Below, piece by piece: positions 1 to 64,000 of a DNA stretch of 64,000 nucleotides (position 1 is the stretch's first letter; every line of letters starts with the position of its first letter). A program made the translations under genes and the position numbers. The DNA lies in contig NC_053045.1 of NCBI RefSeq assembly GCF_003473485.1, positions 64,047,994-64,111,993 of the forward strand, written 5' to 3'. The notes below the pieces were generated by a model. That model was not told the origin of the DNA, searched no databases, and saw nothing but the letters and a program-made list of their open reading frames with translations. This stretch comes from Medicago truncatula. Its lineage: Eukaryota; Streptophyta; Magnoliopsida; Fabales; Fabaceae.

Positions 1-1221
1 TTTACATTTCTCATTACCCACTTTCAATGAAGACTAGATTTCAATTATGATATATTGGCAGTTTTGTGAAAAATTCTGTCTTTCACTAGCGTACATATGT
101 TCATTGATTCATTGAAAACGAATTTATGTTGCTGATGCATGGAATGTCATAGAATAAATGAAAAAAAAAAGGCATTCGTTTTCTGATTCTGATGATCTTC
201 CCTTTGAGTACTGCTATGACATAAGGTTATAATAGTTTATAGCTTGAGAGATTTCTTTTCTTTTTAATTTCAAATTAATCATCAAGCACTAATTGTTGGA
301 TATAGTATGAGATATGTTCGATATATAATTGAAGTTTGTAAAGTTAGTTACAGGTTGGATAGTATTAGTTGCACATTAGTTAAGATTTGTTAGTTTAGCT
401 ACGGTCACTATGTTAAGTGTATCATACACCCAGTGTAATCATCTTTTCTTATTCTACCAAATGTAAAGTGTATCAGCTGCAAATTAATTAAGATTTCAAC
501 TTTGTCTATCCACCAATTTCTTTTATTATTTGCTTTGAATAGATTTAGTAGCATCCACACAACTGCTCCTATAATTAGCAAACTTTGTTTTCATTATTAG
601 AATGAATATTAAGTAACTTAAAAACCTTATATATATTCTTTTCAGTCATTGACAGGACCAAGGTTGTTAAAATCGCGATCTAACACCCAAGATCGTACGA
701 TCTTGCAATTCCGATGGCCATCACCGATCTGCAGCGGTTAGGAGATCGGAAACGACAGCGGAGCGGACGATTCGCCGAGGAAAATCGAAAGATCGCAGAA
801 TCGACGCTCTTCTGCGTTTTCTGCAATGGTTTTTGACCCGGTTCAGAGGTTGATGACCATTCCCGGGTTTGACCCAAACGTGTTTTGTGCCTTTTTTTTT
901 TGTGCAAGCTTTTTCATTTCTTATTCCCTGAAACTGTTGATTTCATTAAACCCATTAATTATTTAGTCAAAATAATAACTCAGTTTGTTATAGAAATCAT
1001 CTCAATAAACCCACTAAGCAATAATTGTGGAAACTTATTAATACACCCATAATTTGAGGAAACTTACCAATGCAATTCACCCAGGTTCATTTATTATAGA
1101 AATCATCTCTCTTCCTTTCTGAACCGACCTGTCTTAGAAAAATGGCACTTTTCCATTGTGGGAAAGAACTTGCCATTCTCCCAGGCGAAATGCCACCCGT
1201 GAAGATAGGCAACTTATACAT
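1..1221. other. Gene-free AT-rich stretch with a GC-rich island
   Basis: No coding region can be supported here. The stretch is AT-rich except for about 664-895, which is markedly richer in G and C, contains several GATC-type words and a GATCGTACGATC palindrome, and reads like part of a transposon or an inserted fragment. A short direct repeat (TATAGAAATCATCTC) occurs near 990 and 1095. Small open frames inside the island show no recognisable domain. Confidence 0.5.
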
Positions 1222-1230
1222 GTTGGAGCA

Positions 1231-2038
1231 GGTGGCATTTAGGGTGGGTGAGGGAAATAATTTCCCACCATGGGAAAGTTGTTTGTTTACCGTTAGATTA
1301 AAGTGGAGTACTGATTTTATCATGGTCAATCCACACAAATCTTTTTTTAGTTTGTCTTCAACCTCCAACGACAACCATTAATGACGTCACTTGAATACCA
1401 ACCCAGATTTTCCATTGGCGCCAGAAACAGCTGTACAACTATACCAACCTCCCATTTTTTAAAATGAAAATCCACCCCCTCTCTTGCGTGATTTTTCCTA
1501 TTTCCTTGTAGTTAAGGCCCCAATTTCAAAGACAGACACAACTTTCATAGATGTTGTTCAAACTTGTTTAATTTTAGAAAATTGAAAAATTATAAAGCTC
1601 ACCCATAAACCTTCAAAATAGTAATATATTCATTTGTGTGACTTGAATCACGATTATTACGATGAAGATGGATGTTTGAACATATCTATTAAACCCGATT
1701 TTCTTCAGATATGGAATGTTCATCCAATTATTTTGCTTGATTACATGCAAAAGTAAAAAAATACATGGGTAAGTGGTTGAAAGTTGAAATAGGTTGTCGG
1801 CAGTAAAGGAAGAAGATGGGGAAGCAATTTAAGAAGTATGATTATCAGAGTTGAAGAAATTGAAATGAAGCAAGAAAAAGGTACGACAATGCTGTTAGAG
1901 TGATGGTGGAAGATGGTGTGAAAAAATAATCTTGTGTTTAGAGAGTATGATAATACTATCTTCTTTATTTGATTTAATGGTCAAAATCAACTTTTCTATA
2001 ATGGGGAATTCTTTCCCTTGCCCACCCTAAATGTCACC
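1231..2038. mobile_element. Mutator-like non-autonomous element with 9-bp TSD
   Basis: The two ends form imperfect terminal inverted repeats of about 37 bp: the left begins GGTGGCATTTAGGGTGGG at 1231 and the right ends with the near reverse complement at 2038. The 9-bp word GTTGGAGCA lies directly outside both ends (1222-1230 and 2039-2047), a perfect target-site duplication of the length made by Mutator-like transposases. The 808-bp interior has no transposase frame, so the element would need a transposase supplied elsewhere. Small open frames inside are not considered genes. Confidence 0.85.
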
Positions 2039-2047
2039 GTTGGAGCA

Positions 2048-3429
2048 AATTACAAAGGAATAAAATTGAGTTACTAGTGTAACGGTATTTAGTATTTACT
2101 AACACTATTGATTGACTAACTGAACTTGATTACACATACAATACCTTTTATAAGATATGTTTGTACACTTAAACAAACTATTAGATTCTAACTAACTTGA
2201 TGTGCATATTGCATGTTGTTTTGGCCGAAAAATTAATTTGGTAAAATTGAACATAATTAGATCTTGTAACTTTTATTCAAAAAAAAAAAAATCTTGTAAC
2301 TTACCATGGACTTACCCCCTACCGTCCTATATATAGATTGGAGAATTTACCTAACTGGTTTGAATCATATACATTTTTACTTACCACACATATGTATATA
2401 GGAATGAGGGTACATCTACTTATATTGTTGTACTGTTAAGCGTCAAACCATATAATCCAATCACCATTCTCATATCTCAATCAACAAGGAATCTTCATAT
2501 AGTACAGTTCAGTACATCCAACTCATCATTTAGTGGTAATAAATTAATAATAGGACAACATGAGCTAGTTGGGACTAGGAAATATTCAATTAATTAAAAT
2601 TATTCACGGAGAAAAAAAATGTGGGTTGTTGCATAAGATCTTACATTTTAGAGAACGCTCACAAAAATATCAATATTTACATTATTCTAAAAGCACCAAA
2701 AAGACTCCTCCAACCTTCGATCTCAAAATCGAAAATCTCTATATTACCATTAGATCGGTGTTAATTAGCCATGATTACTTGTGTTAGTTTAATTTGAATA
2801 TTTCTAACACGTGTAAAATTTGAGTATATATTGGTTTAAGTTTATTTTGTATTAATCTTATATATAGCATTGTGAATTTTATATTACCTTTTTTTCTTGA
2901 ATTTTTATCCTATTCAATAATCCAATCAAAGTAATTATAAAGATAAAATACATTTAAATATTACTTGTTTTTATTTTATTTTATAAGAGTGGATATATTG
3001 ACTCCAATAGTAACAATTGAAATTAAGAAGAAGATACTTACAATGAGAAAACAAATCACATTTTACTAATGTCTTTTTTTTGAGTCACTTAATAAAATAA
3101 TTCACTTTTTAATAATTCATTTGGTTGTTTTGGCACTTAAAAATTTATATTTGATTCATGTTTTGTTAAAAAAATTACAAACATTCCTTAAATTTTTCAT
3201 TCAAAAAATATGAAGAATATGCATGAGTTGATTTAAAAGTAAAGACTAAAGGTGGTGATTTCTATAAAAAAATAATAATAAACTAAAGGTGGTGACTAAA
3301 CATAAAAGAACTTTTATAGGACCAAAACGAAAATTTGGTATAATTATAAGAATTAAAAGCATATTTAACCTTTTTATTTTATTTTAAAAATACACCAAAA
3401 TTTGTAACAATTTTATATATAAGTATAGT
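2048..3429. other. Gene-free AT-rich stretch
   Basis: Very AT-rich sequence with many short A and T runs. The longest frames are short, low in complexity and unlike any protein family I know. No RNA gene was seen. Confidence 0.5.
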
Positions 3430-3885
3430 CATATATATTTTTTTTTGAAAGAAAAGGAGTATGCTTATAGCATTTCATTAATAATAAGAGAGTTTATACA
3501 ACGAGGTATACGGTAATAAATAGTGGGACTAGCGGTTAATGCGGCAACCCCGGCAAGGGTGTGAGCTACCTCATTTGTTTGTCGCCTGTTGAACTCGACC
3601 TCAGAATTTGAGAAGTGTTTCTCCAAATTCTGTAACATCAACCTAACGTAGATGGAAGGAGTCTATTGTAATATTTGAATCCAAGACGACATCGACGTCT
3701 TCAAATTGCATGTCACTTAACCATTGTATGGCGTGGAATAAACCCCAAGGTTTCTCCCACGGCAACAAAATACACAGGAGAGAGCGGCTTAGTTTGAAGC
3801 CAACACAAAGGTACCTTCATCATCACGGATACATATTCCAATACATGTTCTATTCAGCCAACTGATTCGAAAATGAAGCATCAAG
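3430..3885 (-). pseudogene. LINE RNase H-domain remnant (copy 1)
   Basis: Translated on the minus strand with frame changes, the segment reads CIRDDEGTFVLA near 3825, then a stretch ending DVDVVLDSN (about 3695), VDVTEFGE and, nearer 3570, RRQTNEVAHTLAG. This is the order of motifs in the RNase H-like domain (RVT_3 type) at the end of plant LINE polyproteins. Stops and frameshifts interrupt it, so it is a dead fragment. The 3' tail ends close to 3430 next to an A/T-rich run. It is a different copy from the remnant at 4510-5370. Confidence 0.75.
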
Positions 3886-4120
3886 TATAGTCGTATATTA
3901 AAAAGTCCATTTGTTTGACTGGCTTAAAAAATCATAAAATTATAAATATAATATTTAGATAAAGTATACTTTACACAAAAATTTGCTCTCGCTTTTATAT
4001 ATTTTTGTATGTCATACATATTTATAATAGATAAAATACTTACTTTTTGTATGTCATACATAGTTATGATAGATAAAATACTTTAAAGACAAAAAAAGAA
4101 GTAAACTTTGTTTAAAAATA

Positions 4121-4305
4121 GGGAAATGCTAACCGGTGTCTCCGGGGCACTCGTTAAGGATATGAAAAAAAAATTATATAGTAATTAATGCATTGAAATT
4201 GTGTAATTAATTTATAATAAAGTCAAAAACAGTTTTCTTTTATGGTAAAATTCACTTTTATGGTATACTTAACCCGTGCCTCGGGGGCACCGGTTAGTAG
4301 GACCC
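4121..4305. mobile_element. Mutator-like MITE, 185 bp, 9-bp TSD
   Basis: Terminal inverted repeats of roughly 30-35 bp are visible: left GCTAACCGGTGTCTCCGGGG, right CTCGGGGGCACCGGTTAG, both inside outer GGG/CCC ends. The 9-bp word TTAAAAATA flanks the element perfectly at 4112-4120 and 4306-4314. There is no coding capacity. The 9-bp duplication argues for mobilisation by a Mutator-type transposase. It lies between the two LINE remnants. Confidence 0.85.
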
Positions 4306-4509
4306 TTAAAAATAATATCATTTTTTTTGGGTTACCGTATTTTATTTTGGACTTTTTTATGAATTTAGTTAATATAGGATGTATAATTATTTTACATATA
4401 CATTAAATAATATATTGACACATCAATTAATTTGTTTTTATCACAAAGAAAAACAAAAGATTAAGCAACAAAGTGTCTAAAAACTTGAAAGAAGTCGAAA
4501 AAGGAAACC

Positions 4510-5370
4510 ATATTTAGCCAGCCAATCTTCAGAGTGTCAATGTTGTCGGTCCCATATTTAGCCAGCCAATTGACACATTAATTACCTTCCCTCAATGTGT
4601 GGGAAAAGGAAACCATCCAATAAAGAGAGGAGAGCTTTTTAATGAGTAAAAGAATAGCTGCATGATGATGAAATTCATTCTGATGATCAATAGCAATCAA
4701 GTCCAAAGCCGCTTTAGAATCAGATTTCAAATAATAGATCGATAATCAAGATCCCAAGTTAATTGGAGGTCTCACAAATTTGTCGAGAGTTCAACAAACC
4801 AATTTGACGCTCTACTGCATGAGCCAGAAAAACCTTGAATCCAGCCTCCTCCATGATGATTTATTATAAGACCGCCAAAACCCGCATTCCCTAGGTTATC
4901 GAAAGAGGAACCATCCACATTAACTTTTAAATAAGTATTTACGGGGGGGATACCAACGAATGTGACGATGGATTGGATGTTTTTATGAGTGACTAAGATC
5001 ATGAACCATCGAAGAATCTCCCAACAAGTAACTACGAAAAGAGGTCATGTGTTAAGCATAACATGATGTTTGAATCAAATTTGACAATCATTCATAAAGA
5101 GGTCATTCAGAAAGATTGAATGAAAGTTACCTGAAATATACATTTCTCTAGGACAGTCACGAAGAGTATGCATGCCATCTTCAACAAATGGAGCCACACC
5201 TATGACATGTGTTGTTAATGGTAAGATGTCTCGAGCTTCTAAAAGCGTTTGTAGGGAGATTGTCATGCATCACCAACCATAAAAAATGCTTGAGATTTAT
5301 GAAACCATTACACGTCAAATCCACTTTAGGGGACATGTTCTGCTGATTAGAGGAGTGATCCAACCATTTA
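4510..5370 (-). pseudogene. LINE remnant: zinc-binding RT region plus RNase H
   Basis: On the minus strand, the part at 5370-5090 encodes HFLWLVMHDNLPTNAF, then CHRC, and after a frame change EDGMHTLRDCPR. These match the zinc-binding reverse-transcriptase tail (zf-RVT) of plant LINEs. The part at 5000-4770 encodes LKVNVDGSSFDN and NAGFGGLI. About 4765-4520 continues with LKSDSKAALDL, HTLREGN and NWLAKYGT, which are the catalytic-region and C-terminal signatures of the RNase H-like domain. Frameshifts and stops break the frame in several places. No intact reverse-transcriptase core is present, which fits a 5'-truncated, decayed insertion. Confidence 0.8.
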
Positions 5371-5798
5371 TAACTTTGTCTAACTGAATATATGAAAATA
5401 TATGATTTTTCATATTCATAAATCAATATTATTGTATGTGTTAAATAAGTGTACACCGACAAAGTATGAGTATATCTGATTTTTATCTTATTTTTAAGAG
5501 TATTATAAGCAAGCATATTAAAATTACATATATTTTGATTATAGAGAAACGGCGAGGAATAGGCTAGCACGAAAAGGACAGGTGTTGAGGACAAAAACGG
5601 GAAAGCCAAAGAACATGAAAGGGTAATTAAATAAAATTAGTTTGATCATATGATTCTGGAGTATCACCAAAAGACAGCAGTATAGTTGAAAAAACGGAGC
5701 ACGAACGATAGAAATGAATTAGGAGAAGAAGTCGATCGGAATCAAAAATCCCAACGCAATCCATTTAAATGAAGTATCATCAAAATCTGTAAAAATAG
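5371..5798. other. Upstream region of the MO25-like gene
   Basis: No gene of its own is seen. The region should contain the promoter and 5'UTR of the MO25-like gene, but I cannot assign a TATA box with confidence. Two ATG codons, near 5714 and 5769, open only very short frames that do not join the MO25 frame. Confidence 0.4.
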
Positions 5799-8700
5799 GT
5801 GTGTGCGTTTCTAAACCCAAGGGGCTTCGAAGAGGCTCTTCGTCAGAGGTGGTGGTTTACTCTGAACCACCACCTCCGACCGAATCTAAGAGCCTCTTCA
5901 AGCCTAAGCCCCGTACTCCTTCCGACATTGTTCGTAATACTAGAGATCTTCTCCGTCTCCTTCAAAATTCTAATTCTTCTGATAACAAACGCGATAATGA
6001 GAAGGTTCAATTTCAATCTCTCTCTTTAATTTCAATTTCTTCATTGTTGATGATTCTGATTTTGTTTTATTTCATTCTTCTGCTATTACTAGATGATCGA
6101 GTTGTTTAAGAATTTGAGAGAGATGAAAACGATTCTGTATGGAAATAGTGAAGCTGAACCAGTTCCTGAAGCTTGTTCGCAGTTGACTCAAGAATTCTTC
6201 AACGAAAACACTTTGAGACTTCTTGTTCACTGTCTTCCAAAATTGAATTTGGAGGTAGTTATCAATTTTGTTAACACGGATTATGAGTTATGATATTAGC
6301 ATTTGTTTTAATCATATCTGTGATTTTGGGATTGTGCAGGCTAGGAAAGATGCTACTCAAGTTGTTGCAAATTTACAGAGGCAACAAGTTCAATCCAAGC
6401 TGATTGCATCTGATTATTTGGAGAAAAATTTGGATCTTATGGATATTTTGGTATCTAGGTGATTAATCATTGGACGAACATTTATTTGTTAAAAGAATGC
6501 TGGATGAACATTTATTTGTTAAAAAATAGAATAAAATTGTTGGATGAACATTTTAGTCTCTTGATGTTTGACTTATAGTTTGTTGTTTAATATACTGGCT
6601 TGTCCAAATGGATTGAAATCAAATCCGATTTTGAAATATTGGCTGAATTTTATGTATTTTTTGTGGGAATTAGTCATGTCGCGTTCATATTACTATGTGC
6701 ATATGACTTCTTCTGTTTCTTATTGGGATGCTTGTTGTGAAATTTTGTTTTTTTTGCGATTGATTAGAATATGTTGTTGACTAATTATTGTTTTTTTCGC
6801 AGCTATGAAAACCCGGAGATGGCTCTGCACTATGGTGCAATGTTAAGGGAGTGTATAAGACATCAGATCGTTGCAAAGTAAGGAAAAAGGAGAAAAAAAA
6901 TTCCTTTTTGCGTTTTCTGTTATTTCAAACTTATTCTGATTGTCGTTTTCCAACGGAAATACAAACATCTTGGTCATGGTTTTAATCACGTTAGATTTGT
7001 TTCATGTTTTGAAAGTCATTAATAAATGCTTTTGTTTCCGATACGTCCGTATAATTACACCTTCAATGTGAATTGTTTTAATTACCAAATGAGAAGGATA
7101 CCGTGTATACAAAAACTTGACCGTAGATAGATGAAAAGTAAATTGTCATAGGTATGCTATTTCTTTCAAGCACAACTTTTGTGACTTAGCGGTTAATCTT
7201 GGTTTTATATCAGATATGTTCTTGAATCACCGCATATGAAGAAGTTTTTTGACTACATTCAACTTCCAAATTTTGACATAGCTGCAGATGCTGCAGCAAC
7301 TTTTAAGGTAGTTATTAGTTTTGGTGTCATGCACATTTTGCCCACAAAGTTTGGTGTTGTATCATGTTATTTTATTGCAGGAACTCATGACGAGACACAA
7401 ATCCACTGTAGCTGAATTCCTTTCCAACAATTATGAATGGGTAGGTTCCCCGTACCCACTGAATTTAATTAGAAAATATTTACCCTTTTAGTTTATATGC
7501 TGTCTATTGACATGCCACTTTTTGTCCTGTCCCACCTCTTCCTAGCATGGGTGGTATTCTCAATTAGTGAAGGTTCTTACAGTAATAAACTAATGTAGTT
7601 TAATACTTGGTGCTGGTGAGGGCACTTTTAGCATTTGTTTGGAACGTACGAAAGAGAGAGGAAAGGAAATCTCATAAATGAATACACAATAATTGAGATC
7701 CATTCTACTTTCTGGTTTGCAACTTACAACAGAGGGAGTGGAATAATATGCAGGACCTACATGTTAAAGCGTTTTCTTCCCTTTTGGATGGAAAACATGA
7801 GAAAAGGCTGCATATTGTAGCTGTTATCATTAACATAATAACCTTATATCTTTAATAGTTAACCTTATCAACTATTAGTATTCACGTATTTTAAATATTT
7901 ACGTCATTTTACACAAATACTTTTTTCTTCCGTGTCAGTTTGTACCAATCAAACAAGAGAAGGAGAAAAGTTTTAGCATTCTTTCTTTTCACTGTCTTTC
8001 CTTCCAAACAGCTATGAAACTCAACTCTTTTTTTCCTTTTACATATTTTCCTATTACTATCTTTCCTTGCACTTTCTCTCTAAAACCAAACAAAGCATTA
8101 TATTATGTTTTAGTTCCAAATATTTCATATTTGATCTGTCATTCCATTTTACTTATCGGCCACAACTCATTTGTTTTTATTGCTAATTCTTTTCAGTTTT
8201 TTGATGAATATAACTCCAAGCTATTGGAATCTTCCAATTACATTACAAGGCGACAAGCTGTGAAGGTATGTTGTCATTTTTTTTGCTTGAATTAGGCCAG
8301 CATAGAGGTGTCTGGGATTCAGAGAAAGAATTTGCCTCTTCAAATTGTTTTAAATTTTGCTTGTTTAATGCCACTTCTGAGTTCATTTGGCCTATCAAGT
8401 ATAAATTTGAAAAATAAACAAGTCAATGCACTGCTAATGCTGCTTTTATTATATTGTTTCCCGTTAAATTGATGTGTAATTATGTTGTTATCTCTCTTTT
8501 TACAGTTGTTGGGAGACATGTTACTTGATCGCTCAAATGCAGCTGTAATGACGCGATATGTCAGCTCTAGAGACAACTTAAGGATTTTAATGAATCTCAT
8601 GAGGGTATGTTTTTTCCTGTCTTTCAACTTAAGAATTATGTTACTCTGAGTCACAACTTGTCTTCTTGCCTTGCTTGTCTCCTTCCCTGTCCAAAAGCAA

Positions 8701-9325
8701 AAAGGGGGAGGGGATAGATTTTATGAACTGCAAAACATCTTTTGTACTTACTGTTCCATCTAATCTGTCCATTCATAGTGAATACTAAACATTGATATGG
8801 TCACTATTGGGTTTATGATGAGCACACAATTTAACATTGAATCAAAAGTTAGTCAGTTAGTTACTTATATGTTTACACTGACTTTTAATGGGTTATTGTT
8901 GATATTTTTCTGCAGGAGTCAAGCAAGAGCATACAAATAGAAGCATTTCATGTTTTCAAGGTATTATTTAATTACAAAACATTAACAATGAATAATTGTT
9001 ATTCTTAGTGTTTTGCCTCTCAAATTCTGCTTCTCTGTATTGATGTGTTCTTGTCGTAACAGTTATTTGCTGCTAACCAAAAGAAACCGGCTGAAATCAT
9101 TGGTATACTTGTTGCGAACAGAAGCAAGCTTCTTAGGCTGTTAGGCGACTTGAAAATTGATAAAGGTAAGGGATTAGACGTTATCTGTCAAGAGTTTTGC
9201 ATTTCTTTTGATGGTACCATGTTCCTAAATTTACATATTTATTGGGATGTTCAGAGGATGAACAATTTGAAGCTGACAAAGCTCAGGTTATGAAGGAAAT
9301 TGCTGCTCTTGAACCTAAGGAGTAG
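5799..9325 (+). CDS. MO25-like (CAB39 family) scaffold protein
   Basis: MO25 proteins are helical-repeat scaffolds that bind STE20/germinal-centre-type kinases. Eleven coding exons can be joined with GT-AG introns in consistent phase: about 5799-6004, 6093-6254, 6340-6458, 6803-6877, 7214-7307, 7381-7440, 8197-8265, 8506-8604, 8916-8960, 9063-9165 and 9255-9325. The product is about 366 residues, against roughly 340-350 for plant relatives. Diagnostic stretches include [71 protein letters not shown] and [14 protein letters not shown]. The C-terminus EIAALEPKE fits the family. One oddity: the frame of exon 1 runs back to a stop at 5720 with no ATG, and the position where relatives begin (M-K-G-LFK) reads S-K-S-LFK. 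Either an upstream exon supplies the start or the gene has lost it. The core is otherwise uninterrupted, so I annotate a gene with an unresolved 5' end. Confidence 0.88.
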
Positions 9326-10632
9326 GGACCATCATGAGCTCCGTGTTGTGTCAAGTAGCAAGTTGAACTGTGCCCTTTCATTTCAATTGGTCGTCTATTG
9401 TTACAGCTCTTTTAGTCTTCATTAAGTTAACATTAATATTTCATACACATTTCTATGTTTGAGTTTCATAATTTTATTTTGGTTCTGTAAATTTATTACA
9501 AAAATAAATGGCTCAAAAGAGATACATGCGATAGAAGTATATAACTTTCTTGGTGTTACTTTACCGTAGCAACTCAGGAGATTATAAATTGCAAAGGTCA
9601 TGCTAAAAATTATAGGGTTAATTTATTTTTACTACTGTATGATGGTCTTTTGAAATGTAGTTTAAACTTACTGCGTTAACAAATTCTGTGCAAAATTCGG
9701 TTGCACAAAATTTGGTCCTCAAGCGCATATCTTTTATATTGAAGTTCTCTTTGACACTGTGAAACATTTTCTTGAAGAAAAATATGAAACATTTAAATGC
9801 TTTTTAGATGTTCCATAGGATATTGAGTAGGTTGGAGTTTCGTCTGGGCATTGCAGAATGAAGGGAAAGTTCAGTGGAAAATATACTCCTCTGTTTTATG
9901 TATTATAAGGTTCTTATGGATATTAAAACAGGTAGGTGTAGCAGTAAATTTATAAGACGTGTTCTACCAATTTTTTTAGAAGGCAAAAGACGGATATTAT
10001 ATTCCTTTCAAAAGAAGACTAAAAAAAGCGATGAGCGTCCTTCAAGCACATATCCTTAAAATGGGATCCACGAAAACAAAGTACAAAAAGTATTTTTATA
10101 TTTTTCATGAGAGAAAATATAAAAATACGAAAAAGACTTACGAAAAAATGACTTGTATTAATTAAATACAAAGAATTGTGATAAAGTTAAAGAGTGTTTC
10201 AAATATGTTACCAAAGAAATAGTTAAGAATGTCTAGACATTCGTTAAGAAAACAATAATTACATTGCAAAATGAAGAAATCAGCACTATAACTTTTAGCT
10301 TCCCCTGCTTAATATATCCAAAAAATATAAATAAAAAGTGAAACTGGGAGGAAGTATATTCTACTCTAGGACAGAAACAATACTGCGATAGATTCTAGAA
10401 TTTTGAGATAATTTTGTGATGTTGCAAAGTGCAAAACTTACTGCTGGGAATGTAGTGGCAGGACAGTTCTGACTCTGAGTTTCAACAAAAAACATTGATT
10501 TGACACATACCCGTAAATTACTGACAGTTGTGTTATTTTTTATTTTTTTTGAAGGATACTGACAGTTTGTTATGTTAATGTCAAAAACATACTTTTGTTT
10601 TTTTGTTTTTAATCAAAAGTGTTGAACTCAAA
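9326..10632. other. Intergenic region between MO25-like and PPR genes
   Basis: The first part holds the 3'UTR of the MO25-like gene. The remainder is AT-rich with no supported gene; short frames around 9874-10059 show no family resemblance. The last 100-200 bases should include the PPR promoter, but no clear TATA element stands out. Confidence 0.5.
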
Positions 10633-12471
10633 ATGAGTATCACCACTTCAACATTCTTTATTCTTCCTTTAAACCAATTCCTCAACAATGCCAAAAACAT
10701 TTCTCATCTTAAACAAATCCATGCACTTTTTCTCAAACACCTCCCTCAAAACGCACCTCATCACTTTTTTGATCGTCTGCTATTTCGGGTTCTCCACTTC
10801 AGTGCTGAAAAATCCAATCTTTACTATGCCCACAAACTGTTTGATACAATGCCAAACTGCTCCAATTGTTTCATTTGGACTTCTCTCATTCGCGCATTCC
10901 TTTCCCATCACACTCATTTTCGCCATTGCATTTCCACCTTCGCTATAATGCACCAAAAAGGGATTTTGCCGTCTGGTTTCACATTCTCTTCGGTTCTCAA
11001 TGCTTGTGGGCGTGTCCCTGCTGTGTTCGAAGGGAAACAAGTTCATGCAAGGTTGGTCCAGTCGGGGTTTCTTGGAAACAAGATTGTGCAAACTGCATTA
11101 CTGGACATGTATGCAAAATGTGGCTATGTATGTGATGCACGTGACGTGTTTGATGGAATGGTTGACAGAGATGTTGTTGCATGGACAGCTATGATTTGTG
11201 GGTATGCCAAGGCGGGGAGAATGGTTGATGCAAGGTTGCTGTTTGATAACATGGGGGAAAGGAATTCTTTTACTTGGACTACTATGGTTGCTGGATATGC
11301 AAACTATGGAGACATGAAAGCTGCCATGGAATTGTATGATGTCATGAATGGCAAGGAGGAGGTCACGTGGGTTGCAATGATAGCTGGGTATGGGAAGTTG
11401 GGGAATGTGAGTGAAGCTAGAAGGATATTTGATGAAATACCAGTGCCATTGAATCCATCAACTTGTGCGGCATTGCTGGCTTGTTATGCCCAAAATGGAC
11501 ATGCTAGGGAAGCTATAGAGATGTATGAGAAAATGAGACGAGCAAAGATTAAAGTCACTGATGTGGCAATGGTGGGTGCCATATCAGCTTGTGCTCAACT
11601 TAGGGACATTAGAATGTCTAACTTGCTAACATACGATATCGAGGAGGGTTTTTGTGGTAAGTCCTTTCTTATTCTTTCTTTCTTTTTCTTTGGTGGTCTA
11701 ATATTATGTTCGTTTTAGGTAATATGTTTGACAGTAACCTTTGTCCTTCTGTTTGATTGTTCTTTTATCTCAGAAAAGACACATATTGTTTCCAATGCAT
11801 TAATCCACATGCAATCAAAGTGTGGAAATATAGACTTGGCATGGAGGGAGTTCAATATAATGAGAAACAGAGATTTGTATACTTACAGTGCAATGATTGC
11901 AGCTTTTGCTGAGCATGGGAAATCACAAGATGCTATAGATCTTTTCTTGAAGATGCAGCAGGAAGGTTTAACGCCAAACCAAGTTACATTTGTTGGGGTC
12001 CTCAATGCATGTAGCACTTCAGGTCTAATTGAGGAAGGTTGTAGGTTTTTTCAGATTATGACTGGGGTGTATGGTATTGAGCCCTTACCCGAGCATTATA
12101 CTTGCATGGTTGATCTTCTTGGTAGGGCCGGGCAATTGGAAAAAGCATACAGTCTCATAAAGGAGAATTCAACTAGTGCTGATGCAACAACTTGGGGTTC
12201 TTTATTAGCAGCTTGCCGGGTTTATGGCAATGTGGAATTGGGTGAGATTGCTGCCAGACATCTCTTTGAGATTGACCCTACAGATTCTGGAAATTATGTT
12301 CTTCTAGCAAACACTTATGCATCAAATGATAAATGGGAGCGTGCAGAAGAAGTTAAGAAGTTGATGAGTAAAAAGGGAATGAAAAAACCTTCGGGGTATA
12401 GCTGGATTCAAAGAGAGACCAAAGGACAGTATCAAGAAGAAGCACGTTGCTTGATAGTTTCAGCCAGTTAG
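10633..12471 (+). CDS. Pentatricopeptide repeat protein, PLS class with E-type end
   Basis: PPR proteins bind organellar transcripts in a sequence-specific way; PLS-class members commonly act in RNA editing or processing in mitochondria or plastids. Two exons fit, 10633-11656 and 11774-12471, with donor GTAAGT and acceptor CTCAG, giving 573 residues. The start is the ATG at 10633 because the frame upstream has no other ATG. Repeats are evident from the early HLKQIHALFLKH through LDMYAKCGYVCDARDVFD, VAWTAMICGYAKAGRM, FTWTTMVAGYANYGDM and DLYTYSAMIAAFAEHGKS to HYTCMVDLLGRAGQLEKA. The C-terminus (WGSLLAACRVYGNVELGE, NYVLLANTYASNDKWE, KKPSGYSWI) is an E motif, and the protein stops soon after with no DYW domain. 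The N-terminus could be a targeting peptide but is not strongly typical. The target RNA cannot be deduced here. Confidence 0.9.
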
Positions 12472-12602
12472 ACATGAAACCATTAAGAAAGGCTGCCATA
12501 CAAGTATCAATTCAGTAATTCTAACATGAGCTTTTGAATTACGAGCTTTATTTTCTGGATCATCATACATGAAACCATTAAGAAAGGCTGCCATACAAGT
12601 AT
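12472..12602. repeat. 36-bp direct repeat just 3' of the PPR gene
   Basis: The 36-base word beginning ACATGAAACCATTAAGAAAG occurs at 12472-12507 and again, identical, at 12567-12602, 95 bp apart. The first copy starts one base after the PPR stop codon. It looks like a local duplication in the 3'UTR. Confidence 0.85.
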
Positions 12603-13148
12603 TCTGCTGTGCAGAACTGATATACTGAGGATGAGGATGGGAATGGGGTATCTAGAATTTTCTCACTAGGAGAGCCTCTCTGAGTGTTGAACCTTTGCAG
12701 AATTGCACGTGGAAGGCTGTATGTATGCTTTGAACATGGCTTTGGAGGTCCTTGGTATCAGTTTCCCATCCGACGTAAATAATGGCCATTGTAATAATAA
12801 GATATGTCATTGGCATGGTCATTTCCTTCTTATCAGTAATGTGGCCCTGGCTGGAGTTATGATTGATCCGCAAGGTACTTTATTTAGACACCTTTGTTCT
12901 TAATTAGAGAATATTATTTTTGTTATTCTAGAATGGAGCTTGATCCTTTACTTCTTCCAGCATTTTGCAGCAAATTTTTCAGGTGTAACAAAGTTCTACT
13001 TCGCTGGGTGATATGCCGTCTTGTTAAAAGACACTTAGCTGCACTGCTACATATTGGAAGATCATCCAGATCCTCTAGAGACTAGAGTGTTTGGATTGTC
13101 AGGTACTTGCTGTATTTATACTATTCCATATGCCGCTTTTAACTTTTA
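12603..13148. other. Downstream region of the PPR gene, no supported CDS
   Basis: The composition is less AT-rich than the surrounding intergenic DNA and a few short frames exist (for example 12703-12903 and 12894-13085), but none resembles a known family. The region may be a long or alternatively spliced 3'UTR of the PPR gene. No independent gene can be supported. Confidence 0.4.
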
Positions 13149-13421
13149 AATGATGTTTTGGAAAAAAAATAATTATTCCATTTATTTGTAACTTCAAAAT
13201 TTAAAAAAAAAATCAATTGTATTTCTTGGCATGGATTTTTATCTTGTGAAACATTGTCGGATGGACATGCAATGTGAATGTGGCAAGTTGTTATTATGTG
13301 CCATCGTTATTCATATGAATTATTTAAAACACAAACTTGCACGTATATGTTTAAAAGATTTTATTTTATACTTGTGTCAAAATCTGATGGTTAATTTGCT
13401 TCAAAATCTGATGGTTAAAAC

Positions 13422-13600
13422 TAGGGCTGACAATGAACTGAACCAACTCAAAAATAGTTCGAGACTCGATTCGGTAATTAATTCGTTGAACTTGGTTCAT
13501 GAACCAAACGAGTCGAACCTGGGTTTAAAATTAAGTTCGTCAAACAAATGAGTTGAACTTGAGCCAAGTATAGTTCAATTCGTTTGGTTCATGAACCAGC

Positions 13601-13651
<51 letters not shown>

Positions 13652-14246
13652 TATTTATCGGTGTTTTTTGTTGCTATTTTATTAACAACTATAAAGTAAA
13701 AAAGAATTAAATCCAATAGAGAAAGAAATGGCCACTTGAGTCAAAGGAAAATAAAATGATAATGTATGATGGTAATGCCCACTTAAAAATGTTGACAGCA
13801 AAATAAGGTTATTCAAGAACCAGCAACTATTACACTTGCAGTTCACAAGTCCCACATCAAAAGTTTACATAAGGGTATTGAGCAACTTATCTTATAAAAT
13901 AACAACGTCTCCTTTCCTTACTTACTACGGGAATCTGTCCATGGTGTTATCAATTAGTTAATTTCTTAATTGATTTTTAGGCCAATTGAAAGGTTTATGA
14001 GTTATTTTTTCTCATTTAAACCATAGTTTATTCTTTTTTCTCTTTCTTGATTCATTTGATTCAAGCTATTGAGCCGAACCGAGTTGTTCGTGAACCTAAC
14101 GAACCGAACTGTACGTGTACTTTAAACGAGTCGAACTCGAGCTAAAAAAATAGTTCGTGTCGAACTCGAGTCGAGCCGAGCAAATTCTTATCGAGTCGAG
14201 TCGAGCTCAGATAGATTCGATTCGACTCGACTCATTTCCAGCCCTA
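13422..14246. mobile_element. Non-autonomous hAT-type element, 825 bp
   Basis: The left end reads TAGGGCTGACAATGA and the right end, as reverse complement, TAGGGCTGGAAATGA. The 8-bp word GTTAAAAC flanks the element perfectly (13414-13421 and 14247-14254), the hallmark of hAT transposition. Subterminal regions are filled with short GAACC, CGAACTCGA and GTCGAGTCGAG words, the kind of repeat cluster that hAT transposases bind. No transposase frame is present. The element sits inside the inverted-repeat element described separately and is therefore younger than it. Confidence 0.9.
13604..13649. repeat. (AT)n microsatellite
   Basis: About 46 bases of alternating A and T inside the hAT-type element. 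Its length is likely variable between accessions. Confidence 0.9.
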
Positions 14247-14396
14247 GTTAAAACACATTCACATTGCATGTCCATCCGACAATGTTTCCATGCCAAGAAA
14301 TACAATTGATTTTTTTTTAATTTTGAAGTTACATATAAATGGAATAATTATTTTTTCAATGATGCTTTTGTTGATACTCTGGGCCAAACCGAGTGA

Positions 14397-14641
14397 GAAA
14401 CATCATCGTCTTTTGACCATTTCCGTGTTGTCATAATGTTTTGTAGTGTCATGAATAACCTTAATCATTTTCTAATTCTCTTGCTATCTTACTCACCAAA
14501 TCATTAGTTTAATTTAGTCCTTTTTTTCTTCCAAGAATGACACATGGTAATATGGTATAATAATGCAACTTGATTTAGAATAATTCCATTCACATACGGC
14601 CTAAGCCGGCTACCAAGAAACATCATCGTCTTTTGACCATT
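14397..14641. repeat. 25-bp direct repeat pair
   Basis: The 25-base word beginning GAAACATCATCGTCTTTTGA occurs at 14397-14421 and 14617-14641, 220 bp apart. The second copy directly precedes the Mutator-like MITE at 14649. Confidence 0.8.
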
Positions 14642-14648
14642 CTTTGTA

Positions 14649-14981
14649 GGCTTAAATATTGCACCCGTCTCTGCAAATATGGCCCGTTTAAGTTTTGGTT
14701 ATTGTAAAATAAAAATTCAGAAATTCCCCGCAAAAAAATCTGTCTTTTAAAAATAGCCCTGGGCTCATTTAAGTCATGACAAGTCACCAAAATGCCTACG
14801 TGGCGCACGCTAATTGAACCCATTTTGTAGTTTTTGGTCCCTGCAAAATATTTTGTTTTTTAAAAAGGTCTCTGCAAAATTTTTTTAAAAATTTTGCGTA
14901 GACTGATTTCTGAATTTTTATTTTTCAAGGACCAAAACTTAAACGAGCCATATTTACAGGGACGAGTGCAATATTTAAGCC
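14649..14981. mobile_element. Mutator-like MITE with ~76-bp TIRs
   Basis: Long terminal inverted repeats of about 76 bp with roughly ten mismatches begin GGCTTAAATATTGCAC on both ends. The flanks TTCTTTGTA (14640-14648) and TTCTTTTTT (14982-14990) match at 7 of 9 positions, consistent with an aged 9-bp target-site duplication. The 333-bp element has no coding capacity. Confidence 0.75.
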
Positions 14982-14990
14982 TTCTTTTTT

Positions 14991-16296
14991 TGTTTCCATG
15001 TTACTATTATATTAAAACTCCTTTTTCAATATCTTTTATTTTTAATATTGTATGATCGAGTCTTTTGGTAGTTGATATTATCTTAAAATCAATTTTGTTT
15101 GGAAGAAATATGTAAATAAATGACAAGTAGTTAGCCATCCATCATGAGGTGAGTTGGCATGCCCGTCTATTTCTTTGTTTGGTTTACGAACTCTCATCTC
15201 ATATTCATAACATGCAGTGAACCTTAATTGTATGCATAGAGAGGATAATTGTCAATTGAATAATCCAACTTCTTAAAACCTTTGGTAAGTGGCAAGTGAA
15301 AAAAATGATGATCATAGAACCAATGAGTTTCTTTAGGTATATTTGGATTTTGATCAACGTAATTGATTTAAATGAAATAGAATATTTTATATTGTGAACA
15401 ATAAAATACCACATCTTTTTTTAATGAAGAGAACATTACATAGCATTAGTTTTCGCTTGTCTTTTAATTATATAAAAAAAAAAAAAAAAACAGTTTTCTT
15501 CTAATTTTATAGATATTTTTTCCACATTCTATTGTATCTCATTATGATTTCTTTTCACTTGGCATATCATTAGGTGGACCATGACTATTCAATTTAGGAT
15601 GGGGTCAATGTGTATCTAAACGTATCTTCGTACAGGGCATTTGAGCTGTATGCTTCAACGTCTCGTCTTTACAACTAGCCTCTAAATTGACATCAAAATA
15701 ATGTTTTAAAAATGGAAGCTATTAGATAATGAATTGGTTTTACTTTGAACCTTTCTTGTTTTTTGGTTTGATTCAATTTCAGTTGATTCATACATTTAGT
15801 TGGTCGAACCAATAAAATTAAAACTAAAGATGATGTCGTTTGATTACTTTTAAAAAATTAGTCTAAATTCAGGGAATGATATTAAACTTGTAGTTGTTTT
15901 TAGAAGCACTTGTCAGTATAGTATCAAAACTCATAGTAAAAAATTCAACTTTTGTTTTGCCACAAACCGAAGAAAGGTGTTGCTCCCAGATAAAGTTACA
16001 ATAATGATATTTAAAACTTCAAGGAATGTAGGAAGAGTAAAACATAACTAAAATAAATAAATAAATACAAATATGAAGAAATAGAAAGTGATACAATGTA
16101 TAGCGCACACACAAAAAGCACACCCCTAAAAGTAAGTATCCTGTGAAAGAATTACCTCAAAAAAGTCAAAACTAAGACTCTTAAGAAGAAGCTGGAGTAC
16201 CCAAAATATACAAAGGGGTCTAAAAGTAAAAGACACAAAATAACAGAAAAAATCCAATGTAATCTTTCTACACATCATTCCTATACTTACTATGGC
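14991..16296. other. Gene-free stretch downstream of the b561 gene
   Basis: AT-rich sequence containing an 18-base A run near 15474-15490. The part near 16260-16296 is the 3'UTR of the minus-strand DOMON/b561 gene. No other gene, RNA or clear transposon end was recognised. Confidence 0.5.
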
Positions 16297-17955
16297 TTAA
16301 AGGGTAGAAGAACCATGGCCATTTGCTCCATTAACACCATCTGAAGTCTTGTTCTCTGCTTTCTTCCTCTTCATGCATACCATCCACGTGTAAGCTTCCA
16401 AAAGGACAGCAATGCCCCCCAAAGCACCAATAATACCAATGTAAGCATGCTTCCAGTTCTTGTAACGATCCCCTACAAAATCTCCCAATGCTTCAAACCC
16501 TTTGAAAACGTTTACAATGCTAATGCTTATGGTAACATACCCTACAACGTGGTGGTAGATATTCCAGTAAAATCTCAACTTATGGTCTTTGTTTGGCCTC
16601 AAAAATAGAGCAAACACTTGAAGAGTTGCCAAGGTTACAAGAACAATAGCAAGTGCTCTATGAGTGTCGTATGTAATACCCACTGAATCACTACCGAGTT
16701 TGAGACCAGTACCAAAACCAGATAATCCAACTATGTAGGCAGAGACTTGACAAGTTATGTGAAGATAGAACCAAGCAGGGTCTGCAGATTTGAACACCTT
16801 CAAATACCTTGCTATTACTGCTCCCGTTGGCATCAAGATTCCCCAACTAATAGCATTTAGTACTCCATGTGTCTGAAAATTAAGAATTACAATAATTTAA
16901 ATTCAAATATCAATCAAACAAGAATCATCCCTAATTATAAAGTACTAAAAATCTGAAGCCAGATATGTAAGTGTTGTGTTAGTGTTGGTCGGACTACACT
17001 AACACGTGTTTGATGTTGAAAACACCTCAAATTTAAAGTATTGGTGTCACGTAGATACCAAACAAAGATTATGCATTCATATGGAATTGAAAATTAAGTT
17101 TAGATAAATAAGATTTTAAATAAAGTTCTAGGGCTATGATATGGTCCTCTGCAGTTACATTATGACCACAATCGAAGCTGCGTAATAATACTCTAAGAAT
17201 TTTTATTCATATGTATGATTTTTAACGTAGATTTGATTAAAAGTCAAATATTTCTAATGATCAAGCAGTTATGAGTAAAAATTCTTATTTTAGTGCATAT
17301 CAATTAAATCCTTAAAACAGTATGAACTTACATTTCTTCTTCTTTGACGCGAACCAATCCCACTTGCAGCTTGGGAGGTACCAGAAACAAGATCCAAGAC
17401 TTCCTTGGAGTTTTGGTGAGAAGATTCATGGCTATGTTCTTGAGGAGTAGAATCAGAAGAGAGAACTCCATCTTGCCATACATGAACAAAAGAGGTTGTT
17501 CCATTTGGAAGGGTCAAAGTAGCAAAAATAGTAACCTCGTTATTCTGATACGTGGCAGACAACCCAGAAACAGGATAACTAATGGTTCCTTCTTGCAACC
17601 GTGTGCTTGTGTCTATAATGTTTGAAGTATAGGCTTTTGGGCTTCCACTGGCTTGTGGAATAGCCACCAAAGCTTGTGCTCCGATCATGGCTGGGTCAAG
17701 ATTTCTGCTTGGATTGATGGCCCAAGCAACCCACCTATTTGTTGCAGTTATTCCAGTATGTATGTATGCTATGTCTAATTTGCCACTTGTTTCATCGTAT
17801 GACCAGTGGAGGTACGAGGTTAACTGTGGAAGATCACGACATGTTGTGAACGCTCTGTTGTCTGAGAATGTTTGGTTTTTACAAGATTGAGTTTGAGCTG
17901 AGGATGTCAAAATTATGCTACTCAAAACACACAAGGCCAACGTAAGCCTCAACAT
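16297..17955 (-). CDS. Cytochrome b561 and DOMON domain-containing protein
   Basis: Members of this plant family carry an extracellular heme-binding DOMON domain followed by a transmembrane cytochrome b561 module and are thought to move electrons across the plasma membrane, linked to ascorbate and auxin-responsive redox. Two exons fit: 17955-17332 and 16872-16297, with donor AAT|GTAAGT and a TCAG acceptor, phase 0, giving 399 residues, the usual length. Residues 1-20 form a signal peptide ending SSA, followed by QSCKNQTF. The DOMON domain spans about 45-170 with WVAWAINP. The second exon has [31 protein letters not shown] and YHHVVGY, which carry the heme-ligand histidines within five or six hydrophobic helices. 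The basic, polar tail ends in [10 protein letters not shown]. There is no lesion. Confidence 0.93.
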
Positions 17956-18106
17956 GATGGTGCTAAAATTGTCTCCTCCTTCCCTTTGCTTTGTGTAGAT
18001 TCTTCAATCGGTTGCTTTTGCTTTTGGCCAAACTCAAAGGGATCTTTTATTGTTTATTTCTTTCTTGTTGTGATGTAAATACAATATGAGAGGGAGATTT
18101 GTTTAT

Positions 18107-18116
18107 TTATATAAAG
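18107..18116 (-). promoter_or_regulatory. Candidate TATA box of the DOMON/b561 gene
   Basis: The palindrome TTTATATAAA lies about 150 bp upstream of the start codon on the minus strand, which would leave a 5'UTR of roughly 120 bases. Confidence 0.5.
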
Positions 18117-18765
18117 AGTTGGTGAGGTTTGGTTGTTGATGTGGAATGAGGGCGGAAGAAGAGGTAAGAGAAGGAACAATATCATACAATTTTTGAATTA
18201 TTAGCAAATAAACCCTTGATTAATAAAATTTTAAGATAAAATAGTACCACTAATCATAAAATAAAATTAATTTGATAAGTTTTATTATGTTAGTCTACTA
18301 AAAAGCATATAAAGTTTTCAGTAGTTTTTTAAATTTTAGTGATTGAATTTGATAAATGTTTGAAAACTAATGTACTGATATTTTTGGTTAATAGTAAAAC
18401 CGTTTTCGAATGTGAGCAATATACTGTTTAAAGTATCAAAGTGAGATTTAAGTCTAAGAAATTGAAATATTACCATTCCCGCAAATAGTTTGAATTCCTA
18501 CCCTCCCCCAATCGAAAACGTTATTTTGTCTTCTTTAAATCAATCAATGTTTCTAATAATTGATTTGACAACTTAGACATCATTTTAACGTTTATGATTT
18601 TGATGTGGGGATTGTGAGAGTAAAGAGGTTCAGAACTTTCTCGGCAGGTTTAACAAAAACGTCAGGCAGTAGGTGAATATGCATGAGGCGGCTCAATAAT
18701 CTTTTTTCTTTTTGACAAAATATAATCCATAAGTCTTTTTTTTTTTTTTTTTTGAATATAGAAAG
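18117..18765. other. Gene-free stretch upstream of the b561 gene
   Basis: AT-rich, with a poly(T) run near 18737-18754. It should include upstream promoter sequence of the DOMON/b561 gene. Nothing else was recognised. Confidence 0.4.
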
Positions 18766-18773
18766 ATGAAATG

Positions 18774-18906
18774 CGTCCCGTTAACTTCGCTCAATTTGTA
18801 GATACATTGTATAATTTATGCAATGATCAGAGTTCGAATCCGGACACTTTACTTCTACACATTTAATTGTGTGAGCTCTGACCACTAGACTATTATACCA
18901 AAAAAA
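18774..18906 (+). mobile_element. tRNA-derived SINE, 133 bp
   Basis: An A-box-like CTTCGCTCAATTTGTAGA and a B-box AGTTCGAATCC are spaced as in Pol III promoters. The 3' end is a short A run. The 8-bp word ATGAAATG flanks the element at 18766-18773 and 18907-18914. It cannot fold as a functional tRNA. Confidence 0.6.
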
Positions 18907-18914
18907 ATGAAATG

Positions 18915-20490
18915 GTAAAATCATTATAGACTCACATAAAAATGTAGATATTGGATCCCAACCTCAGACATGGTAGCATCTGGTTAACAATTTATCATTT
19001 TTTATCGCTTTCATCTCCAAAACATCAAACTTCTTTATCTTATTCATTCAACATATGATCTTCATCTCTTTTCGTTCCAAAATTAAATTCTACTTGTTAT
19101 TAAGGGTAAACTATCCTCAATTCATCAACTTGTCTTGGGTCTTAGGCCTAACCGGTTCTTTCTTAATGATACAAGAGTTCTCTGTTGACATAGCAAAAAT
19201 AAATTTTCAGTTGAACTCCAAAAAAAGATACTAATTAAACTATCTATTTTTTTATGCAATTAAACTATTTATTATTCATATACACAGTCCAATTAGTATA
19301 CAACAACCACCACGCAAGAGGGCTTAGCGTGTGGAGGAGGAGATGACCAAGACCATCAGCCCAGTTGAATCAAACTGCAGGCACCTTTTCTTTTTCAATA
19401 ATTATTTTATTTGAGCAAATTATTTCAACTTAGTAAAATGAAATTCATTATGATTTTCTTTTACACATGAATTAATCAAATCACCTCAGTATACATTCAA
19501 GAATACTTTGATAAAATGATAAATAATTTCTTTCAACTTGGGTTAATAATGCAGCCGTGTTAAATTTCTTGAGGGTTCCGTATACAAATATTTGAATTTA
19601 TTTATATAATATCGCTGCAAAAATGTATTTGACATGATTTGATTAGATACATATGTAAAAGAAAAAATTAAAGCATGAAAATGAATCTAAATAAATATAC
19701 AAGACAACCTATTTCATTGGACGGACCCAGCGTTACCTGCAACTTGGAAATTTCCATCGATCACATTGGTGTCGTTTTCATTTGACTGGAATTAGAATAT
19801 ATGCAATGCAATGGTGTCGTGGACTTTAAGAAGGTCATTGTTGGTGTACGGTATATAGCCGTATGTCACAAAGGTTATATTACAACCTTCCACACCTTAT
19901 TTTATTTTATCTTGCAAAACTTCAATATAATAAGAAAAATATTAGCTTAGTCAAAAAATAATAATATTAACAAGTGTACTTAACGCATTAAAAAAAATAC
20001 ATTGAAAATTATGTATGTATTAGTTTCATAAGTTTTATTAAACAATGTTTTTAAAACACTTGTGAGTATGACCTTTCAAATGAATAGGAAATTAGTATTT
20101 TAAATAATAAACATTAATCAAATTGATAAATGTGGGGATCTTAAAATTAAGCTTCAGATTTGTGTGATTCAAATGAGGTTATTGCATGATTTGAATCATG
20201 TTGAAAAATTTGCACCCACATATTTAGTGCAGTATATGATTCAAATCACGATAATGAGAACGAAAGATTGATTTGAATCAGTACAAAAACAATGTTGATG
20301 AAACAAAGCAAAAATTTTCACAGGTATATTTACTGTACGTATGGGTGTGCATAAGTCACAAGAACCTTAATTTCACACATAAAAGAAGTTAGAAGACCCT
20401 TAAAGTATTAGGCCAGATTTAGAAAAGGAGTGGAATTTGCCCATCTTTGGTCCGTGACAATATAATACAACTAAAAACAAAAATATAAAT
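18915..20490. other. Gene-free AT-rich stretch
   Basis: No protein-coding or RNA gene was recognised. No convincing transposon ends were found. Confidence 0.4.
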
Positions 20491-20495
20491 AAAAT

Positions 20496-20576
20496 TGTCA
20501 AGAATGGGATTCGAACCCATGCCCTTTCGGACCAGTACCTGAAACTGGCGCCTTAGACCAACTCGGCCATCTTGAC
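20496..20576 (-). tRNA. tRNA-Leu (CAG)
   Basis: The minus strand folds as a complete 81-nt class II tRNA: acceptor GTCAAGA paired with TCTTGAC and discriminator A, D-loop with GGCCGAGTTGGTCTAAGG, anticodon stem CCAGT/ACTGG around TTCAGGT (anticodon CAG), a long variable arm, and the T arm ATGGG-TTCGAAT-CCCAT. There is no intron and no encoded CCA, as expected for a nuclear gene; plastid genomes lack a CAG leucine tRNA. A CAA word lies a few bases upstream and a T-rich run lies directly downstream, both typical of plant Pol III transcription units. Confidence 0.96.
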
Positions 20577-20835
20577 CTTTGTATATTTTTGCATTTTATG
20601 GTATAACAATTAATATATTTAACCTGTATTTGTTTTTTATAAATATATTTAACACAATTATAATCGTTATTACAACACCACCCCTAAAAGACATATGCAT
20701 TGTCACATGACCTTTCATTTATAGTTGATATATAAGATGTATACAATTCCTTAGAAAAAAGAAAAAGAAAAGATGTATACAATGTCGATTATAAAATTAA
20801 TATTACGATCTATTAAGAGAGATTTGGAAAGAGAA

Positions 20836-21022
20836 ATGATATTTGTACAACTAATTTTTAACTTTTTTTTGAAAGAAATTTTTAACAACTTTTTAATAAC
20901 TTTATCTCATACTCACGTTATATTCTTATTCTTTCTCTACCTTTTTATCTCTCTATTGATTTTAACCAATAAAAATAGAGAAAAACAAAGTTGTTTAGAA
21001 AGAGGTGTACAAATATCACAAC
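20836..21022. mobile_element. Possible MITE with TGATATTTGTACA ends
   Basis: TGATATTTGTACA near 20838 is inverted as TGTACAAATATCA near 21006, and between them ATTCTTATTCTTTCTC-type and matching AG-rich tracts suggest a foldback structure. A related sequence, with similar CTCATACTCACATTATA interior, lies at about 48417-48600. No target-site duplication was fixed. Confidence 0.45.
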
Positions 21023-21039
21023 TCATTTGGAAATGACTG

Positions 21040-24000
21040 CGACATTTGTTGCATGTTACTTAATCCTATTGGTTTGCATGTTAATGTTAGTGATAGGTGG
21101 ATCTGAAAACTTCATGAATCTTCAAAATATAATGTTTTTGGCGCTTATAACTACTCGCTTTCAATGACTAACATATCATTGTTGATCATTCAAATATCTT
21201 CTAGAATAAGGAGGTTCCATTAAAAACCAACCTCTTTGTTTGATGTTTTTTTTTTGTTTTTCAAGAAATCAAAACGGGATATATTAACAATGGCGGTGAG
21301 AGCTCCCTAGTACAAGATGTACCAACTACAAATAAATTAATCAAGCGAAGGGTGCTTCAACCAAATATTACGTTATCTGCGGGAAATTGTGGCAAGGAAG
21401 AGGATATTAACCATCTCTTTTATCTTGCAATTTCTTTGGATGTGATGTCAATTGTCGTACTTTTAAAATTTCTAAAAATTTTCAGCAAATTTTGGTCTGC
21501 CAAATATTATCTGCCACGATTTTTAGTTCATTCTTGTAAGTAAACTCATGTGCATCCTTCAAAATCATGAATTATTTTTGCAGTCATGTTTAGTACATTA
21601 TAAAAAAAATTGTTACAAATGTTTTTTTTTTTAATTATGGATGATTTAAAGGTTAAATATATTTTTAATCCCTATTAAACTTTAATGTAAATTTTAGTCC
21701 TCTAAAATATTAAAATTTGTAAGAATATAATAATCCCTATAGAAGGCAAATAGGGACTAAAGGCAAATAGGGACTAAAGCTCTGTTTGGTAAAAAGAAGC
21801 GCTAGCTTATAGCTGATGACTAATAGCTGATAGCTTATAGCTGAAAAATTCACTTATTAAAAATAATGTGTTTGGTAAAATGAGTTGTTGAAGTGGCTGA
21901 TAAGTATAAAATGACATAAAAGGACATGTTTTTATTTTGTTTTTTTTTCTTCATAAATTACACATGATATTTTTTACTAAATGTATTTCTTTTTAATTAT
22001 TTTCATCGACAATATGTTAAAATATACTTTATGAATTCAATTTGACATTTTTTATTGAACAATTTTTTTTATGAATTTTATTTAACTAAAATTGCTTTAG
22101 TATTGTAAACCAAAAAAAAATATGGAACAACAAAAGTATAAAAAGTGTGAGATGACATTTAAAAAGTTCCCTAAAACAAGTGTTATAATAACGTCCAATA
22201 AAAGAAAGTGATGATTAGTAAAAAACAAGCATTATATACACATCATTCGTAAAAAACAACCAGTCATAGGCTCGTAGCACATCAACATAAATATAAATTA
22301 TACTCACGATTACGAGAATGATGATTAGTCAATTACATACACAATATATACCAAAAAGAGCATCATCAGTGCTATATTATATCCAAAATGAACATTGTTA
22401 GTGTTATACTATATCGATCCAAAAAAGAAGCATTATATCCATAAAAGAACACATCAGTACTCAAGAGTTAAGTTTTTTTAGTCACCATTAATTGGGAAAT
22501 ATTGGGGCAGGGTATCGGTGTAGGATAACTATCGAATACTCTTCTGATAAGTATCAGATAATTATTTTTTTTAAAAATAAAATTTAATCTTCGGATATTT
22601 TCCTGATACGTATCGAGAAGTATCGGGTATGTATCGGTGCAGGATACACAGGGGATACGATACGTCATCTATTTTAAAGTATCGGGGTTTCATAGCTTAA
22701 ACATTATTGTTGGACAAGCATAAAATAGGCTTTATTAAGTGGAATTTTTCATGAAACTGAAAACTATAGGCAACAAATACTCTTCCATAGTGTATTCGTA
22801 AAGTACATAATGTTTGAGAATTGAGATAACTAGAAAATCTGAGAGACACATCTTCTAAAATATAATTTTCATTGACCAAGAATAAATAGAATGCATCCCA
22901 ACAAATAATTTAATCATAGAATATATCCCATTACAACAAAATCTTAAAATTTATTTATTATCTTTTTTATCCACTCCTTTAACTTTTAATTTTTGCTATA
23001 TTTTTTTTTTTTTGAATAAATTTTGCTAAAATTTTCTAAAGTCCTTTCAAATCTTATAAATCCATAAAATAGTTTAAAATCTTAAAAGTATGTGTTATAA
23101 ATCCATTAAAATCAAAACTTCAAATCATGATCGTACGAAAGTCTTCAATAAAATCTTAAAAGCCACTATATTTCGGCAAAGTTATTATCAAAAGAATCTC
23201 TTAAATCTATTTTTGATGAGTGTTATTTTGTCCCATAAAAGTGGATTGGGGGATTTCCAATGGAAAATTTGTTGTCTATCCTAACTGGTGAGCACCTTAT
23301 ACGTAACTATTTTTTGTCTCAAAGTACATATCATTCTAGCAAAATCTGTTTGTTCTAAATTATATGTTATTTTAGGACAAAGGGAGCATTTCATTTGTGT
23401 TCTTTTGCCGTCTTTTTCATTTGAATTTAATTTGTGCTGCTAAAAAAACAGGATGGAAGCATCAACATTGCTTTATAGGAGGGCGAATGAGCAAGATTTT
23501 GCTATTAAACCAGAAAAACAACCACCTAATAAAATAGTTAAAACGTAAATTAAAATACTATGTGGAAATGTAAATCAAGAATCACATTAATTTTGTGTGT
23601 GATATTCATTAGATCAAAACTGGTCAGGGGAAACAGTTTTAAATAGTAACCCCTGTCCACTAGAGGTGGTTATTTACACAAACCTACCAAATTGGAATTT
23701 TTTAGAATTTGTAAAAACGGTAATATCATTCTTTATGTTTTTTTTTTGCCCCCTTATGGGTAAAACAGTAGTAAAAAGTTTGAAAAAACAGTAATGGTTG
23801 TGTTGTGTTGCCTGGTCAATTTTGGAAAGATTAATGGTCCCATATTTTGTTGCAATGACTATGGTGTCGCATGGAAACTAGTCTCGTGTCCTGAGGCATG
23901 TAATGTTCACAGTGATAACTTTGTGAAAACATTTAAGGTTTAAAGGTTCGAATGAAACACAGTATGCCTCAAAGTTGCAGTATAGTATCATCAAGGCACA

Positions 24001-24780
24001 AGGGAAATAAGATAATCAAACAGTTCGAGGTGCCTGCCACTCATCAATACATTTTTTTTAACAATTCGTAGTCTATTTAAAAATACCTCAAGAATTTAAA
24101 ATAGATATTTAGATCTAAATTTTCTTACATATAATCGGGTTTCCATTTTTAGTTCACAGATTCGAAGATACATTTTATTGAATTCATTTGCTTGCAATGA
24201 TAAAACTACAACAATGCTTGTTAGCTTTTGAATTTTTTTATTGGTGTTGCATAAGAGTGATGAAATTAAACATATATGTTCCCTAACTACCAAGTGAAAA
24301 CTATACTACTTATTTTGACTAGTAGTTATGCTCTTGGTTTAGAAGAAATATAGTAATGGTTGTTGTGTATATATATATTTAGGGTTTTGTTAGAAGACAC
24401 TATATATATATAATGATTGCAATAATTGTATAAAAAATAAATAAATTTACAATAATTGCATAAAAAATAAATAAATTTGTGTATTTTCTTATATCAATAA
24501 CGATAAATTAAAATAATCATCTCCATTGTAGTTAGTTTTTGTTGTCGTAGACATACATAGATGATGATGTTATTTGAGAAAGAAAATGGAAGAAGAAAAA
24601 AAAAAATCAATCAATTAAAAGATATTTATTGTTTTGTTATTTTGTGATGATAAGTGTTGACTACAATAGAAAATGGAATTAAGACCTATCATATCAATTA
24701 ATCTAAGCCATTAACCAAAATTAAAATTAAAGGTTAAGATTTAGAGTAAGATATTATACTTACTCTTGGAGTTAACATAT
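21040..24780. other. Gene-free repeat-rich stretch
   Basis: No gene was found. About 21647-21775 contains sequence like the ends of Mutator-type MITEs (GGTTAAATATATTTTTAATCCC). About 21776-21910 begins CTCTGTTTGGTAAAAAGAAG and is rich in TAGCTTATAGC words, resembling the end of a common plant DNA transposon. About 22495-22690 contains many GTATCGG/GATACG words of unknown origin. None has a second end or target duplication that I can define. Confidence 0.4.
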
Positions 24781-24787
24781 CCCTCTT

Positions 24788-24789
<2 letters not shown>

Positions 24790-24874
<85 letters not shown>
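24790..24874. repeat. Compound (AT)n(GT)n microsatellite
   Basis: About 46 bases of (AT)n run directly into about 38 bases of (GT)n. This should be highly polymorphic. Confidence 0.95.
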
Positions 24875-24877
<3 letters not shown>

Positions 24878-27800
24878 AAGCGTAACAAGATTTCGACCCA
24901 GTATAAAAGAAATTTACTGGACTGATGCATAAGCCACAAACAAAGATAATATGATGTCATTGAGAAACCTTTTGATCCATTTTTACAATCATCATCTTTC
25001 CTATTGCTAACTCAACTTCATTGCTAGAATTATTGCATCAGGACAATGAGATTTAACTTTTAAGATTTTGGAATAGACTTAATATTATATAATCATTGAC
25101 GAAAGGCCTAAAACACTGCATCGTTGCATGTATATATGCAGCTTCATACTCGGATTGGATTGAATTAAGGATATTCATTCAGAATATGAATTAGATTGTC
25201 TTTCCAGCTTATGAAGAAAAATATCTCAAAATATATACTGCCACATGGTTGAATTGTTGGAATCAAAAGCCATAGAGTTGCAAGAAGCAGAAAAAATGAA
25301 ATTTCAAAGATAAATCCTCTTACTTCAATTTCTCCTTTTGTCATAACCTTAATATTTTTCATGACTTCTGACACTATTAGATATGTAATGGTTATCGTCT
25401 AATGCTCCACAGCTCCTGTCCTGCCAAGTAACATGTCTTGAAATTAGTCGTCATTTTTAATTTAGATAGAAGCGTTTGAAATGTCTTGGATATTGTACAC
25501 CAACAATGTTACGATGCACCCATTTTTGTGCTAATGTGAGAGGTATGAGATGATAAATAGACAACAGAGAGTAACAGAATAGTATGTGGGAAGGAGGCCT
25601 ATCAAGTACAATATAACATACTTTCAATTTGAGATCAAAAGACTTAGAATACATGCACACATTAGCACTTGTCTACAATCAATGTCTATTGTAGAGCTCT
25701 TTATCAGCATTTTTTTTTTTTAAAAATATTTTACAAAATAAATATATAACTATTGAAAATTAAATTTCATAGCAATTAAACACAATAACAACTAAACTTA
25801 AATTTCATAGCAATCAAACACAATAACAACTAAACGTCCACCTGAAATTGATCAAAAGCAACAAATACTTCCATTGACTATCATATGCCAAAACAAAACC
25901 AGAGAATCGGCGGACCAAATTTCTAGATTATAAAAAGAACAAAAATATATGCTACCAAAACAAATAGAAAGGAAGTTAATATAGACATGAACACAATGCA
26001 TCACTACAAGCATGGTGGAACTTGGATTGCAATGGATTCCTATCCTGCATTGCATCTCTTAGTGGGGTACAGATAGCATGATGCTCACCAAACTAATTCG
26101 TTAATTCTGCAAACAATAAACTACAACTTTGTAAAAAGATGCAGCAAAATAAACAGAATCTCAATAGCACCAATTACTGTAGAGAAACACAAACTGAGAC
26201 CAATACAAACTGGGGAAAAAACAAACCAACACAGAGATCCTTAATTTTTAGTTATGAAAAAACAAACCAACAAACATAGTAAGATCATCCGGCAGCCACA
26301 GCAAGGAATAAACAGCACCACATACAAATGGTAGAGTAACAACTAAATATATCAAACATTGGAACAATCGTGAAAATGGTCAAATTTGGATACAACATAA
26401 GAGTAGTCTCTACAAGGGGTCTCCAAAGGAAGTCTCGTCAACTTAATCATTATTTCCCAGGGAACATAACAAGGAATTGAGTTCAAAGGTAATCTCTACA
26501 AGAGACTGTCTTTGAAAGATTACAGATATGAACTTGTGGGTCACATGAATAACATATATGATATTAAAGATTAGTCTTTTCACCTATTATAAATACAGAA
26601 TGCTTAATTTTATTATAAAAGAACATAGGTTAAATATTGTTGCACATGACAGAGAACTTGAGTTAAATATGTTTTTTTTGCTTTTATATGGGGTAAATAT
26701 CTTGAGGGAATTTTTTTTCGCAGAACAGAATAAAAACATATTATAAACAAAACGCATAAGCCTCAGAATTGCAGAATATTATCCACAAGGCATAAAAGCC
26801 ATTCAGTCCCGAAAGATGGTAATTGGTGTATAATATATCATCATTGGCAATATCTATGTTCATAAGAAGACATTTAGATTAAAAAAAACATATGGGAAAA
26901 AATGTGTGTCTCATGGCCGTCCAAAGAAGTAAAGGCAGCAATGCAGCTCTACAAGGAGATGGAATATGAGACAAGCACCAACGGAGGAGAGAAGACCGTC
27001 AACGTCGATAAACATCAATATGCAACGTTTACTTGGAGTTATACAAACACTCAACTAGTTTGCCCCCTTTCAAGTTGGAGATTTGGATTAAAATCTCCCG
27101 TCACAAAATACACTAACTAAAACTTAACTTTCAACAATAAAGAATTGAAACGATCATAACAATACCGATAAAACCGAAACAATAGTAATTCAACAAAAAT
27201 CAATTAGAATGAAGTATCGGAGAGGTGAACACTGGCAGCAGTTTTATAGATACTTTGTGAACCTCTTGCTGCCGCCTCCAAAACAGAGACACTAACTCTG
27301 TCGGTTCCACACCCATGGGCTTTTGCTCCAACGACCCAGGCCCAATGCAAGGTCTCATGACACTTTTTGGCTTAACTTTTCCCACCCTATCATCTACTTG
27401 CGTGCCTTACTCTTTTTTTTCTTTCGAAAATACCCTATGTCCAGGGGTTTTAAAATCCGAAACATATTGTTAGGCATTTTTGGATTTTAGAATCCGAATT
27501 AAAATGAACTATTGTTTTTGTGTTGTATTTGATAGCAAATGTCTCTACTGTCCCCACATAAACTGCAAAGCAATTGTATGGATTGTATGAATGATCAATG
27601 AGGATGGTGATACGCTGCAAAGAAGCGGGATCTGTTTGGGTGTGAGGTTGGTTTGTCTTGGTGTAAGGTTGACCATCAAGGTCTCTTTCGCTCTAGAAAG
27701 GAAACAAACATTACTACGCCCCCCTCCTCCCACCATCCTTCTCTCCTTCCCCCTCCATCTTCTTGCACCGCATGCTTTGCTTTAGGTTTTTAATAGACTA

Positions 27801-28709
27801 ACATTAGGTTTGAATATTTTATGTAATTAGTTTTAAGCTTAAGCTTAAACTTTATTTTATTGTAAATGTATTGATATATTAATAAAATGTAAGCTTTTAT
27901 GTTGTATAATTTTGTCATTTTAATTTTGTTTATATTTACAATTATTATATGTTTTTGTCATTTATATTTATGTCATCGAAATAATTTAAACCGCCGTCTA
28001 TTTGCGACTCAGCATATGGAACGACACATCAGTCTCGTTTGCCATGTCATCATCCGTTTACCATATAGACGTTTTTGTAATAGATGATGACGGTATGGAT
28101 CAAAACCAAAACGCATACAACTTACAAGGGTTGTTTTAAAACAAAAAAGATAGAAGGACTAAAACAATACAAAAAAAAAAAAAAACACGTGCATGAACGA
28201 TTCACCTATTTAAACCAAAAAGTTAGAATATTGTCTTTCTTACCTTAAAGACGGTGAATATATGCAGGTATGCTATTTTTCGAGAATAAAAACACCACTA
28301 ATTGATCCCGAAGAGTTTACAACCGTTGGATCAATGATTTGTTGGAATATACTTGAGTGGAAATAAAATTGGATGGGTGCAGCTACATGTAGTATTTATT
28401 TCTCTAGGAAGAAGTGTACACAACACTCTTCTTGAATGAATATTCTCAAATGCCGTCAAATTCGTAACTATACTCAAGTTTGAACTCTTTTAGTATTTCT
28501 CGCTGAATCCTTGATTTTGTCACACATTTTATACACACTCAAGTTCGTAACCATACTCAAATTCTGTCAAAAAAGAAAAAAGAACCCTAATCCTCATAAA
28601 AACCTTATTAACCTAAGCCATCAAATCTAATCTTCCCCTACCTTCATAAATCAAAAAACGACCATCACAAAGCAGCCACACAGAAAGTAAAAGAAGAAGA
28701 ACAACAACA
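24875..28709. other. Gene-free stretch upstream of the F-box/LRR gene
   Basis: No coding region can be supported; open frames are short and unlike known families. Contents include a 38-bp tandem pair at 25760-25835 and a C/T-rich tract at about 27716-27765. A final region, about 28560-28709, likely carries the 5'UTR of the F-box/LRR gene. Confidence 0.4.
25760..25835. repeat. 38-bp tandem duplication
   Basis: Two adjacent copies, 25760-25797 and 25798-25835, of a 38-base unit beginning TTAAATTTCATAGCAAT differ at one position. Confidence 0.9.
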
Positions 28710-30368
28710 ATGAGGTTGAGTAAACTGGTTGCTTTCAGAAACACAGAAAGAAAAGGAAGAAGAAGAAGACGAAGAAACACAACTGTGACAGCTGTAAATA
28801 ATTGTTATTTATCTGATAATTGTTGGGAATATGTCTTCACATTTCTGATCAACGACAATCCTCGCTACTTGAAATCTCTCTCAACCGTCTCCAAACAGTT
28901 TCTCTCAGTCACCAAACTCTTCTCTCTAATTATCCTCTATCAAACTTGCACTTTCCTCCCTCGTCTCTTCCAAAGGTTCACCTACATTACCTACCTTGAT
29001 CTTAGTTCCTACAACGGTGACCTCAACGCACTTCTCTGCCAAATACCTTTTCCATTAAATATCACTTCGCTCAATCTCTCCAACCAACCTATCATCCCCG
29101 CTACTGGCTTACGAGCTTTCTCCCAAAATATTACAACTTTGAATTCTCTCATTTGTTCCAACATTGCTTCTCTACGTAACAATGACCTTGTTCTTATTTC
29201 TGATTGCTTCCCTTTCCTTGAAGAACTTGACTTCAGTAGTAGTAATCCTTTCGCTAGTAGAGATTTTGATATGAATGTTTGGGTAAAGACTATGGCAATG
29301 GTGCTTCCTAAGCTCCGCAAGGTTAATCTCTCGGGTTATTATAATATAGACGACTCGTCACTTTTGCATTTATGTAAGAATTGTGAGTTTCTTGAAGAGG
29401 TTATGATGTTGAAATGTCCATTTTTAACTCATGATGGTGTCGCTTCTGCTATCCGTGAGAGACCTACTTTGAAGTCTCTATCCGTTAGATGGAGAACAAA
29501 TGGAAGCCATGACAACATTGGTTCAAACTTCATTGGCTCGTTGGTGAGTTTGAATGGCTTAACTTGTCTTAATTTGTCGTCTTTGCGCATCTCGGATGAA
29601 TTGCTTTTTTCTATTGCAATGGGAGGTCTTCCTTTGAGAAGACTTGTCCTCCAAAATTGCACCGGCTATAATTATGTTGGAATATACTCTTTGTTATCCA
29701 AGTGTCGTATACAACATTTGGATCTTCAAAATGCCACGTTTATGAATGATCACGATGTCGCAGAGTTGTCTTTGTTTCTTGGTGATTTGGTGTCTATAAA
29801 CCTTAGTGAATGTAGCATGCTCACAGACTCGGCCATGTTTGCACTCGTTAGGAATTGTCCTTCACTTATTGAGGTCAAAATGGAACACACAAGTTTGGGG
29901 GAAAAGAGTGTAGATAATTCTAATTTTTCGATGGATTGTGTTTTAAACCATCAATTAAAGTCACTCCATTTAGCTTGCAATTTTCAGTTACTAAATGAAA
30001 ACATCATATTGTTTGCTTCCATTTTCCCCAATTTGCAATTTCTTGATTTGAGCTCCTGCCATAACATATCTGAAGAAGGTATTTGTGAAGTTCTAAGGAG
30101 ATGTTGTAAGGTTAGACATTTGAATTTAGCCTACTGTTCAAGAGTGAAACTACTTAGAATAAACTTTAAAGTTCCTGAATTAGAGGTGTTTAACTTGTCA
30201 CATACATGTGTTGATGATGAAACACTCTATATGATCTCAAAGAATTGTTGTGGGCTTTTACAACTGTTTCTGGAAAATTGTGATGAAGTCACAGAGAATG
30301 GTGTGAAACATGTAGTCGAAAACTGCACACAACTCAGAGAAGTCGATTTGGGGGTTGTGATAATGTGA
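28710..30368 (+). CDS. F-box/LRR protein with frameshifted C-terminus
   Basis: F-box/LRR proteins are substrate-recognition subunits of SCF ubiquitin ligases; the F-box binds SKP1 and the LRRs bind the target. This intronless frame encodes 552 residues from an ATG within a CAACAACAATG context. After a basic N-terminus (RKGRRRRRRN), residues about 32-75 (LSDNCWEYVFTFL ... SLSTVSKQFLSVT) form an F-box. About ten or more LRRs follow, such as LRKVNLSGYYNIDDSSLLHL, LEEVMMLKCPFLTHDGV, LQFLDLSSCHNISEEGI and VRHLNLAYCSRVKLL. The frame ends in LREVDLGVVIM just after a run of five G (30350-30354). With one more G, reading would continue to a stop at 30500-30502 with GGCDNVNANV, SLRKVTAPPHF and SRMSCFPTF, which fits the last repeat and tail of this legume family. 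The break is either a recent frameshift or a sequencing error. Confidence 0.85.
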   Translation: MRLSKLVAFRNTERKGRRRRRRNTTVTAVNNCYLSDNCWEYVFTFLINDNPRYLKSLSTVSKQFLSVTKLFSLIILYQTCTFLPRLFQRFTYITYLDLSSYNGDLNALLCQIPFPLNITSLNLSNQPIIPATGLRAFSQNITTLNSLICSNIASLRNNDLVLISDCFPFLEELDFSSSNPFASRDFDMNVWVKTMAMVLPKLRKVNLSGYYNIDDSSLLHLCKNCEFLEEVMMLKCPFLTHDGVASAIRERPTLKSLSVRWRTNGSHDNIGSNFIGSLVSLNGLTCLNLSSLRISDELLFSIAMGGLPLRRLVLQNCTGYNYVGIYSLLSKCRIQHLDLQNATFMNDHDVAELSLFLGDLVSINLSECSMLTDSAMFALVRNCPSLIEVKMEHTSLGEKSVDNSNFSMDCVLNHQLKSLHLACNFQLLNENIILFASIFPNLQFLDLSSCHNISEEGICEVLRRCCKVRHLNLAYCSRVKLLRINFKVPELEVFNLSHTCVDDETLYMISKNCCGLLQLFLENCDEVTENGVKHVVENCTQLREVDLGVVIM

Positions 30369-30502
30369 ATGCCAATGTTACTGCATCGGTGGTGTTTTCA
30401 AGCACGTCATTAAGAAAGGTAACTGCTCCACCTCATTTTAGAATCAGCGATAGAGAGGAAACTCTTGTAGCGTCAAGGATGTCTTGTTTTCCAACATTTT
30501 GA
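30369..30502 (+). pseudogene. Out-of-frame C-terminal tail of the F-box/LRR gene
   Basis: This stretch stays open in the next frame for about 45 codons after the five-G run and completes the LRR whose first half (LREVDL) is in the annotated frame. It is followed by a stop at 30500-30502. It is presumably the original C-terminus, not translated in this sequence as given. Confidence 0.65.
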
Positions 30503-33500
30503 ATGTATCCTGCTAAAGTTTGAACTCTAACTTGTAAGATATTTTTGTTTTCAGATTTTTTTCTTGGTAAACGAAAAGTTATCCTCTACGTGCAACTATG
30601 AAGACTAATCCCTCGAGGTAATTGAGATCCATTTAAGAGGCTAACCTCTACAAATACATGTTTTTCCATATGCACCAGCAAATGATCAAACTTTGGAGCA
30701 AATAGTTAGAGACCCAAATATCTACCACTTGTGCCACATTATGTCAGTGTTTTAAGATTTACTTCTAAGAGAAATTACTTTTCTTTAAATGTCAACTTAC
30801 AAATGTGTATTTACTTATCACTATGCATTATAATGTAATTTGTTGGGTGTTATATGCAATTTTAATTTTTATTGTTTTTCTTCAATTTGCCTTAAAGTAT
30901 ATTACTCGAAGAAGATTCTTGCATCATGCTTATTACAGCCCTCATTGGCAGTATGAGTTTTGCATACTTGTTATAACATGCTGCATTTGTTTTTTCTAGC
31001 AAGTAACAATTTTAAACATAAATTTAGGTGTTTGAGGCAAGACTTTTTGTCCAGGTTACATAATCCATTAAGATGTTCAATGTATGTATGATATTCTTGC
31101 CATATGTTTGCCATCTAACAGCAGAATTAACTAAGAAAAGGGTTTAATTGATCATATTTAGCAGCCTAATTGGGTATGGTTTTTTAAAATTGCACACCAT
31201 CTTTGCACATGTTATAATCATTAGTAAAAAATAGTACAAAATTTCATGGTTTTCTCCATTCGTAACCCTGCCGTCGCAACTTCAACTCTGCCATAATTAT
31301 TCCCCTCAGCCGTCTCTGCTTGCATTTCAGCTAGGTCAGTTTCTTTATTTTTAAATTTCTTTGGCTTATTTCTTCTGATTTACACTGTTAATTTTGTTTA
31401 TTTCTTGTGTGGATGAGAAAAACACAAAGTTGCTCTAACACATCTCAAACTTTCATTGCCTTCAAAGTTCCGCATTTGTTTTTCATTCTTGCACTACTGA
31501 TCGATTGCGATATCCTGTAATAACACCAATAAGTGGGTTTTATTGTGAAGATCATGACTGGTATTATCTTTTCAACTTCAATTCTTCATCATTTTTAAAT
31601 TTTATTTTCTGTCATGATCGGTTTGTATTGGTTTTCCTGTGTTGTGGAACTTGTAAGATAATTACATGTTTCTAAGAACTGATTATTTGATGTAATTCAA
31701 GTCATATATGCATTTACCTAGGTTGAAAAAAAAAGTTGGATGTGATTTTATTTTTTAATTCCCTTTGTTGGGGGTCTTTTGTGATGCTGAACTGCCAAGG
31801 GATATTACTGTATCAATTGAGAGTATTTCACATCTAAAAGCCATGGTTAAATGGAGAAATTTTTGCTTCATTTGCTTGCTTGTCTATAAAAGAAGAGGTG
31901 ACAAGAAACAAAGCCTTGTATCCATTTTCATTTTCCCATCAAAGTTGTACATTATTCACATTTGCATCATTTTATTCCCCTTTAACCAATTTGTCCACTG
32001 TTTCAAATTTGATGGGGGGTTTAGGAATGAAGCTCTTATTTTAGCAGGTGTATCAGGGAGTAAAAGTTTGACAGCTTTATTCTCGTGTCTAGGACCCATG
32101 TTTTCCTTGCTTAATTATGCAGGTTGTGGGTGGGGCGTGATTGGCATTTTGTTCTTAGTTTTGATTGTGCAGTTTTGTTTCATAGGATCTTTCTTGCTAT
32201 GTTAGTTTGTGGCTGGATTGAGTTTTCTTTGCCACATCCTTTTAATCGAATATTGTTACTTTTCCTAGCTTTTTTTTCCGCTATGATTATTTTTGTAGAT
32301 CTGTTATTGCTCCAAACTGCTGAATCAAATAAAGATATATTCACACCTGATATCACAGTATTCAGTGCTCCATTTTTTAAACTCAAGCTGGCTTAAAAGA
32401 TTTGCCGCAACTTTGAATATACGGGGTAATACATCACCATAAACTCATATAACCGCAAAGCATCAACTTTTCCACAAAACTGAAATTCCTCTTCAAAAAC
32501 CACTCCCGATCAAAGACATAACAACGTTCGATTTTCCTAGTAACATATTTTTAATGAAAATTTTCCCTCCGCACATCCTAAGTGAAATATATGAGCACTA
32601 TCCCCTGACCATTGTAGTCAAGATCGAGTGCTGGTTCGTAGGATCATACGATCCTACATCCACGGCACCTCAATCGTGCTTTGACTTTAAGTCAAGTTCG
32701 TTTTTGATGTGTTTGCTCTGTTTTTCTTCTGTTTCCTCTGGTTTTTTGTTTGTTTCCTCTATTATTTTGCTTGGTTCCTCTGTTTTCCCTCTATTTTCTC
32801 TGGTTTTATTTTCTCAACTCTATCAACAACCTACCGATCCTACTTATAAATCGTGTTACGACCCACATGTTTATGATATTTCACCAGCCTACCAATCCTA
32901 CTTAGAAACTCGAACCTGACTACATTGCCCCTGACCTTTGTGGTGCGGAAGATGATGAGTTATCCCATAGCTCTTGGCCATGACGCTTCGTTACTCCTCC
33001 TGACATCAGTAACTGTGTGGTCCTATAATCAAGTAAGTAGCAAGTAGCCCAGATGTATTTGGTGGTAGTGCTGCTTCAGGCCAAGTAATTGCAGCTATGA
33101 AGCTTACACTGATTGGATTCAACCATGAATTTCTGTCCTGAGTAGTATATGCAAGGCTTCTGTATGATGAATGAAGTGACTCAGTTCAACATGATTGGCA
33201 TTTATTCCTGTTTGAATTGCTGAATTTGTAGTTTTTGATACTAATGCTACTTGTTGGTTTGAGATTTTATTGAGTAAACGATGGCTTGTTGGTGAAGGTT
33301 ACACTTGTTCATATTTTATTTTTCTATGAAACATGATCATTCATATCTTCACGGCAATATTAGTGGCAATACCATTGTAGATTTGTAGTGGACTATTTAA
33401 GCATTCTATGCAAGTGTTTTATGTAGACTGTTCAATCAAATTTTATCATTTAGATATTATTGTAAGTGTTTTATAAATATTTTAAATTTAATTATTTTAT

Positions 33501-34283
33501 TCATATCCTTCCAAGACGTAAAAAAAAAATAAAAAAAATCCCATGAAATATCCTGGAACATTCTTTTTTCAGAGGAAATATCCTACAACATGATAATAGC
33601 GTGTCTAACTAAACTTTGCAATATCCTGGAATATTTATTTAATCATCTAACACCTGGTGTAAGGCTTAATTTTTTAATATTTTTGAAGGAAGTGTTTGGC
33701 TCAATTGATCAAGTTTGTTCAATATTAAAGACACGGATAATACTATTTTTCGTGGGGATCAGTAAATCCTGGCCGTGACTTCGGCATATCAACCATGATA
33801 CCAAACACATGATATTTTTGTTACCTGATAAAGAAAAAACACATGATAAACTATATATGTAGCAAAATTGTACCACCAGAATTCTGAGAGTAGACTAAAC
33901 TTATAAATTCTAGAGTATGTTGCATACACGAGAAATCAACCGAGGAAGAGGTAACAGGTTATACAAGAGTAGTAAACAAAACTTGAGCACCATGTACCTC
34001 TTGCTTTTGAATGTAGGAGTAAGGAATTAAACAAGAAAGCAAAATGAGTACGTTACTCATCTCAATCAGTTAAATAAGTAAATCTCACATTTTCCTTCAT
34101 TTCAGAATTGACATTTACAAAAAGTTGAGATTCTGCAGACTACATAATAACCTGCTAAAAGGAACATGTTGGAAATAGAGCTAAATCTCAAAGTTTATAT
34201 ATGGAAAAACTTTGGATACCATACATTATGCTAATACTAAGGTACTAGTAAAACAGGTAACGAAAAATAAAGGTCAGTTACAC
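30503..34283. other. Stretch without a recognised gene between F-box/LRR and GRAS genes
   Basis: No known family was identified. About 31255-31335 (AACCCTGCCGTCGC, followed by CTGCTTGCATTTCAG) looks like a spliced leader. About 32940-33150 has open codons reading MSYPIALGHDASLL and later SAASGQVIAAMKLT with possible splice sites, so a degenerate or non-coding transcription unit may lie at 31250-33200. About 32625-32930 has GC-richer sequence with GGATCATACGATCC, recalling the island near 664-895. The evidence is too thin to call a gene. Confidence 0.35.
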
Positions 34284-35918
34284 CTAACACATCCAAGCAG
34301 AAGAAGTGGCCATAGCTCTTTTCATCCAACCAAGATAGAGAGCACCATCTCTATGTTCAAGCCAATAATTTTGATGGAAGTCCTTCAACATATTTTGGAC
34401 AGAATGCATCACTGAAGAACTCAATTGGCATTGTCTAAATCCTGCCATGGAAAATCTCGACCTCCACTTCCCAAAAACTTCATGCCTCTCCACCCTCTCA
34501 ATCCCCTCACAGGCTATCATGTTGACAATGTCCCGTGCCACACAGTTCTGCTCCACACTAATCCGCTTCTTATCGTCTTTGGTGCAAGCAACATCTATTG
34601 ATTCAAACATAGCTGTGTAAAAATCCATTGTCTCCACAAACCTTTGAAAGAAAGGAGAAGTATTTGTGTTGGATTCTTGCTCAACAAGGGTAACAACCTT
34701 TGGCGACAAACTCTTAACCAATCTCAACAATCTGTCTCTATGATTCTCTATGCTTACACTTTCATCCGGCATATGGTGCAAACTAAAGGGAAAATTTACG
34801 GCGAGGGCTTCTCCAGGACTAACTCTAAGATTTTCACGTTGAACTTCGCAACCGGACATTGCAGCGCTGTGGAACTCAAACAGAACTCCACGAGACCTGG
34901 CAAAGTTTGAAAGTTGTTCTCCTACAATCTGAAGTCCTCCACCGCGCGCATGAAATGATTGTGAATCATCGACCCCTGTTATTCGAATAAAAGGTGGTCC
35001 ACCGGGCCTACGTGCGAGCGCTTCAATAAGCATTTGCCATTGTGTTCCCTGTGCGATTTGGAAATCAATTATATGAATCCTGGATTCATTTGCCATTGCT
35101 TCAGAAATAACAGCATTTGCAGATATGTATGCAAACTTAAAATATGGACAAATCTGATACAGCATGTGCATGTAAGTCATTAGCTCTTTGCTCGTTGGTT
35201 GTTCACATTTCAACGACTTGTAGATCAAGCTTCCAGACAATTCTAATCTTGCTCTAAGCCCTTCCAACAAGTAAGCACTTAACCTCTGGATTGGATCGCC
35301 AGCAACCGATACCATCTTCACCAATACATTGTCCATCCAGCCTCTTGCTGTTGGAATATCACCATCAGAGACAGCTTGTGCACATAGCAAGAGGACTTCT
35401 TTCATGTCAAGCTTTGGAATGTTTTCAGCAATCAGATCCCAATTATATTTAGCTGATGGAGATGCTCCGTGGAGGTTAGTCTCCATGCAGCTGCCGTAAC
35501 TGTCAACAATATCAAAATCCTCAGGCCCCAACAATGAATTCTCTATTTCTCTAAGTTTGTGCTTCAAATCATTCCCATCGTCAACACTGGACATACCACT
35601 TATCGGGGATCCATAGGTGTTGTCAGGTGATTGGTGGTGATCTGAATGGCATGATTGAGACTCTTGTGGAGAAAATGGAGTCCTGTTAGAGGATACACTG
35701 GCATAGGAAGGAGAATCACAGTCAATGAAACCGGTGATTTCTGGGTATGATTCCAGGGTGAAGCGTTGCGGCTTGTAGGTTTCGAAAGAAAGATCAGTTC
35801 CCTGGCTGCTGCTACCATCTCTATCACCACATAGATTGGTTTGTAGGTAAATGCCCTGAGCAGGTTGGTGATAGAAACCGAGACCAGATGAATTTGGCCT
35901 TTGCTGAGACATTTGCAT
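34284..35918 (-). CDS. GRAS transcription regulator, PAT1 subfamily (SCL13/CIGR-like)
   Basis: GRAS proteins are plant transcriptional regulators; the PAT1 branch is linked to phytochrome signalling and to gibberellin- or elicitor-induced expression. The intronless frame encodes 544 residues. The variable N-terminus has the subfamily words RTPFSPQESQSCHSDHHQSP and DNTYGSPISG. The GRAS domain starts near 168 with the leucine-heptad region (VLLLCAQAVSDGD). It continues with IHIIDFQIAQGTQW (VHIID, 281-294), RITGVDDSQS, the second heptad region, a PFYRE block (SPFFQRFVETMDFYTAMFESID), RDIVNMIACEG, and a SAW end (ALYLGWMKRAMATSSAW). All five blocks are intact. The ATG at 35918 begins MQMSQQ, like MQTSQK in SCL13. 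The orthologue among PAT1, SCL13 and CIGR types is not settled. Confidence 0.94.
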   Translation of the reverse strand: MQMSQQRPNSSGLGFYHQPAQGIYLQTNLCGDRDGSSSQGTDLSFETYKPQRFTLESYPEITGFIDCDSPSYASVSSNRTPFSPQESQSCHSDHHQSPDNTYGSPISGMSSVDDGNDLKHKLREIENSLLGPEDFDIVDSYGSCMETNLHGASPSAKYNWDLIAENIPKLDMKEVLLLCAQAVSDGDIPTARGWMDNVLVKMVSVAGDPIQRLSAYLLEGLRARLELSGSLIYKSLKCEQPTSKELMTYMHMLYQICPYFKFAYISANAVISEAMANESRIHIIDFQIAQGTQWQMLIEALARRPGGPPFIRITGVDDSQSFHARGGGLQIVGEQLSNFARSRGVLFEFHSAAMSGCEVQRENLRVSPGEALAVNFPFSLHHMPDESVSIENHRDRLLRLVKSLSPKVVTLVEQESNTNTSPFFQRFVETMDFYTAMFESIDVACTKDDKKRISVEQNCVARDIVNMIACEGIERVERHEVFGKWRSRFSMAGFRQCQLSSSVMHSVQNMLKDFHQNYWLEHRDGALYLGWMKRAMATSSAWMC

Positions 35919-36132
35919 CTTGAAATAATTATTTACTCAGCCGGAAAAGGAAATTGGAATAGCAAGTAGTCAATCTTATCGTAAAGAAAAAAGGTTATTC
36001 CCAACAGAGAACTGGTTGACTAGTTAGTCCCTAGTTATGCAGAAGATTTATGAGGAATCACCATTTTGGCAATCAGCTAGATGCAAAAATGATCACCAAC
36101 TACAGTTGAGAAATGTATTTAAGAAACAGAAC

Positions 36133-36751
36133 CTGCATAACAAAATAAAACTGTTAAGGAAACTTCAACAATGATTAAACAAAAAGCAAAGACATCAATG
36201 AAAACAGCTTGACAGCGAAAAATCTAAACAATAATGAATGATATGTTGAAGAAAACTAAGTTCAAGCTAAATTGTGACACACAAGATTCTAAATCAAAAT
36301 CAAATTGATCCATATAACAACAAAAGAGATACACAGTTAAAAAGATGAGATCACTCAGTGTCTGATTTGATTACATTTAATCACACTTTTATTTTCTCGA
36401 ACTAGTATCGGTATATTGAAAATTATTTCTATGCAAAATCTGAATTCCAATTGAGGATCCAAAATAATTTCTCATATCTCATAGATTTACATCATTATTC
36501 TTTAAAAAAAAAAAAAAAAAAAAACAATCATGGTAAGGAAACATCATCATAGAAGAAGAATTTCTAATATTGAATAGGTAAAATAAAAAAAAAGGAAAAA
36601 ATAATAAAAGAGATATAAAAAGTTCAGTTTCACAAGTTACATGATTCTTTCTTTCTTTTTATGGAAACTTGAAAAAAGTAGCAGAGACATGTAATAGCAA
36701 CCTAAGAAGACTAAGAATAATTTAAGAAGTGTCTGGTGAAAACAAACATAC
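36133..36751 (-). other. 5'UTR intron of the GRAS gene
   Basis: On the minus strand, GCAACAG|GTATGT at 36752/36751 is a strong donor and TTTTGTTATGCAG|GTTCTG ending at 36133 is a strong acceptor. Joining them gives a leader of one upstream exon (from about 36830) plus about 214 bases before the ATG. A leader intron is common in this gene branch. Confidence 0.65.
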
Positions 36752-36829
36752 CTGTTGCTTGTGTATTTGAGTTAGAAACTGGATTGGTGGTGGTTGCTTC
36801 TTTCAACTCAAGAAGAAGAGAAGAGTCTT

Positions 36830-39800
36830 TAACTTCACCTAAATCTCACCTAAGGACTATTATGATTTGGATTTGGATTAGAAATCACTTAAAGCATTTG
36901 ATTTAATATAAGGTGATATATATAACGTATAATAGGACAAAGATAAATGTTTATTTAATAATATTACACGTTTTTGAGTAGAAGATTCCACCTCACTCGG
37001 TTGAGTTGTTGTTGAATACTGTTTAGTTTTGGTGGGGTAGCCTTGAATTGAAATGAAACAAAGGAAGGAACTTGGAACTGACCTCAGCTTCAAAAACGAG
37101 TAGAGTAGTGTTAGTATTCATCACTTCTTTTAATACTTATAACTATTTTTGTTTTATAATAATATACTTACTTTTTATTACGAAATTAAAATACTTACAA
37201 ATCACATGGTTGGCACTGCATGATGACGGCAGTGTGTCGTATACTCATGACAACTGAACGCGTTTTCTCGCAAACGTAACCTTCTTTTGCATTACTTTTT
37301 TCTTACTTACATTTTACCACAATAATTATATGTGATTTAGAAATTAGAAAAAAACATAATTAGGCTCATCTTTTTCTCCTTTAGAAAAAAACTTGGTACC
37401 ACCTAAAATACAAAACTAGGAGAAGAAGAATTGAGGTTGCATATAGACTTAACAAATTAGGTTTCAATTTAGTTGAAAATGTGTCCATATTTAAAATCCG
37501 ACAATGTCTCAAGTAATATTACATACGATATGTATAATGTCCACATTCATTGGTTGATCTCACACCCCAATGTGATTTTATATAGATAAAATCTAGAATT
37601 TCATTGAAGAGTTTCTCGTGGCAACACATTGATACAGAATTATTTTAACCAATGGTTTAAATTTATACTTTATACAACTAAAATCTTTTAAGAGAAAAAA
37701 GTGGTTAAATACCGCGTTTCTTTAATGCTTAACCAGGAGACAAAAAAAATTGATCACAAATATGAGTCGGAATTTACTTCATTTAATAAAGAGAAAAAGG
37801 CAATGAAGATCTCCAATTGCTTTCTATACAATACATTTTTGTACAATAATAACCGTCAAAACAGACAACAGTGTGGAGCACTCAGCAACTCTTTTTCTTT
37901 TGAGACAAAAAGAAAAGGCAGAAGTTGTGTTTTTTTTTTTGGATGAGGATAAGTTAACGGCAGAGGAAGAAAGGACAATTTTATTAATTATTTTAACTTT
38001 ATCTTTTGAGTGTATGTAGAAATGTATACTTTTCTTTTTAGATTCATCTTTCCATCTCAAAAGACCATAATGACATAATTAAAGTTGCCAAAGATGATCA
38101 TGTTTGAGCTTTTTGACATGTTCCTTCACAATGCCTGATAATTTTGTAATTTTTTTAGTAAATCATGGGGCATGCATGGATTTGATCCCTACCATAAACC
38201 ATTGATCTCTTAAAAAATAATAAAATATATACCATCGGTTTGATGTACCATCCTACTACTAAGATGAGCAAAAGCACAACTGTACACATGGTCATTGGCA
38301 ATTAAGACATAACCATTCAACAAAACCAACAAAATTTGCTATAAATTAAACAAAAATAACAAGAGGAGTCTTGTAAAATAAAATGAAATGGTCTTTCAAA
38401 TCCAATTGAAAGATAAGTAATGGAAACTCATACATGAGAAAGCAAGTATGTGATTCATTCTCCCACAATGCCTTAACTCACAATTATTTTCCTCAGGGGC
38501 ATAAAACCATGACAAAAAACACTTTGTCCCTGGTGACTTCATTATCTAGACCAACAAATCTCATTGAGCCTCAAGAACAAGTGTGGATGCAGCCATTATT
38601 ATCTGTTGAGTCACTGCCTTGTCAAGTTTTTATTTTTCCTGCAAATCATCTCAATCATGTTTCAATGGTCATGTAGCCTCTAGAGAAGGTACATAAGATA
38701 CCTTCTTTAAGGTTCCTTTCTTCCAACCAGGATTTCTCTACCACCAACAAGTGGTATATAGCCCGGGTGATGGGATTTGATTCAGGTACACAGTTTTTGT
38801 ATCAAAGTTTTTCCTAGTTATGGATTTGGGGAATTCTATGGTGAAGTCATTAAATTGACTTTTTCAGAGAAGTTATCCTACATTCAATAATAATGCGCCA
38901 AATTGTTGAATGATGTCATGTGTGTTGACTGTTGTATGGTATATACCGTGTATCTGCTCAATATGCACCACCGTAGACTAGCTTTTTTGAACTATCAGAT
39001 TAAGCAATTCACTAGTGTTATTGTGTTCATAATTAATCTCCTTTTTGATTTTTTCTTCCTTCTATTTCAAAAAATATTTAAATAAACCTTTTTATAAAAA
39101 AATATTTCATTATTAAAAATAAATAAACCAAGGAAGATTATGAACATCATCACCATCTTCATACCTTCATCATCTTTTTTATTGAACAAAAAACAAAATA
39201 ACTACTCAAATACATCTCCAAATAACATGAATCTCAATATTTTCTTCATCTCCATTTTCTAATCAACACAAAAGTCAATTACCCTAATTTAAATCCAACT
39301 CTTGATGGACACAAGTAGAGTGTTAATTGCGGCTGCTATGCGACAATATATACTCTCAGTGGATTAGTTGCAGAATTATACAGATTGAATCAAGAGCAGC
39401 TATGCTTTTAGTTAATTTCCAGCAATTAAAAAGTAATTTTTTTATTAAATTGAGACGACAAATCTCTATGATAGATGCACAAAAGAAGTGATGTGGTCAG
39501 GCTGGAAATTAGTATGTCCATCATGTTATTGGTTCAGCGAGTACTCGTTTATGGGGCAACAATATTGGTTAAAGTATCAACGACGTGAATTGAGAGGAAA
39601 AATATAGTTATCGTAAACATGGTGACTTTAACCCAATCCATTTTTTCAATTTTAATTTAAAACAATTTATATAATCATCATTTTCGTCTTAATAGTTTTT
39701 AGGTACTCTAACTTATTTTTTTGGCTTAATAGGAAAATGTTAACATTAAAAACGTACTAATAAGTAATAATTACCATTAAAACGCCCCTAAAAAACTAGC

Positions 39801-41359
39801 ATTTCCGTTTCTTCTTAAAAAAAAGCATTAAAAACGTATTAAGTGTGATTCAATTTATACAGCTAGCATTAAATACGTATTAAGTGTGATTGCAGAATAA
39901 AAATTATTATATTTTTTTAAAGAAGAAATATTGACATCGAAAATTTATTTAAAACAGTATCGAAAATGACTAATTAGCTCAGAAATTTGCGTTAATAACG
40001 ATATCGAAAACATCTTACGTTTCAGAAAAAGAAAAAAAAAATATCAAAAACATCACACAGAAATTTACTTTAATGCATAAGTTTTTTTTATATATTATAC
40101 ACTTTTAAATTTTTAAAAGGAAGTCTTTTTCTTGAAAAAAAGGTTTTATATTAAATAATGACAAGTTAATTTGGAGAGTAAGAGATTGACATTTTTTTAG
40201 GCATTAATTGTATGTGGTTGAATCATGGAAAAAAAAGATAAATATTATTCATATCTTTAATATAAGATAATTATTATCATATGTTTTATTTAAATATAAT
40301 TTTTTAGACAATGATTAAATATATTTTCTTAATTATAAACATTTTTTAAAATTGTATACGATAAATAAGTTTCCATAATATTGTGTGTAACCTATAATAT
40401 TCTAAAAAAAACTTATGCAAAATTTAAAACAATTTAAGATATTGAGTATAAAGTATTTTATTTTTAATTTAATTCAAAAAGAAGTGTTGAATGGGAGGGA
40501 GGTCTGACCTTTGAGAGGGAAGTAGGTGTGCAAAATCAAAATTGTAACCACCATATCATCTATCTTTTAATGTCTAAAATCGAAATATATTATATATAAT
40601 ATATATAAGCATGTTATATCTACATTTTTTTTTTAATTATGTAATTTCATTTTTTTTTTTAATTTTTTGGATTTTTTTCTCTCTCATAAAGATGATGAAT
40701 AAGTTGATGAAGATATGATATGAAGAAGATGTTGATTTAATAAAAATCTGGAAGAGAGAGAATATAAATAAATAAAGAAAGAAAAATAAAGAGGAGAGAA
40801 AATTGGTACTAGAAGAAAAATCATGTGTAGATGGTGTACCACAATAACATAGAGATCAAGTAAATCTAACTATTAAAATCATGAAATAAAGTTTTCCTTC
40901 ACTTACGCTACCGTAGACCGCACTACACTGGAACATGATTAGGGTTTTTGATGTGTCATCATTTAAAATCTGATTGGCCCATTCAAACGACTTCACCGAA
41001 GAAGTCATTTTCCTGACTTCATCATAGAAGCTCCCTATGGATTTAGACTACGTGTTTTGTTAGTTGTTAATAGTTGTGTATGTAAAATTATATGAGAGTC
41101 TCATGCTTGACCAAAGATTGTTAGAATTCAAGTGTAAGTGATTAGCCACACATCGACAACAAATTAGAGATATATAAAAGAGGTAAATAAAACACTTAAT
41201 TTCATAAAATTTTAGTTAGAGATCTAGTGTCAATGTCTTTTGACGATCTTTACCATTCACTCTTTATTGGTATCAATGCTCCCAAGACTCTCTAACACAA
41301 ACACACAAGTAAGTAAAAGATATGTTATCAATGTTTATAAGAAATATTTAGTCTTGTAA
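36830..41359. other. Gene-free AT-rich stretch
   Basis: No gene was supported. Around 38745-38765 the sequence GTGGTATATAGCCCGGGT resembles a Copia primer-binding site (TGGTATCAGAGC plus CCGGGT), so 38450-38750 could be a decayed LTR; this is weak. The rest is AT-rich, low-complexity intergenic DNA. Confidence 0.4.
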
Positions 41360-41481
41360 TTAAGAGGGTGACACAAACCATGTATCATCCAACAAGTATA
41401 AAATGTTATTTTTAATTAGTATATAATGCAAATAATTTTTTAAAGAAATTATTGTTTAACCTTATATTTATATAGAATCCA

Positions 41482-41811
41482 ATGTTTAACACATCTTTTA
41501 TGGTTGACATAGCGATAATGTATGTCTCAGAGCATCAACCGTCACTTCCACTATTAAAAGTTTCAAACGACCAAATAAGTTGTAAGGATAATAGATCTGA
41601 TGAATGTCACAATAATGTTGTTGTCAATTTTGAAACTAAGAAAGCATCAATCATAAAAATTATTCCCGCAATAAAAGATATCAATACCAATAATGACATT
41701 GATCTGACCAACGACATTTTTATTGATCTGACCAATGACAATGTTATTGATCTGACCAGCGATGATGATTACATGCAAATCAATGATAATAATGATTTTG
41801 GAAGTTACTAG
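41482..41811 (+). CDS. Hypothetical acidic protein with tandem SUMO-interaction-like motifs
   Basis: The open frame in the left palindrome arm encodes up to 109 residues. The first visible residue is at an ATG in TCCAATG. The C-terminal third holds three tandem 8-residue units (DIDLTN, IFIDLTND, NVIDLTSDDD) encoded by a 24-base repeat at about 41695-41765. I/V-D-L-T followed by acidic residues is the form of a SUMO-interacting motif. The right arm encodes the homologous but degraded peptide (HNNIVVNSETRK, DIFIDLTSENVIDLIGNDD). The upstream half has no recognisable domain. Whether this is a gene, an exon of a larger gene or a relic is unknown. Function is inference from the motif only. Confidence 0.4.
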   Translation: MFNTSFMVDIAIMYVSEHQPSLPLLKVSNDQISCKDNRSDECHNNVVVNFETKKASIIKIIPAIKDINTNNDIDLTNDIFIDLTNDNVIDLTSDDDYMQINDNNDFGSY

Positions 41812-41829
41812 TTCTTTCAACTACTAAAA

Positions 41830-42110
41830 CAATATCTTCATTCTTATCATCGTGCATATAATCATCATTACCGATCAAATCAATAACATTTTCACTGGTT
41901 AAATCAATAAAAATGTCACTGATCGAATCAATGACATCTTTGATATTGATAACTCTTATTACGGAAAAAAATGTTTGCGACTGAAGCTTGCGAGTTTCAG
42001 AATTGACAACAATATTATTGTGATTGTTATCATATTTACTATCATTGCAATCTATTTCATTTGAAGCTTCAAATGGTTGAAGTGATGGTTGCTGATCTAA
42101 GACATTATCA
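41830..42110 (-). pseudogene. Diverged inverted copy of the IDLT-repeat sequence
   Basis: Read on the minus strand from about 42110 the segment encodes DQQPSLQPFEASNEIDCND, then HNNIVVNSETRK and DIFIDLTSENVIDLIGNDDYM. These align with the left-arm protein. The second and third IDLT units persist in part, while the first has become DVIDSI. There is no start codon in a good position. The promoter/leader-like repeat at 42265-42720 lies upstream on the same strand, so this arm may be the older, original exon. Confidence 0.5.
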
Positions 42111-42264
42111 CTGAATCAACGATAAAAGATGTTTAAGATGTTGAGTTCTATATAAATATAAATATAAATTAAACAGAAATAATTCTTTTAAAAATTATTT
42201 GCAATATATTGTTGGGTAACACTGATATGTGATTTGTGTTACCTTTAATTACTAGACTAGAAAC

Positions 42265-42720
42265 ATTGATGCAATTAACGTCAAAATATAGATCCCTAAA
42301 ATCAAAATTTGTTGCATAAAATCAAAGGGAAGAGAAAAAAAAAATGATACTTTAATGATTAATCCTTAAAGGTCAAAAGTTTAACCACGAGCAGAACTCT
42401 GCTGAAGAAACCAAGTTGCTTGGGCTCCAGTGGCAAGGAGCTCCTTCCAAGGACGCACCCGGGGAATACCGGGTTCGATTCCCAGGGGGAACAACACTTG
42501 GTCAGTGCGCATGCCTCTACGTATGAGCCGGATTAATCGCTCACCTTTGGTGGGTCGGAAACCGGTGCGAAAGCAAAAAAAAAAAAAAAAACTCTGCTGA
42601 AGAGGAAGCTTCCCTCAAATGAAGAAAGCCTGAAACCCTAATCTTTGAAAACCCTGTTATTTTACATTTGTCTCATGACTGTTGCGTTGTGTTTAGTATA
42701 TAATAAATAAATACTACGTG
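42265..42720 (-). repeat. Promoter/leader-like repeat, copy A (split by a SINE)
   Basis: On the minus strand this has a TATA-like TTATATACTAAACACAAC near 42690, a leader with TTAGGGTTTCAGG near 42640, and TTTTATGCAACAAATTTTG near 42310. The same elements in the same order occur at 47380-47550, and partly at 43080-43225. The SINE at 42409 interrupts this copy. Confidence 0.6.
42409..42589 (+). mobile_element. tRNA-derived SINE, ~181 bp, 14-bp TSD
   Basis: An internal Pol III promoter is visible: A-box-like GGCTCCAGTGGCAAGGAGC and B-box GGTTCGATTCC. The body ends in AAACCGGTGCGAAAGC followed by an 18-base A tail. The 14-base word AACTCTGCTGAAGA flanks it exactly at 42395-42408 and 42590-42603. 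The perfect duplication and intact A tail indicate a fairly recent insertion. It is not a functional tRNA. Confidence 0.9.
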
Positions 42721-43079
42721 TTCAGATTTGTTTTTTAACATATTTTTCTTTTTTAAGGATCCACTAAAAACATTACACATGAGAAGTTTCATATATATAT
42801 ATATATATATATACCTAACACTACTACCAGACCCATCACTAAAAACAGCTTCTCCAACTCGAAGACCAAAACATTCACGAGATCTGACGAGGATCCCTCA
42901 ACGAATCTGACAAAAATAAATAAATAAATAAATTGTCAAATAATAATCATAATAATAAATAAATAAATAATATAGGATTTGGATTACCTATCCTATCCAT
43001 GGTGGCTGGAGGAATCGAGCATGGAGGATAAGGTGAGATAGGTGGTTATGGTGGTGATGTGGTGTGAAAACTCAAAGCT
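42721..43079. other. Short gene-free stretch with (TA)n and AATA repeats
   Basis: It contains a (TA)n run near 42791-42812 and AAATAAATAAATA-type repeats near 42908-42970. Nothing coding was recognised. Confidence 0.4.
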
Positions 43080-43225
43080 TGGAACTAGGAAACACAATGT
43101 TGAATCAGTTTTGAACATGACTCTGCTAAAGAGAAAGCTTCTTAAAGTTAAGAGAGCTTGGAACCATAATTTTTGAAACCCTACTTTTTTGCAATGTCAG
43201 GACTGTGTTGTGTTGTGGTGTATTT
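43080..43225 (-). repeat. Promoter/leader-like repeat, copy B (partial)
   Basis: It shares with copy A (42590-42690) the words CTCTGCTAAAGAG, GAAAGCTTC, TTTTTGAAACCCTA and GTTGTGTTGTGGTGTA, in the same order and spacing, but is more diverged. Confidence 0.55.
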
Positions 43226-43273
43226 ATACTATGTGCTCGGTATTTTTTGGGTAAGAAAAAATATTTTTTATTT

Positions 43274-43347
43274 TTTTAATTGGAAAGAAATGGTAGTACT
43301 TATCCTAATTTTTAATTGGAAAGAAATGGTAGTACTTATCCTAATTT
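43274..43347. repeat. ~37-bp tandem duplication
   Basis: The unit TTTTTAATTGGAAAGAAATG, continuing to CTTATCCTAA, occurs twice side by side with no mismatch. Confidence 0.85.
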
Positions 43348-43817
43348 TGGTTGTAAAAAGAAAAGGCGTGGATTTATTTATTTATTTTGAGTTTAGAAAA
43401 ATATTCACTCACTTTTATTGTGGATGGCAAAGTTTGGAAAAAAATTCGATTTTCTTAAATGTAATTTTGGAACAAGATCTGATTTTTTAATTGTAATAAT
43501 GAAAAGAAAAACTGCTTTTTTTAATTGTACAATATGGAGAAAAAAAATATGGAAACATGATTTTTACGGGTTATGAGTTGTGAAGAGAAGAAGAGCAGTG
43601 GACTTTGGGTATATGAATGAATGTTTTCAGAGGGATTTTCAGTGCTCTCTCATTTTCCATCCATATGTTAGTTTCATCCATTTTTATTTTTTTGGTTACA
43701 ATCCATAGGTTTAATTAAGTTCAATTAAATTAAAAAATGAAGCATTTATTAAAATTAAATATAAAATAAAGTAAACCACCAAAAGGTCTCTATTTTTTTT
43801 AGGGTTCTCTCAAATAG
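43348..43817. other. Gene-free AT-rich stretch
   Basis: A/T-rich with T runs. No gene or transposon ends were recognised. Confidence 0.4.
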
Positions 43818-43828
43818 ATCTTGATTCA

Positions 43829-43913
43829 TCATCGTGAACTTAACTCAGTTGGTATTGACAATGCTTAATATATGCAAAGTTTGATGTTCAAACCCCAACT
43901 ACCACAAAAAAAA
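43829..43913 (+). mobile_element. Short tRNA-derived SINE, ~85 bp
   Basis: Box A (TTAACTCAGTTGGTATTGAC) and box B (TGTTCAAACCCC) are spaced as in a tRNA promoter, followed by an A run. The flanks ATCTTGATTCA (43818-43828) and ATCTTAATTCA (43914-43924) match at 10 of 11 positions. Confidence 0.7.
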
Positions 43914-43924
43914 ATCTTAATTCA

Positions 43925-44739
43925 AATTTAAAATTAGAATTCAATTCAATCACTTAATTATAAAGAATGAGAAAAAAAACAAACAAAAAGTTTCAATAGA
44001 AAATATAAAGTTTTATGGTGTTGTTTGATTCATTAGTTGACCCCATCTAATAGAATAAAATTTGGTTGTTGTTGTATAAAATATTAAATTAAAAGAAAAG
44101 GAGAGGTCTACAAAAAAATATATTAATTAAAAGAAAAAGAGAGCTCTGTCAAAATATTTAGTCTTTTTTTTAAAGAGCACGTCATAATCAAGTGTTAATA
44201 CTCCTTGTCAATAAAAATGTACCACTACCAAATTGTTACCAAAAAAAATACTTTATAAAAATGATATATTAATTTTGGTATTTTGAAAAAACTCATGAGT
44301 TTTGAAAATTTTATCATATCGATTTTATATATCAATTACACATCGAGATGTACAAAAATTGTTTAACAGAGATTTTTACATTGAGACATAATTTTGGCTT
44401 CTTAAAAAAAATAAAGCACATAAAATCAAATGCAAATATTTTAATGGATTTTTACATATAAAAAATATAAAAAATGATATATTAATGTTGATATTTTTAA
44501 AAATAGTTTTCAAAATTTTATCATATCGACTTTATACATCAATTACACGTCGAGAGATAAAAAATTGTTTTTGCAGATATAAACAGATAAAATCCATAAT
44601 AGATGCAATGCAAATATTTAACGGATTTACGCATGTAAAACAAACAAATATTTTATAAAAATACTACATTATTGTTAATATTTTAAAAATTCTAATGATT
44701 TTTCTTCATTTAATACTATCTATCTTAGATACCAACTAC
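43925..44739. other. Gene-free AT-rich stretch
   Basis: Diverged internal repeats with TATCATATCGATTTTATA and CATCGAGATGTAC words occur near 44320 and 44525, suggesting a local duplication of about 200 bp. No gene was recognised. Confidence 0.4.
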
Positions 44740-45345
44740 AAATGAACCCGTGGAAATGCTCAGATCTTTTACTAGTAAAAAAGGCAACCCGATGCATTGA
44801 AAGCTCATGCATGCGGGATCTTTTACTAGTGAAAAATAGAAATTGAATTTGCTTAACCTCTTTTCAATTTGTAAAGAATTAAAAACTCTTTTGAAAAAAC
44901 TCATGTTCAAGCGATGATGTTCTGATTGTAGACTTTTTTTTATGTTAGGATCAATATAACCTTGGACCCATGACATGACTTGAGCATCTTTGACTACCCA
45001 TTTGACATGGGCAACATTATCCGTCTCTATCAAAAAATGGAGTGCTGCCATCGACACAACCCAGCCACAAATATTTTTATGTGACAAATATCTTGAAATG
45101 GAATGCCCTAACTGAGTAGATCATGTCATTAAGGCGAACCAACAAGACTTCATGTTTTTCTATAAACATAGAACTATGTAAATAAGAATTAAACAAGAAT
45201 GAGGGGTTAATTTGGATTGAGAAACAAATAATAGAGAAACAAAAGAGAAAAAACAAGAACATGAATAGAAGTGAAACAAGACCGCGAAAAAGAAAAAAAA
45301 ATATACTAGATTCTTGGACTGTAACTTAGGTTGATACCATGATAA
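44740..45345 (-). pseudogene. Ty1/Copia retrotransposon gag remnant
   Basis: On the minus strand from about 45165 the frame reads VRLNDMIYSVRAFHFKIFV, then after a frame change TDNVAHVKWVVKDAQVMSWV and GYIDPNIKKSLQS. This is the N-terminal gag region of plant Copia elements. Just upstream, at about 45335-45350, the minus strand has ATGGTATCAACC, like the usual primer-binding site word TGGTATCA. Frame changes and stops break the gag, and no protease, integrase or reverse transcriptase follows. Confidence 0.7.
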
Positions 45346-45352
45346 CTAAAAA

Positions 45353-46173
45353 AAGTTAGGTTAAAACAGTGTGCCTCTTCATTGTGATACATATAAAATT
45401 TCCGTTTCCTAGATAAAAAAGTTAGAAACATAGCATTGGTGTCCGTCAAACGTACGACACTAACATTTGTGGTAAAAATTTCAACCATTTTCATTTTCTC
45501 AAACTACCAATGTCTATTTTTCAGTGTCATGGTCGCTATCCTAATTCGTGGTAGTGCTTTGTAGGTGATAAATGAGCATTGGATACATAACTATGTGTAC
45601 CCAGCAAGTATCAATTCAAAAAATATAATTAGTATAGGTATGAAAACTACTTTGGGGTACCCATGTCCCATGCAACACAACTTTACACGAAAAAAATATT
45701 GCATAAAGATTGAAGAATATAACTTGATGGCATCAAAATGCAAACATGTATAATGTATCAATGTAATAGATTGGTCCTAAATCTGTAGTAGGTGTCTTTT
45801 ATGCAATTTCCTAAATTATCAATTTTTATTTCTTTAATTTATGTCATTTAAAATATTTATTTTGAAACCATGACAAAACTAAAGTAATACATGAATTAGA
45901 ACATCTATTATGTAATTTGCTGTAATTGTTTGGTTGTTAGAAAACAAGATTAAATGGAATGAAATTTATTCCATCTAATACATTTGTTTTGTTTATTGAT
46001 CTTGTTGCAACTCTGTTCATTTTTAAACAATGAAAGCAAAATTTTCATTCATTCCATCATAAAGTTTCCAAACAACAATGATAACTAATTCTTTTATATT
46101 TATTCCATTCCTCATTAGGTATCCAGTTATAACCTTATTTATGCTAATTTAACTAGATTGTAAACACTTTAAC
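45353..46173. other. Gene-free stretch, possibly decayed LTR at its start
   Basis: The part next to the Copia remnant could hold a decayed LTR, but no second LTR was found. Remaining sequence is AT-rich without recognisable genes. Confidence 0.35.
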
Positions 46174-46190
46174 AGATACTTTAAAGTGAT

Positions 46191-46281
46191 TTTTTTTTTT
46201 TTTTTTATGGTCGGGATTCGAATCCTGAAACTTGCATATATTATGTATTGTCCTTACCAATTGAGCTAAGCTCACAGGGAT
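46191..46281 (-). mobile_element. Short tRNA-derived SINE, ~90 bp, 17-bp TSD
   Basis: On the minus strand: GAGCTTAGCTCAATTGGTAA (box A) and GGATTCGAATCCC (box B), then a long A tail (the T run at 46191-46206 on the plus strand). The 17-base word AGATACTTTAAAGTGAT flanks it at 46174-46190 and 46282-46298. This is the same family type as the copy at 43829-43913. Confidence 0.88.
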
Positions 46282-46299
46282 AGATACTTTAAAGTGATT

Positions 46300-47092
46300 T
46301 GAAACGATGATAATCTTTTCACCGCTTAGGATGATAGAAAAATTAGAACCGATGCATGAAACTATGCGTGATACATTAAACATTTAAGACAACGTTCGAG
46401 TCATCTCCAATCACTGTAATTTATTCCCACCAATTAGTAATTTTACAAGTGAGACAACTAGTACAATGTTTCAATTTCCCAAAAACCAAACAACCAGTCC
46501 ACCAATGAATACCAAACCATCCTTCAAGGATACCGGTGAATTCCACTTGATGTTGTTAAGAAGTCACATCACCTATAATATAATATGAAGAAAGAAAGAA
46601 AAAAAACAAAATTTAACTATACAACCTTAAGTTCTCGTCAAAACAGACTTATTAGATAATCAACCAATGCATATTGATGGTGAGTTTAATGGAATCTGGT
46701 AAGCTCCTATAATTTTGGAAAAACTACATTTTGTAACTTTAACAAAATTGCAATGTTACCGCAATTTCACCAAAAATAACCATACAAACCTATGAAGCAC
46801 TAGCGCAAGTTCAAACACGACATTGAAATTACACGTCTACACAAGTAATAATTCTAATGCAATTACATATATCGGTGTCACGTGTCAAACACCAAACACG
46901 TTTTCAATGCATTTGTGTTACATAGATCTAAACATACACTAAAACCATATTGATGGTAAAAGTGAAAGTAAAATTTCAAGAACTAGAGTTAAGAACATGG
47001 TGTTCACCAATGATAATCGTTTAAACAATAAGAACATGACGTAAAATCAATCAAAGTAAGAATGTTAATCAATCATATTAACAACAAAACAA
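46300..47092. other. Gene-free stretch
   Basis: No gene or defined repeat was recognised. Confidence 0.4.
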
Positions 47093-47094
47093 TA

Positions 47095-47375
47095 CTCGCT
47101 CTGTCCCAAATTGTATGTCGCTTTGGAAAAAAAAATTGTCCCAAATTATATGTCGCTTTACAATACCAATGAAATATTAATGTTATTTTTCCTATTATAT
47201 CCTTAACTATTAATTACTCCTTATTCTTTCAATTATTTCATTTATCTTTTCCATACCATTTATTAAGGATAATTTTGTAAAACAACTCATAATTTCTCTT
47301 CCCCACACAATATTAATTACAATTCTTAATAAGTGTGAAATGACCAAAACGTCATACAATTTGGGACAGAGGGAG
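47095..47375. mobile_element. Stowaway-like MITE, 281 bp
   Basis: Inverted ends CTCGCTCTGTCCCAAATT and AATTTGGGACAGAGGGAG are flanked by TA dinucleotides (47093-47094 and 47376-47377). An internal duplication of CAAATTGTATGTCGCTTT lies near the left end. The ends and TA target fit Tc1/mariner-mobilised MITEs. It sits at the edge of promoter-like repeat copy C and truncates it. Confidence 0.8.
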
Positions 47376-47377
47376 TA

Positions 47378-47550
47378 TCTAATTAGTGAAGTTAAAATTT
47401 GTTGCATAAAAGTGAAGAGAAGAGGAAAAAAGGAAGTTATGTAATCCTTCACTTGAAAACGAAGCTTTGAGCTTGAAACCCTAATGCCTCTTCACTAATG
47501 CTACTACTGGAAGAATCCAAAATGTTGTTTAGTATATATATTTCAGTGTA
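47378..47550 (-). repeat. Promoter/leader-like repeat, copy C
   Basis: On the minus strand: TATATATACTAAACAAC, TTAGGGTTTCAAGC and TTTTATGCAACAAATTTTAA, in the order seen in copy A (42265-42720). Confidence 0.6.
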
Positions 47551-49060
47551 TGGAGTAACCCTAATTGCCGTGTGTGTGAAGTAACCCTAATGGTCAATTA
47601 GGAATGAGAGATATATTACGGTATTAGAGCGGTCACTCATTTTCCCTATGTTATGATGATTGTGTAGGTTAGTTAGTTTCATCAAATGGTTCATATAATT
47701 TCAATTAAATTAATAAATGTTTTTTTTGACAAGATTAAATTAATAAATGTTGTATATTAATTATTTCAAATAAAAATAAATATTCCACAAATCCTAACTC
47801 ATGACAAAAATATTGAAACTGTACCGGAGGCGGGGTTCGAACTTTGACTCACCCGCTTATGTTTGTGAAATTCAATGGTTATTTAATATCTATCTATTAT
47901 AAACAATAACAATACCGTAAAATTCTTGTAAAAAAAAAATACCATAAAAAAAAACAATAGCAATACTTGAATTATCAAATTTTATATTTCAAGTGATTAT
48001 TTTTATGACATTTCATTGATAAGACCTTAAAATATCATTAGTTTAATAGTTTAACCGTTTAATCTTTATTAATTTGTCTATATCTTCAAAATAAAGATTC
48101 AATAGTTAAATTTTTAAGTTGATAATATTTGAATATTTAGCATTGATAAGTCATCTAGAATTTGCAATGTACAAATTTTTTAAAGGAATCAAAGTTGTAA
48201 GGAATATTTTAGAGAGGCTAAAATTAAAAGTTGATAGATTTCTATAGAACTTAAACATATTTAACCCTTTATTTTATCATAGAGAAATATTTTTCGTAGA
48301 TAAATATATGCGCGAAATTCGTTCCCACAAATATAAACACATAGAATCTAGAATGAACACGGTGCAAACATTTTAACATACTTTGAATAAAAATTAAAGG
48401 GTTAATATATGTTTATGAGAAATATATTTGTAAGACCACTTTATGACAACTTTTTGACAACCTTCTCTCTCATACTCACATTATACTCTTATTCTCTCTC
48501 TTCTTTTTTCTCTCTTCATTGTTTTTGACCAATGAAAAGAGAGAGAAAAGAAATTGTCACAAAAATTGTCTCAAATGGATGTTCAAATATCACTACTCTT
48601 TGAAGATTCTTACTTTTGGATTTTCATTAATTTTGACTGTACAAAATCTATGATATAACAGGGGTAAACTGAAATTCGCTGAAATTACAAGGGACGAGAT
48701 ATACTTTAAATTTTGAAATTTGATGCCATGAAAATCTAAAACTAAAAAATTTTTAAATTACATAGTTGAAATCTAAACAATTTTATTTTTAGAGGTAAAC
48801 CATAAACACTAATATTACACTAGTCTTTTACACATTAAGAAATTGATAAATATTTAATTAATTATTATTATATTCTTTTTATTTATAGTCACTTTTAAAC
48901 ATTTTTTTTTTTTAGGGTGGGGGTGGGGTAAAAATAGGTAGTTCCTCTAAGAAAAAGAAGGTAGTTGGTAATATGGTTGGCGGGTGTGATGTGTGTGTGT
49001 ATATATTACACACAGATAGACAAAACGAAATTGCGGCACTAATTTTCTTCGGAATGCTAT
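47551..49060. other. Gene-free stretch with MITE-like pieces
   Basis: A B-box-like word near 47835-47850 could be a decayed SINE. About 48417-48600 resembles the possible MITE at 20836. About 48385-48400 and 48250-48265 have end words of Mutator-type MITEs. No gene was found. Confidence 0.35.
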
Positions 49061-49074
49061 TTATTTTCTTCTTC

Positions 49075-50099
49075 TAGATTCGACTCCTCGTGTTGACAAG
49101 GTACGTAATCGATTTTTTCAGTTTGAATGAATTGATTTCGTAAAATTGATTCCAGTTAAAATTGAGTTGGAGTTAATGTGATTTATGTTTGGATACATTC
49201 ATGTAAAAGTGACTTGAACAATAAATTTGAGTGTGACGATCAATTCTAGAATCAGAAGCTACAATTTTTAGCCTCAAGTGGAATCAATTCTGAAGGCAAA
49301 ATCAATTATACTTTAGAGGAATCAAACATGCAAACAATTGAAAAAAATTTGTGGGTTCTTCACTGGTGAAAAAATGGTTTATAGGTATTTGCAGATAAGG
49401 GAAATGAGAAATCTTGCGAAAAAAGTAAGGTATAGAAGTTAATTTCCACTTCTATGAGAAGTTATTGGTTAAATACTTGTATTATTACAAGATTCTCTTG
49501 CTATTTCTTTTTCCATAAGTGTTTGTGGAGAAGTTTGCTCAAAGTGACTCAAAGTTTTTCCATAAGTGTTTGTGGCGAAGAAGTTTATTCAAAGTGACTC
49601 AAAGCAATATGTTTTACGTAGAGGAATTTCAAAAGAGGAAACAAATGCATACCTTAAATTGCGTGTAGAACACCATATATATGCCACTTAATTGATAAAT
49701 ACATCATTGATGGAGAAACCTGCATCATAATTCATTCCTCTTTTGTCATTCTCATTGAAAACTTGTGGCCTATTAGCTGGATTTTGTCTTTGTTTTTCAT
49801 ATCTAGCTAAAATTTGGTATTCATGAGGCGACACATAAATTGATTTGTGTCACGCTCAATAGCACACTCGTCTGTTCATGATCAACTTACTTGCCAGTTG
49901 TTTGCTTAAGGTTTCTGTCCTTTTTTCTTTACTGACATTGTTTTTTTTTTTTTTTTTTGAAGAAGCTTTACTGGCATTGTTATATATAGGATAGGATTTG
50001 GTGGAATCTATCTGCTCATATATCAGATTACATCCTCTTGGCTTATCTTGACCTGTTTCTAATTTTATAATCTCACAAGAAATCAAAAGGCTTATCACG
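49075..50099 (+). other. Leader and upstream region of the GMPP pseudogene
   Basis: TGTTGACAAG|GTACGTAATC at 49100/49101 looks like a 5'UTR donor, so the pseudogene probably kept its original leader intron. Within it, about 49508-49604 is a near-tandem duplication (CATAAGTGTTTGTGG and CAAAGTGACTCAAAG twice). About 49941-49966 is a T-run insertion flanked by TTTACTGACATTGT/TTTACTGGCATTGT. Confidence 0.45.
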
Positions 50100-51838
50100 A
50101 TGAAGGCTTTGATTCTAGTTGGGGGGGTTTGGAACTAGGTTGAGGCCATTGACTCTCAACTTCCCTAAACCTCTTGTTGATTTTGCCAACAAACCCATGA
50201 TTCTGCATCAGCTAAAGCTATTTAAAACTATTTTTGTTCCTACATGTCTTAAATCTTATATGTTATAGAATATATCAGGGATATGCTTTGTTGTTGAATG
50301 CTTTCATAATGCAACATATGATGCCTTTCTTTCTTCATATATAACAGGGATGTGTATTTTTAAAAAAATAAATAATATAACCAATCAGATTTGGACATTA
50401 GGAAAATCATATTTTTTATTTGTGCATGCATGAGCATGCCGCATGGATTTATGTGCATGTTTTATTTTTATTTCCCTTAATATGACAAAATACACTATCT
50501 TACTGATTTGCTATTTACATTTTAATTCCGTTGTGGTTCAGATAGAGGCTCTTAAGGCCACTGGAGTTACTGAAGTGGTATTGGCCATCAATTACCAACC
50601 AGAGGTAAGGAGGATCACACCTCTTTTTCAACATTGTTTTCGGTGTGCCAGAGTATCAAACCTAGGACACTAAGGTTGAAGGATAGATTTTCAACTAAGT
50701 GATTATACTTTATAGGATAACCAGCTCTTAAAACATTGTTTTAGTCAATGCTTCAAAAAGAATTTGCGGCAAAGTTTCTTCATTTTGACTTTTGTAACAC
50801 TTCCTGCTTCAGGTTATGTTGAATTTCTTGAAGAAGTTTGAAGCATAGCTTGGCATTAAGATTAGTTGTTCGCAAGAAACTGAACCATTAGGAACTGCAG
50901 GCCCTCTGGCTCTAGCTAGGGATAAGCTGATAGATGATTCTGGAGAGCCATTTTTTGTTCTCAACAGTGATGTTATCTGTGAGTACCCACTTAAACAAAT
51001 GATTGAATTCCACAAATCCCATGGAGGGGAGGCTTCCATAATGGTAACAAAGGTAAGGACTAAGGAAGTTAAAGAAAATATTTGCAAATATGCAAGACTA
51101 TATATTATATATATATAATATACTAGTCAGATCATCCAATCATATAATTTTTCATCTACTTGTGCAGGTTGATGAGCCATCAAAATATGGTGTGGCTGTG
51201 TTGGAGGAAACAGCAGGGCAGGTTGAGAAATTTGTTGAAAAACCTAAAACTTTGTTGGTAACAAAATCAATGCTGGAATTTACCTATTGAACCCCTCTGT
51301 TTTGGATCGGATTGAACTGAGGCCCACTTCTATCGAAAAAGAAATTTTTCCCAAGATTGCTGCAGAGAAAAAGCTATATGCAATGCTCCTGCCTGGATTC
51401 TGGATGGACATCGGACAACCTAGGGACTATATCACTGGCTTGAGGCTTTACCTGGACTCACTTAGGAACAGGTCATCTTCTAAGTTGGCCAGTGGCTCTA
51501 ACATTGTGGGGAATGTCATTGTGGATGAAACAGCAAAAATCAGTGAGGGATGTCTCATTGGACCTGATGTCGCTATCGGTCCTGACTGCATTGTTGAGCC
51601 TGGTGTGAGGCTCTCGCGCTGCACAGTAATGCGAGGAGTCCGGATTAAGAAACATGCTTGCATATCCCACAGTATTATTGGGTGGCATTCCTCTGTTGGG
51701 CAATGGGCTCGAGTGGAGAATATGACTATCCTTGGAGAAGATGTACATGTCTGTGATGAGATTTACAGCAATGGTGGTGTGGTTTTGCCCCATAAGGAGA
51801 TTAAGTCGAATATTCTGAAGCCAGAGATTGTCATGTAA
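50100..51838 (+). pseudogene. GDP-mannose pyrophosphorylase (VTC1/CYT1-like) pseudogene
   Basis: The intact enzyme joins mannose-1-phosphate and GTP to GDP-mannose, feeding ascorbate and cell-wall synthesis. Exons can be laid out at 50100-50211, 50542-50604, 50813-51052 and 51168-51838. Motifs include [52 protein letters not shown] and the left-handed-helix repeats IVDETAKISEGCLIGPDVAI to the terminal ILKPEIVM. Four lesions are visible: a seventh G in the run at 50121-50127 shifts the nucleotide-binding loop and hits a stop; the exon 1 donor is CT rather than GT (50212-50213); TAG at 50846-50848 replaces a lysine-type codon after KKFEA; and one base is missing near 51250. Exon 4 is then open to the normal stop. 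Retained introns mean a duplicated gene copy, not a retroposed one. Confidence 0.92.
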
Positions 51839-52156
51839 GGTCAATGTTGCTTGGCATGTGGTGAGGAGGTAGTAATTTATTGAGTGGTGAGGAAATATGT
51901 TTGTTTTCATTTTATTTTTTCTTCACCCCATTGCCTTTCTCCCTGCAGTGTTCAAGTCAGTTTTTGGATTAGATTGAGTGATGACACTACAATGTTGAAA
52001 GGTCATAATCTTTGTATAAATTTGGTCTTCTGTGCAAAAGTTGTGTAATTTTAATTTTTGTACAGAAATACATTATCAATTAGTTGGTTCTATTAAATCT
52101 TTACAATTCATTAATTGAGCAATCTAATTTAATTCATGAATGGTTGTTTTATACAC
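51839..52156. other. 3' region of the GMPP pseudogene
   Basis: It resembles a retained 3'UTR. No further coding signal was seen before the eIF3g relic. Confidence 0.4.
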
Positions 52157-52350
52157 GATGACCGATCTTTCCGGCCTTTTGGTGTTGTGACGGGTGCCAA
52201 TGTTGCTATTGATCACAAGACTGGATTGAGTAGGGGTTTTGGCTTTGTCATTTGTTAGCAGAGAAGATGCTCAGAGGGCTATTAACAAACTCAATGGGTA
52301 TTGCTTCAAGAATCTCTTCAATATGTTTTAAGGGCGACCCAAAGAACAAC
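52157..52350 (+). pseudogene. eIF3 subunit G RRM fragment
   Basis: The frame reads RPFGVVTGANVAIDHKTGLS, RGFGFV, then after a small deletion near 52250 SREDAQRAINKLNGY and a decayed LILRVEW-like end. These are the RNP2/RNP1 core and last helix of the RNA-recognition motif at the end of eIF3g. Only this C-terminal domain is present, with no intron visible, so it may be a truncated processed copy or part of a shuffled segment. Confidence 0.8.
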
Positions 52351-53660
52351 CTAAGTATAAATATTGGCTGCTTTTGAGTATTTTTTTTATTGCCCCCCTT
52401 TTTCTTCTTTGAATATTTGTAGCAATAATCTGAGTTCTGGACCATTTGTTTACTGTACCTATGTGTTTATGTTAAATGACAGTTTACTCTTTCGAAGAAA
52501 TGTGTGAGAAGATGCATGATATGAAACTTTGAGTTTTTGTTTTTTTACCTCAATTCTGTGTTGCTTGCTACTTTACTAAGGACTTGACTTTTTCTTGAAT
52601 GGAAAATATTAGTACATGATCATTAAGGATGGTTTGATTCGCAAAGCACTAATAAGTGATACATTATAGTCTAGGATAGACAGGAGAGAGACAGTCTTTT
52701 GAGTTGAGGGGATAAGAGTTCATGTTTTTGTCCGGTCTTTTGCTACCTCTTTTTTGATTTCACGACAGTTTCTAAATCAAACGGGGTATAAAAAGGTTAT
52801 GTCCAATTCTATGTTCTTTTAGCAAATCAAACATACTCTAATATTATGTTGATGAAGGTGTGATGAAACTTTTGATCACTTTAAAGAGTTCACCCCACAT
52901 TCAACTTAAGAGACTTGTATATTTGGTTCACCAAAAGCCTAATGTTGGCAGAACCAATCAATACAGAACTTATCGAACCAATAACTGAGTTCAAAGGTAG
53001 ACCTCAATACATATAGAACCAACAAAACCATGATTAGATGAACCAAATAAAGAACAATCAAATTTGGAATATTGATGACCCTGTAACTTGAAAGGCTTCT
53101 TGAAACACTTCAAATTAGGAAAGAAGTCATATGAAAAGATGAAATAATGAACAAAGAAAATCGATTACCATAATAAGAATCTTATTAGTGATGATGGGAC
53201 AAAGACCTACATAGCAAGTATTTATTAATTATTAGTACTATACTACCCTTTACAAGTATAGGTAACCCTGCTTATGAATCATAGCATACACACCATATGC
53301 CATTCTGATCATGAGAACTTCAACAATGACAATCCAAAAGGATCAAAAACTGCTAAGAAACTTTTGAAGATGTATGAGACTGATAGGTCGCAACTTTTCT
53401 TAATACTCGATGCTAACGTACACCAATAATGAAGTACCAAAATTAGACAAACACAACAACTTCACGAGGAGCACTGCTAAGTAGAAAACTACTAAGCACT
53501 AATGTTCAAATGCATCGCTTTTTAATTTAACATGTGCAGGTAGAGAACCTAATTATGATTTCCATTACTAGGGACAAATACTTAATAAGGCTAGAGCTAA
53601 TTTAGTTTGTACCGTTATCATTTGTCTTTCAACTTTAATGCTTGAAAGACAATCCTCGCG
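52351..53660. other. Gene-free stretch
   Basis: No gene or clear transposon was recognised. Confidence 0.4.
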
Positions 53661-53663
53661 AAC

Positions 53664-54043
53664 TCTCAAATTATTGAAAATCCGCGTCGAAGTTCCAAGA
53701 GCAATGGTGAGAAGTCCAAAAGAAATTCCCAACTTGTCGCTGCGAGAAGCTTATGTAGTTTATTTCTCTTATTCATCGAAATTTGCATGGTTGAAGTTAT
53801 TAATGGCTCATATCCTGCCAAGTATATTATTCGACGTTTCAAATATCTCGAAGGATTTTGGTTGTGAATTATCTCCAGAAAAAAATCATGAAGTTCACGA
53901 TCAACTTCAGTTGAGCTACATCCTAAGACTTTCTGAATATTTGAATAATTCATCCTCTTTCTATGAGGTTCATGAATAACACTGTCCAATTTAGCCAGTT
54001 GCATTTCATCAAATAGCCTCAATGCCTCCCTAGAATGGTTCTT
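53664..54043 (-). CDS. Unidentified open frame, possible gene relic
   Basis: A minus-strand frame is open for about 125 codons between a stop near 54044 and the TGA at 53663-53665. It reads KNHSREALRLFDEMQLAKLD, then HEPHRKRMNYSNIQKVLG, FLEIIHNQNPSRYLKRRI and ending LLLELRRGFSII. The charge pattern and helix-like spacing look protein-coding, more so than the opposite strand, but I do not recognise a family. The first in-frame ATG is only the one in FDEM. It could be an exon of a larger gene or a relic. Confidence 0.35.
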
Positions 54044-54049
54044 TTATTT

Positions 54050-54530
54050 ATGAGTTGTGTCTCCCTAGATTATAAGTGTTTATCGGGATATTGTTTAATG
54101 TATAGACCTAATTGCTTTTTTTACTTGGAGATAAACTAATTAAGGTTTAATCAATAGATATGCCTATTAAATTTATGCATCCACTATATGTATGAATATA
54201 TATGTGCATGCATGGAAGTTCCTATGGCAAAGAAAAAACAAAATCAAAGTTGATGTATCAATGAGAAAAACAGCTTCAAACCATGGCACCACTTTTCTAT
54301 GATCAATTTGATTTGGAAAGAAGCATACACAAAGGGACACTTTCCAATCATATTCAAAACTACCCCCCAATAATGCGCTTAGATGTGCATCATGAGCTGT
54401 GAAAACTTTAAACAACTAGTCGTTTGATGCAAAATTGTCATTGCCAATTAGCTAGGTTTTTGTATAGAGAGTTCAAGCGTGTGAACGATTAAGAGACTAT
54501 AGATAAGTTAAATGAATGATATATAACAAA
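54050..54530. other. Gene-free stretch
   Basis: AT-rich. No supported feature was found. Confidence 0.4.
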
Positions 54531-54740
54531 TGTGTTGGGTCACTGGGAGCTTGGGGGACCGTCCACATCGAGGCTAGAACAACTGTACAAGTAAGAGAGA
54601 CACCACACTCTTACCCAAAACTTTAAGGCAATGGGTTTATGGGTCCTCTTACTTATAAGGTGTTCAACCCTTACTATTTTATCCGATGTAGGACATATAA
54701 CTCACACTTGCAAACCAACAAAATGCACCTATTGTAGATA
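54531..54740. repeat. Legume repeat, possible decayed LTR
   Basis: GTGTTGGGTCACTGGGAGCT at the left, then TATAAGGTGTTCAACCC and ATCCGATGTAGGACAT further on, look like the promoter part of a retrotransposon LTR. No partner LTR is seen, and the LINE tail starts directly after it. Confidence 0.35.
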
Positions 54741-55135
54741 GAAGATCGACACTTAGGTCCGCAGATGTTATGGTCTACGGATGGGTTGGAGGAAAACATG
54801 AATGTCTGAATTTAACCGGGGTTTCACCCCTTGTGGGTTTAAGGGTCAGGGCTTTTACGGTAGGACAGTCAGCCCTAAAAGTTGCGTCAAACAAAGTGGC
54901 CAAACATGAGAAAGTTTGTTCTAACAATCAACATGCTTTTATACCATTTGCTTTTGACACTTTCGACTTCCTAGCATCAGGTTGTTGACCTTCTACATAG
55001 AGTCCAAAGGGTTATACATAACAATATTATGTCTCCTAGGTCCGTGAATGTTGTGTTTACGATGATTGATTTTGCCATCCAAAAAAGTCTAGCGACGCAG
55101 TTTGTTGTCCGCTTGCCTCCTATTCATGTGCAAGT
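54741..55135 (+). pseudogene. RTE-like LINE C-terminal remnant
   Basis: The frame reads RSADVMVYGWVGGKHECLNL, then LTGVSPLVGLRVRAF, KVAKHEKVCSNNQHAF and IPFAFDTFDFLASG. After a frame change it continues VDLLHRVQRVIHNNIMSPRS and AIQKSLATQFVVRLPPIHV. This is the C-terminal domain that follows the reverse transcriptase in plant LINE polyproteins usually annotated as RT- or auxilin-like proteins. One frame break near 54985 and the absence of the RT make it a 5'-truncated relic. Confidence 0.75.
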
Positions 55136-56520
55136 AATATTGATATTAAATTACTTAACCTCTTTTGAATTTCTAAAAAAAAAAAATCTCTTTTGAAAAA
55201 GTAGCCAAGTACCTTTTTCTTTATTGGGCATAGCAAAGTACTAGGGACTGTTCTAGATAACTCAATGTGTACATACATATACGGCGCCGTTTAAGGTACA
55301 CGACCCTTATGGGTCTTGCATGGTGCATGACATGCTTTTATAAGTTTATTTTTTATTTTTTATGTTGGTCTTATAACTTACATGTGTAGGTCAACCCAGT
55401 ATTAGTTACCTGTTGTTGCAGGTAATCAGTATTATATTAATCACATATACAAATTGAGTGCTGAGGTTATTTTGGGTAGTTCAAAAGTAATACCTTTCCT
55501 CTTTTCCTTGCCTTTATTGAAACGAGAAGAACATCTTCCTTCACAATTTCTTCATAACTAAACAAATTTTAATTTAACATGGACTAAAAACACTAACGGA
55601 AAATTTTGTAGGGACTAAAAAGTGTGATTTATTTGTATAAGGACTAAAATCAAAACTGCAGATATTTATAGGGACCAAAAACTTAATTAACCCTAATATT
55701 AGTGATTAAAAATTGCTATCACACATGATTTGATTATTGGTAGCTCTAATACATTATTAACTGTTTATAAGATATTTTAGATTGATTAGTCATTAAACAT
55801 TCTTTCATCGTGATGCATCCAAATAAGTGTTTTTGTGTCCTGCTGTGGCATTGGAGTTATGTTTGAAAAAATAATAATAAACGTTGATATAAGGTAAATT
55901 AGTAGTATATTCAAATTTGACTTTTTCATATTCCAAGGTAAATAAACGTAAAAAAAAAAAAAAAAAAAAGGTAAATTAGTAGTATTAATTAGGGTTATGT
56001 TTGAAAAAATAAAATAAATGCATCTAATATTAATTAGTAGTATTAATTAGGGTTATGTTTGGAGTACATCATCCGGTCACTATTATAAGCAAAACCTAAC
56101 ATTTTAGATTCATTCATTAAATGATGTATATAGTTGACAATAACACCATTTACGTAAATTGTTTGCAAAATCATTTAAGTTATTAAAGATTAAAATATAC
56201 TATCCTAGTGGGTCAACCTGTCAAGAAATCTGTGCCATTCAAAATGTTCTTTCTAAATCCAATGGCTCACAACCAATTTACAAACTAAAAAAATAAAATA
56301 AAATTGTAGTCTCTTATGGTAGGAGACCCATTAAGGTCGCCTACCGTAGCCGGAGCCAGGCGCCGTTTAAGGTACATGACCCTTATGGGTCTTGCATGGT
56401 GCATGACATGCTTTTACAAGTTTTTTTTTTTTTTTTTTTTGTATGTTGGTCTTATAACTTGCATGTGTAGGTCAACCCAGTATTAATTACCTGTTGTTGC
56501 AGGTAATCAGTATTATATTA

Positions 56521-56794
56521 CTCCATCCGTTCCTTTTTAAGTGTTATTTTTGGAGAAATTTTTTGTTTCTATTTAACTGTCACTTTCAAAGTTCAATGCA
56601 ACAATAAATGTTGTTTTACCAACATTACCCTTAGTTATTTATTATGGAGAGAGAAATACATGAAATAAGATATTAAATGACTAAGGCTATTATAGTAAAA
56701 GTATGAATTATTGTATAAGAAAAAGTAACATTTATTGAGTGTCTTGATTTGTGTAAAATATCAAAAAGTGACAGTTAAAAAGGAACGGAGGTAG
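56521..56794. mobile_element. Stowaway-like MITE with preserved empty site
   Basis: Ends CTCCATCCGTTCCTTTTTAA and TTAAAAAGGAACGGAGGTAG are inverted repeats flanked by TA (56519-56520, 56795-56796). The same place in copy 1 of the tandem duplication, near 55435-55441, reads ATATTA|ATCACAT with a single TA, so the pre-insertion site is visible in the same window. Confidence 0.93.
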
Positions 56795-57420
56795 TAATCA
56801 CATATACAAATTGAGTGCTGAGGTTATTTTGGGTAGTTCAAAAGTAATACCTTTCCTCTTTTCGTTGTCTTTACTTAAACGAGAAGAACATCTTCCTTCA
56901 CAATTTCTTCATAACTAAACAAATTTTAATTTAACAACGACTAAAAACATTAACAGAAAATTTTGTAGGGACTAAAAAGTGTGATTTATTTTTATAAGGA
57001 CTAAAAACAAAACTGCAGATATTTATAGGAACCAAAAACTTAATTAACCCTATATTAGTGATTAAAAATTGTTATTACACATGATTTGATTATTGGTAGC
57101 TCTCATACGTTATTAACTGTTTAGAAGATATTTTAGATTGATTAGTCATTGAACATTCTTTCATCGTGATGTATCAAAATAAGTGTTTTTGTGTCCTGTT
57201 GTGGCATTGGAGTTATGTTTGAAAAAAATAATAATAAACGTTGATATAAGGTAAATTAGTAATATATTCAAATTTGACTTTTTCATATTCCAAGGTAAAT
57301 AAACGTAAAAAAAAAGGTAAATTAGTAGTATTAATTAGGGTTATGTTTGAAAAAATAATAATAAATGCATCTAGTATTAATTAGTAGTATTAATTAGGGT
57401 TATGTTTGGAGTACATCCTC

Positions 57421-57553
57421 CGGTCACTATTATAAGCAAAAACATAATTTTAGATTCATTCATTAAATGATGTATATCGTCTTTATTATCGACCACATAC
57501 ATCATTTAATGAATGAATCTAAAATATTGATTTTTGCTTATAATAGTGACCGT
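57421..57553. repeat. Near-perfect hairpin, MITE-like
   Basis: GGTCACTATTATAAGCAAAA and TTAGATTCATTCATTAAATG on the left are inverted on the right as CATTTAATGAATGAATCTAA and TTTTGCTTATAATAGTGACC, with a loop of about 20 bases. In copy 1 of the tandem duplication only the left arm remains (near 56078-56130). Confidence 0.85.
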
Positions 57554-58145
57554 ATGGTGTATTCAGGAACAATTTTTTTTTCTCAATAGGTGCTTAGAAT
57601 TAGGGACAAAGAGAGTATTATGTTTTTTGAGGGAACAGAGGGAGTAGTATGTTGTTAGCCGTAATCCTATTTAATTCAAATATTCGTATGTTTTCTATTA
57701 TTGTCTTTTGCGTTAAAAATTTAATTATAATACAAAATCATGTCTCAATTAGTCAAATTAACTAACCCTTTAATAAACATCCCCACCCAAAAATTCAATA
57801 GGCAAAAATATGAAATTAATTTTTTGTTTAAAGGGTTCGTGAAGCAAAGATTTTCCTGGGAACATATACACAAGAAAACCATATGCGCAACAAAATCATT
57901 TACTTAAATTGACAATAACACCCTTTACATAAATTGTTTGCAAAATCATTTAAGTTATTAAATATCAACTTTAAAGATTAAAATATATACTATCCTAATG
58001 AGTCAACCTGCCAAGAAATCAGTGTCATTTAAAATGTTCTTTCTAAATCCAATGGCTCATAACCAATTTACAAACCAAAAAAAATAAAAAATTGTAGTCT
58101 TTTATGGTAGGAGATCCATTAAAATCGCCTACCGTAGCCAGAGCC

Positions 58146-59053
58146 TAACTTAATGTTCAATGAAAACATAATACTACTACAGTGGTATTTTTAGTGCACG
58201 CCTGACCTATGTTTGAGTCCAATAAAAATCTCAATCAGTCAACACGTGTTTCAAATTTGAAACACTTAGTAGACAAAATAATAGCAAAAATAAAGGTATG
58301 CTGCATAAAAGAAAGTACATAACATAACATCCAATCTAATTGCATTAGTGGTATCTGCAGCTTTCATTTTTGCATGCCATTCACATCCAAATACTTAGGA
58401 CAAAGAACATGCATAGATACTAAGATAGAGAGAGAGGAAAGAATGTTGGTATGTTTGTCTTCGTCCTATATAGTTGTTGGATCAAAGGATTTTCACTTGC
58501 CAAGGTTATTCCTCCATCCTTCTAATAACCCTTTTATCTTTTGCTTTTTATTTACACTGCCCCCAATTTCCCCTTCTCCCTAAGTCCCAACAATAGGAAA
58601 AAGTTAAAAAGAATATTAGAAATAAATGAATAAAATATAAAAGGAAAGGAAAATATAAATTATGTACCGGTAAATGATTATATGATACCAAACAAGAAAA
58701 ATAACTTTTAAAAGAAGCGATTTTACATTGATATGAACACTTTTTACATTCAAAAATTAAATGTAAAACTTGTAAGACAATATTACTATATTAAATTTTT
58801 TAACATGCGCCTTTATAACAGATGTTATCATTCATCTCTTTGTATAACCAAATTTAAACAACATTTAAGATGTTATTATGACGTGATTAAACCATAATTA
58901 TATGAACACCTAAATTGTGGTTATTAACGTCTAAATTTAGCGTGGATGAAGTTATGTTGGTGGTTAATGAATTTTAACACCTAGTATACCTACCTATTAA
59001 ACATAATTACTAACAACTTATTTGAATTATGATAACTAACCACTTAACAAGTA
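58146..59053. other. Gene-free stretch
   Basis: AT-rich. No gene or repeat with definable ends was recognised. Confidence 0.4.
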
Positions 59054-59376
59054 CCCTCCCTCCGTCCTAATTTATAAGTAAAAAACACTAATTCATACTT
59101 ATTAAGAAAACTAACACTTAGTGATTTGAGGTATAAGTTTTTGTGTTCTCCTTGAAATAAGTTTCATGGAAAAATGTAAAAATAATTCTCATTGGTTAAA
59201 AATTATGGAGAAGATAAAAAGGAGAACAAATTAAATACAACTTGCATTTAATTTTACATTGGAAAAGATGATTTGTTTGAAAAAACATAAAAATATCATA
59301 AAAGTTGGTCTTTTTTGCTTATATTTTAAGACAAAGAAAATGAGATTTTTTTGCTTATATTTTAGGACGGAGGGAG
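59054..59376. mobile_element. Stowaway-like MITE, ~323 bp
   Basis: Ends CCCTCCCTCCGTCCTAATTT and TATTTTAGGACGGAGGGAG are inverted and flanked by TA (59052-59053 and 59377-59378). There is no coding capacity. Confidence 0.8.
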
Positions 59377-59479
59377 TACTTTTCTAGTCTTAAATATAAG
59401 ACGATTTTTTTTTTTAAGATTTATTAAATAATTGATTGTATCTAATCTAAAATATAAATAAAAAACATCATTTATTTAA

Positions 59480-59920
59480 GGGTTAAATATATTTTTGGTC
59501 CCTATAAATTTGTTTAATTTATGCTTAAACTCTTGAGTTTTTGAACAATTTTTTGCAGACGTGTTAAGAATATTACTAAAAGTACCTCTGTGAAAAATTG
59601 TCGCAAAATTTGATTTCTACGTGCAGATTTTGTTAATTTTATCTTTAACATTTGTTGTTTTAAAAAATTCAGATTTAATTCGTTTTATGTTAAAAAATTC
59701 TAAATTCTAGTAAACGACCTTTCGTAGTGTTCTAAACTTATTTCAAAAAAATCGTTTAAAAATTTAAGAGTTTAAGGATAATTAAACAAACTTTGTTGTA
59801 ATAGGGACTAAAATTATAAGTAATTTTTTTTTTTGTAAGGACTAAAAAATCTATTAAAATTAAGTAAGGACTAAACTTAGAAGTTCGTAATTTTATAGAG
59901 ACTAAGAATATATTTAACCC
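59480..59920. mobile_element. Mutator-like MITE, 441 bp, 9-bp TSD
   Basis: Ends GGGTTAAATATATTTTTGGT and AGACTAAGAATATATTTAACCC are inverted repeats. The 9-bp word TTTATTTAA flanks the element exactly (59471-59479 and 59921-59929). There is no coding capacity. Confidence 0.92.
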
Positions 59921-59929
59921 TTTATTTAA

Positions 59930-60449
59930 TAAATCTAAAAAAGAATCTTCTGTTATATGAGAGTAATTGTAATTGGGAAGGTTATGAAATTTTAATATTT
60001 AAGATAACATAAGTGTCCAAACAATGCCTACTAGAAAAACTCCACCAACCCCAAAGTTGAAAGAATAGTGGTTTTGGACATTTTTGCAGGGCATTACATG
60101 ACTCAATATTCTTCCATACACACCCTTCCATGTGCTAAGTTCCGACATTCCCTTGGATTATTGTGAGAGCCTCTTTCTGCTTTACCAATGCTTTTGCCTC
60201 TTTGTACCGAAATAAAAACAGGACATATATGCTTATGCAATCAATGAATACCCCACAAAGTACTAATTATAATCTGTTAGATTTGCCCAATCAACTTCTT
60301 CCTTTTGGACTTTTCACCTTAGCTGCCGATTCTCATTCCTTTTTTTAATCATTAAAAATTCCATAGAGAGACTAAAAATATAAAATAATTTATCTATATG
60401 GCAGTATTACAAAATGTTAACCATACCATACCATGTTATCTTATCACTC
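59930..60449. other. Upstream region of the 149-residue gene
   Basis: No gene of its own is seen. It probably holds distal promoter sequence for the gene starting at 60523. Confidence 0.4.
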
Positions 60450-60457
60450 TATAAATA
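60450..60457 (+). promoter_or_regulatory. TATA box of the 149-residue gene
   Basis: TATAAATA in the context CTCTATAAATACG lies 73 bp upstream of the ATG, leaving a leader of about 40-45 bases. Confidence 0.7.
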
Positions 60458-60522
60458 CGTAAAGCAATTCATGGCATGCACATTTGAGTTGAGATCATTA
60501 TTAATTCTACATACTCTTTATA

Positions 60523-60972
60523 ATGAATAGGAAAATCCATGATCCTGTTGTGGTTAACTCTTCCATTATTTTGCTACAAGAGAGGTTTAGACAGTTGCAA
60601 AGAGTGAAAGAAATGAGGGAGAAGAGAGAGCTATTAAAAATGCTTGGCAATCATGAAACTAAACATTTGAATTATTCGAGTCGTGGTATGAGTCACGAAC
60701 CAATTACAAGGCTGTTTTTCCACCCTGAATTGATCAACATCAATTCATCAGGGTCACCATCACCACCTCATGTTTCTCTTTCACTATGGCCAACAACATC
60801 ACAAGGCATGCAAGATGATAACAACAACACTAGCACTAGCACTAGCACGAGTAGTAGTGATACTGTTGAGACCCTAGTACTCTTCAAGAACTTCTGCTCA
60901 CAATCAAAACCCCTGCAGGCATCATGGAATAATGTCTATGACTCTGGTGTTGATACTTCTCTTCACCTGTAG
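60523..60972 (+). CDS. Small plant protein of unknown function
   Basis: The intronless frame of 149 residues has a good ATG and a TATA box 73 bp upstream. Residues about 14-42 (SIILLQERFRQLQRVKEMRE, then KRELLKML) form a basic, helix-forming block I associate with an uncharacterised plant family having (A/S)LLQERFRQLQRVKEMRE near the N-terminus. Residues about 82-90 (PPHVSLSLWP) are a short Ser/Leu/Trp-rich motif, followed by a TSTSTSTSSS tract encoded by CTAGCA-type repeats, so length there may vary. The end is VDTSLHL. There is no signal peptide or membrane segment. A nuclear regulatory role is plausible but unproven. Confidence 0.75.
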   Translation: MNRKIHDPVVVNSSIILLQERFRQLQRVKEMREKRELLKMLGNHETKHLNYSSRGMSHEPITRLFFHPELININSSGSPSPPHVSLSLWPTTSQGMQDDNNNTSTSTSTSSSDTVETLVLFKNFCSQSKPLQASWNNVYDSGVDTSLHL

Positions 60973-63900
60973 CATTGTTTAATCCAGTTTTAGTTGTATT
61001 ACACTTAATTATAAATTATATGGTGTCTCGTTTTATGGGTTTATTAGGTTATTTTCTTTGATATTCGGCCTAAAATCAAGTTGTGTATTGTTCTTAGTTT
61101 ACATTAGTCTTTTACATCTAATAAATATGCTAAGTAATATGTTTTTAGTTAAAGGGAATCTGTATATGAAACCCTGTCTAATTGTATTACTATTGGCCGT
61201 AAACATACTATCTAACACTCTCTTTTTCAACGCTCTATTTATAATTGGATGAAATTCTTATAAATTCCACGCGATTTAGAGTGTTCTAGACAAAGTTTAT
61301 CAATCAAGTTGAAAAGAGATTGTTTTGCTAGCACTACTTTTATTGGAAAGTGCTAGCAATCTTAACATAGAACTGGATGATAATGGATATGGTACATGTG
61401 GTAAAACTTGATTAGTAAGTCAGGAAAATACCTAAAGAATGAGAAGATATATATTGCTGGATGTGGCTAAATGAAATTCGAATAAATATGTAGAAGTCAA
61501 GAACAGATCTTTTCGAACAAGTATAGTAAACCCAGGTTTACAAAATTATAACAACTAAAGGGTGGTTTTATAGGGTGAGGAAGTGTCTCATATAGTTAAG
61601 AATGTACTTAGTCGTTTGAAATTATATACTAACCATTGATGTTGTTCCCTGTAAGTAGAAACTGACGTATCACCCATACTCACGCCTGAGACGATGGCCC
61701 AATCAGTCAGTATTGGTTCGACAAAAGATAAGATAAATAAATATTAGTACACCTCAAAACTCCTCTTATATCTGCTTTCTCTTGTTATTGTTGAATTGGT
61801 TCGACAAAAAATAAGAAAAAGTGGCAAAGTTAGTAGCCATCAATTTCAAATATCGGTCCACCGTAGACTACATGTGATGACGCTCCCACATCCTAGAAAT
61901 TGAGCAACTAAAAATGAGTAGATGACTACAAGGCTCAGTGAATCCAAATTGTCTTTTTCTGTATGTCAGTTTGTGTATGAAATGAACTCACAAAGTCTAA
62001 TCAACCTTAACCATTTCACATTTGCTTAATAACCTATAGAGTAGTCCTTTCTTTATTTTATTGAGATTATGCTTGCCAATTTGTATATATTCATCTTAGT
62101 GAGGATGATGAGTTGCATTGGTCCACAATATTTATCCCCGGGGGCTTACTGAAAATATAAATGCAGAGTCTGGTCCAGAAGAAAGCAAAATAATAGACTG
62201 ATAAAAACAGGTAAGCATGAAGTTACTATCCTACGTTGAAGTATATATGGGATTGCACTGAAAACAATAATGGTTTGAACATTGAAATAGGTTTTATAAC
62301 CTATGAAGCACAAACACAGATTCGGACACCGAACATTCTCAGAAAGGAATTTAATTCCAATAATTTCATAAACAATGAAGCACAGACGCTTTGCGGATTA
62401 AACGTGTTCTAGTGTCGGTCACTCATCGATGTCCGATACCTACACATATGATTATACTAAATTATGTAATTTTCTTAAATTATTATTGGTGTTGACGTAT
62501 AAGTGTCATGTCTGATATGAAAGCACTAAAGGGGAATGCTAATAAAGTAGTAGTGCATCCTAAATTAAGTAATGTATATTATCAACTCTTACTATTAGGA
62601 AAAAAGAGAAGCAGAGGTTAAGCAAATAAATAAGGACTAAAGAGACTTTGAGAAGCTTTTTGAGGGTGTTTTACACCTTCTAATACAAGGAATGCGCAAT
62701 CTACAAATGCTTGAGGACCTCATAACACATGTACAGTTTTCAATAGAAACTGTTCGGAAATACCATCACAATTTCTCTCATTTGTGAAATCAAAATAAGC
62801 ACTAAGCAAAAACAAACAAAAAATAATAATAATAAGAGAAGTGAGTAGAAGGATAAAGAATAAAATTTCCACGTGGAAAACCTTCTCAATGTAAAAGGAT
62901 AGAACCACGGGATTCAATTCAGTAAAATATTTCGCATATAGAAAAGTAGGATTAAAATAACTCTCCTGATACAAGAGTTTCTCTCTCAATCTCACTCAAT
63001 TCGGATATGATATACCATATCTCTCAACTCTCACAAATCTAAGATGGATATAAAACTTTCACTCAAAGAGGATTGCTAGAACCTCTCGCTATATAACTCT
63101 TGGATAAGATGACAAAACTCCGTGCAAATTCTCCTATTTATAGGAGAAGAACGTGACTTCCTACATGAATGAAGATGTTTCAAGAATGTAAATGTTAAAT
63201 GTGTAGTCTCAAGATTCAAAGATATTTCAAGACCTTGAAATGTCAATACAATACCCCTTTTTCATGCATTTAAATGATTGTGATGGCTTGACTATAATGG
63301 TCCAATCAGGATAAACCTCTGCTCAAGTTTTTTAGGATTGCACCTAATTATAGCCTTTTCTCTTTATCCCTTGCAAAGAAAAAACAAGCCATGATATTTA
63401 GATGAAATAGGTATAAACTTTTTTACTTGCAATTCCTGTAGGGATCCTTGTATATAGACTCTTATACCTTGCTTGGAAAATTAATCATCTAGATTCCTCT
63501 TTGCACAAGGAAAAATATGCTTGCTTAGATCGGACCTACTGGACTATTTATTTTTTATATATATAAAAAAATAAAAATAAAGTATAAACACCAAAATCTT
63601 AATCTTAATCAAAATAACAATTAAATAAGATAATTTGTTTGACAGAATTTTGTTATCCCTTTAAGTACTACTGTGGAGATTCTCTGAATTTACTTTTTGC
63701 ACCATGTGCAATTATCCACACTTATTCTATCAATTTTTATTTTTTTTAAAAAAAAAAAAAAAAAAAAATCTAAGATACCATATTTGGGATTTCCATATCT
63801 AAGATTGGATATAAGAAAAGCATAAAAGCTTAGTATAACAAAATCATGTGATAGGGACATTCCAGATAGCGAAAAAGTTTCAATTAAGCTACCGTGACAC

Positions 63901-64000
63901 TGAAGGAACTGAAGTAGGCCCAAAATTTGGGGTCCCAGATTTTGGAAAAAATAAACAATCTCTTTTATAAACTGTGCTTTTTTTTTTTTCTTTCTATAAA
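60973..64000. other. Gene-free stretch to the window end
   Basis: No coding region was supported. The sequence is AT-rich with a long A run near 63750-63767 and T runs at the very end. A gene starting beyond the window cannot be excluded. Confidence 0.4.

Follow-up and report, generated by a model that had tools for sequence, protein, structure and literature searches.

Inverted gene duplicates and pseudogene pairs, in which diverged gene-like copies face each other across a near-zero spacer and give a long imperfect RNA hairpin if transcribed, are a proposed source of proto-MIRNA loci in plants. A similar layout, i.e., an A+T-rich inverted repeat with little between its arms, is found in MITE and foldback elements. 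Among proteins, the plant SUMO-targeted ubiquitin ligases are an example of those carrying SUMO-interacting motifs (SIMs), which consist of a hydrophobic core and then acidic residues, several of them in tandem. According to PMC7767294, SIMs are hydrophobic and short, they bind to a SUMO groove that is ringed by basic residues, and STUbLs bind polySUMO via several SIMs. We describe here a locus of Medicago truncatula that resembles all of these systems and that lies in a window of 64,000 nucleotides (the whole stretch of DNA that was analysed). It differs from MITE and foldback elements by having no convincing target-site duplication, from the inverted duplicates proposed at the origin of proto-MIRNA loci by sharing their layout with no sign of selection on pairing, and from SIM proteins by a motif eroded in one copy and a SUMO binding that is putative here. 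The palindrome and the open frame shared by its arms are real. On balance, we consider it probable that they represent an old inverted duplication of the 3' end (intron and last exon) of a minus-strand plant nuclear gene, now decaying.

A sequence-only reading had proposed, at 41360-42250, two diverged copies face to face with almost no spacer. Both gapped local alignment and blastn bear out this layout, and the coordinates were about right. The elements of the palindrome are as follows:
41343..41813, plus strand: left palindrome arm, from gapped local alignment to the reverse-complemented right arm
41819..42267, minus strand: right palindrome arm, from the same gapped alignment and blastn
41476..41811, plus strand: left open frame, 111 codons stop to stop, from the frame listing and the arm alignment
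41780..42115, minus strand: right open frame, 111 codons stop to stop, from the frame listing
41698..41769, plus strand: three 24-base units, IDLTNDIF IDLTNDNV IDLTSDDD, from Tandem Repeats Finder and unit comparison
41861..41932, minus strand: three corresponding 24-base units, in the same register as those of the left arm, IDSISDIF IDLTSENV IDLIGNDD, from unit comparison

In the gapped local alignment, left arm and reverse-complemented right arm are identical at 348 of 436 aligned bases, gaps not counted, and differ by 57 transitions and 31 transversions; the spacer between them is about 5 bases. With the left arm as query against the right arm, blastn gives 75.7% over 383 columns (E 1e-70). 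The ungapped palindrome pieces in the repeat listing are I1, I2, I3, and I5; moreover, I1, I6, and I7 are palindrome pieces among the 10 inverted-repeat pairs listed for the window (pairs of at least 45 bases, at most 3 kb apart), and I1, with 146 bases, is the longest of the 10. A second, shorter palindrome is present at 48005-48154 (70% over 154 columns) and has a MITE-like look.

The Pfam matches of the window are in keeping with a plant nuclear genome. Indeed, of 10 long frames taken elsewhere in the window, 6 match a family above the cut-off (PPR, cytochrome b561, DUF568, GRAS, GMPPB_C, and zf-RVT), 1 below it, and 3 have no match. Two Rfam families reach threshold in the window, a tRNA and a snoRNA, both outside the palindrome; a SNORD96-family C/D snoRNA is located at 26758-26850 on the minus strand (RF00055, 59.3 bits for a gathering score of 43). 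Further along, a stretch of roughly 100 bases occurs as three diverged direct copies at 44242-44743, about 200 bases apart. A short element at 47092-47378, with 35-base inverted ends that are 91% alike, is presumably Stowaway-like, to judge by its look.

The two open frames are homologous and convergent, overlap by 32 bases, and align over 90 codon pairs with 47% identity over 91 columns; the end of the right frame lies inside the left arm. Frames of at least 111 codons appeared in 12 of 2000 resampled left arms and 8 of 2000 resampled right arms (the resampling, like the shuffles used below for the flank scores, was first-order Markov), and the whole window holds 22 frames of this size. Both peptides had been described as acidic, and this is confirmed by their D+E and K+R counts, i.e., 18 versus 7 in the 95 residues of the left peptide and 20 versus 7 in the 107 residues of the right one. 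Neither frame matches a Pfam family, which is a further difference from SIM proteins. The left frame was also compared with collections that do not consist of plant genes: it has no match in the PDB at E up to 10 and none among plasmids, and seven stretches of viral contigs fit a pattern, of which none is a relative, all three results having little bearing on the parent. When three frames each of 42200-43300 (minus strand), 40800-41811 (plus strand), and 46500-47600 (minus strand) were searched with Pfam, one match was returned, below the cut-off (Methylase_S, E 0.25). Just left of the palindrome, the minus strand holds a 63-codon open frame with no Pfam match (40856-41047). A part of this frame, 40990-41029, is similar to an inverted stretch at 38834-38873, with 82.5% identity over 40 bases.

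An intronless gene in both arms was rejected. According to the arm alignment, the first ATG of the left frame, at 41482, has no counterpart in the right arm; the right arm also lacks 4 bases at 41518, and the first in-frame ATG of its frame does not come before the last quarter. The sequence-only reading had spoken of gene-like copies, and this wording holds in a weak sense, by virtue of the homologous frames in both arms and of an in-frame splice model of the right arm that is presented below.

The peptide VIDLTSDDD has the general shape of a SIM. We confirmed the previously proposed 24-base tandem repeat with three units in the left arm, where Tandem Repeats Finder reports 2.7 copies at 41698-41762 with 87% matches. 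The claim that each copy repeats I/V-D-L-T is right for the left arm, with three exact [VI]DLT, and fails for the right one, which has a single exact motif despite three units in register. A six-frame count over the whole window finds 10 occurrences of [VI]DLT, 4 of them at the palindrome. The unit array is older than the duplication, because the best cross-arm match of each unit is its own counterpart (L1-R1 19/24, L2-R2 20/24, L3-R3 19/24). Homogenisation within an arm is also possible, because L1 and L2 (21/24) are more alike than L1 and R1. As for an interaction with SUMO, the units do show a hydrophobic core with acidic neighbours, and it is by this motif shape that the putative function is suggested. 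No mention of VIDLTSDDD, nor of other window or SIM-like peptide strings, was found in the literature, which carries little weight since peptide strings are rarely printed.

The divergence of the arms shows no sign of a general protein constraint. Indeed, dN and dS are nearly equal (NG86, 90 codons: 0.338 and 0.353), the differences are flat across codon positions 1, 2, and 3 (24, 27, and 23), and the bootstrap interval of omega spans 1 (0.47-2.05, 500 resamples). Other estimators place dN/dS on both sides of 1 (LWL85 0.30/0.20, YN00 0.35/0.42, ML 0.56/0.43), all these values coming from 90 codons of one sequence pair. The coding part is no better kept than the rest of the arm, because identity is 78.8% (223/283) in the open-frame part and 81.5% (123/151) ahead of position 41516. 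Along the frame, the 57 codons ahead of the units have a dN of 0.41 and a dS of 0.24, and the 33 codons from the first unit onward a dN of 0.23 and a dS of 0.67. For the 24 codons of the three units, dN is 0.16 and dS 0.55, i.e., an omega of 0.30, and 16 of 999 equally large random subsets of codons are at or below this value. In terms of amino acids, 8 of the 24 residues of the units are changed, from 14 base differences; the neutral simulation gives a mean of 9.1 changes, with 249 of 797 runs at or below 8.

The reading frame itself was examined in the same way. The 90 aligned codons of either frame contain no stop, a state reached in 3.9% of the runs of a neutral simulation (mean 3.05 stops) in which length changes are ignored and base frequencies and a transition bias are assumed. 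The stop-free state is thus somewhat unexpected under neutral decay. Between 41522 and 41800, the length changes are of 3, 3, and 3 bases, plus one compensating 1/1 pair; before 41516, none of the 10 is a multiple of three. Compared with the right arm, the left frame is also altered at both of its ends, by a change of 4 bases in length at 41518 and one of 2 bases at 41801. Since the frame and the motif region were picked after being seen, P values near 0.02-0.04 are not strong. The absent stops and the kept frame give a hint that coding may have persisted for some time after the duplication. We conclude that constraint, if any, would have been weak or would have ended some time after duplication.

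The structure of the putative gene was considered together with the flanks of the palindrome, where three more features are needed:
42097..42242, minus strand: possible A+T-rich intron of 146 bases, GT...AG, proposed from consensus and frame
42376..42756, minus strand: promoter-like or 5' region upstream of the right arm, with TATATA and AGGGTTT strings that suggest this function
42409..42589, plus strand: SINE-like insertion with a poly-A tail, between perfect 14-base direct repeats (42395-42408 and 42590-42603)

When 42242-42097 is removed from the right arm, the open stretch FRDLYFDVNCINVSSLVIK runs in frame into DQQPSL. With one donor and one acceptor tried per arm, the equivalent left-arm junction (41368/41531) does not preserve the reading frame. 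With the SINE-like insert omitted, the stretch 42756-42376 upstream of the right arm has a homologue on the same strand at 43279-43096 (Smith-Waterman score 114.5; shuffles 28.6, sd 4.0; none of 200 as good). A second homologous same-strand pair consists of 42370-42299 and 47457-47389 (62.5; shuffles 33.4, sd 4.5; none of 200 as good). Between the 43-kb and 47-kb stretches, no relation is detectable (37.5 versus 36.6; 80 of 200 shuffles as good). TATA-like and AGGGTTT strings occur in or beside both homologous flank pairs, and the stretches at 42, 43, and 47 kb look like repeated minus-strand promoters. A copy of the promoter-like region in the left flank was rejected, the best alignment being an A+T-rich run (48 versus 35.8, sd 5.1; 5 of 200 shuffles as good). 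The right flank is homologous to same-strand stretches and the left flank has no clear similarity to the right flank, which suggests a resident copy in the right arm and an inverted, truncated one in the left arm. The SINE-like insertion at 42409-42589 is of presumed tRNA origin, on account of its A- and B-box-like strings; ARAGORN makes no tRNA call on it. A bacterial promoter scan, which is inapplicable to plants, found 10 promoters where 13.0 were expected. At 42812-43000, on the minus strand, a possible two-exon reading starting with ATGGATAGGATAG was noticed by eye, with GT and AG suitably placed; it has no Pfam match.

With the observed duplication and open frames as a starting point, we infer how the gene was organised, in which direction it was copied, and that its function was lost; its status as a gene rests on the open frames. 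The 3' end of a gene, comprising part of an upstream exon, the A+T-rich intron, and the last exon, would have been copied tail to tail. The last exon would encode an acidic, Asn/Asp-rich, probably disordered tail with the three 8-residue SIM-like units. The right arm would keep the presumed context, i.e., the minus-strand promoter-like region, exon, intron, and last exon, with the SINE-like element placed in the presumed 5' part of its gene, and the left arm would be the truncated inverted copy. After the duplication, both copies would have drifted at about the same rate in their coding and non-coding parts, and it is because of this similar drift that they are most likely decaying gene pieces. 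The arms are indeed two inverted copies with homology along their length, as in an inverted gene duplication, and neither a start codon nor a splice junction is common to both, which argues for decay.

It could be proposed instead that one frame, or both, still encodes a small functional protein that binds SUMO through its tandem SIM-like units. The frames are open, in phase, and free of stops, and the low omega of the units, together with the excess of dS over dN from the first unit onward, goes in this direction. However, the amino acid changes of the units fit the neutral simulation, the exact motif is missing in two of the three right-arm units, the arms share neither start codon nor splice junction, and the overall omega is about 1, so that we regard a living SIM protein as improbable. 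In another proposal, transcription from either side would produce a long imperfect hairpin cut by Dicer-like enzymes, and the parent gene would be silenced by a hairpin RNA or young MIRNA-like locus. The fold is physically possible: the hairpin pairs 730 (plus strand) or 746 (minus strand) of 936 bases, its longest uninterrupted helices have 32 and 24 pairs, and good pairing is seen in 231 and 276 of the roughly 468 21-base windows that are possible. The folding energies are -349 and -374 kcal/mol, respectively (z -23 and -36, each against 20 shuffles). A foldback precursor as in plant MIRNA or hairpin RNA loci is thus available, and its strong folding energy and pairing are a direct result of the palindrome itself. 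Against this proposal, G-U-forming transitions, taken over the whole arm, show no enrichment on the plus (27) or the minus strand (30), a weak test on which strand-specific selection on hairpin pairing was rejected; plus and minus counts are 13 and 6 before 41516 and 14 and 24 after it, i.e., of opposite leanings. Furthermore, all Rfam matches within the locus stay below the gathering score of their family. A likeness to MIR161, the best of 16 sub-threshold matches there, was rejected (26.4 bits, E 0.0054, for a gathering score of 90). The small-RNA proposal of the sequence-only reading thus keeps its fold and gains neither pairing selection nor an RNA family, and we judge it quite improbable. 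Beyond shape, there is little positive evidence for a SUMO reader or a proto-MIRNA. Their combination, in which a lineage-specific tandem-SIM gene would have acquired a tail-to-tail copy of itself at its 3' end and read-through would give a self-silencing hairpin, i.e., a SUMO reader with a built-in RNA switch, appears highly improbable.

The palindrome could also be a foldback or MITE-like mobile element, or correspond to the long inverted termini of a Mutator-like element, the arms of which would carry an open frame by chance. The palindromic layout, a G+C of 0.27-0.28, and the mobile-looking neighbours, SINE-like at 42409-42589 and Stowaway-like at about 47092-47378, are compatible with this origin, as is a pair of 9-base flank sequences that differ at a single position, AGAAATATT (41340) and AGAAACATT (42259). 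However, these two stretches are located inside the aligned arms and not outside them, and 25 of 100 random pairs of places have an equally good repeat; as a target-site duplication marking transposon ends, the flank repeat was rejected as unconvincing. The divergence of about 20% would argue against recent mobility, and a blastn search of the 64-kb window with the left arm gives no further copy, the best other match (E 0.09) being within the arm itself. A mobile element is for these reasons rather unlikely.

The significance of the locus depends on which of these readings applies. If the frames are kept in relatives, a small tandem-SIM protein would be worth naming, and if small RNAs map to the locus, it would be a proto-MIRNA caught between duplication and specialisation. 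As a decaying duplicate, the reading that we favour, the locus would be of little import in itself and would provide one example of the type of inverted duplication that has been proposed to seed plant MIRNA genes.
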